A DNA stretch of 64,000 nt from Moritella sp. 24 (GTDB lineage Bacteria; Pseudomonadota; Gammaproteobacteria; Enterobacterales; Moritellaceae): contig NZ_CP056123.1 in NCBI RefSeq assembly GCF_018219155.1, positions 1,249,505 through 1,313,504 on the forward strand. Reading direction: 5' to 3'. Shown here one piece after another: positions 1 to 64,000 of this stretch (position 1 is the stretch's first letter; each line of letters starts with the position of its first letter). Below the pieces are notes generated by a model. The model saw only the letters and a program-made list of their open reading frames with translations. It was not told where the DNA came from and searched no databases. Made by a program: the position numbers and the translations under genes.

Positions 1-206
1 AGATTGTAACTGGCTTTTTTGTATCATTTTTCCGTTTAAATCGAACTATTTAATTCTTCATTTCATCCTTCATACCACCTTTCTGTATGCGCAGAATACC
101 GTATTGTAAGCTCGAGTAAGAGTTGGGCTAGGTGTCATGTTATCCATGTTAATGTTATCCAAATAATCATAGAGTTACGGTTAGTAAAGGATAATGGTGT
201 TATAAA

Positions 207-1019
207 ATGGAATTCATGAATAACTACGCTATGCTTCATCGAAAGATCATTGATCTACTTCGTATCGACGATGATAATTACTTCTATATATCCTACAAAG
301 GTTTTACTTTCACCAGTGTATTTCAGCCTATTTTTGACCGTGAATGTAATATTTACGGTGTTGAAGCATTAGTGAGGATCACTGATGATAATGGCATGCC
401 AGTTAATCCATATGGTTACTTTGATGCAATCCGTAATGACGATAAAAGCAGTGTTATATCGACCTTAATTTGTGCCATTATTCATGGTTTAAACTTTGCG
501 CGTTCATGTTATTGCGATAAGAAATTATTCATCAATGTCACGCCTGCTATATTTGAAATCCTGTCAAACAACGACATTGCAGTGAATACATTAATTCGAC
601 GTTTGAAGATGTTAGGCCTGTCGCCAACACAGATAGTTTACGAGATTATTGAGTTTGAAGGGCGCAACTTAGCCTCTGTATTAAAGGGCATCAAAAAGTT
701 ATCTAATTTTGGTATTGAGATAGCATTGGATGATTACGGCAGTGCGTTTTCGACAGAAAGCAGGGCGAAAGCGGTAACGCCTGATTATTTAAAAATTGAT
801 AAAAGTATTGTCGATTTATTAGCGGCATTTAAATACAGTAAATTCCATCATGCGATGAAGATTAGCCGAGCGATTGCAGCAAAAACCATTGCCGAAGGGA
901 TAGAAACCAAAGAGACTTTTGAGTGTTGTATGGAGTCGGGCGCAGATTATTTTCAGGGTTTCTATTTAGCAAGACCACATAAAGCACCCTTAAAGCAAAG
1001 TAAAATGGCCATACGATAA
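207..1019 (+). CDS. EAL-domain c-di-GMP phosphodiesterase
   Basis: A stand-alone EAL domain protein of 270 residues, expected to hydrolyse cyclic di-GMP to pGpG in the cytoplasm. The signature is E53-A54-L55 followed by VR. The other family positions are also visible: N110 in FINVTP, E146/E149 in YEIIEFE, D175-D176 in LDDYGS, K196 in YLKIDK and E230 in AEGIET. All metal and catalytic positions seem kept, so it is probably active, although DDFG is DDYG here. There is no sensory or membrane segment; about 30 residues precede the domain. Met4 at 216 is an alternative start. It is monocistronic and convergent with the RND gene. Confidence 0.85.
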   Translation: MEFMNNYAMLHRKIIDLLRIDDDNYFYISYKGFTFTSVFQPIFDRECNIYGVEALVRITDDNGMPVNPYGYFDAIRNDDKSSVISTLICAIIHGLNFARSCYCDKKLFINVTPAIFEILSNNDIAVNTLIRRLKMLGLSPTQIVYEIIEFEGRNLASVLKGIKKLSNFGIEIALDDYGSAFSTESRAKAVTPDYLKIDKSIVDLLAAFKYSKFHHAMKISRAIAAKTIAEGIETKETFECCMESGADYFQGFYLARPHKAPLKQSKMAIR

Positions 1020-1062
1020 CAAGCAAGATCAAACACTCATTGATTCGTACGGCCCTTGGTTA

Positions 1063-4000
1063 TTATGCGTGATGCTCTTTATGGCGTTCAGTCAAGCCAA
1101 AGTCATCTAAGATGCCATAGAAGGCGGGCAAGATGAGGATCACTAACAGTGTTGATGCTAACAAACCAAAGATCAGCGCGACAACAAGTGGGATGATGAC
1201 CTGCGCTTGGATACTTTGTTCCAGTAGTATCGGCATGAGTCCCGCTGCCGTTGTTGCCGTAGTGATTAAAATTGCACGGATACGGTTGGTTGTAGCGTGT
1301 ATTGCGGCTTGTCGAATATCATTACTTTTTACCAAGTTCTCTTTGATAAACTGCACCAGTAAGATGGAATTATTGACCACGATCCCCGCTAGTGACGTAA
1401 AGCCAAGCATTGACGGCATAGTGAGGTCATAATTCAGCATATAATGGCCCCAGAACACACCGATAAGCGCTAATGGAATGGCAAGCATGACGATAATCGG
1501 TTCGACGTAGCTGCGGAACTGGAAGCTTAGGATGGCAAATACCACGAACAAACCAATCGAGAAACTTTTCACCATCGAGTTGCCAGTTTCTGCTGTCGAT
1601 TCAACTTCACCACCTAAACGCACTTCAATACCTGGGTATTTCTGTGTCAGAATCGGCACGAAGTCTTTTTTCATTTGCGCCATCAATTCAACCGTATTGG
1701 CTTTTGTTTTGTCGATATCGCCTTTTAATGACATAGTGCGAATATTGTTAATGCGGTTTAACTGGCTTACACCACGTCCATGCTCAACTTTAACAATACT
1801 GGCAAGAGGTACTTGGCTACCATCAGCTAAGGTAAACGGGAAATCTTCATAGTAAGCCAGATCTGAACGGTAACGCTCAGCCAGTCTCACATCTAATTCC
1901 ACATTCTCACTGCCAATTTGTAATTCATCCACCGTGATACCAAAGAATGCAGCACGTAATTGCATCGCTATATCTTGTCCGGTTACACCAAATGTTTCAG
2001 CGCCAGGCAGCAGTGACATACGCAGTTCAGGCTTACCATCTCGAAGGTTAGAAATGATATTACTCACCCCGTTAAACTGGGTAAGGTAGTGCGCTAATTC
2101 ATTACCTGCATCTTTTAACGTCTGAATGTCAGGATGGCTTAGTTCAATATCAATAGCACGGCCTGCGGGTCCAATTGCTGGTTCACGAATGATTAAGTTT
2201 GTGACACCGGGAATCGTCCCAATTTGTTGCTGTAGTTCGGCTAAGTAATCGGCCATACGCGTCGTTCGTTTTTCTGACGTCAGTAAATCAACAAAGATAG
2301 TTGCTACGTGCTCACCTGTTTCACCTGCATCTGGGTTCGCGCCACTTTGCACTGTAATGTATTTTAACAGTGACTCATTATCAGGTTGCTCACCAAATGT
2401 GGCACTGGTTGTCTTAATATTATCGCTAATACGGGACACCACTTTATCGGTTTTTTCTAAGGGGGTACCCGGTGGCATCATCACCGTTATCTGTACCCAG
2501 TCACCTTCGACTTCTGGAAAGGCTGAAAAACGTAACAACCCACTCGACGCCAGCGATATTGTGCCGATAAACAAAGCAATCACACCCGCGGTAACCATGT
2601 AGCGACGATCGACAACCGTGCCAATTATTTTAGGTAAAATGTTAAATTGAAAGTGCTCAAATTTCTTATTGAAACGGCCTTTGAAGCTGTTTTCTGCCAC
2701 ACTGTCGTCGGTATCTTTAACGGATGCATAAAGGTGATGGGGTAAAATCAAAAATGCTTCAACTAAGGATACACTTAGAGTGATCACTAAGGTTATCGGA
2801 ATAACTTTAAGTACTTGGCCCATATCACCTTCAAGAAACGCCAGTGAACCAAAGATTGCGACGGTAGTAAGGAATGATGAGAACACACCGTTTTTAACGC
2901 GGTTTACACCTTTCACGATACCTGCAAGTTTATCCTCGGTTTTAGAGAGTTCGTGAGCGACACTTTCGGATAATACAATTGCATCATCCATTAAGAGTCC
3001 AATTGCCACCAACAGCGCCACCATCGACATGAGGTTTAAACTGATACCAACTAATGACAGCACATACATACTGGCAAGGAAGGAAACGGGTAAACCCATT
3101 GCCACCCAGATCGCATAGCGCCAAGGGAAGAATAACCACATGACTAAGAACACAAGAATGAAGCCCTGCCAACCGTTTGATAACAGTAGGTCAAGACGAT
3201 CTTTAGCGACAGATGCCATGTCTTTCGTGAGTGAGAATTCGACGGTGTCAGGTGTACGTAATTTTTCATTTTCAATAAATTGTTGTACTTCTTCAAGAAC
3301 ATCAAGCGAGTCATCAGCTTTTGATTTTTTGATATCAAGCATGGTGCCTTCTTTACCATTCACCGATATCTTAGATTCGTCTAATTCAAAACGTTGCGTG
3401 ATTGTCGCAATGTCTTTGAGTTGTACTTTACTGCCATCTTCATGACTCAATACAATTATCTCACCCAGTTCTCGGGGGGTATAACGCTGAGCATCAAAAC
3501 GTAATAAAATTGTGCTACTTGGGGTATTTAAGCTCCCACTTGGCATTTTTACGTTCTGTTTAGCAATTTGGTTAGCAACATCTTGCACAGATACATTCAG
3601 CTGACGTAGAGCAAGTAAATCAAGCTCGACACGCAGTTGCGGATCGGAGAAACCGTTAATATCAACTTGGGCAATGCCTTTTAAACGCTTAAGGCGACGT
3701 TTCACATCTTCGGCATACAACTTTAGTTCTTGCTTTTCCATATCACTGTAAATGACCAAACTCACTACATCATCGTAAGTCATGAGTTCTTTTACAATGG
3801 TGGTTTCAGCTTCTTCAGGAAATTGGTCAATCGCATCTACTTGGGTTTTTATATCCGAAATAAAGGTTGTGCCATTACCGTCATGCGTCATCTCTGCGGT
3901 CGTGACGGCAACCCCTTCACTGGCGCTACAGATGAGTTTTTTAAGGTTGTTAATGCCATCAAGGGCATCTTCAATCGGTAAACAAATGGCTTGCTCTACG

Positions 4001-4167
4001 TCTTCTGGGCTCGCGCCAGGGTAGGGCACGGTAATTTGTGCAATCGTTACCGAGAAGTCGGGAAATGTCTCGCGTTTCATGTCGGGCAGTGTGATCGCGC
4101 CTAAGGCGAGAAACATCACCATCACTAAATTGGCAGCAGTCGGGTGCTTCGTAAAGAAATGGATCAT
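1063..4167 (-). CDS. RND-family efflux permease (AcrB/MexF-like)
   Basis: Inner-membrane proton-driven efflux pump of 1034 residues, the normal RND size. TM1 lies at about residues 12-30, a large periplasmic loop follows, a TM cluster spans about 333-480, then a second loop and the last TM cluster at about 870-1020. TM4 carries the proton-relay pair D394-D395 (GLLMDDAIVLSES). It starts 2 bp after the stop of the upstream fusion-protein gene, so the two are one transcription unit, probably translationally coupled. The sequence resembles the HAE1 class (GASPEDVE near residue 51), which usually exports amphiphilic compounds; the substrate is unknown. No outer-membrane TolC partner is encoded nearby. 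Confidence 0.93.
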   Translation of the reverse strand: MIHFFTKHPTAANLVMVMFLALGAITLPDMKRETFPDFSVTIAQITVPYPGASPEDVEQAICLPIEDALDGINNLKKLICSASEGVAVTTAEMTHDGNGTTFISDIKTQVDAIDQFPEEAETTIVKELMTYDDVVSLVIYSDMEKQELKLYAEDVKRRLKRLKGIAQVDINGFSDPQLRVELDLLALRQLNVSVQDVANQIAKQNVKMPSGSLNTPSSTILLRFDAQRYTPRELGEIIVLSHEDGSKVQLKDIATITQRFELDESKISVNGKEGTMLDIKKSKADDSLDVLEEVQQFIENEKLRTPDTVEFSLTKDMASVAKDRLDLLLSNGWQGFILVFLVMWLFFPWRYAIWVAMGLPVSFLASMYVLSLVGISLNLMSMVALLVAIGLLMDDAIVLSESVAHELSKTEDKLAGIVKGVNRVKNGVFSSFLTTVAIFGSLAFLEGDMGQVLKVIPITLVITLSVSLVEAFLILPHHLYASVKDTDDSVAENSFKGRFNKKFEHFQFNILPKIIGTVVDRRYMVTAGVIALFIGTISLASSGLLRFSAFPEVEGDWVQITVMMPPGTPLEKTDKVVSRISDNIKTTSATFGEQPDNESLLKYITVQSGANPDAGETGEHVATIFVDLLTSEKRTTRMADYLAELQQQIGTIPGVTNLIIREPAIGPAGRAIDIELSHPDIQTLKDAGNELAHYLTQFNGVSNIISNLRDGKPELRMSLLPGAETFGVTGQDIAMQLRAAFFGITVDELQIGSENVELDVRLAERYRSDLAYYEDFPFTLADGSQVPLASIVKVEHGRGVSQLNRINNIRTMSLKGDIDKTKANTVELMAQMKKDFVPILTQKYPGIEVRLGGEVESTAETGNSMVKSFSIGLFVVFAILSFQFRSYVEPIIVMLAIPLALIGVFWGHYMLNYDLTMPSMLGFTSLAGIVVNNSILLVQFIKENLVKSNDIRQAAIHATTNRIRAILITTATTAAGLMPILLEQSIQAQVIIPLVVALIFGLLASTLLVILILPAFYGILDDFGLTERHKEHHA

Positions 4168-4169
4168 TA

Positions 4170-5498
4170 TTATTTATCCTCTGTCCATACTGTTGGCGCA
4201 AGCTTTAAGCCATTGGCAACAGGGATAATGTCGGATAGTACAATTTGTTGACCTGCTTTTAGACCATCAGCTTTGATTGCCGCCACTTGGTCACGAATAA
4301 ACAGTACATCTACGTCTTGTAATTGCAAGCGGTTGTCTTCATCCATAAGGTATAAACGGTTGTTATGTAATGCTTGTAATGGCACGGTTAATTGCGGTTG
4401 TGCTTGACCATTAACGGTGACTTCGACAAACATGCCCGAGATAATAGGGCTGTCATTAGGATCATTGCGTTTGATGAATTCAAGGAAATCGAAGTCTGTT
4501 TCAACGACTAACCCAGCGGTGCCTAAACGTGCATCAATTTCCCCTAAAATACGGGTGACTTTACCTTGCCAGTGAGTTTCTGATGATGAGTTGCGTAGGG
4601 TGATTTGTGCCGTTAAGTTAGCGATTGCAATATCAGGTACTGCATTCAGGTTATCGAGTACTTCTCTGTCTTGTTTCAAACTATGTATTAAACGACTTAG
4701 TTGGCTAGTGGGCATTTTCGCTTCAACTTCGAGCTTAGAAACATCATGTGCCAAGATGATGCTGCTACCTGTTGATACAAATTGCTGTAGTTCAGCGCTT
4801 ACATCAATAATACGGCCATTAAATGGCATGGTAATTATTGTGTGTTCTAAATCCAGTTTCGCTTGGTCTATTTGGCTTTCTGCTTGGGTTATTTGTGCTT
4901 GTAGGGCTTTCTGACGAGCGGGAATTTGATTTAGCTGTGCTTTAAGATCATTGAGTTGTAGTTGTGTATTGTAAACGATACGTTCTTGCTTCTCTAAACT
5001 GGATGCCGAAATGGTGCCTTTCTTGTTTAGTTTAATATTACGTTGGTATTCTTTTTCTTCTAGGGCAAGGGTTTTGCCTTCGACTTGATATGAGCGTGTT
5101 AAACGTTTTTCTTCAATGTCGAGTTTTTCAACTTCCGAGTTAATATTATCTAAATTTGCTTGTGCCGTGTTCAGACTTAATTGATAAGACGTTGGATCAA
5201 TACGGAGTAATTCGACCCCTGCATTAATAAACGTCCCGCGTTGTAATTTTTCATTTTTGTAAATTACTTTACCGCTGACTTCGGCAATGCCTTGCCATTT
5301 ATTTTTGGCTACCACGTTACCGTAGCCTTTGACTGCGGGTGCAATATTTTGGGTTTTAATTTGGGTCACATAGACACTTTGTGTGGGTTCAACCACTTCT
5401 AATACAACGTCATTTTTCATGATGGCATTATTAATTGCCATGATACCTAATCCTGTTGCAACGCCGATTGGTAGCCACAGTAGTTTAGATTTCTTCAT
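4170..5498 (-). CDS. RND periplasmic adaptor (membrane fusion protein)
   Basis: A 442-residue HlyD/AcrA-type adaptor linking the RND permease to an outer-membrane channel. It has an N-terminal membrane anchor at about residues 7-25 and a biotinyl-lipoyl-like half around 70-100. A long coiled-coil hairpin (about 110-215, rich in Leu/Gln/Lys heptads) is followed by beta-barrel domains, including LEHTIITMPFNGRI at about 215-230. It overlaps the end of the tetR gene by 14 bp and is followed 2 bp later by the permease, giving the order regulator-adaptor-pump. Function is inferred from family and context. Confidence 0.9.
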   Translation of the reverse strand: MKKSKLLWLPIGVATGLGIMAINNAIMKNDVVLEVVEPTQSVYVTQIKTQNIAPAVKGYGNVVAKNKWQGIAEVSGKVIYKNEKLQRGTFINAGVELLRIDPTSYQLSLNTAQANLDNINSEVEKLDIEEKRLTRSYQVEGKTLALEEKEYQRNIKLNKKGTISASSLEKQERIVYNTQLQLNDLKAQLNQIPARQKALQAQITQAESQIDQAKLDLEHTIITMPFNGRIIDVSAELQQFVSTGSSIILAHDVSKLEVEAKMPTSQLSRLIHSLKQDREVLDNLNAVPDIAIANLTAQITLRNSSSETHWQGKVTRILGEIDARLGTAGLVVETDFDFLEFIKRNDPNDSPIISGMFVEVTVNGQAQPQLTVPLQALHNNRLYLMDEDNRLQLQDVDVLFIRDQVAAIKADGLKAGQQIVLSDIIPVANGLKLAPTVWTEDK

Positions 5499-6165
5499 TG
5501 TATTGCTCCGTTGTAATTGAATTAATTAATAAAGTATAATTTTGATGCGCTAATTTATGATAAAACTGCATGTCTAAATCTGTTGGTGTTAATTGTTGTA
5601 ACAAAGGCTTAAATGCACAAGGGAAGATGCATAAACTGAGAATTTGAACGGTTAATAACTCAGGGTCCAGTTCCGGCTTTATATCCCCTTTTGTTTGCAG
5701 TTTAATGATCATCATTTTGATTAGTCGAAATGATTGCTGGGGCCCTTCTTGAATAATTTGCGCTTTAATTTGCGGATTATCATTACTGACCATATTACGT
5801 CGAATGATGTGGTGCAGGCTTTTATGTTCTTCAACCGTCGTGTAGTAAAGCAAAAATATGTCATGCAGGTTTTGTAGTTTAGGCTTGGCGACGTGCTGTT
5901 TAAAAATATCTAACATAGGCTGACGATATTGAGACATTGCCGCATGAAACAAGCCTTCTTTATTTTGGAAGTAATAGCGGATCATAGCTGGTGTCGTATT
6001 GGCCGCAGCAGCAATTTTTCGGGTACTAATTTGGTTGTATTCATTGTCTGCGAATAGCTCAAATGCCACTGTCATTAAATGCTGGCGAATATTGGTATCG
6101 GAAGATTTTGTTGGTCTGCCGATGTGGCGAATTAAGGTTTCGTCTTTGCTATTGTTATTATCCAT
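5485..6165 (-). CDS. TetR-family repressor of the RND pump
   Basis: A 226-residue TetR/AcrR regulator. The N-terminal helix-turn-helix spans about residues 30-75 (TRKIAAAANTTPAMIRYYFQNKEGLF), and the C-terminal ligand-binding half resembles the TetR_C groups found beside RND pumps. Its 3' end overlaps the adaptor gene, so it is the first gene of the efflux operon and probably autoregulates it. A candidate operator lies 27-61 bp upstream of the start. The inducer is unknown. Confidence 0.88.
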   Translation of the reverse strand: MDNNNSKDETLIRHIGRPTKSSDTNIRQHLMTVAFELFADNEYNQISTRKIAAAANTTPAMIRYYFQNKEGLFHAAMSQYRQPMLDIFKQHVAKPKLQNLHDIFLLYYTTVEEHKSLHHIIRRNMVSNDNPQIKAQIIQEGPQQSFRLIKMMIIKLQTKGDIKPELDPELLTVQILSLCIFPCAFKPLLQQLTPTDLDMQFYHKLAHQNYTLLINSITTEQYNEEI

Positions 6166-6191
6166 CTCTGCACCATCATTAATTATTCATT

Positions 6192-6226
6192 TGGATAATT
6201 CTGAACCTGTTTGGTTAAATTATCCA
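6192..6226. promoter_or_regulatory. Inverted repeat, candidate TetR operator
   Basis: TGGATAATT at 6192-6200 is matched by AATTATCCA at 6218-6226, a perfect 9-bp inverted repeat just upstream of the tetR start. A further TGGATAAATT half-site lies near 6253. TetR regulators usually bind palindromes at their own promoter, so this is the natural candidate operator. The 17-bp spacer is long and binding is inferred only. Confidence 0.4.
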
Positions 6227-6417
6227 GATGATTAATTTCCCATTTTTACAGTTTTGGATAAATTAAGTTAATCAGAGTGAGTGATGAGATATTAATGTAT
6301 CGACTTAGGTGCTACATTTTCAGGTAGTCATATCGTGGATAAAATTGCAGGACGTAATAGTACATAAAATACAGTTAAGTACATTTCTGATGGGATTTTA
6401 TAAACAAGAGATTATAC

Positions 6418-6801
6418 TTATTTGACCTGATTTAGCCCTAACTGTTTCTGCAGTTTTTTTGTTAAACCTAGCGACACAATTTTGTACGACTCTTTGAGGT
6501 AATATGTTAATTCTTCGTCTGTTTTTGCTGAACTGTCGTAGTGCTGTATCCATTTCATGCCGCGGGACGCGAAATAGGGCGCAGGTTTATAACCTGACAG
6601 GTCACTTAAAAAATCAAAGTTAAGGTCTGAAGTTTTAAAAATGAACGCGGGTTGATTTTCTTTTTCTAAGTTACCTTGTCCTAAACTGCCAATCGCAAAT
6701 ATCTTAGGGCCAATTTTCCAAACATGCGCGTTGTTCCATTGCATCACATACGTTGTTGCATGTAATGAACCACAAAATTTATTAAACTCATCATACGTCA
6801 T
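6418..6801 (-). CDS. MmcQ/YjbR-family protein
   Basis: A 127-residue protein of the MmcQ/YjbR (CyaY-like fold) family. Typical elements are the opening YDEFNKFCGSLHATT, a short strand with KIGPKIFAIG, the SDLSGYKPAPYFASRGMKWIQH segment (residues 67-89), and a C-terminal helix beginning at DEELTYYLKESYKIV. The family is thought to be a DNA- or small-molecule-binding fold with no settled role. It is a single gene with no functional partner nearby. Confidence 0.8.
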   Translation of the reverse strand: MTYDEFNKFCGSLHATTYVMQWNNAHVWKIGPKIFAIGSLGQGNLEKENQPAFIFKTSDLNFDFLSDLSGYKPAPYFASRGMKWIQHYDSSAKTDEELTYYLKESYKIVSLGLTKKLQKQLGLNQVK

Positions 6802-6881
6802 GGTTTATTTCCTTATGGTTTGAGACTTTTATAAACCTTTCAATGGTATAACATCATGTCTTGTTTATAATTTATTGAGCC

Positions 6882-6905
6882 CTGTATTCCTGTATTCCTG
6901 TATTC
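6882..6905. repeat. Three tandem copies of CTGTATTC
   Basis: Three perfect 8-bp units at 6882, 6890 and 6898 lie upstream of the yjbR-like gene, in the gap before the small gene at 6959. This is a short slippage-type repeat with no visible function. Confidence 0.7.
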
Positions 6906-6958
6906 GATACGATATTACAGGATTGTATATTATGGCGACTTTAGGTGTGAGGCTAGGG

Positions 6959-7171
6959 TTAAAAATATTCGTCATGGATCTGAGTAATGTCTTCTTCATT
7001 ACTTTGATTGAATAGCTTTAAGATCATTTCTTTTTCATCATTTGTGATCGTATACGCATGATCTTTATTGATCTGCTGACCGAGTCGGTTACAAATCGTT
7101 GTTATTTGTGCAGGGTTGAATTTAAGGTGGTTTAGGTTATTTATAAATACTTCAAAATCATAATCATCCAT
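6959..7171 (-). CDS. Small hypothetical protein
   Basis: A 70-residue acidic protein that I do not recognise. It has no signal peptide or membrane segment, and its helical content looks high (DFEVFINNLNHLKF, EKEMILKLFNQ). It is supported by a good ribosome-binding site (AGGAG) about 6 bases before the ATG and by the lack of a competing frame. A role cannot be proposed. Confidence 0.5.
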   Translation of the reverse strand: MDDYDFEVFINNLNHLKFNPAQITTICNRLGQQINKDHAYTITNDEKEMILKLFNQSNEEDITQIHDEYF

Positions 7172-7435
7172 AATCCACTCCTATTTGTAATGCTTAGTTA
7201 TATCCATATTTAAACATTAGTAGTCTTACTTATTAATGGCATGAAAAAATGTAGAGCGTTGAATCGGTGGGGGTGAGTGTTATTGATTCGCTTTGCTAAT
7301 TCTGCATAGGTTAGTGCTTAATATTAGAGAATATCACCTAATCTTTATGGAAGTTGAGTGTTTTTATAAACCTTGATTTTAAATACGTCAATCTGTGTTA
7401 TCTATCGGGGCGCGTTTTTGATTTGTCTTTGTTAA

Positions 7436-7470
7436 CTTGATTTGTAGATATCACCTACCCACAAATCAAG
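7436..7470. other. Inverted repeat in the gap before the lysE-like gene's 3' end
   Basis: CTTGATTTGT at 7436-7445 pairs with ACAAATCAAG at 7461-7470, a 10-bp stem with a 15-base loop, 40 bases past the stop of the LysE-type gene. It may act as that gene's transcription end but lacks a clear T-run. The rest of 7172-7511 shows nothing I can name. Confidence 0.35.
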
Positions 7471-7511
7471 ATCTTGTCTAAAGCTTCTTTCTAATCGCTA
7501 TTACTATCAAA

Positions 7512-8099
7512 TTATACCATCGGCACAATAGACCCGATTAGCAAGCCTGCCATGCAGTAATTAAATATCTTAATACGGGCTGGTACTTGTAAGAGCGTCT
7601 GTAATTTTTTTCCCGCTGCAGTCCACAAGCTAACAGAGGGTACATTCACACACCCAAATATGAGTGATACGATCAAAATGTCTTGCTGTGCCGTCGATGA
7701 GGCATAGACACTGATTGCAGTAAGTGCCATCGTCCACGCCTTTGGGTTTACCCATTGAAAGCAAGCTGCTGACATAAACGTCATTGGGGTGTAATCAGAC
7801 ACTTCACTTGTCATTGATTTGCTTTTGGCGATCTTAAACGCGAGATAAACAAGATACATCATACTCACGATACGTAAGCTCTGTTGAATAATTGGGTAGG
7901 CGGTAAATAACCCCATCAGACCAAAACCAACCAAAAAAACCATCAAGCTAAAGCCAAAAGTAATACCCAGCATATGGGGAATCGTACGCATAAAACCGAC
8001 ATTAGCACCTGATGTCATTAGCATAATATTGTTTGGCCCTGGTGATACAGTTGAAACAAACGCGAAGGTTATTAGTGCTATAAGTTGTTGATATTCCAT
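7512..8099 (-). CDS. LysE/RhtB-family amino-acid exporter
   Basis: A 195-residue inner-membrane exporter with about six hydrophobic segments. The hallmark TVSPGPNNIMLMTSGANVG motif (residues 16-35) of the RhtB branch is present. The family exports amino acids such as homoserine, threonine, lysine or leucine. It is divergent from an Lrp/AsnC-type regulator with about 110 bp between starts, the usual arrangement for an amino-acid sensor controlling its exporter. The substrate cannot be set from sequence. Confidence 0.88.
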   Translation of the reverse strand: MEYQQLIALITFAFVSTVSPGPNNIMLMTSGANVGFMRTIPHMLGITFGFSLMVFLVGFGLMGLFTAYPIIQQSLRIVSMMYLVYLAFKIAKSKSMTSEVSDYTPMTFMSAACFQWVNPKAWTMALTAISVYASSTAQQDILIVSLIFGCVNVPSVSLWTAAGKKLQTLLQVPARIKIFNYCMAGLLIGSIVPMV

Positions 8100-8209
8100 T
8101 TTAAACCCATGTTGTAGTTATTGTTTATAGTTGTATTTTAAATACATATGGGGTAAATTTTGTGCCTATATTTGCTAAGATTAACGAAAATACACAAGGA
8201 ATGGTCGCG

Positions 8210-8653
8210 ATGGATAGGTTTGACGAAAGAATATTGCGTGAGCTTAAGTTGAATGGAAAATTGTCTAATGTAGAGCTTGCAGAACGGATCGGATTATCTG
8301 CTTCAGCGACATTACGCCGTGTGCAAGAATTGGAACGCACCGATATTATTCAGGGTTATCGCGCCGTGTTTAACGCCAAAAAGTTGGGTATTGGCTTTAT
8401 TGCTTATGTCACGATTGGTCTGTCGAGTCACAGTAAAAAATCACAAAGCGGTTTTGAAGAACAAATCATGGATGTAGAGCAGGTCACTGAGTGCCACAAT
8501 GTCACTGGTGCTAATGAATATTTGCTACGCGTCGAGACTGCGGACTTGACTGCTTATAAGCGTTTTCACTCTGATGTGTTAGGTGAGATCCCACAGGTAA
8601 ACTCAATCACGACCTTAGTGGTGATGGAGACGGCTAAGGATGAGCGGACGTAA
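8210..8653 (+). CDS. Lrp/AsnC-family transcriptional regulator
   Basis: A 147-residue Lrp-type regulator. The DNA-binding winged helix (DERILRELKLNGKLSNVELAERIGLSASATLRRV) is followed by the RAM/AsnC ligand-binding domain (from about residue 65). I chose the ATG at 8210 because AAGGA at 8196-8200 lies 9 bases upstream and the protein then starts MDRFDERIL like known Lrp members. An upstream GTG at 8162 would add 16 poorly conserved residues. Probably it senses an amino acid and controls the divergent LysE-type exporter. Confidence 0.88.
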   Translation: MDRFDERILRELKLNGKLSNVELAERIGLSASATLRRVQELERTDIIQGYRAVFNAKKLGIGFIAYVTIGLSSHSKKSQSGFEEQIMDVEQVTECHNVTGANEYLLRVETADLTAYKRFHSDVLGEIPQVNSITTLVVMETAKDERT

Positions 8654-8725
8654 TAGAATGTTCTGCTGAAAAAGAGACTCGGTCCATAGCTAAATTGCTC
8701 GGTATAGAGTGCATAAAGTGAATAG

Positions 8726-8745
8726 CTCTAAATCACACTTTAGAG
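8726..8745. promoter_or_regulatory. Inverted repeat upstream of the tna leader
   Basis: CTCTAAA and TTTAGAG flank a 6-base spacer (TCACAC). The repeat lies 73 bp after the lrp stop and 85 bp before tnaC, so it is either the end of the lrp transcript or a regulator site for the tna promoter. A full CRP palindrome was not found here. Confidence 0.3.
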
Positions 8746-8830
8746 GTACAAGTATATATTTGTTAACCTATGTAAAATATAATCATACATAAATTCAGCG
8801 TGTTACTTTTTATTAAAGAGAAGCATATAA

Positions 8831-8929
8831 ATGAACGTATACCTGCAAATTAAATATACTGCAGCGCTAACATTGTTAGCCTGGTATAACATTGATCATC
8901 AGCTTTCTTGCCGTCTGTCTTCAGAATAA
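8831..8929 (+). CDS. tnaC: TnaC tryptophanase-operon leader peptide
   Basis: A 32-codon leader peptide gene about 295 bp upstream of tnaA. Residues W18-Y-N-I-D22 match the critical W12-F-N-I-D16 core of E. coli TnaC, which senses tryptophan in the ribosome exit tunnel and stalls at the stop codon to prevent Rho termination. A purine-rich AAGAGAAG lies upstream of the ATG. Unusually, the peptide ends CRLSSE rather than in the proline (P24) on which E. coli stalling depends, and is longer. Identification rests on the motif and position; whether it stalls the same way is open. Confidence 0.8.
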   Translation: MNVYLQIKYTAALTLLAWYNIDHQLSCRLSSE

Positions 8930-9223
8930 TTACTTCCATATTTAATACTTTGGGTTTTGTCCCAACCTCAACTTGTTAAGTTTAAATTAAATAACTAAAC
9001 GCAAAGTCTTTGTCTGCATTAAATAGAATGTATTGATTATATTGCTACATTCAAAATATGCATACGCGTTGTATTCTCGTCTTTGTTTTTTATTCACGTT
9101 TAATTTGAGCATTTAATATGTCGTTATTTTTTAGCGTGGCTAAGCTCGTCCTATAATTAATAAAACCACGCATGAATTGTTTAATTGCGGTGAAAACACC
9201 CATTAAATATATAAGGTATTATT

Positions 9224-10690
9224 ATGGAAAACTTTAAACACCTACCAGAACCATTCCGTATTCGTGTGATTGAACCAGTGAAACGTACGACGCGTGAATA
9301 TCGCGAACAAGCAATTTTAAAAGCAGGTATGAACCCATTTTTACTCGACAGTGAAGATGTATTTATTGATCTACTGACTGACAGTGGCACAGGTGCTATT
9401 ACACAACAGATGCAAGCGGCAATGTTGCTTGGTGATGAAGCATATAGTGGTAGTCGTAGCTATTATGCATTGGCGAATGCAGTGAAAGATATTTTTGATT
9501 ATGAACACACGATTCCGACTCACCAAGGTCGTGGTGCTGAACAAATTTATATTCCAGTGCTCATCAAAAAACGTGAAATGGAAAAAGGGTTAGATCGTAC
9601 TAAGATGGTCGCCCTGTCTAACTATTTCTTTGATACTACGCAAGGGCATACACAAGTAAATTGCTGTGTGGCGAAAAATGTATATACAGCAGAAGCGTTT
9701 AATACCGCGGTAAGTGCAGACTTTAAAGGTAACTTCGACCTTATTAAACTAGAAGAAGCTATCCTAGACGCTGGCGCGGTCAATGTACCTTATATTGTGA
9801 GCACGATTACGTGTAACTCTGCGGGTGGCCAACCTGTTTCTATTGCAAATTTAAAAGCGGTGTACGAGATAGCACAAAAGTATGACATCCCTGTGGTGAT
9901 GGATTCTGCACGTTATGCAGAGAATGCTTACTTCATTCAACAACGCGAAGAAGGTTATAAAAACTGGACAATTGAAGCGATCACGCGTGAGTCGTACAAA
10001 TATGCAGACGCCCTTGCCATGTCAGCGAAAAAAGATGCCATGGTACAAATGGGTGGCCTGCTTTGCTTTAAAGACGATTCGATGATGGATGCTTATAGAG
10101 AATGTCGTACTCTGTGTGTTGTTCAAGAAGGTTTCCCTACTTACGGTGGTCTAGAGGGCGGGGCAATGGAACGTCTTGCTGTTGGTCTTTATAATGGTAT
10201 GCGTCAAGAGTGGCTAGCCTATCGTATTGGTCAAGTGCAATATCTTGTCGATGGACTAGAAGGTATTGGTATCGTCTGTCAGCAAGCTGGTGGTCATGCC
10301 GCGTTTGTTGATGCAGGTAAATTACTGCCACATATCCCTGCGGGTCAATTTCCTGCACACGCCTTAGCTTGCGAGTTATATAAAGTAGCGGGTATTCGTG
10401 CGGTTGAGATCGGTTCGCTGCTCCAAGGTCGTGATCCAGCGACAGGCAAGCAACAGGCTTGTCCTGCGGAATTACTTCGACTTACTATTCCACGTGCGAC
10501 TTATACGCAAACGCATATGGACTTCGTTATTGAAGCCTTTCAAAAAGTGAAAGAAAATGCGGCAAACGTGAAGGGTCTGGATTTTACTTACGAGCCACCA
10601 GTACTTCGTCATTTTACTGCATTACTTAAAGAAGTTGAGACAGTACAAAAAACAAAGAAGGTAGAGGTTAGAGTTTTAGAAGAAGCTTAA
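9224..10690 (+). CDS. tnaA: Tryptophanase
   Basis: A PLP-dependent lyase of 488 residues converting L-tryptophan to indole, pyruvate and ammonia. The first 21 residues equal E. coli TnaA, and the alignment from memory is gap-free to the active-site lysine K270 in [21 protein letters not shown]-type loops and GHAAFVDAG are all present. The C-terminus carries about 17 extra residues (from ETVQKTKK) beyond the E. coli end. The upstream tnaC makes tyrosine phenol-lyase unlikely. No tnaB permease follows; a terminator comes directly after. Indole signalling is therefore likely in this organism. Confidence 0.97.
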
Positions 10691-10713
10691 CAATCACTTA
10701 TCGAAGATGACTA

Positions 10714-10744
10714 AAAAGCGCAAACATTTGTTTGCGCTTTTTTC
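10714..10744 (+). terminator. Rho-independent terminator of tnaA
   Basis: AAAAGCGCAAAC pairs with GTTTGCGCTTTT around a 4-base loop and runs into a T-tract, starting 23 bases after the tnaA stop. The following 250 bases up to the chemoreceptor gene hold nothing else that I can identify. Confidence 0.85.
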
Positions 10745-11007
10745 GTTGTTTAAGTAACACTAATTATTTTATGATTTTTTATTCATGTTTCACGAACAAT
10801 GGTCGATACGCTACCTTGTGTCATTGATGGATTATTCAGAGCATTCTTATTATTAGGACGTAATAAATAGAGAATGAAGACAGTAACGAGGAATATGGGG
10901 TTAATTAAAATCATATTCTAAGTTGTTAGACACAACCGCTGTTAATTTTATGGATGCAAATTATCTCAGCAGTTAATCTCAAATCTATCTAATTGTGGAA
11001 TAAAATA

Positions 11008-12918
11008 ATGGTAAAAAATTTAGGGTTCAAAAAAGTCATCATATTGTCAGTTGTCATCTTGCTGACCGCTATTTTACTGGTTTCTAATGTAATTTCTTAT
11101 AATATAATTAAATCTAAAACGATTGAAGATGTGAACCTGCTATCGAGTTCAATCGTAAACTACGAAGCGAATAAAATCGAAGATTGGTTTACAACAAAAA
11201 CGAATGCGCTTAATGCTATTTCTCAAAAATATAAATCAAATAGCCTTGGTGATGATTACGTCACAATTGCGCGACTTATAAAAGAAACCAGTGGTTTTGC
11301 GAGCGTATTTTTCTCATTTGATGACGGTGTTACGTATTCTACCGCTCGAAACGCAGACTGGGTTAATGGCGTGGCGATTACGGCTCGTTATGATGCACGT
11401 AAACGCCCTTGGTATACCAAAGGTAAGAACACTGCAACGCTAGATGTAACGGATGTTTATAATGCTAGAAGTACGGGTCTTCCGATTATTTCAGTCGTGC
11501 GTAATATCGGTAACGGTGTGTTATTAGGTAATATTGGTTTAGAAATTCTTGAAAAAACAGTTAAAAATGTGAATTACCCAGGTTCTGTTACCGCAATTAT
11601 GGATAGTGATGGTAATGCATTAGCATCTAATTCACTCGCTTTGAAAACGGGAGTGAATTTTTCAGATATCGGTATGGGTAATGTTAAAACCGGCATGTTA
11701 AGTCAGCATGCGAACACAACCGCTTATACGTTAGGTGGCGTTGATAAATTAGCCTTTACGCAAGAAATTACTCTGATTAATGGTAAACGATGGTACTTAT
11801 TTATTGGTGTTGATAAATCAGTTGCTTATGCCGAAGTTGATGAGGCGTTAGAAACTACTTTGCTCGTGTCAGCTATCATGCTTGCAGTAGGTCTGTTCTT
11901 GACTATCACGATACTGAACAGAGCATATCGCCCAATCATATCATTGAAAGAAGTGGTGATGGATTTATCAAAAGGTAATGGCGATTTAACGCGTCGTTTA
12001 CCGGTAGAAAGTAACGATGATTTAGGTGACATCTCGGCCGGTATTAATGCCTTTATTACGAACCTGCAAACCTTGATGTTAGAGATCGAGAACTCTTCAC
12101 AGCATATTTCAGAAAGTGTAGGCAAACTAGAACAGCAAACGACAAGCAACAATCAAGTATTGGATGCGCATTCAATTGAAACAGACCAAATCGCAGCCGC
12201 AGTAGAAGAAATGAGTGCTACGGCCAATGATGTTGCGAGTAATGCTGGGGAAGCGTCACAATTTACCGATGCAATGAATAAGCAGGTTGGTTCATCAAAA
12301 GTGACGGTTACAACGACCACATCAACAGTCTCTCAGTTGGTTGAAAATGTAGAAAACTCATCAAAAAGTATTCAAGATATTGAAAAAGATACACAAGCTA
12401 TCACGAAAGTGCTTAATGTGATTGGTGAGATTGCTGAACAAACAAATCTACTCGCGCTTAACGCTGCAATTGAAGCCGCACGCGCTGGTGAGCAAGGTCG
12501 TGGTTTTGCTGTTGTCGCAGATGAAGTACGTGCGCTAGCGGCGAGAACACAGGTCAGTACGGCTGAAATTAAAGAAACATTGGATGCATTAACAGCGGGT
12601 TCAAGTTCTGCTATTTTAGCGATGGATATGACACAAACAACGTGCCAACAAGCAGCCAAAAGTACGTATGCAGTCGCTGAGGATTTAGATAATATTGCCA
12701 GCTCTGTCACGCAGATAAATGATTTAAATACGCAAATAGCAACTGCGGCGGAAGAACAAAGTAGTGTGTCTAGTGAAGTCACTCGTAATATGACTGCGAT
12801 CCGTGAAATGGCGCAAGAGCTTGCTATAAACGGTCAATCTACTGCGCAAGAATCGGTTAATGTTGCTGTTGCCAATGAGCAATTAAAATCAATTGTGAGT
12901 CAATTTAAATTAAGATAA
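11008..12918 (+). CDS. Methyl-accepting chemotaxis protein (dCache type)
   Basis: An intact chemoreceptor of about 636 residues. It has TM1 at about residues 8-30 and a periplasmic double-Cache sensor (about 35-270, with RPWYTKGK and [13 protein letters not shown] typical of Cache). TM2 lies at about 280-302, then HAMP, and a signalling domain with the conserved hairpin tip [21 protein letters not shown] prefer the ATG at 11008; the TTG at 10993 would add 5 residues. The ligand is unknown; Cache sensors often bind amino acids or organic acids. The broken receptor at 24.7-26.7 kb is a paralogue. Confidence 0.92.
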
Positions 12919-12942
12919 TTTAGCTGTTCTAATCTGATGACA

Positions 12943-12977
12943 AAGCCATTAAGTATCAATGCTTAATGGCTTTTTTA
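12943..12977. terminator. Bidirectional terminator
   Basis: AAGCCATTAAG (12943-12953) and CTTAATGGCTT (12962-12972) form an 11-bp stem with T-runs on both strands, between the convergent chemoreceptor and Dcu transporter genes. Confidence 0.85.
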
Positions 12978-12988
12978 TTACCTGTATT

Positions 12989-14317
12989 TTAACCAATAAC
13001 GACTTGGCCTAGGGCATACCCTAAAAGACACGCAGAAATAACACCAATTAAGCCGACAGACATGAATGAATGGTTAAAGTAGTACTTACCAATTTTCGTT
13101 GTGCCTGAGCTATCAAAGTTTACGGTCGCAATATCTGATGGATAGTTTGGAATAAAGAAATAACCGTATACCGCAGGCATTAAACCAATCACTAACGCAG
13201 GTTCGAGTCCTAACGCTAAGCCAACGGGTAACATCATTCGCGCTGTTGCTGCTTGTGAGTTGACCACGACCGACACGATAAACAGTGATAGTGCAAACGT
13301 CCAAGGGTGTAGTGTTACCATATCAACAATACCAGCTCTGAATTGCGGCATCGCGTATTGGAAGTAGGTATCAGACATCCATGCAATACCAAAAATAGCA
13401 ATCGCAGCGACCATACCAGATTTGAACACCACGCCATTAGGCACATCGCGCGGGTCTGTTTTAGTGGCAAGTAAAATTACACCACCAAACGCTAACATCA
13501 TCATTTGGATCACCACCGACATTTTGATTGGCGCAGCGCCTTCGGTGATAGTCCTTACTTCTGGCAGCATCGCAATCACAACGATAGACAAGATCGCACT
13601 TAAAAAGATAAGTACCGCATTACGTGCTTTAGCTGGCAGCTTTTCATCTAAAGAAGTTGATGTAGTGTTTAAGATTTTTTCACGCCAGATAGGATCTTTT
13701 AAGCGCGCTTGGTATTCCTCATCATCTTCTAATTCTTTACCACGACGTAGACTATAAAGAGACAGCATTAACGTACCAAATAAAGTCGACGGTACTGTCA
13801 CCATTAAGATAGAAATGAGGGTAATAGAAGAATCGATATCCACTAATTGTGCTAAATAAAAGACGACGGCTGCTGATAATGGGGATGCCGTGATCGCAAT
13901 TTGGGATGCTACTGATGCTGCAGCCATTGGACGCTCAGGGCGAATGCCATTTTTAAGTGCCACATCACCGATGATAGGCATGATGGAATAAACCGCATGA
14001 CCCGTTCCAAGCAGAAATGTCATGGTATAGGTAACAAAAGGGGCTATGAGTGTCACTCGTTTTGGGTTCTTTCTTAAAATGCGTTCCGCAATTTGCAGCA
14101 TGTATTTAAGCCCGCCAGCGGCTTCGAGAATCGATGCACAAGTGACAACCGCCAAGATAATCAGCATCACGGTCACTGGTGGAGACGTTGGTGGCATTTT
14201 GAAGATGAACACTTCAATCACCAAACCAATCCCTGATACAACGCCTAGACCTATTCCACCAAATCGAGAACCTATATAGAGCACGAGCAATAAAAATAGA
14301 AATTCAAAATACAACAT
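12989..14317 (-). CDS. Anaerobic C4-dicarboxylate carrier (DcuA/DcuB family)
   Basis: A 442-residue inner-membrane carrier aligning end to end with E. coli DcuA/DcuB. Family blocks include GGIGLGVVSGIGLVI, KNPKRVTLIAPFVTYTMTF, GTGHAVYSIMPIIGDVA and NGIRPERPMAAASVASQ. These carriers exchange fumarate, malate or aspartate for succinate during anaerobic fumarate respiration. It is monocistronic, divergent from the formate dehydrogenase fusion gene. I cannot decide between A and B from sequence alone. Confidence 0.9.
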   Translation of the reverse strand: MLYFEFLFLLLVLYIGSRFGGIGLGVVSGIGLVIEVFIFKMPPTSPPVTVMLIILAVVTCASILEAAGGLKYMLQIAERILRKNPKRVTLIAPFVTYTMTFLLGTGHAVYSIMPIIGDVALKNGIRPERPMAAASVASQIAITASPLSAAVVFYLAQLVDIDSSITLISILMVTVPSTLFGTLMLSLYSLRRGKELEDDEEYQARLKDPIWREKILNTTSTSLDEKLPAKARNAVLIFLSAILSIVVIAMLPEVRTITEGAAPIKMSVVIQMMMLAFGGVILLATKTDPRDVPNGVVFKSGMVAAIAIFGIAWMSDTYFQYAMPQFRAGIVDMVTLHPWTFALSLFIVSVVVNSQAATARMMLPVGLALGLEPALVIGLMPAVYGYFFIPNYPSDIATVNFDSSGTTKIGKYYFNHSFMSVGLIGVISACLLGYALGQVVIG

Positions 14318-14893
14318 ACTACCACCTAATGGTTAATTCCGTTGGGTGGAAAATATCGTATAAATAAGCTGGTTAAATTGAGCTGTTTCGCATATTGGAT
14401 ACAGAGAATAATTATCTCATGCTGAGTTGATGTTAAATAAGGTTTTGATTAATAATGAAATAGTGACTCAGTAATGTGACCGACTAATAACAATTCGAGC
14501 GTCATTCACAGACTGAAACACATATTAGATAAATTATTTTAATCGTAAGGACTTTGTTGCTATACCGCTATTGACTCTAGAGAGTTAAGCACTGCCGAAG
14601 ATCGTGCTAATCAGAGCGTGGTTAGCTTGTAATTTCATTTGTGCTATCACTGTGTCGTCTACATGCCCGAATTAATAAAGTGAAAGTGTTCCACATCAAA
14701 GCATTTTATTCCATTAGAGGTAGACTGGTTGAATAATTAAAATCGATGATTTTATTCATCACCCTCTAGCAACTGCCATTCGCTTAACGCGAAGAATAAA
14801 ACGTGTTTGATCGTAGATCTAGCAGCATAGCGAAATATGATTGAGTTCGACAATTAAAATGATGCAGTGCAGAGAACTTTAAAGAGGCAATCA
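14318..14893. promoter_or_regulatory. Divergent intergenic region between dcu and fdh genes
   Basis: A 576-bp gap with no convincing ORF. It must hold both promoters. The only structured element I see is the palindrome TAAAATC-GAT-GATTTTA at about 14738-14754, which could be an operator. TTGATGTTAAATAA near 14426 resembles half an FNR site but does not match the full consensus. Start selection for the downstream gene is set by AGAGG at 14883-14887. Confidence 0.4.
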
Positions 14894-17800
14894 ATGATAA
14901 ATGTCATGTTCAACGGGCAAGCATTTCCCGTCAATGCGCATCAAACCTTACTTGAAGCGGCAACAAACTGTAATGTTGAAATTCCATCATTGTGTGGATT
15001 GAATAAAGGTGGCGAGAAAATTCCTTGCGACCTTTGTGTCGTCGATATTGCAGGGCAAGGTATTAAACGCGCGTGTGAAATAAATCCTGTAGAGGGGATG
15101 GCTGTGACAACTGCATCTGAAGCCTTGTCTGCACTGCGTCAAAAATCGTTAAACCGCATTCTTTCTGATCACTATGCCGATTGTGAAGCACCTTGTCAGA
15201 CAGCGTGTCCTGCTGGTGTCGATATTCAATCTTACCTTTATCATATATCTCAAAACGACCATGCTAAAGCCGTTGAAGTGATTAAGCGCACGCTGCCGAT
15301 GCCGCTGTCTATTGGTCGTGTTTGCCCTGCATTTTGTGAAACAGAATGTCGTCGTGGCCTCGTCGATGAGCCATTAGCCATTCGCCAATTAAAACGACAT
15401 TCTGCTGATATCGATCTGGACTCGCAAGAACAATACGTGCCGCCGAAGAAACCGACAAAAGGTGAATCGATAGCGGTGGTCGGTAGTGGGCCGGGTGGCT
15501 TGACCTGTGGTTATTACCTTACTAACGAAGGCTATGATGTTACCGTATTCGAATCTATGCCTGATGCAGGTGGTTGGCTACGATATGGCATTCCTGAATA
15601 TCGCTTACCGAAAGCCATTCTTGATAAAGAAATCGAGATCATGTGTCGTAACGGCATGCAGTTGCTGACCAATAAAAAATTGGGGCGTGATTTTACACTG
15701 ACACAACTGACTGAGGACTACGATGCAGTATGTTTGGCGGTTGGTGCGTCGCAAGCGGTTGATATGCAATATACGGGTAGTGACTTTGACGGTTGCTATT
15801 TAGGTGTCGATTACCTTAAAGATTACGTTACTGATGGCCACTACACGACAGGTAAAAAAGTAGCGGTAATTGGTGGTGGTAATACCGCTATTGATTGTGC
15901 GCGAACGGCAGTACGTGATGGTGCTGATACGACTTTGATTTATCGTCGAACCCGTGCTGAAATGCCAGCTGAAGATTATGAAATTTTAGAAGCTGAACAT
16001 GAAGGGGTTAAATTCCACTTCCTGACGAACCCAGTCGAAAACATCGCGAATGAAAACGGCCGTGTATGCGAAGTTAAACTAGAGAAAATGGCTTTGGGTG
16101 AACCCGATGCATCGGGCCGTCGCCGTCCAGAAAAAACAGGGGAGTTCTTTATCGAAGCCTTTGATACTGTGATTGCTGCGGTATCGCAAAAGCCTGACTT
16201 AAGCTTCATGGACAAAGAAACCTTAGACCTACCACTCACGCGTTGGAATACTCAAGATGCCCACCCTGAAACCATGCACTCGGGTGTTGGTAATGTCTTT
16301 AGTATTGGTGATTTTCGTCGTGGGCCTGCCACAGCAATCGAAGCGGTAGCGGATGGTCGTATTGCCGCAGAAGCGATTGACCGTTATTTCGATGGCGATA
16401 TGGAAAACATTCCGGTTAAACAATTTAACGCGCAAAAGGCCCGTAAATTAAAGCAGGTCGATTCAGCGCAGTTCGAAGGTATTAAACAAGTCATGCGCTC
16501 TGTCATGCCAGAGTTAAGCACACAAGAACGTGAGTTAAGTTTTGATGAAGTGGAAACTGGCTTTAGCAATGACGAGGCAGTGCGCGAAGCCGCTCGTTGT
16601 TTAGAGTGTGCCTGCCAAGCCAATACCGACTGTAAATTACGAGATTATGCGACAGAGTATACCGTTGCTGATACAGAAGTCAGTCAAGAAGGTTGCCAGA
16701 AGTTTGTCGTAGATAACAGTTCAGAATTTATCGTGTTTGATGCGAACCGTTGTATTAGCTGTGGGCAGTGTGTCGATGCCTGTAACGAGAAAGCTGTTCA
16801 TGGTGTACTTGGCTTCATGAAAAATGATGATGGCACCTCAGCTGCTAGTCCTCAATGCCGACCTGGTTTTGAAAACGGGTTTAGCATGGGGGATTCTAAC
16901 TGTGTGCAATGCGGTACATGTGTGCAAGTTTGCCCGACGGGTGCATTGGTCGATAGTCGTGATAAATCACAAGGTCGTATTGAAATGCTAAAACCTGTCG
17001 ATACCATTTGTACTTATTGTGGTGTGGGTTGTAAGTTGACGATGTTCGTTGATGAATCACAGAATAAGATCCGTTATGTGCAAGGTGCCAAAGATTCACC
17101 GGTTAATCAAGGTATGCTGTGTGTGAAAGGGCGTTTTGGTTTTGACTTTGTTAGCAGTAAAGAACGTCTTACCACGCCATTAATCCGTAAAAATGGTGAG
17201 TTACAACCTGCAAGTTGGGAAGAGGCTCTGTCGCTGGTGGCGACTAAATTTAATGCCATCAAAACGCAGCATGGTGGTAATGCTTTGGCGGGATTCTCGT
17301 CTGCGAAAACAACCAATGAAGATAACTTCGCATTTCAAAAATTCATTCGTCGTGAATTAGAAACCAACAATGTCGATCACTGTGCTCGTTTGTGTCACGC
17401 ATCAACGGTGACAGGTCTAGAAGCATCCATTGGCAGTGGTGCAATGACCAACGATATTCCGAGTATTCAACATTCGGATGTGGTGTTTATTATTGGTTCT
17501 GATACAACCTCTGCGCATCCCATCATTGCATCGCACATCAAAAACGCGATCCGTCACGGTAAAGCACGTTTGATTGTTGCTGATCCAAAACGCATTGATA
17601 TTGCTGATCATTCCGAATTGTATGTTGCGCACCGTCCGGGTACTGATGTGATGTTGATGAACGGCATCATGCAGCAAATTATTAAGAACGATTGGCATGA
17701 TAAAGCTTATATCGCAAATCGTACTGAAGGATTTGATGCGTTAAAAGCGGAGGTTATGTCAGACAATTATGCTCCGGACAAAGTCGAACTGATCACGGGC

Positions 17801-19096
17801 GTGAAAGCTCAAGATGTGATTAAAATGGCTGAAATGATCGGTACAGCGGAGCGAACCGCGGTGTATTACTCGATGGGTATTACGCAACATACCACAGGAC
17901 ATGACAATGTACGTTCTGTTGCTAACTTGCAAATGTTGTGTGGCAACATCGGAATTGAAGGTGGCGGCATTAACCCGTTACGTGGTCAATCTAACGTGCA
18001 AGGTGCTTGTGACATGGGGGCATTGCCAAATAATTTCCCCGGCTATCAGAAAGTATATACGCCAGAGATTCATGCCAAATTTGCGAAAGCGTGGAATAAA
18101 CCTAACTTGCCAAAAGAGTCTGGGTTAACGCTCACCGAAATCATTGATGCAGCGTGTCATGATGAAGTGAAATGTCTGTACGTCATGGGAGAAAACCCGG
18201 TACTGAGTGATCCAAATCAAGCCCATGTGATTGAAGGCATTGAGAAGCTGGACTTCCTGTTAGTACAAGATATTTTCTTAACAGAAACGGCACAATATGC
18301 GGATGTGGTATTACCTTCATGTTCATTTGCTGAAAAATCGGGCCACTTCACTAATACAGAACGTCGTGTTCAACGTATTTCGCCAGCGGTTAATCCTCCG
18401 GGTGAAGCGAAAGAAGACTGGGTGATTATTCAAGATATTGCTAATGCGATGGGCAGTGATTGGGTATATAAATCTGTACGTGATATTACGAAAGAGATCA
18501 CCCAGCTGACACCGCAATATGCTGGTATCCATTGGGATCGTGTAGGTAAAGATGGTGTGCAATGGCCTTGTGCTGATGGCGCAGATAAAGGCACACGCGT
18601 GATGCATACTGAACAGTTTACCCGTGGTAAAGGCGAGATGGCTGCAATTCCGTTCCGTTATGCGGCTGAATTACCGGATGATGAGTACCCGTTGATTCTG
18701 ACCACTGGCCGTTTACTAGAGCAGTTCCATACCGGCACCATGACACGTAAAACCAAAGGTTTAGACAACTTAGCTGGTCCGCGTGCGATGATCTCGGTGG
18801 CTGATGCAGAGCGATTAGGTGTGCGTAATGGTGAAATGCTGACAGTGTCGACACGTCGAGGTAGCATTGATACACCTGCGTTTGTGACGAAGCGAATGCA
18901 AGAGGGCGTGGTGTTTGTGCCATTCCATTTTGCAGAGTCACCAGCGAACCGATTGACGACAACTGCGACAGATCCACATGCTAAGATCCCAGAGTTTAAG
19001 GTTGCAGCAGTGAAAATTGAAAAGTCGCTGGTGGCCACAATGGCGTCGAACGCAAATGGAGTTGCAGAGAAACAACCTGAAGAAGCCAAGATGTAG
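14894..19096 (+). CDS. Formate dehydrogenase-like molybdoenzyme fused to GltD-like FAD/NAD(P) domain
   Basis: A 1400-residue fusion. Domains in order: a 2Fe-2S ferredoxin fold (C34, C45, C48, C61); a GltD-like Fe-S/FAD/NAD(P) oxidoreductase (Cys cluster near 97-105, FAD motif G197-S-G199-PGG, NAD(P) motif at G327-G329); a two-cluster 4Fe-4S ferredoxin (from C620 and C670); and a molybdopterin subunit with its own 4Fe-4S (C706, C709, C713). The Mo ligand position reads ARLCHAST, so Cys834 (codon TGT) replaces the selenocysteine of FdhF. It should couple formate oxidation to NAD(P) reduction, or the reverse, in one polypeptide. The ATG at 14894 has AGAGG 6 bases upstream; a GTG at 14867 is less likely. 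No fdhD or accessory subunit is adjacent. Confidence 0.88.
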   Translation: MINVMFNGQAFPVNAHQTLLEAATNCNVEIPSLCGLNKGGEKIPCDLCVVDIAGQGIKRACEINPVEGMAVTTASEALSALRQKSLNRILSDHYADCEAPCQTACPAGVDIQSYLYHISQNDHAKAVEVIKRTLPMPLSIGRVCPAFCETECRRGLVDEPLAIRQLKRHSADIDLDSQEQYVPPKKPTKGESIAVVGSGPGGLTCGYYLTNEGYDVTVFESMPDAGGWLRYGIPEYRLPKAILDKEIEIMCRNGMQLLTNKKLGRDFTLTQLTEDYDAVCLAVGASQAVDMQYTGSDFDGCYLGVDYLKDYVTDGHYTTGKKVAVIGGGNTAIDCARTAVRDGADTTLIYRRTRAEMPAEDYEILEAEHEGVKFHFLTNPVENIANENGRVCEVKLEKMALGEPDASGRRRPEKTGEFFIEAFDTVIAAVSQKPDLSFMDKETLDLPLTRWNTQDAHPETMHSGVGNVFSIGDFRRGPATAIEAVADGRIAAEAIDRYFDGDMENIPVKQFNAQKARKLKQVDSAQFEGIKQVMRSVMPELSTQERELSFDEVETGFSNDEAVREAARCLECACQANTDCKLRDYATEYTVADTEVSQEGCQKFVVDNSSEFIVFDANRCISCGQCVDACNEKAVHGVLGFMKNDDGTSAASPQCRPGFENGFSMGDSNCVQCGTCVQVCPTGALVDSRDKSQGRIEMLKPVDTICTYCGVGCKLTMFVDESQNKIRYVQGAKDSPVNQGMLCVKGRFGFDFVSSKERLTTPLIRKNGELQPASWEEALSLVATKFNAIKTQHGGNALAGFSSAKTTNEDNFAFQKFIRRELETNNVDHCARLCHASTVTGLEASIGSGAMTNDIPSIQHSDVVFIIGSDTTSAHPIIASHIKNAIRHGKARLIVADPKRIDIADHSELYVAHRPGTDVMLMNGIMQQIIKNDWHDKAYIANRTEGFDALKAEVMSDNYAPDKVELITGVKAQDVIKMAEMIGTAERTAVYYSMGITQHTTGHDNVRSVANLQMLCGNIGIEGGGINPLRGQSNVQGACDMGALPNNFPGYQKVYTPEIHAKFAKAWNKPNLPKESGLTLTEIIDAACHDEVKCLYVMGENPVLSDPNQAHVIEGIEKLDFLLVQDIFLTETAQYADVVLPSCSFAEKSGHFTNTERRVQRISPAVNPPGEAKEDWVIIQDIANAMGSDWVYKSVRDITKEITQLTPQYAGIHWDRVGKDGVQWPCADGADKGTRVMHTEQFTRGKGEMAAIPFRYAAELPDDEYPLILTTGRLLEQFHTGTMTRKTKGLDNLAGPRAMISVADAERLGVRNGEMLTVSTRRGSIDTPAFVTKRMQEGVVFVPFHFAESPANRLTTTATDPHAKIPEFKVAAVKIEKSLVATMASNANGVAEKQPEEAKM

Positions 19097-19147
19097 GGTT
19101 AGTTAGATGAGATTAACGGATTTAATTCGTTAATCTAATACGTTATA

Positions 19148-19181
19148 AAGCCATCAAGGGTAACCTTTGATGGCTTTTTTG
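19148..19181 (+). terminator. Terminator of the fdh fusion gene
   Basis: AAGCCATCAAGG pairs with CCTTTGATGGCTT, followed by T6. A weaker hairpin (GATTAACG at 19111-19118 with CGTTAATC at 19128-19135) precedes it. Confidence 0.8.
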
Positions 19182-19302
19182 TGAAAGAAATACGCAGCTA
19201 CTACCTATATTGTGATACTGTTTGTGCTAGATCATTGTGCTCATACTCGCTTAGTTGAACAATAGGGGTATTGGCAATTGAATCAATGATGGTTGTATTG
19301 AT

Positions 19303-19533
19303 ATGACAGATAAAAAGCTTATTCGTATTTTGAAAGTATTTATTGTTATCGGTATTTCACTCATATTATTTGGTCATTATTTATTGTCGTACACGGATTT
19401 TACCCAGCAACATGGTGTAACGGGCATTATGATTAGTGCGGGTTGTATTGCCTTAGGGTTTGCGTTCTCGTTACCAACAAAAATGTACCTGACTTTTGTG
19501 CTGGTTAAACGTGAAAGTGAGCAAAAACAATAA
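19303..19533 (+). CDS. Small two-helix membrane protein
   Basis: A 76-residue protein with two hydrophobic helices (about 9-29 and 40-60) and a charged C-terminal tail (KRESEQKQ). I do not recognise the family. It lies after the fdh terminator and may be co-transcribed with the tiny ORF starting 20 bases after its stop. Location in the inner membrane is inferred from hydrophobicity. Confidence 0.55.
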   Translation: MTDKKLIRILKVFIVIGISLILFGHYLLSYTDFTQQHGVTGIMISAGCIALGFAFSLPTKMYLTFVLVKRESEQKQ

Positions 19534-19552
19534 CAAAAGGGAATTGTAAATT

Positions 19553-19618
19553 ATGAAAGAAACAACTCGGTATTTGATTGTATTAGCCATGTTTGTCGCT
19601 GTTCTGGCATCTGATTAA
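19553..19618 (+). CDS. Putative 21-residue membrane peptide
   Basis: MKETTRYL then a fully hydrophobic stretch ending VLASD. AAGGGA lies 10-11 bases before the ATG. It is the size and shape of the single-span small membrane proteins known in enterobacteria, and directly follows another small membrane protein gene. No homologue is recognised; it could be chance. Confidence 0.35.
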   Translation: MKETTRYLIVLAMFVAVLASD

Positions 19619-19894
19619 TCACTTTCGAACGTACATAAAAAGACAATTTTTGATTAAAAGAACTGGGGATACTTGTTCTTATGCCATGACTACAGCCTGT
19701 TAACACTGACTGTATCTTATCGCGGACAATCAGAGCATTTATTGTATTCTAAGGCTAGTTTACTTCGTTATGTTATATCCGTTTTGTGATGTTAATGCTG
19801 CCATTACATGTACTTACATTTAAGCCGTTTACACTAAGATTAAGCTAACATAATATTCTCATCGATGTAGGCATCGATCACGAGATGTTCCGTA

Positions 19895-20446
19895 ATGTTA
19901 AATAATCTTAAAATGGTCAGAATGAAAAATAAAGGTTTTACACTCATAGAATTAACGCTTTTGATTATCGTAATCGCTATCTTAGGTGCAACGGCAATTC
20001 CTCGATTTATCAATATTGAAAACGATGCAAAAAACGCATCATTAGTTGGCTTAAAAGGGGCAATCGAAAGTGCGATTAATATCTCTTATGGGAATATGGC
20101 AATTGCAGGAATAGAAGACCAAGCTGCGCTAAGTTATAAAGAGTCAGCTGCGTTCTACGAAGGATGCGTGTGGTGTTCTTTTGATTATGGCTATCCGGTT
20201 GCAGATACATTAACGCTAAAATATTTAGTCAATGGTATCGGAATTGTTGAAGATAATGACAGTTTCGCTTTAGTTGAATGGACAAAAATATGGGGTGGGG
20301 CAGTTGTGCTAGTCACGCCAACCAGCAATGCTAAAAGGTTGGCAAATAATTACCCAGTCTTGATCGACGATAAATGTTATGTGAAATATACGAGTTATGA
20401 TCAAGAACCTAAGAAACCATTAATTGAAATAGTGAAATGTGATTAA
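19895..20446 (+). CDS. Orphan type IV / MSHA-like prepilin
   Basis: A class III-signal prepilin of up to 183 residues. The cleavage site reads KNKG-FTLIE with the conserved Glu5, followed by a hydrophobic helix ending ILGATAIPRF. The stretch INIENDAKNASLVGLKGAIESA closely resembles MshA-type pilins. Four cysteines in the globular part (GCVWC, DDKC, VKC) could make two disulfides. The start is uncertain: Met10 (19922) gives the short 5-residue leader. No pilus assembly genes are nearby. A decayed duplicate of its promoter and 5' part sits at 24236-24470. Confidence 0.8.
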   Translation: MLNNLKMVRMKNKGFTLIELTLLIIVIAILGATAIPRFINIENDAKNASLVGLKGAIESAINISYGNMAIAGIEDQAALSYKESAAFYEGCVWCSFDYGYPVADTLTLKYLVNGIGIVEDNDSFALVEWTKIWGGAVVLVTPTSNAKRLANNYPVLIDDKCYVKYTSYDQEPKKPLIEIVKCD

Positions 20447-20453
20447 GCAGTAA

Positions 20454-20483
20454 GTATCTTATACAGCACTTTGTATAAGATAC
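20454..20483 (+). terminator. Hairpin after the pilin gene
   Basis: GTATCTTATACA and TGTATAAGATAC form a perfect 12-bp stem with a 6-base loop just after the pilin stop. There is no strong T-run, so termination activity is uncertain. Confidence 0.5.
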
Positions 20484-20503
20484 ATGATCATCATATATTC
20501 GTA

Positions 20504-22339
20504 TTAAACCTCAAGAAATTCTTCCGACCAAACATCTTGTATTTCTGGCCAACCCCACACATTTATTGACACACCTTTTAGCACTCCTTGAAAATACAAG
20601 GTCTGCTTATGATGCAGCATAGGGATGAGCCAGTGCTCGGTGATCATGGCTGTGCTAATCGATTCCAACTCGGCAAGATAGTTTGTTAAAGACTGCTGTT
20701 GGCGAATACTGATTAACTTTGTTTGCAACCAGTCACTCGCTTCTGCAGACAGGCTTTGATTTAATATGGCGTTAGATAACATCCAGTGAAATACCGAGGT
20801 CGGTAGGTTGTCGTCTAAATCCAGACTAATCAAGATAAGATCTTCTATCAGCGTATTAGCACTGGCCTTTTGCACTAATTCTTCAAAGGAATAAACGTTA
20901 ACCTCACACTCGATTCCTGTTTGTTCAAGTAAAGCGACCATCGCCTGCGCGCATTCTTTTAGAGTATGGTGCTCGAATATGGCGATAGTCAGTTTACTTG
21001 GCAAAGGTTGTTCTGTAGCCCCTACCGAAATGACTTTTAACCAGCTAGACAGTAGGTTATATGCTGGAATTGCTTCAATCGGATTCGCTGATTTAGCTAA
21101 TTCAGCCATTAATTTATCCGCTGCAAGTAGTTGGCTCAGGTATTTACGCTGCAATAGCGAAAGCTTGGATTTACTGTTTATCATTGCCAGCAAGCAGCCA
21201 TATTCAATTCTACTTTTTTGATCACTTTCAACATCTGAAACAAGTTTATCTGTTTCTTGAACAAGGTTAGTTGCACCATAGTTTGAACGGATCTGACTGG
21301 TTTTATGTACCACGTTAGCCTGTATCTCGGTTGTACACGGTAAGCTGGAGTGTCGCGTGGCAACTTGCCAAATTGTCACTGTATCGGTTAGAGCACGATG
21401 GCCATAATAGTTATCGTATGCCTGCAATCGCAAATACTGCTGTGTGTGCTCCTGTACTCGAAATGCGCCACTGCCGATGATGGCTGTTGTTGCTTTAAGC
21501 TGTGAATGCAGTTGAGACTTTAGTTGCGATTGAAGTTGCGATTGAAGTTGAAGGGGCGGCTGAATCGAATATTTCACATCTGCAATTAGTCCGGCAAACC
21601 CAGGGTCTGGTTGATCTAATTGAATATCAATACAGAGCGGGTTGACCGCTGATATCTGGGTAACATGCGCCAGTTCAATCTGGTAGGTTGGAAGTTGTTT
21701 TAGGCAATTAAATAATTCAGCTATCTTCTCGGCATTAATGGTACTTCCGTCATGGAAGGTCAGCGCAGGGCGAAGATAAAAGCGCCAGCGTTGTAACTCT
21801 GCGTTGTAAACCCAATGATGGGCAAGTTGGGGGCTGATAATGCCATTTTTATCACATTGTACCAAGCAGCAATAAACCTGACGTAACAGGAAGCGTTCGC
21901 TGTTTCTTAATGCGATATGTGGAAGTAGAGCAGAGAAAGAGCGCGTATAAGTCAGTTGAATGTGTAAGCGGCCTTCACGCTGGGTTGCGCCGGATGTGTT
22001 TTGCAGTAATTGTCCAAATAACACTTGGTCGTGTTCGATAAGGGCCAGTGCTTTTTCATATTTTCCGACCGCGATCATCTTTTGCGCCAGTTCTGCTTTC
22101 AGTTCATCGACAGTATAAATCAGATAGAGCTGAGAGCGTTGGTTACGTCCCGCTTTCGGTGTCCATTCTAACCAGCCTAAATCTCGCATTTCATTTAACA
22201 AGGTGCGGCAATGTCGAGTGCTGGTAAACATAACCTCGGCCACTGCATGCAGGGTAATCGCTATTTCTTGCTTAACACCTAGCTTACTTAACCGAGAGAA
22301 ATACAGTATTTTTTTATCATTGTTCAAAATAGGCAGCAT
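20504..22339 (-). CDS. SgrR-like regulator with solute-binding domain
   Basis: A 611-residue protein with an SgrR_N-type winged helix (about residues 20-90; STRHCRTLLNEMRDLGWLEW resembles E. coli SgrR). A SBP_bac_5 solute-binding domain follows (about 140-590; WRFYLRPALTFHDGS). E. coli SgrR activates the small RNA SgrS during glucose-phosphate stress; the ligand here is unknown. I chose the ATG at 22339; ATG 22390 and TTG 22399 are alternatives. A Gln/Leu-rich repeat (LQSQLQSQLKSQLHSQLK) at about residues 262-280 is unusual. No transporter or SgrS-like RNA was seen nearby. Confidence 0.8.
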   Translation of the reverse strand: MLPILNNDKKILYFSRLSKLGVKQEIAITLHAVAEVMFTSTRHCRTLLNEMRDLGWLEWTPKAGRNQRSQLYLIYTVDELKAELAQKMIAVGKYEKALALIEHDQVLFGQLLQNTSGATQREGRLHIQLTYTRSFSALLPHIALRNSERFLLRQVYCCLVQCDKNGIISPQLAHHWVYNAELQRWRFYLRPALTFHDGSTINAEKIAELFNCLKQLPTYQIELAHVTQISAVNPLCIDIQLDQPDPGFAGLIADVKYSIQPPLQLQSQLQSQLKSQLHSQLKATTAIIGSGAFRVQEHTQQYLRLQAYDNYYGHRALTDTVTIWQVATRHSSLPCTTEIQANVVHKTSQIRSNYGATNLVQETDKLVSDVESDQKSRIEYGCLLAMINSKSKLSLLQRKYLSQLLAADKLMAELAKSANPIEAIPAYNLLSSWLKVISVGATEQPLPSKLTIAIFEHHTLKECAQAMVALLEQTGIECEVNVYSFEELVQKASANTLIEDLILISLDLDDNLPTSVFHWMLSNAILNQSLSAEASDWLQTKLISIRQQQSLTNYLAELESISTAMITEHWLIPMLHHKQTLYFQGVLKGVSINVWGWPEIQDVWSEEFLEV

Positions 22340-22537
22340 ATTATCACCGTAACTTCCTCGTTTAGTGCATAAACAGAATTTGAAAGACATCAAAGCCAAG
22401 ATTACGACTTAATGCGGAAGTAAACAATATAATTAACTCTGTTTTTCACTTCCTATTATTAAGTGATACTTACCTCATCGTTTAAGCAAATAACCAAGGC
22501 TTAAACCACAACATAAGAAGCAGACAGAGGAATAAAC

Positions 22538-22720
22538 ATGCTAGAGACTATCAAAAACATTTTATTGAATATATCAGACACTTCATCTGGAAATGGATCA
22601 AGCAATACACTTGCTGAGTATTATCAGTCTCGGTTGCAGAAAACAAACTGTGTTGTTGAAGTCGAAGCCATTCTTAGCATGAATGCGTTAATGACATTTG
22701 AGGATATTGAAGATAAGTAA
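22538..22720 (+). CDS. Small hypothetical protein
   Basis: A 60-residue soluble protein with a strong Shine-Dalgarno (AGAGGA) 6 bases before the ATG. It is divergent from the SgrR-like regulator. Not recognised. A second small ORF starts 14 bases after its stop, so the two may form a unit. Confidence 0.5.
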   Translation: MLETIKNILLNISDTSSGNGSSNTLAEYYQSRLQKTNCVVEVEAILSMNALMTFEDIEDK

Positions 22721-22734
22721 GGTGAGGGGTGGTA

Positions 22735-22863
22735 ATGTGCATTGAACATACAGGTTGGTATAACGATTTGGAAGATATTAATAACTTTTATGCTCACTTA
22801 TTTAATGCCAAATTAATGATAGATACGAGAATCAAACTAAATGTTTCAGCTCTTCTTTTCTGA
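22735..22863 (+). CDS. Putative 42-residue small protein
   Basis: An ORF with a purine-rich ribosome-binding region (GGTGAGGGG) upstream of its ATG, 14 bases after the previous gene. It begins MCIEHTGWYNDLEDINNFYA. No family is recognised. It could be a truncated remnant; support is only the RBS and spacing. Confidence 0.35.
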   Translation: MCIEHTGWYNDLEDINNFYAHLFNAKLMIDTRIKLNVSALLF

Positions 22864-22963
22864 GAGTGATCTGATGGTCACTCGTAGGACGGGTGATGCT
22901 GTAAACCTATAAGGTGCCTTTTAGGTGCGATGATCATTTTTACTTCAGTTTGAAACATCAAAA

Positions 22964-22984
22964 AGCCGTGTGAAACGGCTATTT
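22964..22984 (-). terminator. Terminator of the PEP-CTERM gene
   Basis: AGCCGT-GTGAA-ACGGCT forms a short stem. On the minus strand it is followed by a T-run, 20 bases past the PEP-CTERM stop codon. Confidence 0.7.
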
Positions 22985-23004
22985 TGTTAATGCTCAATAA
23001 GAGC

Positions 23005-23607
23005 TTATACCGTTTGACGTTTTCTACGTTGAATACCCAGTAGTACTAGTCCTAAACCGAGCAGTCCAAACATACTAGGTTCTGGGACAGGATTAACGAC
23101 TGTACCAGCCAGTGTTAATGTACTCGATAAACTGTCATTCCACGGTCTCCAATCAAAAGTAGGGTTAGCTTGTGGTACGTAGGTAAACTGATAATCACCC
23201 GCGGTTAGCCCATTAAAAGTAACCCCTTGCCACGCTGTAACTGGTCCACATCCGGGACATATTGCAAGGTATGCTGTATCGTCATTCGACAGAGGATTCC
23301 CTGCTTGGTTAGCGTTACCTGTAACAAAGAAATTTGTGATACCGTCAATTAATCCTGCTGGTTTCACTAGAGTATTCATATTGAATGGTAAGGTCGTTGC
23401 TGCAAATAGAGTCCCATTGATACCTTCAAGCGTCATACTACCTTCTAAAGGTACGTTACCTGGTGAGCCGTGAGAATAGTTACCGCCCCAAAAATTTACA
23501 GAGCCTGGGCCTGAGTTTTCAAAGCCGATCGAAACCATATGTGCGCTTGCTGTTGTTGCGAGCAATAGGCTCATTGCTCCTGTGGTCAATAAAGTTATTT
23601 TTTTCAT
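23005..23607 (-). CDS. PEP-CTERM sorting-domain protein
   Basis: A 200-residue exported protein. The signal peptide is at 1-22 (cleaved near TASA-HM). The middle region is Gly/Asn/Pro-rich, with a CPGC pair. The C-terminal sorting tail has VPEPS, a hydrophobic helix (MFGLLGLGLVLLGI) and the basic end QRRKRQTV. Such tails are recognised by exosortase, which anchors or releases the protein at the envelope, often in exopolysaccharide-producing bacteria. No exosortase is in the window. The function of the ectodomain is unknown. Confidence 0.88.
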   Translation of the reverse strand: MKKITLLTTGAMSLLLATTASAHMVSIGFENSGPGSVNFWGGNYSHGSPGNVPLEGSMTLEGINGTLFAATTLPFNMNTLVKPAGLIDGITNFFVTGNANQAGNPLSNDDTAYLAICPGCGPVTAWQGVTFNGLTAGDYQFTYVPQANPTFDWRPWNDSLSSTLTLAGTVVNPVPEPSMFGLLGLGLVLLGIQRRKRQTV

Positions 23608-24235
23608 TTTTAACTGTCCTTCTCAAACTATATTAAGAAAATGTGTCGAGTTGTGACACCAGCAGTAAATAAAGCAGTATCGATATCTAATCCTACAGTT
23701 ACAACAAGAGCAAAAATGATGCCGAATTTTATATAACGCTGCTCTGTAGCATTTAGAATAACCAGTTAATTATGAAAATATAGCTGTGATGTAAACTTAG
23801 TTATTAATAATCAATTAATTATATATTTTTGTATAAGTAGTAAAGCAATTATTTTATAACTTTATTTTATTGTTCAGGTTTAGCTAGGATAATTTTATCT
23901 TTATCTTTATCTTTATCTTTATCTTTATCTTTATCTTTATCTTGAGCGAGCAGGGAAGTATTAAGTGTCAATATTTTCGACGGTGAAAATGCTATTTTTA
24001 CAGGTGAAACGATATTATTTATATCGAGGCTATTTAAATTGGTAGGTTAAGATATTGATTTATAATACTGTAGGTGTCGCGGGGCTACGCGTATTGTTTA
24101 AATATAATATAGTAAAATGTTTCGACCCATTTAGAATATCCATGATAAAACCAGTGATAAAACCAGTGATAGAACACAAATGCTGAGATGATATTATTTG
24201 TTTACCTGACACTCCAATGTTTCCCGTTTTTCTTT
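23608..24235. other. Gene-poor stretch with hexanucleotide repeat
   Basis: Nothing coding is convincing in these 628 bases. They hold the promoter side of the PEP-CTERM gene and the TTTATC array at 23894-23941. On the minus strand a short open frame runs TLNTSLLAQ then eight Asp-Lys pairs to a stop, with no clear start, which may be the remnant of a secreted protein. Confidence 0.5.
23894..23941. repeat. Eight perfect copies of TTTATC
   Basis: A hexanucleotide microsatellite of exactly eight uninterrupted units. In the minus-strand frame it would encode (Asp-Lys)8. It lies about 290 bp upstream of the PEP-CTERM start. Copy number is expected to vary by slippage, but as a 6-mer it would not shift a reading frame. 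Confidence 0.95.
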
Positions 24236-24470
24236 CCATTTAAGCCGTTTACACGAAAATAAAGTTGACGAAACATTCTGATTTATTATGGAATGGTTAA
24301 GCTAGAGTTCACTTACTGATGAAATAATATAAGAATGGTCAGAATGAAAAAGAAAAGTTTTATACTCATAGAATTTACGATCTAGATTATCGTTATTGGT
24401 ATCTTGTCTGCAACCGAAAGTGCGATTACTATCTCGTATGGGAATATGTCCATAGAAAGAATAGAAGACT
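24236..24470 (+). pseudogene. Decayed duplicate of the MSHA-like pilin gene
   Basis: The promoter segment TTTAAGCCGTTTACAC recurs from 19826, and the 5' coding part ATGGTCAGAATGAAAAA recurs at 24334. The frame has a stop early (ACG ATC TAG). An internal deletion joins the end of the hydrophobic helix to GAAAGTGCGATTA..ATCTC, and it then stops at GAAGACTAA. It is a clear non-functional copy of the gene at 19895. Confidence 0.85.
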
Positions 24471-24473
24471 AAC

Positions 24474-24598
24474 AGTGAGAGCTTTAGTTCATTTTTAGCG
24501 CCACCGAGTAGGCCTGACAGTTTTAGCACGCCAAAAGAGCGGCAAAAGTATTTGAAAGAGTTAAACGAACATTATGCAATCGTAGGTCGGCCACGATG
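24474..24598 (+). pseudogene. Fragment duplicating the neuropeptide-Y-like 3' end of the 31.8-kb gene
   Basis: From GAGAGCTTT to CGATGA this is a diverged copy of 32331-32455. The frame is open and ends in the same motif (LKELNEHYAIVGRPR-stop). Over the 33 tail codons I count six synonymous and five amino-acid changes (for example Y to H, E to K, L to R). It has no start codon or promoter of its own and follows the pilin remnant directly. Similarity continues some 25 bases past the stop. Confidence 0.8.
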
Positions 24599-24613
24599 AA
24601 ATATTTAAACAAG

Positions 24614-24660
24614 ACGAGCATGATAATGAGATAACTTCTTTATATCATGCTCGTTTTTGT
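24614..24660. terminator. Bidirectional terminator
   Basis: ACGAGCATGATA (24614-24625) pairs with TATCATGCTCGT (24643-24654), then T5. It lies at the 3' end of the broken chemoreceptor gene on the minus strand. Confidence 0.75.
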
Positions 24661-25190
24661 TAGCTTAATTTAAAGCGAGCAACCAATGCGGCCAGTGTGT
24701 CGTTTTCTCCGGTTAGGTTTTTTACGCTTATCTTTGTTTCTTGACCGTTTTTGCTTAACTCCTGCACCATTTCTTGAATGGTATGCATATTTCGGTTTAT
24801 TTCTTCTGTCACCGAACTTTGTTCTTCTGACGCGGTTGCGATTTGAGCGCTTAAATCGTTAATTTCAACGATAGACCCCGTCATACTGTCTAGGCTATTT
24901 GTGACTAATGATGTGTTTTCCGACACTTTTTGACAGCTCTCTGTCGTATTGTGCATTGCTGAAACGGCTGAGTCAGCTCGAACAGTGAGGCTTTGCAACA
25001 TATCATTAATTTTGGCTGTACTGTCTTGGGTTAAAGCAGCTAAAGAACGCACTTCATCAGCCACAACTGCAAAACCACGCCCTTGTTCACCCGCTCTCGC
25101 AGCTTCAATCGCGGCGTTCAGTGCTAACAAGTTTGTTTGGTCTGCAATACCACCAATCACTTCTAATACCGTGGCTATATTCTTAGCTGT

Positions 25191-26511
25191 TGACGCCGTA
25201 AACCCTGATATGGCGGGGATACAAGGCGAAAGTGTATAGCACTTTGATCTTTGTTATTCTGTGTTATAATGCTGTACATATATACAGAGGTTTATTATGT
25301 TAAGAGCCACCAAAGTACGCATTTACCCTACAGCCGACCAAACTGAGTTTTTAATAGCTCAGTTTGGCGCTGTGCGCTTTGCGTATAATAAAGCTCTACA
25401 TTTAAAGTCTCATATGTACCGCAAGCATGGTGTGACACTGAACCCTAGAAAGGACATCAAGCCACTGCTTGCTGTCGCTAAGAAATCCCGAAAATATCAC
25501 TGGTTAAAGCAGTACGATTCAATCGCATTGCAGCAATCCGTTATCAACTTGCACACTGCTTTTGACAACTTCTTCAATCCAAAGTTGAAAGCCAAATACC
25601 CAACCTTTAAACGCAGACATGGAAAGCAATCTAGCTATCACTGCGTCGGTGTTAAAGTGCTTGATAGTGCTATTAAACTGCCAAAGATGAAGCCAATCGA
25701 GGCTAATATCCATCGTGAAATCATTGGCAAGGTTAAAAGCATTACGCTCAGTTTGAGTAAAACGGGCAAGTTCTATGCGTCCATTCTTGTGGATGATGGT
25801 ATTGAAGTACCTAATCTGCTCCACTCTGTTAATAAAGTTACTGGTATTGATTTGGGGTTATCACACTTTGCCATTCAGTCGAATGGCAAGAAAGAGGCTA
25901 ACCCGCGATTTGTAAAGCGTGCTGAGAAAAACCTCAGGCGTAAACAGAAGCAGCTTTCGCGTAAGGTAAAAGGCAGTGCAAACCGAGCTAAAGCTCGTTT
26001 GCTTGTCGTTAAGTGTCATGAAAAGACAGCGAATTCTCGTGCTGATTTTCAACATAAACTATCTCGAACACTCGTAGACAAAAACCACGCTGTGATTATA
26101 GAGACATTGAAATCAGCCAATATGATGAAAAACCGCAAACTGGCTAAACACATAGCGGATGCCTCATGGCATAGCTTTGTCGTTAAGTTGGAGTATAAGT
26201 TGAAAGAGAAAGGTAAACACCTTGTTAAGCTCGATCAATGGTATGCCAGCTCTAAGACGTGCAACTGTTGCGGTTACAAAATGAAAGAAATGGATTTATC
26301 GGTTCGGAAGTGGGATTGCCCCTCTTGTGGCACTACGGATATAGATCGGGATCTAAATGCCGCTCTTAATATCCGTGACAAAGGTATTCTAGAATTAAAA
26401 GCGGCTGGACAGTCGTTTCTGCTTATGGAAGCTGCGTAAGACTCGATACTATCGAGCATTAGCTAACGAAATAAGAAGCATCGCCCGATAGGGCGGTGAG
26501 TAGTCACTGCC
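25191..26511 (+). mobile_element. TnpB-only IS200/IS605-type element
   Basis: About 1.32 kb inserted in the chemoreceptor pseudogene, carrying one gene (tnpB) and no tnpA. Subterminal hairpins are present as expected for this family: AAAGTG-TATAG-CACTTT near the left end (25229-25245) and CGCCC-GATA-GGGCG near the right end (26482-26495). Left flank TTGAC at 25190-25194 resembles target pentamers of the family. Ends are inferred from the interruption of MCP coding and are good to roughly 10-20 bases. There is no obvious target duplication, as expected for IS605 mechanisms. Confidence 0.8.
25297..26439 (+). CDS. tnpB: TnpB RNA-guided nuclease of IS605-type element
   Basis: A 380-residue full-length TnpB. 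The N-terminal HTH-like region starts RATKVRIYPTADQ. The RuvC catalytic residues are all visible: D185 (GIDLGLSHFA), E269 (IIETLKSANM) and D352 (DRDLNAALNI). A zinc finger with C322/C325 and C341/C344 is intact. TnpB proteins are omega-RNA-guided DNA nucleases that cut empty donor sites. AGAGG lies 7 bases before the ATG. There is no tnpA, so movement would need a transposase in trans. Confidence 0.95.
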   Translation: MLRATKVRIYPTADQTEFLIAQFGAVRFAYNKALHLKSHMYRKHGVTLNPRKDIKPLLAVAKKSRKYHWLKQYDSIALQQSVINLHTAFDNFFNPKLKAKYPTFKRRHGKQSSYHCVGVKVLDSAIKLPKMKPIEANIHREIIGKVKSITLSLSKTGKFYASILVDDGIEVPNLLHSVNKVTGIDLGLSHFAIQSNGKKEANPRFVKRAEKNLRRKQKQLSRKVKGSANRAKARLLVVKCHEKTANSRADFQHKLSRTLVDKNHAVIIETLKSANMMKNRKLAKHIADASWHSFVVKLEYKLKEKGKHLVKLDQWYASSKTCNCCGYKMKEMDLSVRKWDCPSCGTTDIDRDLNAALNIRDKGILELKAAGQSFLLMEAA

Positions 26512-26530
26512 TTCATTCATTGCTTGTATG
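26380..26530 (+). ncRNA. Probable omega-RNA (reRNA) at the right end of the IS
   Basis: In IS605-type elements the guide RNA spans the tnpB 3' end and right end, and its guide is the flanking sequence. Here a GC hairpin (26482-26495) lies just before the inferred right end at about 26511, so the guide would start near TTCATTCATTGCTTG in the old chemoreceptor gene. Position is inferred from family architecture; no transcript evidence. The end coordinates are approximate. Confidence 0.35.
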
Positions 26531-26937
26531 CTTTTCGCTGTATCATTCATTTCAGACACTAATGACATGACACTATTTGATGCTTCGGTAACCGTCACTT
26601 TTGATGCTTGTGCGTCATCGTTTGCGACTTGGGTACTTGTTGCTGTTTGGAGTGCATTTTGAGCCTTACTGTTTGCTGAATTGATATTGAATATCGTGTT
26701 GAGTGTTTTTCAACCACGACACCGTTACAACTTAGTCGTCGTTAACCATACCCTTTTAGTTATAAGTAACTATTCTATATCGTATTATGCTGTTTTCTAT
26801 TAATTGCATATTTCATTGAATAATTCCTGAATTTAACTTTGTTGCACCTATAAATAGGTATAAGGTGGGGTTGTTAATAGTGAGGTAATATTCCTTGCTA
26901 CCCCCACATAAATGCTACGCAAAATAAGAGAAAACAG

Positions 26938-27777
26938 ATGTCTAAAATTAGATTTGATGAAACCGCTCGAAGTGAGCGTTATTTTTCTGCGACCTTACTG
27001 TCACACCTATTAATGGTGAATGAATTTGCAGGGCTAAAAGCGCTGTTCAAAGACCTTGATATTGTCCCTGCTGATTCGCTTTCAACTGATATCGAAATCG
27101 TGACTGAGCTTGATCCTTTAAGAGACGGTGCCAAGGCGAATAAAAATATAGAGTCAATATTTGCACACGAAGGGCGTATGGCTGTTCCCGATCTATTTCT
27201 AAGATGGGACAAGCGTATTCTTGTTATCGAGGCGAAGTTCTTTACTGCGCCAACGGTAGAAGATCTTGATGCACAAGTCTCTAAACAGCGTGAAGCAATT
27301 GATTTGGTACTCAGCGAAACGCAATATCGTGAGTGCGAGATTAAGTATGCTTTGTTGACAGTTAATAAAGTGCGAGACAAGGATAATTTGTTGCCTGACG
27401 TGTTGCTATTAACCTGGTCTGGCGTGATTGATATATTACGAGGTGCATTAGGTGAGGGTTATCAAAGCAATATTGATTATTGCTTTAAGATCATTGAAAA
27501 TGCAGTTAAAAGAAGTGAAAAAGAGCTAAGTAAGAGTAATAATGATTATCGCCTCGTCGCTAATATTGAGGAATTACTTAAGACGTTACCTGAACTTATC
27601 GCCAGTGAAGAGATATTCGTTGGTTACAAAGGCGGGCTAAAAGAATTAGAAAGAGCGGAGTTTTCAACCCTTGATCAGCGCAGTCACTATAAAGTGTCGA
27701 GATCGCAGCCGAACAGCAATTGGATCCGTATCGATATCATCATTAAGAAGTACTTGGATCTTAAGTTAGCGTTATAG
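26938..27777 (+). CDS. PD-(D/E)XK nuclease-like protein
   Basis: A 279-residue soluble protein with a likely PD-(D/E)XK core: acidic E54 on the first helix/strand, P84-D85, E98-A-K100 in ILVIEAKF, and Q113/Q117 on the next helix. This spacing is that of restriction-like endonucleases and of DUF-type proteins found in defence islands. I do not recognise the exact family. It stands alone, beside the IS-disrupted chemoreceptor, with no methylase or helicase partner. Nuclease activity is inferred from the motif only. Confidence 0.65.
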   Translation: MSKIRFDETARSERYFSATLLSHLLMVNEFAGLKALFKDLDIVPADSLSTDIEIVTELDPLRDGAKANKNIESIFAHEGRMAVPDLFLRWDKRILVIEAKFFTAPTVEDLDAQVSKQREAIDLVLSETQYRECEIKYALLTVNKVRDKDNLLPDVLLLTWSGVIDILRGALGEGYQSNIDYCFKIIENAVKRSEKELSKSNNDYRLVANIEELLKTLPELIASEEIFVGYKGGLKELERAEFSTLDQRSHYKVSRSQPNSNWIRIDIIIKKYLDLKLAL

Positions 27778-28003
27778 TTTCAGTACAAATGTAATATGAA
27801 CAACGACTTTATCTTCGATGAGAACTTTGTGAGATATATCGAGAGTTAATGGATTGAAAAGTCATTAATCGCAATACATAACTATAATGTGTCTAAGTAA
27901 CTCTAATTGAGTAGCTTTAATTGAGTGAATTATTCATGGTGTTATGTTGATTAAGACTATTTAATAAAATGTAACTTACTATATCGATATCAAAGGACGG
28001 ATT

Positions 28004-28375
28004 ATGGGAAAGCAAGTTAAGTACTTTATCGCTTCATTTATATTATTTTCATTTTCAGCATTTTCTAGTGAGGAGTCATCCAGTGTAATGCTGAATTTAA
28101 CAAGCGACAATGAAGCTAGTTCATGCGAGTTTTTTGATGGTAGTGAACAACAGCGAAAGTTAATAATGAAAAGCATCACGATGACAAAGAATAAAAGTGA
28201 TAGATATCAGTGCTTAGCACAACTCCCAGAAGATAAATTTAAATATTGTACGCTTACAGGTATTGATTTCAGTAAAGGCCAAGGACTATGTACTGCCACC
28301 GTAGAAGAGAAAAGGATTATTCTAGAGGTATCAGCAAGCCAAGGCCCAATTAATTGTTCTTTTATTTGTTTCTGA
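28004..28375 (+). CDS. Small secreted cysteine-containing protein
   Basis: A 123-residue protein with a signal peptide at about 1-21 (KQVKYFIASFILFSFSAFSSE). It has six cysteines in the mature part, including SSCEFF, YQCLAQ, KYCTLT and the end NCSFICF, suggesting disulfides in the periplasm or outside. AAAGGA precedes the ATG by 6 bases. No family is recognised. Confidence 0.6.
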   Translation: MGKQVKYFIASFILFSFSAFSSEESSSVMLNLTSDNEASSCEFFDGSEQQRKLIMKSITMTKNKSDRYQCLAQLPEDKFKYCTLTGIDFSKGQGLCTATVEEKRIILEVSASQGPINCSFICF

Positions 28376-28490
28376 ATTTAGAGGAATATTAACCAAGGCA
28401 TGTAGATTAAAATGTGCTGTGGTAATCGAGCTTTATTCCAGAAGCTAATTGAGTTACTTCACGCGCTGAACATTAACGCTGACAACGAAA

Positions 28491-28530
28491 AGGCGAGCAC
28501 GATAATAAATCAATGCTCGCCTTATTCGTT
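28491..28530. terminator. Terminator between convergent genes
   Basis: AAGGCGAGCA (28491-28500) pairs with TGCTCGCCTT (28515-28524). A near-identical hairpin recurs at 41444-41489 (AAAGGCGAGCACGATAA shared). Confidence 0.8.
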
Positions 28531-28586
28531 TAAATACGCAATGCTAAATATACGTTATTCATCATTACAATCATGACTTTAATCAC

Positions 28587-30095
28587 TTAGTTCAACAGTG
28601 CTTCTTTTCCTGCATTTTCTTCTGCTTCAAGTGCTTCTCCGCGTGCAAGCAATCCTTGAATAAAGCGTGATAACGCGAAGGTTAAAATCGACATGAATGC
28701 TGCAATTTGGGCTAACATATAGAAGTAACTTGTATAGACGGCTTCGACAACTTCTGGCGTGAATATTATGTCTTTAGGCAAGGCAATTTTAGTTGCAATC
28801 ACAGCGGCTAAAATACCACTTAACGAAATTGCCACTGCACGTAAACCAATAGAGAACGCTGCTAAATGACGAGGTACCATCTCGAAGATAAAACCAGCCC
28901 CTAATGCACCTACAATGACCTCTGCACCCGCTTGGAAGAAGTGTACTAATAGGATCCAGTTTGCTGATATTTTACCATCAGGCCCTATATTTTCTGACGA
29001 CAATCCTAATAGTGTAAAGGCGATAGCACTTAGAACGAATGCACCTGCGATCTTCGTTGGGATCGTCGGAGAATAGCCTTTGCGGTCTAACCAAGCGTAT
29101 ATTTGGATCATTGGTCCACCCAAAACAAAACACCATAATGGGTTGAACGCCATATTAGATTCAGGAAAAATAGGGATGAAACCAAGTAGTGTACCGCCCA
29201 TCAAATTAATGGAATACAGGTTCATTGATGTGAACATTTGGCCATAGAAAAAGTAGAAAACAATTAGAATACAAACAATGATCAGTACTGCGGTCATTTT
29301 GAATTGATAAGCGCGAGTTGCTCTCGATATTTCATAAATGAAGTAGCCAATTGCCCCAAAGCCGAGAGAGTAAAGAATGTATTTACCGATATCTAGGTTT
29401 GAGAAAATCCAAAATATTAATCCCAGAGCCGCTGCTGAACCAGCAATAAAGAGTGCCCATGTCATGAGTGGCAAAGGTGTTTTGTCTAAATTGTTACCCA
29501 CATCTGCAAGCTCTCTGCGAAACTTGAAAAACAAGATCAAGTTACAAGCCATCAGTAGACCAGACACAAAGAAAACGCCTTGATATGCAAGGTAAGCGAT
29601 TAAAAAAGGGAATAAATACTTAGCAGAAAAAGACCCAAGATTATTGATGGAGTAGTTTATTGTCAGGCCCTGTTGAAATGCCCCTCGATTGGTTTCTGAA
29701 TAGGAGTTACCTAAAAGAACAGTCGGGCAAGTCGCAGATAAACCACGAGCGTAACCGATTAATGCAATTGAAAAGATACTTAGCGGTATATTGAGATGGC
29801 TTGCACCAATACCTAATAATACAAAACCAACTAAATAAGCAGCGTAGCCAATATAGACCGCGCGAAAAGCACCAATATATTTGTCAGCAACAAACCCACC
29901 AACGGCCGAGAAAACCGGACCAACAGCACCGAAAGCACCCATCATCATAATGGTGTCTGCTTCACTGTAATTTAAGTCAATTAAAAAGAATTTAGTTAAG
30001 AGTACGAACGTTCCGTAGAAGGCTGCGCCCCAAAGAAATTGCCGTAAGAAAAGGACTTTAGAAATGGTGGGAAATCGTGAATTATGGTCTTGCAT
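28587..30095 (-). CDS. POT/PTR-family proton-coupled transporter
   Basis: A 502-residue major-facilitator protein with 12-14 hydrophobic segments. The opening FLRQFLWGAAFYGTFVLLTKFFLI, the TM2-3 loop GPVFSAVGGFVADKYIGAFRAVYIGY and the YSINNLGSF helix resemble proton-dependent oligopeptide transporters. The EXXERFxYY motif of classical POTs is not obvious, so the substrate may differ from di- and tripeptides. I take ATG 30095 (GGAG 6-8 bases upstream) rather than a TTG at 30107. Single gene. Confidence 0.75.
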   Translation of the reverse strand: MQDHNSRFPTISKVLFLRQFLWGAAFYGTFVLLTKFFLIDLNYSEADTIMMMGAFGAVGPVFSAVGGFVADKYIGAFRAVYIGYAAYLVGFVLLGIGASHLNIPLSIFSIALIGYARGLSATCPTVLLGNSYSETNRGAFQQGLTINYSINNLGSFSAKYLFPFLIAYLAYQGVFFVSGLLMACNLILFFKFRRELADVGNNLDKTPLPLMTWALFIAGSAAALGLIFWIFSNLDIGKYILYSLGFGAIGYFIYEISRATRAYQFKMTAVLIIVCILIVFYFFYGQMFTSMNLYSINLMGGTLLGFIPIFPESNMAFNPLWCFVLGGPMIQIYAWLDRKGYSPTIPTKIAGAFVLSAIAFTLLGLSSENIGPDGKISANWILLVHFFQAGAEVIVGALGAGFIFEMVPRHLAAFSIGLRAVAISLSGILAAVIATKIALPKDIIFTPEVVEAVYTSYFYMLAQIAAFMSILTFALSRFIQGLLARGEALEAEENAGKEALLN

Positions 30096-30417
30096 ATTGC
30101 TCTCCAAGTATGGACTTGATTGTGTAGGCTGTGCCTTATCTGTGAGGCACTATCTATTTATCAATACAAACATCTGGATAAAGTTTGTGGATTGTCACGT
30201 TCAACGCGCTGTTTAATATTGTTACTGTGTTGAGTGTAACTAACTGTTATAGATGTGTATTTGAGCGAAGTATACCACCCGTCATGTTTGATATTGATAC
30301 GGGGGTATCAAATTTTAGTTCTATTTTAGCTTGTTCAAGATCCTATGATCTATGTCATTATTTCTAGGATAATTACTCTCATTTTTTCTGGTTGGTACTT
30401 TTCGTCGCTTTTTGTCG

Positions 30418-30515
30418 TGAGCTGTATTCATTAATTGGCTGTGATAAGCGGAGGGATATTTGAGACGCTATAGGGTATGGAAAAAGCGTTAAACGATATA
30501 GTGGTAATGAGTTCG
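30418..30515 (+). pseudogene. Decayed duplicate of yaeP
   Basis: CTGTATTCATTAATTGGC is shared exactly with yaeP (34746 region). After a diverged middle, AAAGCGTTAAAYGATAT followed by TGGTRATGA matches its later part in the right order and spacing. No open frame remains. The rest of 30108-30653 holds the hairpin at 30510 and the tandem repeats at 30559. Confidence 0.6.
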
Positions 30516-30552
30516 CTAGATCGACATAGCGAACTACAGGTTTATTTAGTGC
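30510..30552. repeat. Dispersed hairpin repeat, copy 1
   Basis: AGTTCGCTA (30510-30518) and TAGCGAACT (30527-30535) form a stem, followed by ACAGGTTTATTTAG. The same stem and tail occur at 36191-36231, so this is a small dispersed palindromic repeat, possibly a transcription terminator family. Confidence 0.6.
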
Positions 30553-30558
30553 TTACGC

Positions 30559-30660
30559 CATAAGTGACTTAACTTTCATACTATAAGTAATTCAACTCTG
30601 TATCATAAGCAGTTCAATTTTGTACCATAAGTAACTTAACGCTACATAATAAGTTATTGA
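30559..30660. repeat. Degenerate 22-bp tandem repeats
   Basis: Units beginning at 30559, 30581, 30604 and 30626, with a partial one at 30648, share the pattern MATAAGTRAYTYAAC followed by a variable 7 bases. The array ends at the stop codon of the carbonic-anhydrase-like gene (30654). Confidence 0.7.
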
Positions 30661-31493
30661 TTATTAGATAATAGAGCAGGGTTGATGACTAAGTTTCTGA
30701 CGCCGTGAGCATGATCTTCATCAAAATCATTATCCTTTAGCCACACATCAACACTGCTTATATCTACTTTCATGACTTGTGGGCGAACGCTCCAACTAAC
30801 CTGAAATGGCGATGATACTTCGTTATAACTTGGCCCTGTGGTTGATCCCGCATACTGTATCGGTGTACCTGTATTGTTTGGAATGTTAACCGCCTGATGA
30901 AACCCATTAATCATACCGAGTTTAGTTAGCTCGACAAAATTCATCGCCTTAGTGTCGTTCACTAATACGTAAACTTGGGTTTCTACTCTTAACTGAGGGT
31001 TGTTGTTTGCATCGCTAAGACACGCGCCTAAAGTGGCACCGGGTTCTACTTGAGCCGTTGAGTAGACGTAGTGCGCTTCAATCGTATCGCCCGAGGAAAG
31101 GCTATCGTGTTTGCTGGTACCGACTTTATGCTGAAAAGGTGATAATTCTTGTGGGGTTAATTTACCTGAGTATTCATAACCGCTTTGATATCCATGTCCG
31201 TCACCATTGCCTGCATACTGAGTGAATTCACCGCCTTTGTGTTCTGCATTCTTGTGGATATGAATATTACAGAGGTTCATTTTTGTAGACGCGGGAGCAA
31301 GGGAAAATAGTCGTTTGTTTGTACCTTGAAGTGTGTCGATATCTCGTGGTGATTGCGGGCCAAACCCTTTACCTTGGCTATTAGCGGCGAGTTCACTTCG
31401 TTGCTTTTCTATGACTTTATCTGTGACTGCTGCATTCGCTAAAGCTGGCAGAAATACTGCTGTTATACATAACGCTAAAATTTTGTTTCTCAT
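30654..31493 (-). CDS. Delta-class carbonic anhydrase-like exported protein
   Basis: A 279-residue protein with a signal peptide at 1-21 (cleaved at ANA-AV). The core NLCNIHIHKNAEHKGGEF (residues 73-90) supplies H78, H80 and H85, with E84 beside them. This resembles the zinc site of the delta/CA_like carbonic anhydrases first known from diatoms and also found in marine gammaproteobacteria. Cys75 probably pairs with the Cys in LGACLSD. It would hydrate CO2 in the periplasm. The family call is from motif memory. Confidence 0.72.
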   Translation of the reverse strand: MRNKILALCITAVFLPALANAAVTDKVIEKQRSELAANSQGKGFGPQSPRDIDTLQGTNKRLFSLAPASTKMNLCNIHIHKNAEHKGGEFTQYAGNGDGHGYQSGYEYSGKLTPQELSPFQHKVGTSKHDSLSSGDTIEAHYVYSTAQVEPGATLGACLSDANNNPQLRVETQVYVLVNDTKAMNFVELTKLGMINGFHQAVNIPNNTGTPIQYAGSTTGPSYNEVSSPFQVSWSVRPQVMKVDISSVDVWLKDNDFDEDHAHGVRNLVINPALLSNNQ

Positions 31494-31831
31494 ATAGTTC
31501 TCTTTTTATGGGCGTAGTTATAAGTGATATAAACGATATAAATTCAAAGAATTAGATACGATAACAGTATTGCAGCGTCACCTAAGGTCAGACCTGTTAG
31601 TGGTAATTCTGGCATGGATATTAATTATTATATCTAAGAGATTGGGGGAGAAATATCAGGCTAATCTAGATGGAAATAAACTGAACATACTTCATAAATA
31701 TTAAATTACTTATCGCGTATTAATCACAACATAAGAATGTTAGTAGGGACTTTGAATGTAGTTCATGAAGCAAAATAGCTATCGATGGTACTGTGGATTG
31801 ATAATTAATATGTGAATAAGGACAGTACACA

Positions 31832-32455
31832 ATGAAATTATATAACGCACTCTTACTTTCTTCTTTACCACTTTTCAGCGCGGGGAGTTTTGCTGCAAAT
31901 GATGCCAGTGCCGAGGTGAAAATAGGCATGTTTAAATGTGGTCCCAATAGTGAGATGCGTTGTCCGCATTTATGGTTTAAAGATCCTTCTGCAAGATTGA
32001 TACAAAGCGAGAGGGTTAGATGGACCTATGCGTACGATAACGATAGCGGTGATACGTCGGCTAAGGCTGTCGCTAAAGATATGGGGAAATCTTCTTTTGC
32101 TGAAAAAACGGCTTCTAAGGGACAGTTCGTACAAGGTAGTTTTTTTAAGGTAACGAAAGTGTGTGCGGATAAGTCTGGGTTTTGTTGGGTTCCAGGAAAT
32201 GAGGGGTATGCTGAAGATAGTACGCCGGATAGTAACTCATCGGGTTGGGTTACCTACGAGCTAGTATCACAAAACCATGGTACCGAGTCTCTGAATGATG
32301 ACCCTGTAAATGCTGCTTCAGAACCTAAGGTTGAGAGCTTTAATACATCTTTAGCACCACCGAGTCGGCCTGAAAGTTTTAGTACGCCTGAAGAATTGAA
32401 AAAGTATTTGAAAGAGTTAAATGAATATTATGCAATCGTAGGTCGGCCACGATGA
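31832..32455 (+). CDS. Secreted protein with C-terminal neuropeptide Y/F-like tail
   Basis: A 207-residue protein: signal peptide 1-21 (ending SFA), a globular region with four cysteines (C36, C44, C111, C118) that I do not recognise, a Ser/Asp/Asn-rich linker (about 128-172), then residues 174-207. This last part opens with LAPPSRP, turns through STPEEL and runs as an amphipathic helix to LNEYYAIVGRPR. It fits the pancreatic-hormone family pattern (Y192, L196, Y199, V203, R205, R207) except that the stop codon replaces the final Phe/Tyr. Against Lymnaea NPY recalled from memory, about 26 of 34 positions agree. AAGGAC precedes the ATG. Single gene, followed by a terminator. Confidence 0.85.
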   Translation: MKLYNALLLSSLPLFSAGSFAANDASAEVKIGMFKCGPNSEMRCPHLWFKDPSARLIQSERVRWTYAYDNDSGDTSAKAVAKDMGKSSFAEKTASKGQFVQGSFFKVTKVCADKSGFCWVPGNEGYAEDSTPDSNSSGWVTYELVSQNHGTESLNDDPVNAASEPKVESFNTSLAPPSRPESFSTPEELKKYLKELNEYYAIVGRPR

Positions 32456-32550
32456 AATATTTAAGCGTAGAGCATGACTTCGTTAATCATATTTAATGAA
32501 TAGGACGAGCAGTAAAGTAAGAGTTTAACGGGTGTAAAGCCCTGATTGGT

Positions 32551-32592
32551 ATAAAGCTACCTACATAACACTGTTATGCACGGTAGCTTTAT
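32551..32592. terminator. Bidirectional terminator
   Basis: ATAAAGCTACC (32551-32561) pairs with GGTAGCTTTAT (32582-32592), with an inner ATAAC/GTTAT stem. It separates the NPY-like gene from the convergent gene at 32631. Confidence 0.75.
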
Positions 32593-32614
32593 TCACGTTT
32601 AACTTGTGGTTAAA

Positions 32615-32646
32615 TTATTTTGTTATTTTGTTATTTTGTTATTTTG
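32615..32646. repeat. Four tandem copies of TTATTTTG
   Basis: Perfect 8-bp units at 32615, 32623, 32631 and 32639. The stop codon of the minus-strand gene (32631-32633) lies inside the array, so changes in copy number would sit at the gene's very end. Confidence 0.9.
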
Positions 32647-33254
32647 ATTAGTGTACTGCTATCGGCATGAGACATTGACTGACCGTAAATGTTTAACATC
32701 GTATTTTGTGAATAAGTTAGTTTATTTTCTTCAATTTTGATGTTCATGCTAAAGCCCGTTGTTGAGGCTTTTTCTGTCATATATGCGCCTTCAGCTATTC
32801 CTCGTGCAGGTGCAGTTAGTGTCATTGTTTTACCAGCTGGGCCTTCTGCGGTAACACAGGTAGTACGTGGTACACAAAATGAGTTATAGACCATTTGATT
32901 CTTAGCATCATAGATAAAATAACCACGTTGATCATGGAATTTAGAACCATCAGATTTTCTAAATACTTCTTGTTTGTAATATAAAGCCACTAAGTATTGA
33001 TCACTTGCATTCTCAGCATCTGCCGCAGCTTCAAACGTCATCGTTTCGAAAAAAGGACTTACTGCAAGAGAGCCTGCTCCTTGCTCAGAACCGATTTTCG
33101 CAGGTGCAACATCAACACCCGCTCCTTCCATTGTTTCCCAAGTGCCAACAAGTTGAGCAAGCGGACCAAAGTCCATTCCGTTAATTATATTTTCATTTGC
33201 CATTGCTGGAAAAGACATTGCTGTTGCTAGGCTAAGTACAAGTAGTTTGTTCAT
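32631..33254 (-). CDS. Exported beta-barrel (FABP/heme-binding-like) protein
   Basis: A 207-residue exported protein: signal peptide 1-19 (PAMA-NE), then a pattern that resembles lipocalin/FABP-type small barrels. LAQLVGTWET at about 33 is the GxW start typical of that fold, followed by SPFFETMTFEAAADAENASDQYLVALYYKQEVFR. A single Cys pair (FCVPRTTC) may form a disulfide. It probably binds a hydrophobic ligand or heme in the periplasm. GAGGAT precedes the ATG. Family assignment is tentative. Confidence 0.6.
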   Translation of the reverse strand: MNKLLVLSLATAMSFPAMANENIINGMDFGPLAQLVGTWETMEGAGVDVAPAKIGSEQGAGSLAVSPFFETMTFEAAADAENASDQYLVALYYKQEVFRKSDGSKFHDQRGYFIYDAKNQMVYNSFCVPRTTCVTAEGPAGKTMTLTAPARGIAEGAYMTEKASTTGFSMNIKIEENKLTYSQNTMLNIYGQSMSHADSSTLIKITK

Positions 33255-33696
33255 GGTTTTTATCCTCGATTAATCCAATTCGATGTTATTTTCTGCGGCT
33301 AATATAGTTGGTTAACTTAGGAGGGATGTTGATCTAGAACAAACATGATTTGTGTTTATTACACTTTGTGGTTATTTGTAAGTTATTGAATTAACTTGAT
33401 AAGTTTGGCCGATTAGTTTGATTGTTAAAACCTTTTGAAGCCTTAAGCGGAGGGGGTAAATAGTCGATATTACAATCAGAATATTTATGTCATTCAACGA
33501 GAGAGAAGTATTTCTATGCGAACAGTCATTAAAATAAATTACTTAAAATCTGCAACTTTGTTCGGTATTGCTCAAGCTTAGACGCTCAACAATGGATAAC
33601 CATTTCTCATCAAGGTCATGCCTGTCATAATAAGCACTTATTATCATTAGGCTTTACTCACTATTTGTATTGCGCCCTGACTAGGATTTTATAGAA
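33255..33696. other. Intergenic region
   Basis: 442 bases without a convincing gene. A 21-codon ORF (33516-33581, MRTVIKINYLKSATLFGIAQA) looks like a truncated signal peptide, and another short frame (HACHNKHLLSLGFTHYLYC) follows. These may be remnants of a decayed secreted-protein gene. Confidence 0.35.
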
Positions 33697-34434
33697 ATGA
33701 AAAACAAAGCGAAAGCTCGCCTTATTCTCGCCATTGCATCTTGTGCCGTTGCATTATCTACATATGTTCAGGCTGGCGACCTGCTTTATGCAAAAGGGTT
33801 TACTCAGTCTCAAAGAGTTCAAGTAAAGGATTGTTATAAGAAAGACAGTAGCTTTCTCAATCAGGTTCGCAAGCTAACCTCTGAAGGGGATATTGTCATT
33901 AAAGGTATGCAAAAACAGCGTAATGGCTACCAGTTTATGACAATGAAAAATACACGCGGTAAGTGGATGAAGTATACGCCGCTACACTGTGATCTTCGCA
34001 CTGAAGAAAAGAAAAAGTCCGATCTAATATTAAAACAGAACCAAGAAAAAAAGAGAGCAAAAAAAATCCAAGATGAGCAATTAATAAAGCAGGAAACAGC
34101 TAAAAAGAAAGCGCTTGAAACCAAGACAATAGTCGATAGCAAAGCACAAAAAGAAAAAGACTACAGAAAAGAGCAAGAGCTTAAGGCTAAAAGGGTGGCA
34201 TATCGAAAAGCTAACGTAAGAAAACAAGCGCTTAGGTGTAAAGATGAATTGTTAGCTGAAATTAACATTCCCAATGATCCATCATATAAGACGGCTGGAA
34301 GCATGAAAATCTCTAACAATCATATCAAGGTCACAGTGGAAGTAGCCAAGCATAGAGATGGCCTTAAACGCTCAGTTAAGAATTATTTTAAAAAGTGTAA
34401 CGTGAAACCAACTGTATTTCCTCGAAATCTATAA
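33697..34434 (+). CDS. Secreted coiled-coil protein
   Basis: A 245-residue protein with a signal peptide at 1-26 (cleaved at VQA-GD). A small N-terminal domain (C46, C98) is followed by a very basic Lys/Glu/Gln helix at about 103-180, predicted as coiled coil, and a C-terminal domain with two cysteines (C181, C235). The design resembles TolA-like or envelope-spanning spacers but lacks a membrane anchor. I do not recognise the family. Confidence 0.6.
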   Translation: MKNKAKARLILAIASCAVALSTYVQAGDLLYAKGFTQSQRVQVKDCYKKDSSFLNQVRKLTSEGDIVIKGMQKQRNGYQFMTMKNTRGKWMKYTPLHCDLRTEEKKKSDLILKQNQEKKRAKKIQDEQLIKQETAKKKALETKTIVDSKAQKEKDYRKEQELKAKRVAYRKANVRKQALRCKDELLAEINIPNDPSYKTAGSMKISNNHIKVTVEVAKHRDGLKRSVKNYFKKCNVKPTVFPRNL

Positions 34435-34711
34435 ACTGTCGAATACAGAGGCGAGACAATCATTACATTGTATTCGCCATCAAGTTGCACTGATAACATC
34501 AATGCAAGTATATGTAACAAATGGACTTGTTACGCAGTTACATTTTGGTTTAAAGGGGTAATTGAAATCGTTAATTGTGATTAAATTCGAACTTGAATTA
34601 ACCAAGATCAACACCTATCCAATCAGGCTATTTTAAGCCTCGACATTAATTTATGACCAAGGATAAAATAGTCTCATATTTTTAAGTGATTATTTTATAT
34701 AAGGTATTACC

Positions 34712-34915
34712 ATGAATGTTTATCAATGTTGTGACAAAGTCCGTGAACTGTATTCATTAATTGGCAGTGGTGATCAGGGGTATATTCCAGAAGCTATTAG
34801 CTGCGCGGTTAAAGCGTTAAATGATATCGCTGGTGATGAATCATTAGCTGAAGAAGTGCGCGCCAAAGCCGCCTTTGCCGCAGCAAACTTACTTATTTCA
34901 AACTTTGAAGATTAG
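34712..34915 (+). CDS. yaeP: YaeP/UPF0253 family protein
   Basis: A 67-residue protein closely matching E. coli Yae[28 protein letters not shown], then [13 protein letters not shown]. Its function is unknown in all species. AAGGTATTACC precedes the ATG. It stands alone here, whereas in E. coli it neighbours rof. A decayed copy is at 30418-30515. Confidence 0.9.
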
Positions 34916-35273
34916 TGTTTAATTCCTCTTTTCTTATGCCGCCAAAGTGCCGCCTTTTGAAATAATAAATTATGATTCTATAAGATATTATTTGTTTCTA
35001 GCATTAAGTCTCAGTTTGTCAGGTAAAAGTCTTTTTTCCTTTGATATAAAATAAAAAGACAATAGAATCAGTTGTATATAGTGGATTGTAAATAATTTTT
35101 AAGACTTGAATAATAAATAACAGGACTGCACACTTTATCAGACAAGATTTAAATGTCAGATTGATATTTTATCTTATTTTTCATTTGATTAGTCGTTATT
35201 GATTAGGGTAAATGAATTTGGGTAATCGAACTGTCTTGCTATGCAAATTTTAGGTGTCAATTAAGGAGTGTTC
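34916..35273. other. Intergenic region
   Basis: 358 AT-rich bases downstream of yaeP. No ORF, hairpin or repeat stands out. The AAGGAG for the next gene is at 35263-35268. Confidence 0.5.
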
Positions 35274-35600
35274 GTGACTCGTAAACAAAGAGAATATAAA
35301 TTAATTTTAAATTTAGTTGGCTTCTATGTATTTCTGCTTATTGGTGTTAGTACTCCTTTAGTTCTCACTATATATGAGTTTGGATCTTTTGATTCCCAAT
35401 ATAAGTTGATAGTTCCTACTGTTTCAGTTCTATTTGTTAATTGGTTTCATAAGTCAGCATTTGGTTTACTTAAACAAACAGGAAGTTTTGCCATACCAGG
35501 AGTTAATGAACTTCGACAGAAACACTTATTACATGTAAATAGAATCGAAAAATATTGGCTCATGCTTGCACTTTGGGCTGCTGTATTTGTTGTGTTGTAA
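35274..35600 (+). CDS. Small membrane protein, possible gene cassette
   Basis: A protein of about 108 residues with three hydrophobic helices (about 12-35, 45-65 and 92-108). I take the GTG at 35274, 5 bases after AAGGAG; the GTG at 35268 overlaps that site. No family is recognised. An attC-like palindromic region follows at once, suggesting it may be an integron-type cassette. Confidence 0.5.
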   Translation: MTRKQREYKLILNLVGFYVFLLIGVSTPLVLTIYEFGSFDSQYKLIVPTVSVLFVNWFHKSAFGLLKQTGSFAIPGVNELRQKHLLHVNRIEKYWLMLALWAAVFVVL

Positions 35601-35602
35601 AT

Positions 35603-35708
35603 ACATAGCAAGCGCTTTAAAACGGGAAAAACATAGTTAGCTATATTTCGCTTCGCTACAAAATTTTAGCCAATTATTTTTGTCCGCTTAAGCGGACGTC
35701 TATGTAAC
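35603..35708. other. attC-like palindromic region
   Basis: The segment opens ACATAGCAAGCGCTTTAAAA and closes with the perfect palindrome GTCCGCTTAAGCGGAC (35682-35697) then GTCTATGT. Outer ends ACATAG/CTATGT are complementary, and the inner CGGGAAAAA pairs roughly with TTTTTGTCCG. The layout resembles Vibrio-type attC sites, but the canonical AAC/GTT core bases are not conserved. Confidence 0.35.
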
Positions 35709-35727
35709 TCAATTTTAAGGTGCCCCG

Positions 35728-36042
35728 ATGAATGTAATTATACCTGCAAGTGAAAGAGTATTTAGATTATACAATTCAAAGCCTTAATGATAAGTTAACA
35801 AAGGCCAAACAGTTTGATTTCTTTGATTGGGATGAGTTCGTTGCACTTAAGGCTTTACGCAATGTATTCCATCACCAAGAAGAGCTTATAAATGAATTGA
35901 GACTAATTCCGGCACAAGAGTTACCACCAATTACAATTGACTTACTGTTCTTGTGTTTGACCCCGTAAGAGTTGGTGGAAAATCGATTGAAACTATCCCG
36001 AAGAAATATCGAATCGCCGAAGAGCCTGTAATAGCTAATTGA
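35728..36042 (+). pseudogene. Frameshifted small gene
   Basis: The main frame (GTG at 35750, KEYLDYTIQSLNDKLTKAKQ to about 35945) is soluble and helical. It seems to continue in another frame as VFDPVRVGGKSIETIPKKYRIAEEPVIAN, stopping at 36042. The best ATG (35728, after AAGGTG) is also out of frame with 35750. Thus one or two frameshifts split a gene of about 100 codons. Not recognised. Confidence 0.4.
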
Positions 36043-36190
36043 ACACCGATAAATAACCCTTGAGGTGACGATTTTACGTGAGTGTACTTTGGGGATGGCG
36101 TGTTGTGACAATATGTTAAATAGGGTCTGAATCGTTGAAGTTTAGTTGATAGGATTAGCTTTCAGTATGTTGAATAGATATAGGGTTAAT

Positions 36191-36231
36191 TAGTTCGCTA
36201 TATTCACATAGCGAACTACAGGATTATTTAG
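36191..36231. repeat. Dispersed hairpin repeat, copy 2
   Basis: TAGTTCGCTAT (36191-36201) and ATAGCGAACTA (36208-36218) form an 11-bp stem followed by CAGGATTATTTAG, matching the copy at 30510-30552. Confidence 0.65.
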
Positions 36232-36426
36232 ACTTCACATAGCATGCGTTATACGCAATGATCCACACAATGCCACTTTTATATAACGAGCTTAAAGAAC
36301 TATAAATTTACGTATTTATAGAAAAATAAGATGTTATGCTCATTTTTGTGATGGCATGGTATTAATCTGCATTTAGCATACTTTATCTTATCTGCTAAAT
36401 GCAGCCTGTTAGTTAACAGCACTGGC

Positions 36427-37056
36427 TTATGCTTTGCGTCGGGACCATCCAAGTCCTAATAAGCCTAGACCGATAAAAGCCATAGCGGAGGGCTCTGGCA
36501 CCGTATAGTTGATGTCATCAATGATTTCGATTAGTCCTATGTTAGTACCTGTTCCACCAGTAAAGGGATTCCCCGAACCGTCGGTATAGGCGAAAAATGC
36601 TTGGTCAAAGTTAAGGCCGTTAAAACCGATAGTTTGATTCATGATGTCATCCCTGTTCAAAAGAACATCAGTGTGTCCCACCAAACTTCCATTCTTATAC
36701 AAATCCAGCCATGCTAAATCTCCAGGATTAGAATAATTTGGATCGTCATTACCGAAACTTAGAGATAAGTTCATGATATCAGAGGCAAAGTTGATAAAAA
36801 CACCACTTCCATCCCCATCAGAGAATACAGCTAGAGCATTACCATTCCCCTGAACACCAAAATTACCAATTTGCAATCCTGAACCGACATTGTCGGTAAA
36901 GGTTACTAGAGGATCGCCTACTGGCGAAAATCCATTAGCTTTGGCACCTGCTGTATCAGCTTCGAAATTGATCAATACAGCACTAGCCTGCACCGAACAA
37001 AAAGTGCAAGTCGTAAATAATAGGGCCTGTGCTATTTTATTTTTAATTAATGTCAT
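36427..37056 (-). CDS. PEP-CTERM sorting-domain protein
   Basis: A 209-residue exported protein: signal peptide 1-26, a beta-rich ectodomain of the kind often labelled PEP-CTERM secretion-signal proteins (INFEADTAGAKANGFSPVGD at the start), and the tail VPEPSAMAFIGLGLLGLGWSRRKA. Processing by exosortase is expected. It is not similar to the one at 23005 outside the tail. No exosortase or polysaccharide locus lies nearby. Confidence 0.88.
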   Translation of the reverse strand: MTLIKNKIAQALLFTTCTFCSVQASAVLINFEADTAGAKANGFSPVGDPLVTFTDNVGSGLQIGNFGVQGNGNALAVFSDGDGSGVFINFASDIMNLSLSFGNDDPNYSNPGDLAWLDLYKNGSLVGHTDVLLNRDDIMNQTIGFNGLNFDQAFFAYTDGSGNPFTGGTGTNIGLIEIIDDINYTVPEPSAMAFIGLGLLGLGWSRRKA

Positions 37057-38050
37057 AGTTTTTCTCTATCGTTTGATAAGTACCCCATAATCACAGCAAT
37101 AACTATTCCAACATAAAAATAATAGTTAGATAAATAAATAAGATGTTCGAAATGTAACATTCACTGACACATCTACTTTAAAAAATACTTAGCATCCAAC
37201 TGCGCTTAGACAGTAATGATAAGAGGTTTGATTTTATATGTGCACCTAATTGAGTTGGTCGTTGCCGACAGGGGCATGTCACATGTGCAGAGGCTTATAT
37301 CGTAAGTCCAATGAGTTTATGAAATTAGGTGTGGTTTAAATTTACCTTTATAAATCAGGTGTCTAATTGAAAGTTGGTAGTGATTTATCCGGGTGACGCT
37401 TAGCATTCATCCGGATAAATTGTAGCTGTCGTAACTCTACCTCCCCCCGATGTTTGGTTTTTTTAATAATCCCGAATTCCGATGGTACGATAAAATTTCA
37501 TATCAATATAATGAATTTGAAGTGCTAAAAGTTAATTACTTGCTCAAGTATGCTGGTGTTTTTATCTGCATTTACATAGCATGTGTAATACGTAGTAGTC
37601 TCTTAGCTTGTGGCTGAATTACCATTATAAAGTACTGATAATGATATATTTTACAGTTAAAATAGAGAGAAGGTATAAATAATGTATTGATATTATTAGT
37701 TTTTCATATTTATTGGAAATCTAATGGTGTCGATTTACTTTACGGTTTATTTTGAAATCACCAATATGCGGCCTATTGAACATAAAGGTGAAAATGTACA
37801 GAATCAAAACTGCATTCGATTAAAGTACCATATCAGAGTTGTATTTCTTATAGTTTAACCTTTTAAAAAACCATATATGATCAAGGTTATTTTGTATCAT
37901 TTTGGTGAATATGCTTTTAAATAAGATAGCTGTATTCTAAATACAAGCGCGACTAATTACTATTTTAAGAATTAATTAAGGGCGAACCCTAAAGTTTGGT
38001 TTTGATTAGCTATTCGGATTAAGCGATAGTTAATAACGCTTCATGTTTAA
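37057..38050. other. Gene-poor kilobase
   Basis: 994 bases with no standard gene. The only open frame of note is 37450-37617. ACATAGCATGYGTWATACG at about 37574 echoes a similar string at about 36236. The rest is AT-rich and unassigned. Confidence 0.5.
37450..37617 (+). CDS. Putative 55-residue protein, uncertain
   Basis: An ATG frame beginning MFGFFNNPEFRWYDKISYQY with a hydrophobic C-terminal stretch (YAGVFICIYIACVI). No good Shine-Dalgarno precedes it. It could be a small membrane protein or a gene remnant. Confidence 0.25.
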   Translation: MFGFFNNPEFRWYDKISYQYNEFEVLKVNYLLKYAGVFICIYIACVIRSSLLACG

Positions 38051-38701
38051 CTAGCACAACGTGATAACTGAATTAACAAGCTTAGAGATACCAGATTTAG
38101 CACCTAAAAGACTGTCTGCAAGCATGTAAGCGGGTGTGGTTACAACTTTGTTTTCGAGGTCAATTGATACATCATCGACGGTTTTATTCTCATGTGTTGC
38201 TCCCAGCGTAGTTAAGACATTTGCTGTGTCTGCATCACTGCCGATAGTGAGTGTTACATTTTCATATATTTTCGTTAATAACACAGGTGCGATGCACATA
38301 TAACCAGCTGGTTTTTTCGCAAGTTTAAACTCAGTCGCCACATTGATAAATTCTTCAATAACCGAAAACGTAGCTCCGTTAATCGCAAAGTCACTTATAT
38401 TTTTAGCAACACCAAAGCCACCAACGACGATTAAAGCATCGAAGTCATCAGCCTTTAATGTACTTAATGGCTGCACATTACCTCTTACAATTCTTGCTGA
38501 CTCGACTAACACGTTACGCACTTCGTTTGGTGCTACTTCACCTGTGAGGTGATTAACAACATGCATTTGATTAATATCTGGTGCAAAGCAACTATATGAT
38601 GCGTTGCTTTCTTCAATCGACAGCAAGGTTAATACAGCTTCATTTATTTCTGAGCCGTCGTATACACCCGAACCTGATAATATCACTGCTAATTTAGTCA
38701 T
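38051..38701 (-). CDS. elbB: ElbB (glyoxalase III-type DJ-1/PfpI protein)
   Basis: A 216-residue cytosolic protein of the DJ-1/PfpI superfamily, matching E. coli ElbB in length and motifs: LAVILSGSGVYDGSEINEAV, GGFGVAKNISDFA and the nucleophile elbow PAGYMCIAP with C136. E. coli ElbB has glyoxalase activity on small aldehydes; the physiological role is unclear. AAAGGATACAATA precedes the ATG. Single gene. Confidence 0.9.
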   Translation of the reverse strand: MTKLAVILSGSGVYDGSEINEAVLTLLSIEESNASYSCFAPDINQMHVVNHLTGEVAPNEVRNVLVESARIVRGNVQPLSTLKADDFDALIVVGGFGVAKNISDFAINGATFSVIEEFINVATEFKLAKKPAGYMCIAPVLLTKIYENVTLTIGSDADTANVLTTLGATHENKTVDDVSIDLENKVVTTPAYMLADSLLGAKSGISKLVNSVITLC

Positions 38702-38970
38702 TATTGTATCCTTTGGTTTTTCATATGTTTACCAGACGCTGAACGCGTATTGGTTTATTCCTTTAGTGATACTTATAGTATTATATTCTTTATGAATCAA
38801 TAGGGTTTATTATTTAAATATCTGTTTTGGAATGGGTTATTACTTTTGTTTTGAAATTTTAGCTTCTGAACTGCGATGAATCTTTATTTTGAGGCTAAAT
38901 GGATAGCATGAATCAGTTCGTTTATTTCAATGTATTATGGAAAATGAACCGTAGAATAAAGGTGTTAATA

Positions 38971-39582
38971 ATGAAGAAGTTAATATATATCGCACTCATT
39001 TGTATCAGTGTGCTTGCTGTGATTAGTTATATTCGTGATAGTAATAACGATACGGTGCAAGGTGATGATTCTGAAGTTATGCTGACGTTGTTTAGTATGA
39101 AGACCAGCAATGATTTTATCGTGACCTTACCTGACACTGGGGTAGACGTTAAATTAACAAAGATTATTGGGCTAGGTACACCGGAAGGTAAAGCGCAAGG
39201 AGATTATCAGGTAGAGCAAGATCGGGGTGAAGTACTATTGGATTATAGGCATATCAGCCCTTTAAACTTAACGGCATCTAATGGCAGATTATATTTTGTT
39301 GCCCCCTTTAGCGTAAGCAATCAAGGCAGTGGTTTATTTCATTATATTGGGTTGTTTGAGCAAGATTTTGACAGTAACCGCATACGACATGTCGATTCTT
39401 ATTTTATTGGCGACCGTATTCAGCTTAATGAAATGCGTATTGATGAGTCGAGCGTCGACTTATCATTCAATCAACATGGTGATAAACAGGCATATGCTGA
39501 AGCACCAAGTGAAACAGTAGAGTTAACGCTTACTATTGATGATGTAACACCGACTAAATTGATTAAATATCAAGGTATGTAA
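38971..39582 (+). CDS. Hypothetical membrane-anchored protein
   Basis: A 203-residue protein starting MKKLIYIALICISVLAVISYI, a signal anchor, followed by a soluble periplasmic domain with beta-strand character. AAAGGTG lies 7 bases before the ATG; an upstream ATG at 38899 would add 24 non-hydrophobic residues. No family is recognised. Confidence 0.55.
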   Translation: MKKLIYIALICISVLAVISYIRDSNNDTVQGDDSEVMLTLFSMKTSNDFIVTLPDTGVDVKLTKIIGLGTPEGKAQGDYQVEQDRGEVLLDYRHISPLNLTASNGRLYFVAPFSVSNQGSGLFHYIGLFEQDFDSNRIRHVDSYFIGDRIQLNEMRIDESSVDLSFNQHGDKQAYAEAPSETVELTLTIDDVTPTKLIKYQGM

Positions 39583-39733
39583 ATGAAGTGTAGAAGTGCT
39601 ATAAATTTAATATTGTGAGGATACCTCTCAAGTACATGATTTATTTAACGTTCAAGTCATTGTAACTTAGGATGTTTTTCATTTAGTTTAAAATAATTTC
39701 CCCTCAAGGGTTCGTTCGACCCCTATGTGTATG

Positions 39734-39773
39734 CGAAGACTTAAAAGATCTTCGATTTATTCACTAGATCTTC
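39734..39773 (+). promoter_or_regulatory. Direct repeats upstream of the ftsZ-like gene
   Basis: AGATCTTC occurs at 39746-39753 and 39766-39773, exactly 20 bp apart (two helical turns), and CGAAGA/TCTTCG (39734-39739 with 39749-39754) forms a hairpin. The site is 23 bases before the ATG, so it could be an operator or RNA leader element. Confidence 0.35.
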
Positions 39774-39795
39774 ATACAAATTAAGGGGCTATTTT

Positions 39796-40875
39796 ATGTT
39801 TTTACCTGAATCAAAAAGTTCAAAAATGACAGTTCTTCTAGCTGGTGTAGGAGGTTGTGGTTGTAATACCTCTAGTTTACTTGGCGCTGATATCCAATCT
39901 GACGAATTAAGCATAATTAACATCAATACTGATGCTGCAGCGCTTGAACATTGTAGTTCAGGCGAAAATGTACTAATCGGTAAAAATTTAACTAATGGTT
40001 TTGGTGCAGGCTCGGCACCTGAAATTGGCTTCGCCGCTGCTCAGGAAAATGAAAAGCAATTACGAGAATTACTTATTGGTCATGATATTTTGATTTTAAC
40101 CACTGGATTAGGTGGCGGAACAGGTACAGGAGCAACACCACTTATCGCTAAGATGGCTCGAGATCTTGCTATACCTTGTATCGTAGTTGCAACCCTACCG
40201 TTTCAATCTGAAGGTAAAATGCGATCTAACTATGCGACGGACGGTGTTGAGCTATTACGTGAACGTGCACATGCGTTGATTACATTACCGAATGATAATT
40301 TGGTTGAAGTATTAGGTGAAACAGTTGGTATTTTTGATGCGTTTAAATTCTCCAATACAGCTCTGAAAAATACCATCAGTGCGTTAATTAATATGCTCAC
40401 AACTACAGGGTTTATTAATGTTGATTTAAATGACTTTAGTAAAATAATGAATCAAAAAGGTGATGCGATCTTGGGAATAGGGCGTAGCGATAGTTCAGAT
40501 AATGTTGAAGGAGCTGTTGAGCAAGCTCTTAAAAATCCGCTTTATAAAAATGTAGATATAAGTAAGGCGCAAGGTGCGATTGTTCAGGTTAATTGCAAAG
40601 ATGAAATCACGTTAGCGGAATATAATAAAATCACGACTCTAGTTCACAATATGTTAGATGATCACGCAATTATGATTTGTGGTATTGCTAAAGACGAATA
40701 CCTTGATTGTTATGTTGAAGTACTTGTTATCGGTACCGGTTTATCTGCTTGTGATAATAAACTTGATTCTCAATTTGAGACGGAGCTTCTGATTCCAGAA
40801 CCAGATAATGCTAATGTAGATAAGTCACATGAATATCTTAATATTCCAGCGTTTATTCGTAATAAGGGAATGTGA
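39796..40875 (+). CDS. FtsZ paralogue (tubulin/FtsZ family GTPase)
   Basis: A 359-residue FtsZ-like GTPase. The tubulin signature GGGTGTG is at G106-G112 and the T7 catalytic loop is N208-V-D210-L-N-D213, so GTP hydrolysis between subunits should be possible. The end HEYLNIPAFIRNKGM resembles the conserved FtsZ C-terminal peptide that binds FtsA/ZipA. It lies outside any dcw cluster and is clearly diverged from E. coli FtsZ (for example GVGGCGCN instead of GVGGGGGN). AAGGGG is 7 bases before the ATG. A GIY-YIG-like gene follows 43 bases later. Confidence 0.85.
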   Translation: MFLPESKSSKMTVLLAGVGGCGCNTSSLLGADIQSDELSIININTDAAALEHCSSGENVLIGKNLTNGFGAGSAPEIGFAAAQENEKQLRELLIGHDILILTTGLGGGTGTGATPLIAKMARDLAIPCIVVATLPFQSEGKMRSNYATDGVELLRERAHALITLPNDNLVEVLGETVGIFDAFKFSNTALKNTISALINMLTTTGFINVDLNDFSKIMNQKGDAILGIGRSDSSDNVEGAVEQALKNPLYKNVDISKAQGAIVQVNCKDEITLAEYNKITTLVHNMLDDHAIMICGIAKDEYLDCYVEVLVIGTGLSACDNKLDSQFETELLIPEPDNANVDKSHEYLNIPAFIRNKGM

Positions 40876-40918
40876 ATGACCACGTTATCTTAATAAATCA
40901 TTAAGAAGGAGTATGTTA

Positions 40919-41341
40919 GTGGAACGATATTTTTCAAAAGTAAATGAAAATGATATACCTGCGAGAAAGAAACTATTTCAAAATAAGCCGGGTATTTATA
41001 TTTTACGTTCTGGTTGTGAAGATAGTCCTACGCCTGTTTCACGTATTTGCGGAGAAGACAAAGATGGGATTTTATATATAGGCATATCTTCTCCTTTGAC
41101 TGGGGGGCGAGTGTCTGAATTGAAAAAATCTTTAGCACCAAAGCAAGCTACAAAAGGACATCTTGCTGGTGTTCGTTATCAAGCTAATGACATTTTGAAA
41201 ACTAAGTATCCATATGAAACGCTTTATTTGGAGCTGATAGTTGCAGATACCAGCAAAGATGCTGGGATAATGGAAGGAAAACGGTTAGCAGCGTACGTAG
41301 ATAAATACGGAGAGCTTCCACCTTTTAACCGCTCTGGTTAG
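40919..41341 (+). CDS. GIY-YIG nuclease-like protein
   Basis: A 140-residue protein with a complete-looking GIY-YIG core: G25-I-Y27, Y53-I-G55 (ILYIGISS), R64 (GGRVSELKK), E119 (IMEGKRLAAY) and N137. Such domains cut DNA in homing, restriction and repair enzymes. I prefer the GTG at 40919 (7 bases after AGGAG); the ATG at 40913 sits on the Shine-Dalgarno. It is the second gene of an operon with the FtsZ paralogue. The substrate and biological role are unknown. Confidence 0.7.
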   Translation: MERYFSKVNENDIPARKKLFQNKPGIYILRSGCEDSPTPVSRICGEDKDGILYIGISSPLTGGRVSELKKSLAPKQATKGHLAGVRYQANDILKTKYPYETLYLELIVADTSKDAGIMEGKRLAAYVDKYGELPPFNRSG

Positions 41342-41443
41342 TTTAATATCTTGGGGTGATTTTATCATATGGATGTAAATTGAATACTTAAGTAACTGAA
41401 CTACACTTAGAGTAAATCAATTTTCCTCAGCCCTAAAACGCAA

Positions 41444-41492
41444 AAAGGCGAGCACGATAATGGACATGCCCATATCAATGCTCACCTTTGTT
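41444..41492. terminator. Terminator between convergent genes
   Basis: AAAGGCGAGCA (41444-41454) pairs with TGCTCACCTTT (41479-41489) with one mismatch, ending the ftsZ-like operon and guaC. Confidence 0.7.
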
Positions 41493-41536
41493 TAGCTTAA
41501 ATATGTAGTTCTAGACCTACATATTTAATAACTAAT

Positions 41537-42577
41537 TTATTCTTTACCGAATACGTTGTTTTCTTGCTCAAGTACGCGGATAAAGGTAGTACGCTTGCTT
41601 AGCTCTTTTAATGAAGCTGCGCCAACGTAAGTACAAGTAGAGCGAACGCCACCTAGGATATCAAAAACAGTGTTTTCGATTGGACCACGGTAAGGTACTT
41701 CTACAGTTTTACCTTCTGAAGCACGGTATTTAGCAACACCACCTGCGTGTTTGTTCATCGCAGTTGTTGAGCTCATGCCATAGAATTTTTTCGTTTTCTT
41801 GCCATTAACTTCGCACAGCTCGCCGCCACTTTCGTCGTGACCAGCTAACATGCCGCCCAACATAACGAAATCTGCGCCGCCGCCAAATGCTTTAGCAACA
41901 TCACCAGCACAAGAACAACCACCATCACCAACTACCATGCCACCAAGACCGTGTGCTGCGTCAGCACATTCGATGATTGCAGAAAGTTGTGGGTAACCAA
42001 CACCTGTTTTAACACGTGTCGTACATACTGAACCAGGACCGATACCAACTTTAATGATATCTGCGCCAGACAGGATAAGTTCTTCTGTGATTTCACCAGT
42101 AACTACGTTACCAGCCATAATCGTTTTAGAAGGGTATGCTGCACGTACTTTACGTACGAAATCAATGAAAAATTCTGAGTAACCATTAGCTACATCGATA
42201 CAGATAAACTGTAAACGCTCATCTAATGCTAGAACTTGTTGAAGTTTTTCGAAATCTGCGTCCGATGTACCAGTTGATACAAAAACGTGGTCGAAGATTT
42301 CTGGGTTTGCTTCTAGGAACTCTTTCCATTCAGCTACAGTGTAATGCTTATGTACAGCTGTTAGCATTTTGTGTGCAGCAAGTTCTTTCGCTGCTTCAAA
42401 TGTACCTACAGTATCCATGTTTGCAGCAATAACCGGTACACCTGTCCAAGTGTACTTGCTGTTAGGGAAAGTGAATGTACGCTCTAAGCTTACTTGTGAA
42501 CGACTCTTTAGAGTTGAACGTTTTGGGCGGAAAAGTACATCTTTAAAACCTAGCTTCAATTCTTGTTCTATACGCAT
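41537..42577 (-). CDS. guaC: GMP reductase
   Basis: A 346-residue IMPDH/GMPR-family enzyme reducing GMP to IMP with NADPH. It matches E. coli GuaC over its full length. The start [19 protein letters not shown], the catalytic loop [11 protein letters not shown] with the thioimidate Cys, and the C-terminal [22 protein letters not shown] are all present. No CBS domains, which excludes IMP dehydrogenase. Single gene with a long 5' region. Confidence 0.96.
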
Positions 42578-42959
42578 GACATCTATCTTCTGTTTGTTTG
42601 CACAGGCTCTTATTCTTACGCGTCGCTATATAGCAGGCGCAAGGAAAACCCTAATTCAATGGGTTCATGGATGGTACTGTGCAAAAAATTATAAGGATTT
42701 TAGTTTAAGCGGTACAAGCGAATCGTGTGTGCGGGTAAGCCGCGTTTATCCAACGCGCTTATACGGGTAGATACTAGTCCAAGGGTCGTTATCTTGTAAA
42801 GGCTTTATTTTCATCGGGGAGGGCTGAAAGGTCGTTTTCCTGACTCGAAAGTCAGTATTTATGCGGCTCTAGGCGGTGTTAAAAAAGTTTAAAATAATTT
42901 TTCTGCACTGATAATCATCTTTTCCAAGTGGAAAAATAACTGGCTAATATGAAAAAAGA
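42578..42959. other. Upstream region of guaC
   Basis: No gene is evident. 42710-42775 is more GC-rich than its surroundings, and CTGACT-CGAA-AGTCAG near 42840 makes a stable tetraloop hairpin. It does not match the purine riboswitch core as I know it. A small RNA or untranslated leader is possible but unproven. Confidence 0.3.
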
Positions 42960-42999
42960 CCAAAACCCACAGCATTGAATGCGAACTGTGGGAGTTTGG
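42960..42999 (-). terminator. Terminator of the cyclodeaminase gene
   Basis: CCAAAACCCACAG (42960-42972) pairs with CTGTGGGAGTTTGG (42986-42999) with one bulge. On the minus strand a T-run follows. Confidence 0.75.
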
Positions 43000-43056
43000 C
43001 CAAGGGAGCTTATTTAAAAACAGGGTCTTTATTTACGTTGTGAGAACAAATTATCT

Positions 43057-44061
43057 CTACAGTAGTGAGAATAAGTTCTTCACATCATCCAGTTCTGGAA
43101 TTAATTCCATTTCGCTGCCGATGTTATGCTGCTTAGCCAGCTTGTAGACTAAGCGTAGTACAGAGTAATCTTCTAGTGCGAAGCCAACTGAGTCATACAA
43201 GATAGTGCCGTCTGTTGCTACGTTTAGGGTTTTCTCGCCTTTCACAATCTCGTGCAGTTCAGTACAAGTAAAGTCTGCACCCAGTTGTTGAATTTCACCT
43301 TCAACGCGTGATTGTGGTAGGTACTCAACAACAATTGTTGCGCTTTCTACAAGTTCTTTCTCGATTTCAGTTTTACCTGGGCAATCACCGCCAAGACCGT
43401 TAATGAATACGTCTTTGCTGATCATGTCTTTGGTTAATACTGTTTGGTATTTCTTATCGGCTGTACATGTCGTAATTAAATCAGCGCCTTGAACCGCTTC
43501 TCGTGCGTCTTTACACGGCGTTAGGCGAATGTCGAAACGCGCCATGTTTTGTTCAAACTTACGCATTGCTGCTGGGTCAGTATCAAAGAAACGCACTTCT
43601 TTTAAATCAAACATGAACGAGTACGCAAGGAACTGGAATTCACTTTGTGCGCCAGTACCGATTAATGCTAATACTTCTGAATCAGCTTTCGCTAAGTGTT
43701 TTGCAGCCATTGCTGACGTTGCCGCAGTACGGAAACCAGTAAGCAAGGTCATTTCTGAAAACATCAGCGGTTCGCCAGTTTCAGTTAATGATAATTGGCC
43801 CGTCGCCATCACTGTCATTTTGTTCTGTGCAGGGTTTTTTGGGTGACCATTTACGTATTTAAACGAGTACATTTCAGCATTTGAAATTGGCATTAATTCG
43901 ATAACACCATCTTGTACATGGTTGGCTACTCGTGGACATTTATCAAAGTCCTGCCAGTTTTTATAATCTTCAGTCAATGTATCATTAAGCTGTGCAAAAA
44001 ATGCCTTGTAGCCAACTTTTGCAATTACCGCTTTAATATCTTTTATCTCTAAAACAATCAT
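43057..44061 (-). CDS. Ornithine cyclodeaminase / mu-crystallin family enzyme
   Basis: A 334-residue NAD-dependent enzyme of the OCD/mu-crystallin family. ATSAMAAKHLAKADSEVLALIGTGAQSEFQ gives the GxGxQ dinucleotide site (about residue 134), and FINGLGGDCPGKTE the substrate loop. Ornithine cyclodeaminase converts ornithine directly to proline and ammonia. The divergent TetR gene and the neighbouring amidinohydrolases point to arginine/citrulline catabolism. AAAGGATCACC precedes the ATG. Confidence 0.87.
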   Translation of the reverse strand: MIVLEIKDIKAVIAKVGYKAFFAQLNDTLTEDYKNWQDFDKCPRVANHVQDGVIELMPISNAEMYSFKYVNGHPKNPAQNKMTVMATGQLSLTETGEPLMFSEMTLLTGFRTAATSAMAAKHLAKADSEVLALIGTGAQSEFQFLAYSFMFDLKEVRFFDTDPAAMRKFEQNMARFDIRLTPCKDAREAVQGADLITTCTADKKYQTVLTKDMISKDVFINGLGGDCPGKTEIEKELVESATIVVEYLPQSRVEGEIQQLGADFTCTELHEIVKGEKTLNVATDGTILYDSVGFALEDYSVLRLVYKLAKQHNIGSEMELIPELDDVKNLFSLL

Positions 44062-44299
44062 GGTGATCCTTTTTAAATTCCGTCTAAGGTAAAAGAGAAA
44101 AATCGAATTTTTCCATTACAGTCATGATTATAAAAATCAATGAGTGGTTTATCTAATACGTTTCATAATGAGATGCCCATGTGTAATGCGCATCGGTTAA
44201 GTGCTATTTTTATTAGGTTTAGTTTATTAAATTGCCAGCATCACGCCCTAGGGGTATGATTAATTTTCGTTTTACAGAATACGGATTCAATACCTGCCT

Positions 44300-44920
44300 A
44301 TGCCAGCAAAAGGAACTAAAGGTAAAAACCGTAAACAAGAGTTAATCAATGCCACACTTGATTGCATTGCTAACGAGGGTTTACAAAAAACCACAGTACG
44401 TAATGTGGCTGAATATGCGAACGTGACCAATGGTCTGATCCGTTTTTACTTTTCTGGTAAAGACGAACTTATCCGCGCTGCGTATTCTGCATTACTCGAG
44501 ATCATGTACGTTAACGCCCGTGTCGAAATTAACGATCAAGACGTTTGCGCCAAAGCCCGATTACAGCATTTTATTCATGCAACACTTTCTGCGCCTATCG
44601 TATCGCCACGTACCGTATTGTTATGGGCTAATTTTTTGCCAATGACGTATATCGATCCAGAAATGGCGGCCATTCGAACGAATGAATATGCGAAAACAAC
44701 CAAAATTTTAGAACCGTTAATTCGTGCGGCATTAGCCACTGAAGATATCACCGTTGATAATCATGAATGTGAGGTACTTGCCATAAAAATCAATGCATTG
44801 ATTGATGGTTTGTGGCTTGAAGGCAGCATGGCCTCGTACAAATTCAAAGAGAATGAACTGGTCAATATCGGTATTGACAGCGCCTCTGCGATCCTTTCTA
44901 TTTCGTTAGACAAGCTTTGA
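44300..44920 (+). CDS. TetR/BetI-like regulator
   Basis: A 206-residue regulator with an N-terminal helix-turn-helix (TTVRNVAEYANVTNGLIRFYFSGKDELI, about 35-65) and a BetI-like C-terminal domain (PRTVLLWANFLPMTYIDPEM). It lies between the cyclodeaminase (divergent) and the two amidinohydrolases (convergent), so it probably controls this catabolic cluster. The effector is unknown, perhaps ornithine or citrulline. Confidence 0.85.
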   Translation: MPAKGTKGKNRKQELINATLDCIANEGLQKTTVRNVAEYANVTNGLIRFYFSGKDELIRAAYSALLEIMYVNARVEINDQDVCAKARLQHFIHATLSAPIVSPRTVLLWANFLPMTYIDPEMAAIRTNEYAKTTKILEPLIRAALATEDITVDNHECEVLAIKINALIDGLWLEGSMASYKFKENELVNIGIDSASAILSISLDKL

Positions 44921-45004
44921 TTGAGGTCGTCAATAAACTCTGATCTAAACCACTAGAAAGCATCGCGTTTTATCTCATTAGATAAGGGCACTGTAGTCTT
45001 ATAT

Positions 45005-45856
45005 TTAGTGTCTTTCTAGTGGAAAGGTCATACAGTGTGGACCACCACCAGTTTTTAAAATTTCGGTCGAATGTAATTCAAACACGGTAAAGCCTCGCTC
45101 ACGTAATTGCGCGTTTACTTTGGTATTTGCGCTTAACGAGATGATTTTTTTGTTACCTAATGCTTGTAGGTTACAGAAGTGTTTAAACACGCCAGCTTCT
45201 TCAATTTTAATTAAATCGTAACCCGCTTCATTCAGGTAAGCTTGGAACTCTGGTGGTAAACCGTCGTAGTAAGTCACGGCTGTTTTCTCACCAACGATAT
45301 TAAAAATCATATCAAGATGCAGGTATTCTGGTTTCGAGTTAACCGAAATAATCGTATAGCCTAGAGGTTCAAGCTGTTCACGAATACTTTGAATGCCTTT
45401 TTCGTCAGAACGCTGTAATGTACCAATCGCTAAGGTTTTTTCATCAAGCTGCCAGAAGTCACCACCTTCAAGTACACCTTCATGACAAGTCGCAATGATA
45501 GGCACACCCAGTTCGGCGAGTTTTTCTGCGTAAAGTAGGCTTTCTGCGTGACGGATTTCTTCTTTAAAGCGGCCAAGTACATAACCTTCTTTAATGTTAA
45601 AACCAAAATCACGGGCAAAAACCTGACTTGATAAATTTTCTGTTGGTGCAAGTACTTCGACATTAATGCCGTTTTGTTCGTAAATACTGATCAACTGTTG
45701 ATGTTCAGCTAAACATTTTTGTTGGTCAATACGCTCACCTTTTTCTAACCAATCTTCTGCAATTTTGTTAATTGGCGAGAGATTGAGGTAAGTTGGCGAA
45801 CAAAGTAATACTTGTTTCAGTTCACCTGTCGCTGATTTTACATAACTGGTTTCCAT
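45005..45856 (-). CDS. DDAH/arginine deiminase-like amidinohydrolase
   Basis: A 283-residue pentein-fold enzyme. The pattern FARDFGFNI, LEGGDFWQL, LHLDMIFNIV and the final GGGPHCMTFPLER, carrying the nucleophilic Cys, are those of dimethylarginine dimethylaminohydrolases and arginine deiminases. It hydrolyses a guanidino group to citrulline or a relative. I chose the ATG at 45856, which follows AAGGAAAAGG, over the one at 45874. It sits beside CtlX-like and cyclodeaminase genes. Confidence 0.82.
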   Translation of the reverse strand: METSYVKSATGELKQVLLCSPTYLNLSPINKIAEDWLEKGERIDQQKCLAEHQQLISIYEQNGINVEVLAPTENLSSQVFARDFGFNIKEGYVLGRFKEEIRHAESLLYAEKLAELGVPIIATCHEGVLEGGDFWQLDEKTLAIGTLQRSDEKGIQSIREQLEPLGYTIISVNSKPEYLHLDMIFNIVGEKTAVTYYDGLPPEFQAYLNEAGYDLIKIEEAGVFKHFCNLQALGNKKIISLSANTKVNAQLRERGFTVFELHSTEILKTGGGPHCMTFPLERH

Positions 45857-45939
45857 AACCTTTTCCTTTTCCATAAGTCATATCTTTTTAATTAATTTGT
45901 TACTGACTGAAATAGCGTAATGCCAAGTAGCTGTTTAAA

Positions 45940-46884
45940 CTAGCTTCTTGGGCTTAAATGGATCCCTGCGATCATGCAGCGGATCGAGCCACCGGCTAGT
46001 TCAATAGTGGGTACGCTAAAGCCTAAAATTGTTGAATATTGTTCGATACGGTTTATCTGATCGCTGGTTAGCGCATCTTTGGCACGTTGAGACATAACAA
46101 GGTGGCTTTTGCCGTTACCTGTTAGTTCGATTGCGTTGCCAGCAAAGTTATCAATTTGGTCAAAGCTAAGTTCGATAACTTCAATGCCTGATTCTTCTAA
46201 ACGCTGTCTAACCGCGGCACGACGTGCTTCATTTGGGATCATGTCTAAGCAAATAAGCGCGTATTTTGACGCAACGCACATCATCACATTGGTGTGATAG
46301 ATAGCATTACCTGTCGCATCAGCTGTTTCGAACGCCATTGGTTCGTACTGAAAAATAGCGCAGAAGCGTTCGAGGATCACTTCGTTAGAACGGTTTGATT
46401 TAGCGGTATAAGCGATACGATTCACGTTATCTAATACCATTGCCCCCGTACCTTCAAGAAACAGGTCATCCCACTCTAAACCAGAGAAATCGATAACGTC
46501 TTGCACGCGATACTGGGCTTTTAACATTTCAATAATGTCGCTGCGGCGTTCGCGTCGTCGGTTTTGTGAAAACATTGGGTACAAAGCAACATGGCCGCCA
46601 CTGTGGGTCGAGAACCAGTTGTTTGGGAATACAGAGTCTGGTGTCTCACGATCACCAAAATCATCAAATACATGGACGTTAATGCCGTTTTCGTTTAATC
46701 CTGCGACAACAACATTGAATTCATTTTTTGCTTGTAGTGATATGCCTGTGCGGTCTAACTCAAGAGAATCTTGCTCGTCGAGTCCGGTTTTTTGAAAAGC
46801 ATTATCGACTGCTGTTTCTGGGTTCGAGAAGAATTTCCACGGTCGAACCATTACAACAGAATTTGGCGCTTGGATTAAAGCCAT
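45940..46884 (-). CDS. ctlX: CtlX-like citrulline/amidino hydrolase
   Basis: A 314-residue pentein enzyme: MVRPWKFFSNPET, PNNWFSTH, LEGTGAMVLD, the histidine in IYHTNVMM and the terminal GGSIRCMIAGIHL with its nucleophile Cys. This matches the CtlX (citrulline utilisation) family, which turns citrulline into ornithine. It starts at ATG 46884 with AAGGAAG 5 bases upstream. The gene order suggests guanidino compound to citrulline to ornithine to proline. Confidence 0.8.
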   Translation of the reverse strand: MALIQAPNSVVMVRPWKFFSNPETAVDNAFQKTGLDEQDSLELDRTGISLQAKNEFNVVVAGLNENGINVHVFDDFGDRETPDSVFPNNWFSTHSGGHVALYPMFSQNRRRERRSDIIEMLKAQYRVQDVIDFSGLEWDDLFLEGTGAMVLDNVNRIAYTAKSNRSNEVILERFCAIFQYEPMAFETADATGNAIYHTNVMMCVASKYALICLDMIPNEARRAAVRQRLEESGIEVIELSFDQIDNFAGNAIELTGNGKSHLVMSQRAKDALTSDQINRIEQYSTILGFSVPTIELAGGSIRCMIAGIHLSPRS

Positions 46885-46932
46885 ATAACTTCCTTTTATG
46901 AAACCATGTCTTAACGAACAAGGTATTAACAA

Positions 46933-47242
46933 ATACTTATCTTTGCAAAACTATGCAACTGCATAAACAATATGCCAGACATTGATTAAAGTCAATTAAT
47001 GGGCGGAGAGAACGGGTTTTAAAAAAGGGGATAAAAATACGCTAATCAGTATTTAATATATGTTAATACGTTGTAAATACTAGATTTTAAAGTTTGTTAA
47101 TGAATTATAAAATTTGTTATGGAATGTGATGGGGTTATCGGTTTTTTATAGTGTGAGCAGGGATGTTAATAGGTAATTAGAATGCAAATATGGTTTTTTT
47201 TGTCATTAAAAGTTCATGTTTTAAGATTTTAAAGCGATAAAA
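46933..47242. other. Intergenic region
   Basis: About 310 AT-rich bases upstream of the ctlX-like gene. They should contain its promoter. No palindrome or ORF stands out. Confidence 0.4.
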
Positions 47243-47273
47243 AATGGCTTGAACAAGGTCGGTTCAAGCCATT
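47243..47273 (-). terminator. Terminator of dapE
   Basis: AATGGCTTGAAC (47243-47254) and GTTCAAGCCATT (47262-47273) form a perfect 12-bp stem, followed on the minus strand by T6. Confidence 0.9.
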
Positions 47274-47292
47274 AATTCGGTCAAATAAATGC

Positions 47293-48429
47293 TTATTTAG
47301 CTAATAGTTTAACGAGTGTTTGCTCGTATATTTCAGCTAATTGCTCAATATCTGAGATTTTTACACATTCATTTACTTTGTGAATTGTTGCATTTACAGG
47401 GCCTAATTCTACAACTTGTGCGCCTGTTGGTGCGATGAAACGACCATCAGATGTGCCGCCTGAAGTTGATAACTCAGTAGCATAACCACACACACTTTCA
47501 ATTGAATCGGTAATGGCATTTAACAAGTTACCCGGTTCCGTTAAGAAAGGCTGACCACTGTGGATCCAGCTAATCTCGTAGTTTAAACCGTGTTTTTCAA
47601 AGATGTTTTCAATGCGGTATTTAATTAAATCAGCAGTGATCTCGGTAGAATAACGTAAGTTAAACTGACAAGTTGCATCACCCGGTACGATGTTACTTGC
47701 GCCTGCGCCGCTACGGATGTCGGTGATTTGTAGCGTTGTAGCAGGGAAGTAGTCATTACCTTGATCCCAAACTGCTTGGCTTAGTTCAGACAATGCGGGT
47801 GCCAGTTTGTGAATCGGGTTTTCTGCAAGGTGTGGGTAAGCCACATGGCCTTGAATACCCTTAACAACGATGTCCCCTGTCAGTGAACCACGACGGCCGT
47901 TTTTAACGATGTCGCCAACTTTGTTTGTGCTTGATGGTTCGCCAACAATGCACCAGTCGATTTTTTCATTACGTGCTTCAAGGGTATCAATTACACGGGT
48001 TGTGCCATTGATAAACGGGCCTTCTTCATCACTAGTGATTAAGAGTGCAACCGAACCTTGGTGGTCTGGGTGTGCTTTAACGAAGTTTTCAACCGCGACC
48101 AAAAATGATGCGATAGAACCTTTCATGTCTGCTGCGCCACGGCCGTGTAAGTAACCATCGATGATCGTTGGTACGAATGGGTCTGTGTCCCAATCTTCAA
48201 TCTTACCTACTGGTACAACGTCGGTATGTCCTGCAAAGCAAAACACAGGAGCGGTGGTACCACGACGAGCCCAAAGATTAGTCGTATCTTCAAATACCAT
48301 TGTTTCGATGGTAAAGCCGAGTTCTTCAAGACGTTTGATCATCATTTGCTGACAACCCGCATCTTCAGGTGTTACTGATTTACGGCTAAGTAGGTCTTTG
48401 GCAAGTTGTAGTACTAAACTGTCTGACAT
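47293..48429 (-). CDS. dapE: Succinyl-diaminopimelate desuccinylase
   Basis: A 378-residue zinc aminopeptidase-fold enzyme of lysine/peptidoglycan biosynthesis. [10 protein letters not shown] and [10 protein letters not shown] carry metal ligands, [11 protein letters not shown] the catalytic Glu, and SGGTSDGRF the C-terminal ligand region. Length matches E. coli DapE (375). The ATG at 48429 follows AAAAAGGAA; the upstream start would add 11 unlikely residues. It pairs with yffB as in E. coli. Confidence 0.96.
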
Positions 48430-48517
48430 GAGTAATTCCTTTTTACAGCATATTGTTAGCACTGGCTTACCTTGTAGGCCAATGCTGTAAGTATTTTGGT
48501 GTTGTTTTTGACGTTAT

Positions 48518-48868
48518 TTACTTTGAGAAAATAGCAGCATAGTCATCAGCTTTAAAGCCTAGCGTTAATGCACCATCAACCTCTAGAATCGGACGTTTGA
48601 TCATAGCTGGCTGTTCGATTAACAATTCAATTGCGGTCGCTTCTGTTAATCCCGCTTTTTGTTCATCGGTTAATTTACGGTAAGTCGTACCACGTTTATT
48701 CAACACTTGTTCCCAACCCAGTGTTTCACACCAAGTGATCAGTTGTGCTTTATCTAAACCGTTAACGCGGTGATCGTGAAATGTGAATTCCAGTTCGTTT
48801 GCTTCTAACCATTTTTTAGCTTTCTTAATGGTGTCGCAGTTTTTAATTCCATACATCACAGTCGTCAT
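48518..48868 (-). CDS. yffB: ArsC/Spx-family protein YffB
   Basis: A 116-residue thioredoxin-fold protein of the ArsC/Spx family. GIKNCDTIKKAKKWLE carries the single redox Cys (C11), and RPILEVDGALTLGF is typical for YffB. The E. coli homologue sits next to dapE as here; its role is unknown, possibly glutathione-dependent. It is 88 bases upstream of dapE and co-directional. Confidence 0.92.
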   Translation of the reverse strand: MTTVMYGIKNCDTIKKAKKWLEANELEFTFHDHRVNGLDKAQLITWCETLGWEQVLNKRGTTYRKLTDEQKAGLTEATAIELLIEQPAMIKRPILEVDGALTLGFKADDYAAIFSK

Positions 48869-49064
48869 TTTAATTCCTATTTTCTTGGTTTTTTTCTTTA
48901 AACGTAATGCTGTCAGTATAAATAACTGGTGGATAATTGGTAGTGCTAGCGTTAATTAACAGAAATTGTTATTTCACCATTCAATTTCGGTATATAGTTG
49001 ATCTATCTTGTTCAGGCTATTAACTATTTAAATTAATAGCAGATGCTGTTGGAGTAATGACGAA

Positions 49065-49928
49065 GTGAAAATGATTTCCGGTCTTAAAGACATTATTAAC
49101 GAGTTCGATACCTTTATCTTAGATCAGTGGGGTGTATTACATAATGGCGGTGAGGCGTTTCCAAGTGCGATCGCGACATTAGAGTTGTTAAAGCAACATG
49201 ACAAAAAAGTCGTGATCTTATCGAACAGTGGTAATACCCACAATTTTTCTTATCAACGTTTAACTGATTCGGGTATCAGCCGTGATTTGTATATTGATGT
49301 GCTGACATCGGGCGATCACATGCGTCATAATTTTAAGCAAGGTAAGTTTACTGAGTTGGGAACCAATGCCTTGGTACTTGGTTGGGATGATGGTGTGCAA
49401 AGCACTGTGCTTGAAGATTGCGGCTTAACCAGTGTGGATATTGACGATGCTTCTCTGATCCTGTGCTACGGTGTTGGTCGCGCGACGGTTGCAGATTATC
49501 AATATGAGCTGGATATCGCCTATGCCCGTGGTTTAGAAATGGTCGTGAGTAATCCAGATCTTGTTGCGATGAGTCCTGATGGCGCATTAAAACTGTGTCC
49601 GGGATCGATTGCTAATGCGTATGCTGAAATGGGTGGCAAGGTGCATTGGCATGGTAAGCCACAAGTAGAAGTATATGGTATGTGTAAAACATTACTCGGT
49701 GGCTGGGATAATGCCATTGCTGTGGGTGATAGTTTAGAACATGACATCCGTGGTGCGAATACGGCAGGTATCTCGAGTTTGTTTCTCACAACTGGTATTC
49801 ATGCTGATGATTTGAACGCGAAAAAAGCAGAAAAATCAGAGATGGATGAATCTTCGCTGGTGGCTGAATTAAGTGCAGAATTCGACGTTAAACCAAGTTA
49901 CTACATTGATTGGTTTCAAGTCGATTAA
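49065..49928 (+). CDS. HAD-superfamily class IIA phosphatase
   Basis: A 287-residue protein of the NagD-like HAD IIA type. Motif I is FILDQWGVLHNG, motif II VVILSNSG, motif III within PGSIANAYAEMGG (Lys in HGKPQ) and motif IV VGDSLEHDIRGA. The cap domain lies between motifs II and III. The substrate is unknown, likely a small phosphorylated metabolite. The start is GTG 49065 or ATG 49071. Confidence 0.82.
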   Translation: MKMISGLKDIINEFDTFILDQWGVLHNGGEAFPSAIATLELLKQHDKKVVILSNSGNTHNFSYQRLTDSGISRDLYIDVLTSGDHMRHNFKQGKFTELGTNALVLGWDDGVQSTVLEDCGLTSVDIDDASLILCYGVGRATVADYQYELDIAYARGLEMVVSNPDLVAMSPDGALKLCPGSIANAYAEMGGKVHWHGKPQVEVYGMCKTLLGGWDNAIAVGDSLEHDIRGANTAGISSLFLTTGIHADDLNAKKAEKSEMDESSLVAELSAEFDVKPSYYIDWFQVD

Positions 49929-50031
49929 TTGATATTTATGGTTTGTGCATTCAAACTCCAGCAGTTAATCTCTAGTTAACGATTAGACTATGTCTAAATA
50001 GGTAACTAATAATTAACTAAAGGGGTATCTA

Positions 50032-51267
50032 ATGGAGTTGGATGTTCGACAAACTGTTATTGTTGCGATTTTGGTGCTGTTTATAGGTAAGTACCTGACA
50101 CACAAAGTCGCTTTTTTACAAGAATATAATATCCCCGAGCCTGTCTCTGGCGGATTGATTGCCTCTATTCTATTTGCCATTCTCTATGGCGTTTTTGATA
50201 TTGAATTACAGTTTTCCTTAGCTGTGCGTGATACTTTACTTATTGTGTTTTTCACCATCATTGGCCTGTCATCCCGCTTCTCAACCCTGCTTAAAGGGGG
50301 GAAACCACTCATCATTTTATTGATTATTGCTGTGGTGTACCTGTTTTTACAAAACTTCACAGGCTTAACGGTTGCGCAGTTTACCCAGCAATTACCAGAG
50401 GTCGGTATTATTGGTGGTTCCGTTTCACTGAGTGGTGGGCATGGCACTGCGATTGCGTGGGCACCGTTGTTTGTCGACAAGTACAATATCAGTAATGCAA
50501 TGGAAATTGGTATTGCTTGTGCGACATTTGGCTTGATTCTTGGCGGTGTGATTGGTGGGCCAATTGCCAAGTATTTGATTGGTCATTATAAGTTAGAGCC
50601 CAGTAAAGAACCTAAATTGACCGTTGGTACGTTACATAAACCTAAGACAAAATCGGCAGACATCGCAGAGACTCAGCCCTGTATCGCGCCAATTGATTAT
50701 CATCATATGCTTAATTCCATACTGATTATCAGTATTAGTATTGGTTTGGGACTGGGGCTGAATATCGTGTTCGCTAACTTAGGTTTATATTTACCTGAGT
50801 TTGTAACGTGTCTATTTGCAGGCATTATCGTTATTAACTTTGGGCCATTGATTATGCCAAAGTTAACTTGGCCAGAACGCAGTCGTTCATTAGCACTTAT
50901 TTCTGATCTCAGTTTAGGCTTGTTCCTCGCCATGTCATTAATGAGTCTGCAACTCTGGACTCTGGGTGGATTAGGCGGGCCAATTTTAATCATGTTGACC
51001 GCACAAGTTGTGATTGTTACTGGTTTTGTAATCTTTGTGGTTTTTCCTTTGATGGGTAAGGATTATGATGCTGCGGTGATGTCGGCTGGTTATGCGGGAT
51101 TAGCGTTAGGCGCGACCCCAACAGCGATTGCGAATATGACAGCTGTAACCGAGAAGTTTGGTGCGTCAGCAAAAGCCTTTGTGGTGGTGCCATTAGTTGG
51201 GGCGTTTTTTATTGATATTGCCAATGCGCTTATTATTCAGTTTTTGTTGGATATTTTTGCAACCTAG
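50032..51267 (+). CDS. gltS: Sodium/glutamate symporter
   Basis: A 411-residue inner-membrane protein with ten or more helices, matching GltS. Repeated motifs include NIPEPVSGGLIAS, SLSGGHGTAIAW and AGLALGATPTAIANM, the inverted-repeat hairpins of the ESS family. It imports glutamate with sodium. AAGGGG lies 6 bases before the ATG. Single gene ending at a terminator. Confidence 0.93.
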   Translation: MELDVRQTVIVAILVLFIGKYLTHKVAFLQEYNIPEPVSGGLIASILFAILYGVFDIELQFSLAVRDTLLIVFFTIIGLSSRFSTLLKGGKPLIILLIIAVVYLFLQNFTGLTVAQFTQQLPEVGIIGGSVSLSGGHGTAIAWAPLFVDKYNISNAMEIGIACATFGLILGGVIGGPIAKYLIGHYKLEPSKEPKLTVGTLHKPKTKSADIAETQPCIAPIDYHHMLNSILIISISIGLGLGLNIVFANLGLYLPEFVTCLFAGIIVINFGPLIMPKLTWPERSRSLALISDLSLGLFLAMSLMSLQLWTLGGLGGPILIMLTAQVVIVTGFVIFVVFPLMGKDYDAAVMSAGYAGLALGATPTAIANMTAVTEKFGASAKAFVVVPLVGAFFIDIANALIIQFLLDIFAT

Positions 51268-51294
51268 TCGCAAAGTAATAATGTCATCATGAAG

Positions 51295-51326
51295 AAGGGC
51301 ATACCATGAAGGATATGCCCTTTGTT
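51295..51326. terminator. Bidirectional terminator
   Basis: AAGGGCATA (51295-51303) pairs with TATGCCCTT (51314-51322), followed by T-rich sequence, between gltS and the convergent lipase gene. Confidence 0.8.
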
Positions 51327-51365
51327 TATCTTCTAACGTATTCTGGCTTAGTCCGCTTAGTCCGC

Positions 51366-52634
51366 TTAGTTGGTATGATCCCACATATTAACGAGCTCTG
51401 TTAAACCTGCGCCAACGGTAGTGTCTGGCGTGATATAAACATGGCTTGCCTTGTTGGCAGCACTTGCTTGACCATTTGCTAATGGCATTAAAATATCGTT
51501 AATGAACGGTGTTAAGTAATGGCTGTTTGCTGGGTTTGAACCCGGTGCTTTCGGGAAATAAATCATGTTCTCGTTATGGCGGCCTGACATCGTTGCTACT
51601 GGATCTTTTTCTCGCACCATATTGATTACGTTGTTGTAACGCATTTTGTTAGCAAACGCATGGATATACTTTTCAATAATACGGGTTGCTGGTGACGAGA
51701 ATACACGTGTTAATACACCTGTTCTTACGCCTGCGTCAATGGCGGTATAAGCACCGAGTGAATGACCTGTCAGTACGACGTTATAAGTTTTAGCCGCATT
51801 TGAGGCTTTATAACCACGCGTTAATGACGCTGTGTTTGCTGGATATTGCGCTAAGATCTGTTGGGTAAAGTTATACGCATCAACCTGCCAGTCTTCATCT
51901 GTTTCAGAAAGGTTAGCAAGCATGAGTTCAATATCTTGCATTACATCACCGTTACTGCTGGTACCTTTGAAAGAAATAATAACTTCTTCTTCTAAATTTT
52001 TGCTCGGGACTGCGGGTACTTTAATCGCGACACCGTGAACGCCACTGTCACCAACATAGGTTGCAATCACATTCAGTTCTGCACTGTTTTCGTCGAGCAT
52101 CAACTGTTGAAAGGTTTCGTTGTCAGTAAATGCAAACGGTCCAGCACCTTGCTCTGTGCTGTAGACATAACTTGATGCAAATGCGTAACGCAGCATGTTG
52201 TTATACGCGACCGGTAATTCAGTGTTATTAATGGCGAGGGCGTCAACTTCTGTCATCACTGGGTATTCATAACCATAAGAATTATCAGAAGCAAAGTAAG
52301 TGATATTACTAATAAATTCTGCTGAGTATTTATTGACGAGGGTATTGCTGCACATACTCGCTAAGGTACTGTGCACCTGGTCTGAGTTTACCGCGACAGA
52401 ATCAATCTTTTTAACGACAAAGTAGTTTTCGGTGTCAGCTGAATAGCTGTTGTCTTTCCAATATCCCTCTAGCTTTAAGTACTGATTACTGGGATTGACC
52501 GCCCATGATTTTTTGATTAAATCTGAACGCGATGCGAAGCTATCTTTCACGCCATAACATTGCAAATAGGTGCTATCGAGGGCAAAACTGTTAAAACTCA
52601 GTACTGATATTAATAGTGTAAAAATAGTACGCAT
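51366..52634 (-). CDS. Secreted class 3-type lipase
   Basis: A 422-residue exported alpha/beta hydrolase: signal peptide 1-18 (NSFA-LD), oxyanion block IISFKGTSSNGD (about 219-230), nucleophile elbow TGHSLGAY with S292, a candidate acid in VREKDPVATM and a late His (SHYLTPF). This matches fungal-type lipase 3 / DUF2974 families. It probably hydrolyses lipids outside the cell. Single gene. Confidence 0.85.
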   Translation of the reverse strand: MRTIFTLLISVLSFNSFALDSTYLQCYGVKDSFASRSDLIKKSWAVNPSNQYLKLEGYWKDNSYSADTENYFVVKKIDSVAVNSDQVHSTLASMCSNTLVNKYSAEFISNITYFASDNSYGYEYPVMTEVDALAINNTELPVAYNNMLRYAFASSYVYSTEQGAGPFAFTDNETFQQLMLDENSAELNVIATYVGDSGVHGVAIKVPAVPSKNLEEEVIISFKGTSSNGDVMQDIELMLANLSETDEDWQVDAYNFTQQILAQYPANTASLTRGYKASNAAKTYNVVLTGHSLGAYTAIDAGVRTGVLTRVFSSPATRIIEKYIHAFANKMRYNNVINMVREKDPVATMSGRHNENMIYFPKAPGSNPANSHYLTPFINDILMPLANGQASAANKASHVYITPDTTVGAGLTELVNMWDHTN

Positions 52635-52946
52635 TTAAAACTCCAAGTATTATGTATCATGGTCGAATAACTGTTATTGACGACGACGAATGTTAATTAA
52701 CTGTTGTTGGACAGGGAGGCAGATTAGCGCGTTTATATCATTATTTTTTCAATCTAGATCTCAATTTTACGTAATTCACTGGCAATATGTGACATGTCGT
52801 TCTATTTGTAAGCGTTTTGTGAGCTATAAGAACAATTAAGCTTACACCTGTATTTAATAATATTATGTATAGGTTTATTGATATTAACAAAGTCTATTAG
52901 TAGTGTATTATGCTGAGCGTGTATTTTTATATTAAAAAGGGGATAA
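52635..52946. other. Intergenic region
   Basis: 312 bases between the divergent lipase gene and the small secreted protein gene. It must hold their promoters. No other feature was seen. Confidence 0.4.
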
Positions 52947-53246
52947 GTGTCTAAAATGAAGCTATTACTGTTGTCTGTCGCGTTGTTTTCGAGTACTTCA
53001 ATTGCTGCGAATACGGGTTTTAATACTGACGTAGAGCGATGTGCATCGTTATTACCAAAAGCAAAGGTGTATAACGTATCTTTGGAATATCAGATTGATA
53101 CAACGCCTGCTGTACCAGTTATTAATACGAGTTTTGGTGTTGAATGGTCACCTGAATATGAGCCCTCAGATGCAGATCAAGAAGCTGCTTTTCAAGCGCT
53201 TGAACCTTTTGTTTTATGTATGGGTAAAGCGTTTACCGGAAAGTGA
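52947..53246 (+). CDS. Small secreted protein
   Basis: A 99-residue protein with a signal peptide at 1-21 (SIAA-NT) and two cysteines (ERCAS, VLCMG) that may pair. The start is a GTG at 52947 with GGGG upstream, or the ATG at 52956. Not recognised. It ends 4 bases before the convergent GGDEF-EAL gene. Confidence 0.6.
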   Translation: MSKMKLLLLSVALFSSTSIAANTGFNTDVERCASLLPKAKVYNVSLEYQIDTTPAVPVINTSFGVEWSPEYEPSDADQEAAFQALEPFVLCMGKAFTGK

Positions 53247-53250
53247 TCAA

Positions 53251-55791
53251 CTAACTGCTGTGTGAGTAGGTACAAATATGCTCACTGTTCCAGTCCGCTA
53301 ATGGTTTTGGACGAGAGTAGTAAAAACCTTGGGCATAGCGACAACCTAGTTGTTTTAAGCGTTGTGCTTGCTCGGCGGTTTCAACACCTTCTGCGACGAT
53401 CTCAGCATCGAATTCATCTGTCATTGTCACAATCGCGGCAATGATTGAGGTATGTCGCTTACTTTCTAGCATTTGGCTAACAAAAGAACGGTCGACTTTT
53501 AATGAGTCAAAGGGAAGTTGCGTCAAATAAGCTAATGATGAATAGCCTGTACCAAAGTCATCAATCGCAATGTGTATTCCTAAGCCACGTAACTGTTCTA
53601 ATGTTTTGTTTGTCAGCGCTGGCTGACTCACTAAGCGTGATTCTGTGACTTCTAATGTAAGGTTTTCTGCGGGTAGTTGTGTGGTCATTAAAATTTGTTT
53701 AACAGCATCAACATAACCTGAGTGTACGAGTTCACGGACAGATAGATTAACATGCAAGGCAAAGGTATTAGGCCATAGCCCTTTGTCTATCTGTTGCTTG
53801 GTATCAGCACAAGCTTGCATTAAAATTTGCTGACCAATTTCGATGATCATACCGGTACTTTCTGCGAGTGGAATAAAGTCCAGTGGGGATACTAATCCTC
53901 GCGCAGGACTGTGCCAGCGCACTAAGGCTTCAGCGCCGCTGACTTCATCGGTTGTTAGGTCGATAACTGGTTGGTAGTAAACTTGGAATTCACGATTTGT
54001 GATTGCGTGTCGTAGTTCAGCGGTTAAGCGGGTTTGTTCTTTTGATGCTGTGATCATGTAGTCTTGATAATGGCTACTTTGTATTTGTTCTTGCTTGAAA
54101 GCATGGGTAAGCGCAAGGCTAGAATTACGTAACCATTCTTCCATATCAATATTATGGAATTGGCCACTCATGATCCCTGCGTTAGCGCTCACTAACACTT
54201 CAGTGCCATTAATTATGAAGGGGAGTTCAAAGTAGGTTAGCAGTGTTTCTGCAAAGTCATCACTGTGTTCAAGATCTTTAAAGTGGGGAGTAAAGATCGC
54301 AAATGTATCTTTATCTATACGACTAATCGTGACTTTATCTGATAGGTTTTGCTTTAGCCGTGCGGTGATCGCAATCAGTAATTGGTCACTTTTGTGTTGG
54401 CCTAAGCTGTTATTAGTACGACGAAATGAGCAGAGTCCCAATAACACTAAAATACCGTGATTTTGAGATGCAGGGTTATTGAGTTTTTCAACAAAACCAT
54501 CACGACTTAACAAGCCCGTAAGACTATCGAATAATAGTTGATTGCGTAATGTGGAAAATGAATGTTCTAATCGAGATGACATTGATTGAAAGGCTGAAAT
54601 AAGTTGGCCTGTTTCATGTAATTTGATGTCTTCTTTAACCGTAATATCCCAGTTATCATGATCAATCTGCTGTGATGCTTGTGCAATATCCATAATCGGT
54701 TGGGTGATTATACGCAGTAAATACAATCCCATTAACAAGCCGAACAGTGCCAGCGTTAATGCGGCAATCAAACCTAAACGTTGTTGGCTAGGTAATCCAC
54801 CGAGCAGTACATCTTCGGGTAGAGTGACAACAGTAAACCACTGTAAGTTGTTATTGTTATACGCACTAATACGGCTAAAGTAACGTATACCGTCCTTAGT
54901 AAACTCGAAGGTGGCAGATTTATTATGTAATTGTAATTGCTGTTTAATGATTTCTTGAGAGTTAGTTGCGATAAGCGGGTCGCTGCTGTTGGTTGCGATG
55001 ATGTGATCTTTTTGTTCGTCAAATAAGGGGGCATATGATGAACTCGCAATCAATGCGCCCTCACCGTTGGTGATATAGGTTAATCCACCAAACTTACTGC
55101 TTTCTGGTTTAATAAAGTGCGATAGCTGTAATAAATCAATATCGGTTGATACAACACCTAATAATTCATTGTTACGTATTACGGGTACCGCACTGGATAT
55201 AGTGAAAGTCTCTTCAGCATCCACATTGGTGTATATTTTTGCCCAGCCTGGTTTTTTACTTTCTGCAAATGAGCGATACCAAGGACGTACTCTAGGATCA
55301 TATTCTGAAATGCTGTGTTTAAGGGGGCTATTGGTAGAAACGCCTTCATAAAATTGTAATGCGTAATTGGTACGTTGATCTTGTAGAATCAGCGATACGT
55401 TTTTGTTGGAATGACGACGAAAGCCGATATAATCTTGCTGCTCACTGCCAAACGAGATGGTACTTATTTGCTGTTGTTGACTATAAATATCGGTAAGTGC
55501 GGCATAGAGGTAATCTTCTACTTTACGCGTATCTGTTGATTGATAAAGTTGGTTACGCTGAATGCTGTCGGCAATGGTGAGAGTGGTATTAAAAGGTTGT
55601 TCTAGAAAACGATCGAGATTATTGCTGGTATTTTCTGAATATGCGCTCAATAATTTATCGCTTATTTCATCGAGCATTCGTTCATAATTGCTATTTTGAA
55701 CAAACGTGAGAACGGCCACTGTCAGCAAAAGTAACAAAGTAAAAGGGAGCATCACCGCATTACGAAGTGTTTGAGGTTTTGATTCTATCAT
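53251..55791 (-). CDS. Membrane GGDEF-EAL sensor phosphodiesterase
   Basis: An 846-residue sensor protein: TM1 at about 14-30, a periplasmic dCache domain (RPWYRSFAESKKPGW near 170), TM2 at about 340-360, HAMP, a GGDEF domain and an EAL domain. The GGDEF motif is degenerate (RIDKDTFAIF), so no diguanylate cyclase activity is expected. The EAL side is complete: GAEALVRW, NLSVREL, EVTESRL, IDDFGTGYSS, LKVDRSF and AEGVET. It should degrade c-di-GMP in response to an external ligand. Confidence 0.92.
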   Translation of the reverse strand: MIESKPQTLRNAVMLPFTLLLLLTVAVLTFVQNSNYERMLDEISDKLLSAYSENTSNNLDRFLEQPFNTTLTIADSIQRNQLYQSTDTRKVEDYLYAALTDIYSQQQQISTISFGSEQQDYIGFRRHSNKNVSLILQDQRTNYALQFYEGVSTNSPLKHSISEYDPRVRPWYRSFAESKKPGWAKIYTNVDAEETFTISSAVPVIRNNELLGVVSTDIDLLQLSHFIKPESSKFGGLTYITNGEGALIASSSYAPLFDEQKDHIIATNSSDPLIATNSQEIIKQQLQLHNKSATFEFTKDGIRYFSRISAYNNNNLQWFTVVTLPEDVLLGGLPSQQRLGLIAALTLALFGLLMGLYLLRIITQPIMDIAQASQQIDHDNWDITVKEDIKLHETGQLISAFQSMSSRLEHSFSTLRNQLLFDSLTGLLSRDGFVEKLNNPASQNHGILVLLGLCSFRRTNNSLGQHKSDQLLIAITARLKQNLSDKVTISRIDKDTFAIFTPHFKDLEHSDDFAETLLTYFELPFIINGTEVLVSANAGIMSGQFHNIDMEEWLRNSSLALTHAFKQEQIQSSHYQDYMITASKEQTRLTAELRHAITNREFQVYYQPVIDLTTDEVSGAEALVRWHSPARGLVSPLDFIPLAESTGMIIEIGQQILMQACADTKQQIDKGLWPNTFALHVNLSVRELVHSGYVDAVKQILMTTQLPAENLTLEVTESRLVSQPALTNKTLEQLRGLGIHIAIDDFGTGYSSLAYLTQLPFDSLKVDRSFVSQMLESKRHTSIIAAIVTMTDEFDAEIVAEGVETAEQAQRLKQLGCRYAQGFYYSRPKPLADWNSEHICTYSHSS

Positions 55792-56092
55792 TGCTGTGAA
55801 TTTTGATCATTAAGCGGCTGAATACACAGTTTATGTTTACTTAATTTTGATTTTTATGCAAAGGTTCAGATTTAGAATTAGAGATAAATCACAAAAATAG
55901 ACTATAGATGACGATAAAATTAACCTGCTATTAACAGTGGATTAGCACCCTATACGACTTACGAGTATCGACTAAAGTACTTTATTGTTGTTTAACTTTA
56001 TGTGTTTATAGTTTTATTTTATACCTAGTGATTTCACGCCTCACTGATACGGTAATACCGCTATTTTTAATATATAAGCAAGGCGTTTGGCA
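55792..56092. other. Intergenic region
   Basis: 301 bases between two minus-strand genes, holding the promoter of the GGDEF-EAL gene. Nothing else was identified. Confidence 0.4.
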
Positions 56093-56509
56093 TTAATAAC
56101 GATTTCTTAAATTAGGGATGTCAGTATTATATTGAACAAACTCGACCTCGTATCCGTTCGGGTCGATGAAATAAACATTTTGACGGTATTCATCTTCAGC
56201 GCCGTCTTTTGCAATTTCAAAACCCGCATCATTTAAGCGTTTGATTGTACCGGTAATATCGTCTGTCACAAATGCAAAGTGGGCAAGACCAACTTGGTGT
56301 CCAGCTAAGTCTCGATTTTCGCCAACGCCGTTATCGCCAAATGCTAAGTATTGATAATCGTCACCAAAATGGACCCAATTTCTTGGTTTTCCTGACCATT
56401 CACCTTTGTCACCACCGCGTACAGACCAGTGTGGGAATGCCGCGCGATAAAACGTAAGTGCCTCGTCGATGTCTCGTACAATTAAGTTAACATGCTCTAA
56501 ATGTATCAT
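56093..56509 (-). CDS. VOC/glyoxalase-superfamily protein
   Basis: A 138-residue vicinal-oxygen-chelate protein: LEHVNLIVRDIDEALTFYRAAF at the start (metal His), HFAFVTDDITGTIKRLNDAGF in the middle and YFIDPNGYEVEFVQY at the end (metal Glu). The substrate is unknown. AAGGA precedes ATG 56509 by 7 bases. It lies next to a flavin reductase gene (61 bases), so the two may form an operon. Confidence 0.85.
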   Translation of the reverse strand: MIHLEHVNLIVRDIDEALTFYRAAFPHWSVRGGDKGEWSGKPRNWVHFGDDYQYLAFGDNGVGENRDLAGHQVGLAHFAFVTDDITGTIKRLNDAGFEIAKDGAEDEYRQNVYFIDPNGYEVEFVQYNTDIPNLRNRY

Positions 56510-56569
56510 AATAATATCCTTCATTTTTATTGTTATAGATTCGTCATATCGTTCTAAATTCGTTATAAG

Positions 56570-57187
56570 CTACATTGCGTAACGGTATTGTGCTTGCTCT
56601 GGATAGGGCTGTTGCTGCTGTAGTTGACGTACCTGTTTTAACGCTTGGCTGTATTGATGTAGTGTATGTAAGCTGTAACCTATGCGGTGCTGAATACCTG
56701 TTTCACGTTCGCTTAATTCATCGTTTTTCTTGTCTTGATTTAAGATGTCTCCGACGTTACGAATAATTAAATGATCGGGTATCGCAACCAGTTTATTGTT
56801 CTTCAGGGCATTCATTCTTAATTCTGCAATAGGGTTGGCACCATTAATACCACTTACTACTGACACTAATAGTGCAGGTTTATGGGCTGTTTCTGCAGCG
56901 TCACACATCAATAAGAAGTTCTTTAAGATAGGCGTTGCCATTCCATCCCACTCTGGTGTGATTAGTACTAATGCATCTGCGGTGACTAGTTCTTCGCGAA
57001 TGAGTGGCCAGTCACACCCTGGTGCAAACTTGCTGTCGTTACTGCCATCCCAAAAGGGTAGTTGGTATTTGCATAACTCGATATGACGAACCGCTTTATA
57101 GTGTGTTGCTGCACTTGCAATATAACGGGCGACTTTTGCGCTTTCTGAATGTGCTCGTTGACTACCACTGATAATGACTAATTTCAT
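56570..57187 (-). CDS. NADPH-dependent FMN reductase
   Basis: A 205-residue flavodoxin-fold protein. ISGSQRAHSESAKVARY is the FMN phosphate loop, and LITPEWDGMATPILKNFL (about 77-95) is the second flavin contact. It likely reduces FMN or quinones. It is divergent from the SufR-like Fe-S regulator gene, which may control it. Confidence 0.85.
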   Translation of the reverse strand: MKLVIISGSQRAHSESAKVARYIASAATHYKAVRHIELCKYQLPFWDGSNDSKFAPGCDWPLIREELVTADALVLITPEWDGMATPILKNFLLMCDAAETAHKPALLVSVVSGINGANPIAELRMNALKNNKLVAIPDHLIIRNVGDILNQDKKNDELSERETGIQHRIGYSLHTLHQYSQALKQVRQLQQQQPYPEQAQYRYAM

Positions 57188-57387
57188 ATTAAGTAAACCT
57201 TTTTGTTTATTTATTGTTTAATAAAGTAAACTCTTTACTTAAGTTTGTAAAGGCAGATGACGAAATAAAGTAAATAAAAAAGTTTACTTAATATTTGTAT
57301 CGGTAATAATACAGAGATGAAATGTATCTGAGTGTATTCTCGATTGTCATCGTAAATGCAATTGGGCTTGGATAAGTCGGAGCTACA

Positions 57388-58092
57388 ATGAAAGAAAAAA
57401 CCAGTGAAAAAATCCTTAGCTTATTGAAGGTTGAAGGGGCGTTAACCGCAAAAGTACTCGCGAGTGAGTTAGGCTTAACGACCATGGGGGTGCGTCAGCA
57501 TTTACAAGCATTAGAAGACGAGGGCGATATTAGTTTTGAGGACAAAAAAGCAGTCCGAGGACGCCCAACCCGTTATTGGTCACTGACTACAAAAAGTAAT
57601 AGTCATTTTTCTGACCGTCATGAAGAACTCACCGTACAATTGATTGATTCGGTAAAAGTCATCTTTGGTGATGAAGGGCTTGATCAACTGATCGCACATC
57701 GAGAGCAAGCTGCTTTTACCTTGTATAGCGAAAGGCTAGCGGAGAAGTCCGATTTACGGAGTAAACTTGAAGCACTTGCTGAATTACGCAGTGAAGAAGG
57801 TTATATGGCAACGGTTGTGTTAAATGAGACTGTTTTAAATGACGCAACTTTAAATGCTACAGCTTTGAACGATGCTGATATGAGTGATTCAGAGAAGAGC
57901 GATGTGTATTGGTTGATGGAAAATCATTGTCCAATTTGCGCGGCGGCATCGAAATGTCTTAATTTTTGTCGTTCAGAATTGAATTTATTTCAAACCTTGT
58001 TAGCAGGTATTGCAACGGTTGAGCGTGAAGAACATATTATCGAAGGGGCAAGGCGTTGCGCGTATAAGGTGACGGCGCTAGAGACTGAATAG
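57388..58092 (+). CDS. SufR-like winged-helix regulator with Cys cluster
   Basis: A 234-residue regulator of the COG2345/SufR group. The N-terminal winged helix (ALTAKVLASELGLTTMGVRQHLQAL, about 18-43) includes RGRPTRYW. The C-terminal cysteines C181, C184, C190, C194 and C224 could ligate an Fe-S cluster. A low-complexity insert of repeated Leu-Asn (about 144-165) is unusual. It probably senses redox or iron and controls the divergent flavin reductase operon. Confidence 0.8.
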   Translation: MKEKTSEKILSLLKVEGALTAKVLASELGLTTMGVRQHLQALEDEGDISFEDKKAVRGRPTRYWSLTTKSNSHFSDRHEELTVQLIDSVKVIFGDEGLDQLIAHREQAAFTLYSERLAEKSDLRSKLEALAELRSEEGYMATVVLNETVLNDATLNATALNDADMSDSEKSDVYWLMENHCPICAAASKCLNFCRSELNLFQTLLAGIATVEREEHIIEGARRCAYKVTALETE

Positions 58093-58113
58093 ATAAGTGT
58101 TTACGTCAATAAA

Positions 58114-58148
58114 AAAGCCCGCATTAAGGTGATTAATGTGGGCTTTCT
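58114..58148. terminator. Bidirectional terminator
   Basis: AAAGCCCGCATTAA (58114-58127) pairs with TTAATGTGGGCTTT (58133-58146) with one G-T pair, between the SufR-like gene and rsuA. Confidence 0.85.
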
Positions 58149-58166
58149 CATTGCGTCACTAAACGA

Positions 58167-58856
58167 TTAGATGCTTGCAGCTTCTTCGTCAGTTAGGAAA
58201 CGCCATTCACCTAATTCTAGGTTTTCATCTAATACGATGTCACCAATTTGTTCACGGTGCAGACCAACAACTCGGTTGCCTTGGCTTGCAAACATGCGTT
58301 TAACTTGGTGGTATTTACCTTCTTGGATAGTTAACAGTACTTCTGTGTCGCTTAAGATCTCAAGTTTCGCTGGAAGACAAGGTTTGTCTTCACTGCGTAA
58401 CTGAATACCAGCTTCGAAGTCTGCAACTGCTGTTGGTGCAATTGGATCGGCAAGTTGTACACGGTAGCGCTTGTTGCACTCACGTTTTGGTGACGTAACA
58501 CGGTGTGACCATTGGCCGTCATCTGTGATCAATACTAGACCCGTTGTATCAACATCAAGACGACCAGCGATGTGTAGTTCATCACGCTTGTCTGCTTCGA
58601 TTAAGCTGATTACTGATTGATGTTCTTCATCTACTGTTGAGCAAATTACATCTAATGGTTTATGCATCATGATATAACGCGGTGGGCGTTGGCTTAATGA
58701 TTTACCACTAAACCAAACATCCATGTCTGCCGTTACTTTATGGTCTGCTTTACGTACAACTTCGCCATCAATTTTAACGTTGCTGCGTGCAATCTCACGC
58801 TTTGCAAGAGTTCGGGTCAGGTTAGTACTTTGGCAAATAAACTTATCTAAACGCAT
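58167..58856 (-). CDS. rsuA: 16S rRNA pseudouridine(516) synthase
   Basis: A 229-residue RsuA-type enzyme: N-terminal S4 domain (MRLDKFICQSTNLTRTLAKREI) and catalytic domain with the Asp in AGRLDVDTTGL. The block KYHQVKRMFASQGNRVVGLHR is typical of the RsuA/RluB group. It modifies U516 of 16S rRNA. RsuA is preferred over RluB/E/F by length and sequence, but the paralogues are similar. Confidence 0.88.
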   Translation of the reverse strand: MRLDKFICQSTNLTRTLAKREIARSNVKIDGEVVRKADHKVTADMDVWFSGKSLSQRPPRYIMMHKPLDVICSTVDEEHQSVISLIEADKRDELHIAGRLDVDTTGLVLITDDGQWSHRVTSPKRECNKRYRVQLADPIAPTAVADFEAGIQLRSEDKPCLPAKLEILSDTEVLLTIQEGKYHQVKRMFASQGNRVVGLHREQIGDIVLDENLELGEWRFLTDEEAASI

Positions 58857-58982
58857 TTATGTTCAACTTTTGTCTGGTGTTATAGGGATATATCCAAACT
58901 GCGCTGAGTGCTGTTTGGATAGGTGGGCTGATTATCTGCCTTTTTCGCTATAAGCGCAAAGTATACTGAACAATAAATCTAT

Positions 58983-59582
58983 CTAAGCACCCAGTAATTC
59001 GTTAATTCGAGTATCTGCGTTGTTAAATACGTCATCTGCCGAGTTCATTGCCATGCCTTCAACAAAGATAAACTCGACTTCTTGTACACCGACAAATTTT
59101 AGGACTTGTTCTAACCAAGGCGCTTGGGTATCTGCTGGGGTGTTGGCATACAGTCCGCCACGTGTTGCTATCACATAGGTTTTTGGCATTTTCAGTAATG
59201 GTTTTGGCCCTTCAGCTGTGTAGGCAAATGTTTTACCTGCACGTGCGATATGATCAATCCAAGATTTTAGTGTAGAAGGTACGCCAAAGTTATACATAGG
59301 TACGGCGATAATAAGAACATCACTATTGCTCATTTCATCAATTAATTGGTCTGATACTGCCGCCGCTGCTTGTTGCTCTATTGTTCGTTCAGTTTCTGCT
59401 GTATGAAACGCATTAAAAATAGCATCGGTTAAGTGTGGCACTTGCGATACATTGAGATCTCGATAAGTGATTTGTTGCTGTTTAGTATTATCTATATCTA
59501 ATTTTTCGATTAATTTCTTTGCAATCTTTGATGATGTTGAGTTGTTGCCTTGTAGGCTGCTGTCTATATGTAATACTTTCAT
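58983..59582 (-). CDS. azoR: FMN-dependent NADH-azoreductase
   Basis: A 199-residue flavodoxin-fold enzyme matching AzoR/AcpD: LHIDSSLQGNNSTSSKI (FMN loop), VPMYNFGVPSTLKSWIDHIARAGKTF and ATRGGLYAN. It reduces azo compounds and quinones with NADH. It is divergent from a LysR regulator, which likely controls it. Confidence 0.92.
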   Translation of the reverse strand: MKVLHIDSSLQGNNSTSSKIAKKLIEKLDIDNTKQQQITYRDLNVSQVPHLTDAIFNAFHTAETERTIEQQAAAAVSDQLIDEMSNSDVLIIAVPMYNFGVPSTLKSWIDHIARAGKTFAYTAEGPKPLLKMPKTYVIATRGGLYANTPADTQAPWLEQVLKFVGVQEVEFIFVEGMAMNSADDVFNNADTRINELLGA

Positions 59583-59728
59583 TTTTAGATTCCTCTCGTT
59601 ATGCTTTAGTTAAGCTTACGGGAATTTAGAGATTAATTAACCGGGCCAATTAAATCTATATCATCGAAATTTTAGATGAATTAAAACGGTTATTTTACTT
59701 TTAATTTAATGACGCGTTAAGGAGCATG

Positions 59729-60631
59729 ATGAAAGAGCCAACGGTGAGTTTAGAGCAATGGTATATCTTTAAGGTCGTGGTCGAGCAGGGCAGTTTTCAG
59801 GGCGCGGCAGATTACTTAATCAAGAGCCAAAGTTCGATTAGTTATGCTATCCAGAAGTTGCAAGATAATCTGGGTGTACGTTTGTTCGAACAGCAGGGAC
59901 GTCGCTCGGTTGTGACTCAAATGGGTAAGAAAATGTTGACCCAAGCGGATGAGTTATTAATGCAAGCGGCAAGTATCGAGCAGCTGGCAGGGGAATATAG
60001 TGCTGGTTGGGAGCCGTTGTTAAAAGTGATGACGTCAGAGCTATTTCCGCCGCAATTATTAACGGATGTGCTGGCGTTGTTTGCTCGGCAGTGTACGGTG
60101 ACCAGCATTGATTTTCAGCAAGGTTCGTTATCAGGAGTGACGGATGCCGCGACGTATGGCACGGCAGATCTGATTATTAGCAGCCAAATTCCCACCGGAT
60201 TTACAGGAGAGAAATTGTGTTATGGGCAGTTATCGCGCTTTGTACATTATCAACACCCGTTAGCCTTGTTAAATAGATCATTAACGCTTGCAGAATTAAA
60301 ACCCCATGCCCAAATTGTGATGAGTGATTCGAGTGCACATCGCAGTGTCGATGTTGGTTGGTTGGGCTCGCAGCAGCGTTGGACGGTGAATAATTTTAAT
60401 GAGTCGCTTAGTTTAGTTAAACAGGGATTAGGGCATGCGACGTTACCAGTTAGTCGCATTCAAGATGAATTAGCGAGTGGTGAGTTGGTGGAACTCATCA
60501 TCGAAGATCATGTGCGTCTTGATTTGTCGTTATATTTGATTTATGCCAACAAGAAAACCTTAGGCCCTGCTGGCTTGTTGTTCGCTACATTGCTAAAACA
60601 GCAAGCCAAGCAATACGTAATCGATGTTTAG
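59729..60631 (+). CDS. LysR-family regulator
   Basis: A 300-residue LysR regulator. The helix-turn-helix spans about residues 18-60 (GSFQGAADYLIKSQSSISYAIQKLQDNLGVRLFE), and a substrate-binding domain follows. The ATG at 59729 is 4 bases after GGAG. It is divergent from azoR (147 bases), so it is probably the activator or repressor of azoR. It converges on argO with 1 base between. Confidence 0.87.
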   Translation: MKEPTVSLEQWYIFKVVVEQGSFQGAADYLIKSQSSISYAIQKLQDNLGVRLFEQQGRRSVVTQMGKKMLTQADELLMQAASIEQLAGEYSAGWEPLLKVMTSELFPPQLLTDVLALFARQCTVTSIDFQQGSLSGVTDAATYGTADLIISSQIPTGFTGEKLCYGQLSRFVHYQHPLALLNRSLTLAELKPHAQIVMSDSSAHRSVDVGWLGSQQRWTVNNFNESLSLVKQGLGHATLPVSRIQDELASGELVELIIEDHVRLDLSLYLIYANKKTLGPAGLLFATLLKQQAKQYVIDV

Positions 60632-60632
60632 G

Positions 60633-61244
60633 TTACGCTAAATTACGGAATAAACTACTGGCAATTACCCACATAATACAGCCGACAGTAATGTCGATAA
60701 TACGCTGTATTTTTGGTTGATTGAGCCAGTTAGAAAACTTCGCAGCGCTAAAGGCAAGCCCATAAAACCACAGTATTGAAGCGAGAATTGTCCCCGCGGC
60801 AAAAGCTAATCGATTATCCCCACTAAATTGGTTCCCGACACTGCCCAGTACAACCACAGTATCTAAATACACATGTGGATTAAGTAAGGTGACTGCCAAT
60901 GTTGCTATAATCACCATTTTTCGTGATTTATGGCCACCATCTAACTCGGTTTTGGCATATCTATATTGCCATGCACTACGAAATGACATCGCACCATAAC
61001 TGGTTAGAAAAACAATTCCGCCCCATGTGATCATTTGCAGTAAATCAGGGTTTAGCGCCAGTAAACTTCCTGCACCGAATACACCTGCGCTGATGAGTAA
61101 GGCATCACATAAAATGCAAATGGTAGCTGTTAACCAGTGATGATTACGTTTAATGCCTTGATTTAATATATACGCATTTTGTGCGCCGATAGGAATGATC
61201 ATACTGCCGCCAAGCAGTAGTCCTTGAATTGTTGCTAATAGCAT
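60633..61244 (-). CDS. argO: Arginine exporter ArgO
   Basis: A 203-residue LysE-family exporter with six helices. IPIGAQNAYILNQGIKRNHH is characteristic of ArgO/YggA, and TLLNPHVYLDTVVVLGSVG carries the second conserved loop. It exports arginine (and lysine) and is normally activated by ArgP, whose gene is divergent here, as in Aeromonas- and Vibrio-type genomes. Confidence 0.92.
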   Translation of the reverse strand: MLLATIQGLLLGGSMIIPIGAQNAYILNQGIKRNHHWLTATICILCDALLISAGVFGAGSLLALNPDLLQMITWGGIVFLTSYGAMSFRSAWQYRYAKTELDGGHKSRKMVIIATLAVTLLNPHVYLDTVVVLGSVGNQFSGDNRLAFAAGTILASILWFYGLAFSAAKFSNWLNQPKIQRIIDITVGCIMWVIASSLFRNLA

Positions 61245-61345
61245 AATGCACCTCTAGAAAATAGGGTTTAGAGATTACAAAAATCCAAGTGATAAGTATA
61301 ATTAATAATTATTATGACTTATAAATCAAACTTATACTGCGTGTA

Positions 61346-61433
61346 GTATTAGACCGTATTATTAGACCGTATTATTAGAGCGTATTATTAGAGCGTATTA
61401 TTGAGCGGTATTGTTGAGTCGCATTGTTGAATA
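61346..61433. repeat. Degenerate 13-bp tandem repeat upstream of argP
   Basis: Seven units start at 61346, 61356, 61369, 61382, 61395, 61408 and 61421, with consensus GTATTATTAGASC. The first is 10 bp and the last two drift. The array ends 19 bases before the argP start, inside the argO-argP control region. Confidence 0.85.
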
Positions 61434-61451
61434 ACAGGATAGGGGTAGGTC

Positions 61452-62330
61452 GTGGATTATAAATTATTGCATGCATTGCAAGTTGTTATTGAACAGCAAA
61501 GCTTTGAGCGTGCAGCGAATGTATTATGTATTTCGCAACCTGCAGTATCGCAGCGTATCAAGTTGTTAGAAGAATATGTGGCACAACCGGTATTAATCCG
61601 CAGTCAGCCTATTGTTGCAACGGATATTGGTCAGCGTTTGTTAAAACACTATAAACAAGTACAGCATTTAGAAGCGGAGTTACTACCAAGTATCAGTGTC
61701 ACATCGACAGATAAAGCCGTCGTGATGGCTATTGCAGTCAATGCCGACAGCTTAGCTACTTGGTTTATTCCGGCACTGGCACCGTTATTAAAGCAATATC
61801 CGATTGAACTGAATTTACACATCATGGATGAGGCGAGAACCCTTGAAAAGGTGAAAGCAGGCGAGGCATTTGGTGCATTGAGTTTACAAGATAAGCCTTT
61901 ACCGGGGTGTGAATCGACATTATTGGGTGATCTTAATTATGCTTTGGTCGCAACACCGGAGTTTGTTCAGCAGTATTTACCACAAGGTATTACGCAGCAG
62001 GCGTTACGTAAAGCGCCTGCTGTGTCGTTTGATCATAAAGACGACATGCATATTAAGTTTATTCAGCAACATTTTGACTTAGCGGGTGGTTCATATCCAT
62101 GTCATATCGTCCGCTCGTCAGAAGCATTTGTTGCGATGGCGAATGCGGGGGTGGCGTATTGTTTGATCCCTGAATTACAAATTAAAGGTGAATTAGCATC
62201 GGGTAAGTTGGTTAAGTTAACCGATATTCAGCTCACAAATCCTTTATATTGGCACCGCTGGGTGTTGCTAAAAGGCTTATATAAGCAAGTCTCTGATCAG
62301 ATTATTAATGCTGCTCAGAGCGCGTTATAG
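61452..62330 (+). CDS. argP: ArgP, LysR-type regulator of argO
   Basis: A 292-residue LysR protein matching ArgP (IciA): DYKLLHALQVVIEQQSFERAANVLCISQPAVSQRIK at the N-terminus and the VNADSLATWFIPAL start of the effector domain. It binds arginine or lysine and controls argO. GGGGTAGGTC precedes the GTG start at 61452. Its divergence from argO agrees with the assignment. Confidence 0.93.
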   Translation: MDYKLLHALQVVIEQQSFERAANVLCISQPAVSQRIKLLEEYVAQPVLIRSQPIVATDIGQRLLKHYKQVQHLEAELLPSISVTSTDKAVVMAIAVNADSLATWFIPALAPLLKQYPIELNLHIMDEARTLEKVKAGEAFGALSLQDKPLPGCESTLLGDLNYALVATPEFVQQYLPQGITQQALRKAPAVSFDHKDDMHIKFIQQHFDLAGGSYPCHIVRSSEAFVAMANAGVAYCLIPELQIKGELASGKLVKLTDIQLTNPLYWHRWVLLKGLYKQVSDQIINAAQSAL

Positions 62331-62763
62331 TAGCAAGATTACAGTGACTAGATTAACTGCGGTTTACTAGTTCGATGACGAATTGAATCAAATGCTTAGC
62401 GATATTCACTAACGTGATAATAAGGTCGTATATAGTTTGGTTGGTGCTATAACAGTAAAGTACGATGAAGCCTGATAAAATTAAAAGAGGAAAAATAGCG
62501 ATAGTGAATGATCTAACCATAAAATGCCCTCTACAGCAGTAAATATATTAGCTGGTATTTTTATTAGTGTTGTCAGTAATTATAATTGGTATTGTCGGTA
62601 TTATAATCCATATTGAACATTTCACCTCTTTTTTGAACCGAAGGTCATTAAAGTATATTGATATAAATTATAATTTTTTGCTATTTCATCTTGGATTTTT
62701 AATAAGATAATCTAGGATTAGGTGAGATTTAGAACTTAATCGGCAAGGACGAAGAGGGATATT
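62331..62763. other. Intergenic region
   Basis: 433 AT-rich bases between argP and the small gene at 62764. Two very short frames (a 12-codon one near 62502 and a 30-codon one near 62521) are not convincing. No terminator hairpin is clear. Confidence 0.4.
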
Positions 62764-62973
62764 ATGGATAATTCGACGATAAAAAGTGCAGTCAGCAGTA
62801 CTGAGCATGAAAATGTAAAACTAACGATTGCAGAGTTAAGTGAACAAATTAAGCGCATGACGGACTATGTCGAACTACATAGCCAGTCAAATACTGCCGC
62901 GTTGCATAATACATTAAAAGCTACGATGCGTTATCGCGACAGTTTGGTGGCCAATCTAGCCCGCCAAGCCTAA
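62764..62973 (+). CDS. Small hypothetical protein
   Basis: A 69-residue helical, charged protein with a good Shine-Dalgarno (GAGGGA) before the ATG. The middle ENVKLTIAELSEQIKRMTDYVELH suggests a short coiled coil. Not recognised. It converges on the oxidoreductase gene. Confidence 0.5.
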   Translation: MDNSTIKSAVSSTEHENVKLTIAELSEQIKRMTDYVELHSQSNTAALHNTLKATMRYRDSLVANLARQA

Positions 62974-63015
62974 AGTGAATTAACGGTTTTACACCTTAGC
63001 CAAAATAAGGGGTAA

Positions 63016-64000
63016 TTAGCAGCCTGGGCCACAATCCATACAATGTTTAATCATATCAGGACCTAAGTGTAGTTTCGCATTTAGGTCTCGTAGTGCTGTC
63101 CTCACACCTTCTTCAATAACAGGGTGGTAAAATGGCATGTCTAACATTTCTGATACAGTCATTTTTTGCTGATGTGCCCACGCTAATAAATGCGCAAGAT
63201 GTTCTGCATCGGGACCAATCATTTCAGCGCCTAAGAATCGGCCTGTCCCGTGTTCAGCATAAACATGTAATAGCCCCTTATTACGCAACATCACACGTGA
63301 GCGACCTTGGTTCTCAAACGATACAGATCCTGTTTCAAAGCAACCACAGTTACCTAAACGTTCAATGATCTGTTTGTACGTTTCACCAACCATCGCAATT
63401 TGTGGGTCTGTAAAGACAGCTGAGATAACGCTGCGGCGTAGACCTGCTCTAATTTGTGGGAAACGTCCGGCATTGTCACCTGCAATACGAGCTTGATCGG
63501 CAGCTTCGTGTAATAACGGGATCTGATTACTTGCATCACCGGAAATAAAGATATTCTCGACCGATGTTTGTAATGTGTAATAATCTGCTGTTGGTACACC
63601 ACGTTCATCTAATTCTAGTGTGGTATTTTGTAACCCAATTTTATCGACATTCGGACGACGGCCAGTGGCTGCGAGCACATACTCAACATTGATGGTTTGT
63701 AATGCTTGGTTATCATCTACATATTTTATTTCAACATGGTCGCCCTGACGTTTCATGCTTTCAACTTGGACGTCTGCGTTTAGATAGAACTCTTCGTTGA
63801 ATGATTTGTTCGCATACGCCATCACTGTAGGGTCTGTTAATGGACCAACTTGGCCACCCAACCCAAACATGATGACTTCAACACCTAAGCGTTTTAATGA
63901 TTGTCCTAGTTCAAGACCGATCACACCGGGACCAAACACTGCGATTGATTTTGGTAAATCATCCCATTCAAATACATCATCGTTGATCACGAGACGATCA
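63016..64000 (-). CDS. Dihydrolipoamide dehydrogenase-like oxidoreductase (5' end beyond window)
   Basis: The last 328 codons of a pyridine-nucleotide disulfide oxidoreductase; the FAD domain and redox Cys pair lie outside the window. Visible are the NAD(P) motif FGPGVIGLELGQSL, ATGRRPNVDKIGL, the second FAD contact NIFISGDAS, and the dimerisation domain ending with HPVIEEGVRTALRDL. The tail HCMDCGPGC is Cys-rich and unusual. It belongs to the Lpd/mercuric-reductase family; the exact substrate is unknown. Confidence 0.88.
   Translation of the reverse strand, partial: DRLVINDDVFEWDDLPKSIAVFGPGVIGLELGQSLKRLGVEVIMFGLGGQVGPLTDPTVMAYANKSFNEEFYLNADVQVESMKRQGDHVEIKYVDDNQALQTINVEYVLAATGRRPNVDKIGLQNTTLELDERGVPTADYYTLQTSVENIFISGDASNQIPLLHEAADQARIAGDNAGRFPQIRAGLRRSVISAVFTDPQIAMVGETYKQIIERLGNCGCFETGSVSFENQGRSRVMLRNKGLLHVYAEHGTGRFLGAEMIGPDAEHLAHLLAWAHQQKMTVSEMLDMPFYHPVIEEGVRTALRDLNAKLHLGPDMIKHCMDCGPGC

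What the first reader, a model, noticed from the sequence alone, without database searches (positions are those of the whole stretch)
31832..32455. Secreted bacterial protein ending in a molluscan-type neuropeptide Y/F sequence
Seen: the last 34 residues (LAPPSRP...ending LNEYYAIVGRPR) have the polyproline stretch, turn and amphipathic helix of the NPY family and fit its C-terminal pattern (Y-x3-L-x2-Y-x3-V-x-R-x-R). Known: mollusc NPY/NPF peptides such as those of Lymnaea and Aplysia end NEYYAIVGRPRF-amide or very close; recalled from memory, about 26 of 34 positions agree with Lymnaea. The bacterial frame stops exactly where the receptor-critical Phe would be. There is a signal peptide and a Cys-containing carrier domain. 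Inference: host-peptide mimicry (agonist or, lacking RF-amide, antagonist) or capture of animal sequence. I know of no described bacterial NPY system.
Basis: partly seen in the sequence, partly recalled or inferred. Interest (0 to 1): 0.95.

Follow-up and report, generated by a model that had tools for sequence, protein, structure and literature searches.

The report
Bacterial secreted protein with neuropeptide-F tail
A marine bacterium carries a gene for a probably exported protein whose last 34 amino acids closely match a snail-type nerve hormone (neuropeptide F), most likely captured from an animal, which would be a very unusual animal-to-bacterium gene transfer and possibly a case of hormone mimicry.

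Summary
The 207-aa ORF at 31832-32455 (+) ends in a tail, L174-R207, that matches Pfam Hormone_3 (NPY/NPF family) at E 4e-14, 52.8 bits against a cut-off of 28.7. It equals Lymnaea NPF at 26 of 34 positions and is nearly as close to nine mollusc NPFs as they are to one another. The ORF stops after the Arg codon that a conserved intron interrupts in animal NPY/NPF genes (PMC8536682, PMC7314547, passages), so loss of the final Phe fits capture of animal genomic DNA. A sister genome lacks the gene; there, native DNA resumes within a few bases of the stop, so this fit may be coincidence. A second, startless, diverged tail copy lies at 24465-24599. No relative of tail or carrier was confirmed in what was searched. 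Homology to NPF and animal origin are well supported; function is not. Without Phe-amide an agonist is unlikely; I favour an antagonist or decoy on an exported carrier only slightly over a captured fragment without signalling role. The organism is probably a Moritella (one plasmid match). Nothing was tested at the bench.

The parts
31832..32455 (+). Intact gene: probably exported carrier with C-terminal NPF-like tail (207 aa)
31832..31894 (+). Putative Sec signal peptide, aa 1-21 (SFA|AN)
   Evidence: inspection only; no predictor was run
31895..32281 (+). Carrier region aa 22-150 with four Cys (36, 44, 111, 118); no known family found
   Evidence: whole protein; aa 22-165
32282..32350 (+). 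Linker aa 151-173, rich in Asp/Glu/Ser/Asn
   Evidence: inspection
32351..32452 (+). NPF-like tail L174-R207, Hormone_3
32450..32455 (+). CGA TGA: last Arg codon, the one split by the conserved NPY/NPF intron in animals, then stop
   Evidence: PMC8536682 (passages), PMC7314547 (passages)
31663..32455 (+). Segment absent from same-genus genome G007 (approximate limits): upstream region plus the whole gene
   Evidence: using L062
24465..24599 (+). Second, truncated copy of the tail: 44-codon open frame with no start codon before the tail
24234..24472 (+). Decayed copy of parts of the prepilin-like gene 19895-20446 and its upstream DNA, abutting the second tail copy
   Evidence: D2, D3, D6
24600..24659 (.). 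Native DNA with an inverted repeat (by inspection) at the end of the chemoreceptor gene, shared with G007; right flank of the inferred original site

Best explanation
The tail is a true homologue of protostome (mollusc-like) neuropeptide F, acquired from animal DNA and joined in frame to an exported bacterial protein. The protein leaves the cytoplasm by its signal peptide and displays the tail at the end of a flexible linker. Most likely the tail binds an NPF receptor of an animal associate without the Phe-amide needed to activate it, acting as antagonist or decoy. Shown by sequence: the homology, the in-frame fusion, the second copy and the absence from the sister locus. Inferred: animal donor, export, retention by selection, release from the cell, receptor binding. 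My separate estimates: homology 0.95, animal origin 0.9, tail kept by selection 0.55, receptor-directed role 0.35.
For: Hormone_3 4e-14 over 33 residues. Identity to 9 mollusc NPFs is 21-26 of 34, against 21-32 (mean 24.4) among the molluscs; shrimp NPF1 20, human NPY 8. The ORF ends at the Arg codon interrupted by the family's conserved intron (PMC8536682; PMC7314547; passages); a usual donor (GTRAGT) read through gives CGG-TRA, Arg-stop (my inference). Only this genome is over the cut-off in 394, 258 and 398 genomes. A sister locus lacks the gene. Of 5 amino-acid differences between the tail copies, 4 can be polarised by molluscs, and all 4 are changes in the startless copy (1/16 under equal rates); dN 0.096, dS 0.309, dN>=dS in 3.1% of 1000 bootstraps. 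The helix part is more amphipathic than all but 2.1% of 5000 shuffles. Precedent for a microbe-encoded hormone acting as antagonist: LCDV1 viral insulin-like peptide (PMC9637144, start of abstract).
Against: No Phe and no Gly for amidation. NPF-N18, -C21, -C9 and two chimeras did not activate the abalone receptor (PMC8536682). Nothing shows expression, export, processing or contact with an animal; a consensus scan finds no promoter-like site on the + strand of 31400-32700. The G007 comparison puts native DNA within a few bases of the stop, so the intron-boundary match may be coincidence, and I recognise no intron sequence. The selection signal rests on 14 differing codons of 41. One genome is known to carry it.
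Confidence: 0.35

Rival explanations
1. Captured animal DNA without a signalling role: a piece of an NPF exon came to form the 3' end of an orphan exported protein and persists because it does no harm or too little time has passed.
For: Found in one genome only; the tail was duplicated and decays like other DNA in this rearranged region; receptor-critical end missing; the stop lies at a junction with native DNA.
Against: The intact copy keeps 14 of 15 mollusc-invariant residues, the startless copy 12; dS between the copies is 0.31 (bootstrap 0.09-0.70), against 0.65 and 0.44 for two neighbouring genes compared with G007, so it is not brand new.
Confidence: 0.33
2. Animal-derived but exapted for a bacterial task: the Pro stretch plus amphipathic helix serves as a structural cap or a membrane- or partner-binding tail of the carrier.
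For: Amphipathic helix; position at the C-terminus of a probably exported, Cys-containing protein.
Against: The kept residues include the C-terminal R-P-R and other positions invariant in the hormone; no bacterial partner was identified.
Confidence: 0.2
3. Convergence: a bacterial helical tail or J-domain-like piece that happens to resemble NPF.
For: The A1 profile weakly touches a DnaJ N-terminus (E 0.064, no stretch passing on its own).
Against: 4e-14 across 33 residues, Pro motif and helix included; nothing else over the cut-off in 394, 258 and 398 genomes.
Confidence: 0.04
4. Assembly or contamination artefact.
For: Only one genome carries it.
Against: Two diverged copies 7.9 kb apart in a 4.64-Mb contig; one is in frame behind a putative signal peptide and AGGA element; each has one flank that aligns to G007.
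Confidence: 0.02

Closest known systems
Mollusc neuropeptide F (Lymnaea, Lottia, Haliotis NPF)
   Same: 26, 25 and 24 of 34 residues identical; Pro stretch, helix region and RPR end.
   Different: The animal form follows a signal peptide directly and is followed by a GKR amidation and cleavage signal after Phe (PMC4208409 passages); here the tail ends a 207-aa protein, with no Phe, Gly or dibasic site after it.
Cone-snail venom NPF (Conus betulinus)
   Same: A neuropeptide F found outside ordinary neural use (PMC4208409 passage).
   Different: An animal gene in an animal; not bacterial.
Viral insulin-like peptides of Iridoviridae
   Same: Animal-type hormone encoded by a microbe; the LCDV1 form antagonises IGF-1 signalling (PMC9637144, start of abstract).
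   Different: Viral; tested experimentally; different hormone.
RaxX of Xanthomonas (PSY mimic)
   Same: Bacterial peptide resembling a host hormone (PMC6637879, start of abstract).
   Different: Plant hormone, sulfated, encoded with its own raxSTAB genes; I noticed no such genes among the neighbours but did not search for them.

Membership tests
NPY/NPF (Pfam Hormone_3) | Score above the curated cut-off over the mature peptide | tested here: met
   52.8 against 28.7 bits, profile 2-34 of 36
NPY/NPF (Pfam Hormone_3) | N-terminal Pro pattern and C-terminal R-x-R | tested here: met
   PPxRP and RPR kept
NPY/NPF (Pfam Hormone_3) | C-terminal Phe/Tyr with Gly for amidation, then dibasic cleavage site | tested here: not met
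   stop TGA directly after Arg in both copies
NPY/NPF (Pfam Hormone_3) | Intron between bases 2 and 3 of the last Arg codon | tested here: inconclusive
   bacterial ORF ends at that codon, but no intron sequence is recognised
NPY/NPF (Pfam Hormone_3) | PP-fold | not testable with these tools
NPY/NPF (Pfam Hormone_3) | Acts on an NPY/NPF receptor | not testable with these tools
   needs a receptor assay
Bacterial J-domain (DnaJ) | Pfam match to a J-domain | tested here: not met
   Hormone_3 is the only Pfam family at E<=1
Bacterial hormone mimic (RaxX-like) | Shown secretion and host receptor activity | not testable with these tools
   bench work needed

The most novel reading that the evidence does not exclude
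A bacterium captured a neuropeptide F exon from a marine mollusc-like animal and uses it, on an exported carrier, to bind and block the NPF receptors that control feeding, growth and reproduction in its animal associate: a bacterially encoded animal neuropeptide acting across kingdoms.
Probability: 0.27. Interest if true: 0.97.

Novelty: new variant of a known kind. Interest (0 to 1): 0.88.

Why it matters
A bilaterian neuropeptide inside a bacterial gene would be a rare, well-delimited animal-to-bacterium transfer, with an intron-position clue to how it happened and a gene-free sister locus in which to study it. If the tail acts on NPF receptors, it would make bacterial control of animal feeding and reproduction directly testable: NPF injection suppressed reproduction and reduced growth in Lymnaea and had satiation-like effects in Aplysia (PMC4208409 passages). 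None of the papers listed in my searches (open-licence papers only, showing 15 of 10,826 and showing 8 of 18) is on a bacterial NPY/NPF by title or the abstract start shown.

Tried and rejected
Chance or bacterial motif: rejected by profile score and genome controls. DnaJ-like start: rejected, a chain touches only profile positions 26-38. Contamination: rejected. Phage or plasmid cargo: P0001 has no match in phages, two matches at E 5 and 9 in plasmids, none confirmed in viral contigs (5 stretches; with A1 47 stretches). Genome contigs: with A1 one pattern, 65 stretches, none confirmed; with P0001 six patterns, 53 stretches, none confirmed. These pattern scans miss distant relatives, and the window's own or very near genomes may be left out. 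Carrier aa 22-165: 13 of 369 class genomes at E<=0.1; the 12 besides G000 have E 0.003-0.1, 5 of them with stops inside, read as chance. In some searches only part of the first-look candidates was scored where there were many. Intron read-through as proof of genomic capture: weakened. Promoter scan 31400-32700: one site, on the - strand, and no terminator. DNA comparison with mollusc genes: no such collection on hand. Codon usage: tail and carrier both near the 8th-9th percentile of host segments, uninformative. First 20 kb of contig C2: no plasmid match. The single paper listed (PMC4054857) was opened at the term: it speaks of anti-bacterial neuropeptide-like proteins of nematodes.

Full report
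OBSERVATION. The ORF 31832-32455 (+) encodes 207 aa. An AAGGA element lies upstream of the ATG (sequence, by inspection), the first 21 residues look like a Sec signal peptide (inspection), and the carrier has Cys at 36, 44, 111 and 118. Pfam finds one family in the whole protein at E<=1: Hormone_3, E 4e-14, 52.8 bits, cut-off 28.7, aa 175-207 to profile positions 2-34 of 36; the 34-aa tail alone gives 8.2e-16. NCBIfam (E<=1) and PHROGs (E<=10) give nothing. Among solved structures the best sequence match is 1k8v, neuropeptide F, E 0.013, aa 187-207; a profile of both tail copies with seven mollusc NPFs reaches 1k8v at 3.5e-8 and peptide YY at 0.017.

CLOSENESS. Sequences were taken from PMC4208409 Table 5 (passage), PMC8536682 Table 1, PMC12466947 (passage), PMC5996578 (passage) and PMC7212414 (passage). 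Identity over 34 positions: Lymnaea 26, Lottia 25, Idiosepius 24, Haliotis 24, Helix 23, Crassostrea 23, Patinopecten 23, Pomacea 22, Aplysia 21 (mean 23.4), shrimp NPF1 20, human NPY 8. The nine molluscs among themselves: 21-32, mean 24.4. The bacterial tail keeps 14 of their 15 invariant positions (Arg17 is Lys) and at 32 of 34 positions has a residue seen in some mollusc. PMC6188537 (passage) reports the YYAIVGRPRF end in a nemertodermatid too, so molluscs are the best match in my panel, not a proven donor; annelids and brachiopods were not compared.

WHERE THE TAIL STOPS. In NPY/NPF genes an intron lies between bases 2 and 3 of the last Arg codon, stated as strictly conserved between abalone and other vertebrate and invertebrate genes (PMC8536682, passage) and reported across several phyla (PMC7314547, passage); ten planarian npy genes share that architecture (PMC2953531, passages). 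The bacterial frame is CGG CCA CGA TGA, so it ends at exactly that codon. Reading a usual splice donor through would give Arg then stop, so loss of Phe is what capture of genomic DNA predicts (my inference). Against this, native DNA resumes very near the stop (below), so the match of positions may be chance.

SECOND COPY. A 44-codon open frame at 24465-24599 holds a second tail, with an in-frame stop directly upstream and no start codon before the tail; the only ATG/GTG/TTG codon is a TTG inside it. The copies share 87.5% of bases over 40 codons. Copy 2 abuts a decayed copy of parts of the prepilin-like gene 19895-20446. Fourteen of 41 codon pairs differ (stop included), 8 changing the residue; dN 0.096, dS 0.309. 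Five of the residue changes fall in the 34-aa tail. At four the molluscs allow polarising, and each time copy 2 has a residue seen in no mollusc; at the fifth neither copy matches. This hints at constraint on the intact copy but is small (1/16 under equal rates).

SITE. In same-genus genome G007 the delta carbonic anhydrase gene and the chemoreceptor gene are neighbours with 270 bases between. G007 aligns to the window up to 31662 on the carbonic-anhydrase side, has 43 unaligned bases, then aligns from window 24592 on through the chemoreceptor's end. So a segment of about 790 bases (31663-32455) is present here and not there, with the whole gene in it. It may be gain here or loss in G007. The right limit is blurred: CACGATGAAATA at the ORF's end agrees with G007 at 9 of 12. 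Copy 2 keeps the chemoreceptor flank and copy 1 the carbonic-anhydrase flank, which fits one original insertion and later rearrangement (inference). In G006 and G010 other genes lie beside the carbonic anhydrase gene; G002 has no match to that gene. dS between this genome and G007 is 0.65 and 0.44 for two neighbouring genes, against 0.31 (bootstrap 0.09-0.70) between the tail copies.

DISTRIBUTION. P0001 matches 1 of 99 relatives and 1 of 394 order genomes, each time only G000. Hormone_3 exceeds its cut-off in 1 of 11, 1 of 394, 1 of 258 and 1 of 398 genomes, the same one; samples overlap; 0 of 14 controls. At the looser E<=10 all 11 genus genomes and 13 of 14 controls give sub-threshold matches, at most 17.3 bits outside this genome among the 11. 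The carrier alone has no convincing relative in 369 class genomes. No match in phages and no confirmed relative in viral contigs or genome contigs; plasmids gave two hits at E 5 and 9.

ORGANISM. No tool named it. Contig C3 (19,480 bases) matches a Moritella marina plasmid over 46% at 90% identity, with much shorter matches to Moritella viscosa and Shewanella plasmids; the first 20 kb of C2 match none. Moritella is likely. Gene names not given by a call (chemoreceptor, guaC, prepilin) are my readings of the translations.

MECHANISM. Exported carrier, linker, NPF-like C-terminus. Receptor agonism is unlikely: Phe-amide is missing (that NPY free acid is inactive is recalled), and shortened or chimeric NPFs failed on the abalone receptor. 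A non-activating ligand is my leading functional idea, at modest probability; a captured fragment without signalling role is nearly as likely.

LITERATURE. Of the papers listed (15 of 10,826; 1; 1; 0; 8 of 18, where the term was read as 'hormone3'), none is on a bacterial NPY/NPF by title and abstract start; only open-licence papers are covered, so this is weak evidence of absence. Papers were seen as listings, abstract starts or passages, plus one full section of PMC8536682.

Noticed in passing
24660-26598: Remnants of a chemoreceptor (MCP) gene on the - strand flank an IS605-type TnpB ORF (25297-26439); G007 has an uninterrupted 706-aa version.
   Followed up: partly
30416-30471: Fragment 80% identical to part of the UPF0253 gene at 34712-34915, perhaps a decayed duplicate.
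   Followed up: no
30654-31493: Delta carbonic anhydrase family gene (CA_like, 2.4e-79), matched in 5 of 11 genus genomes at E<=1e-5, this one included.
   Followed up: partly
23005-23607 and 36427-37056: Two proteins with a PEP-CTERM motif.
   Followed up: no
19814-41500: The region before the guaC-like gene 41537-42577 differs in gene content between the same-genus loci looked at (G007, G002, G006, G010).
   Followed up: partly
23894-23941: Simple TTTATC tandem array (D5).
   Followed up: no
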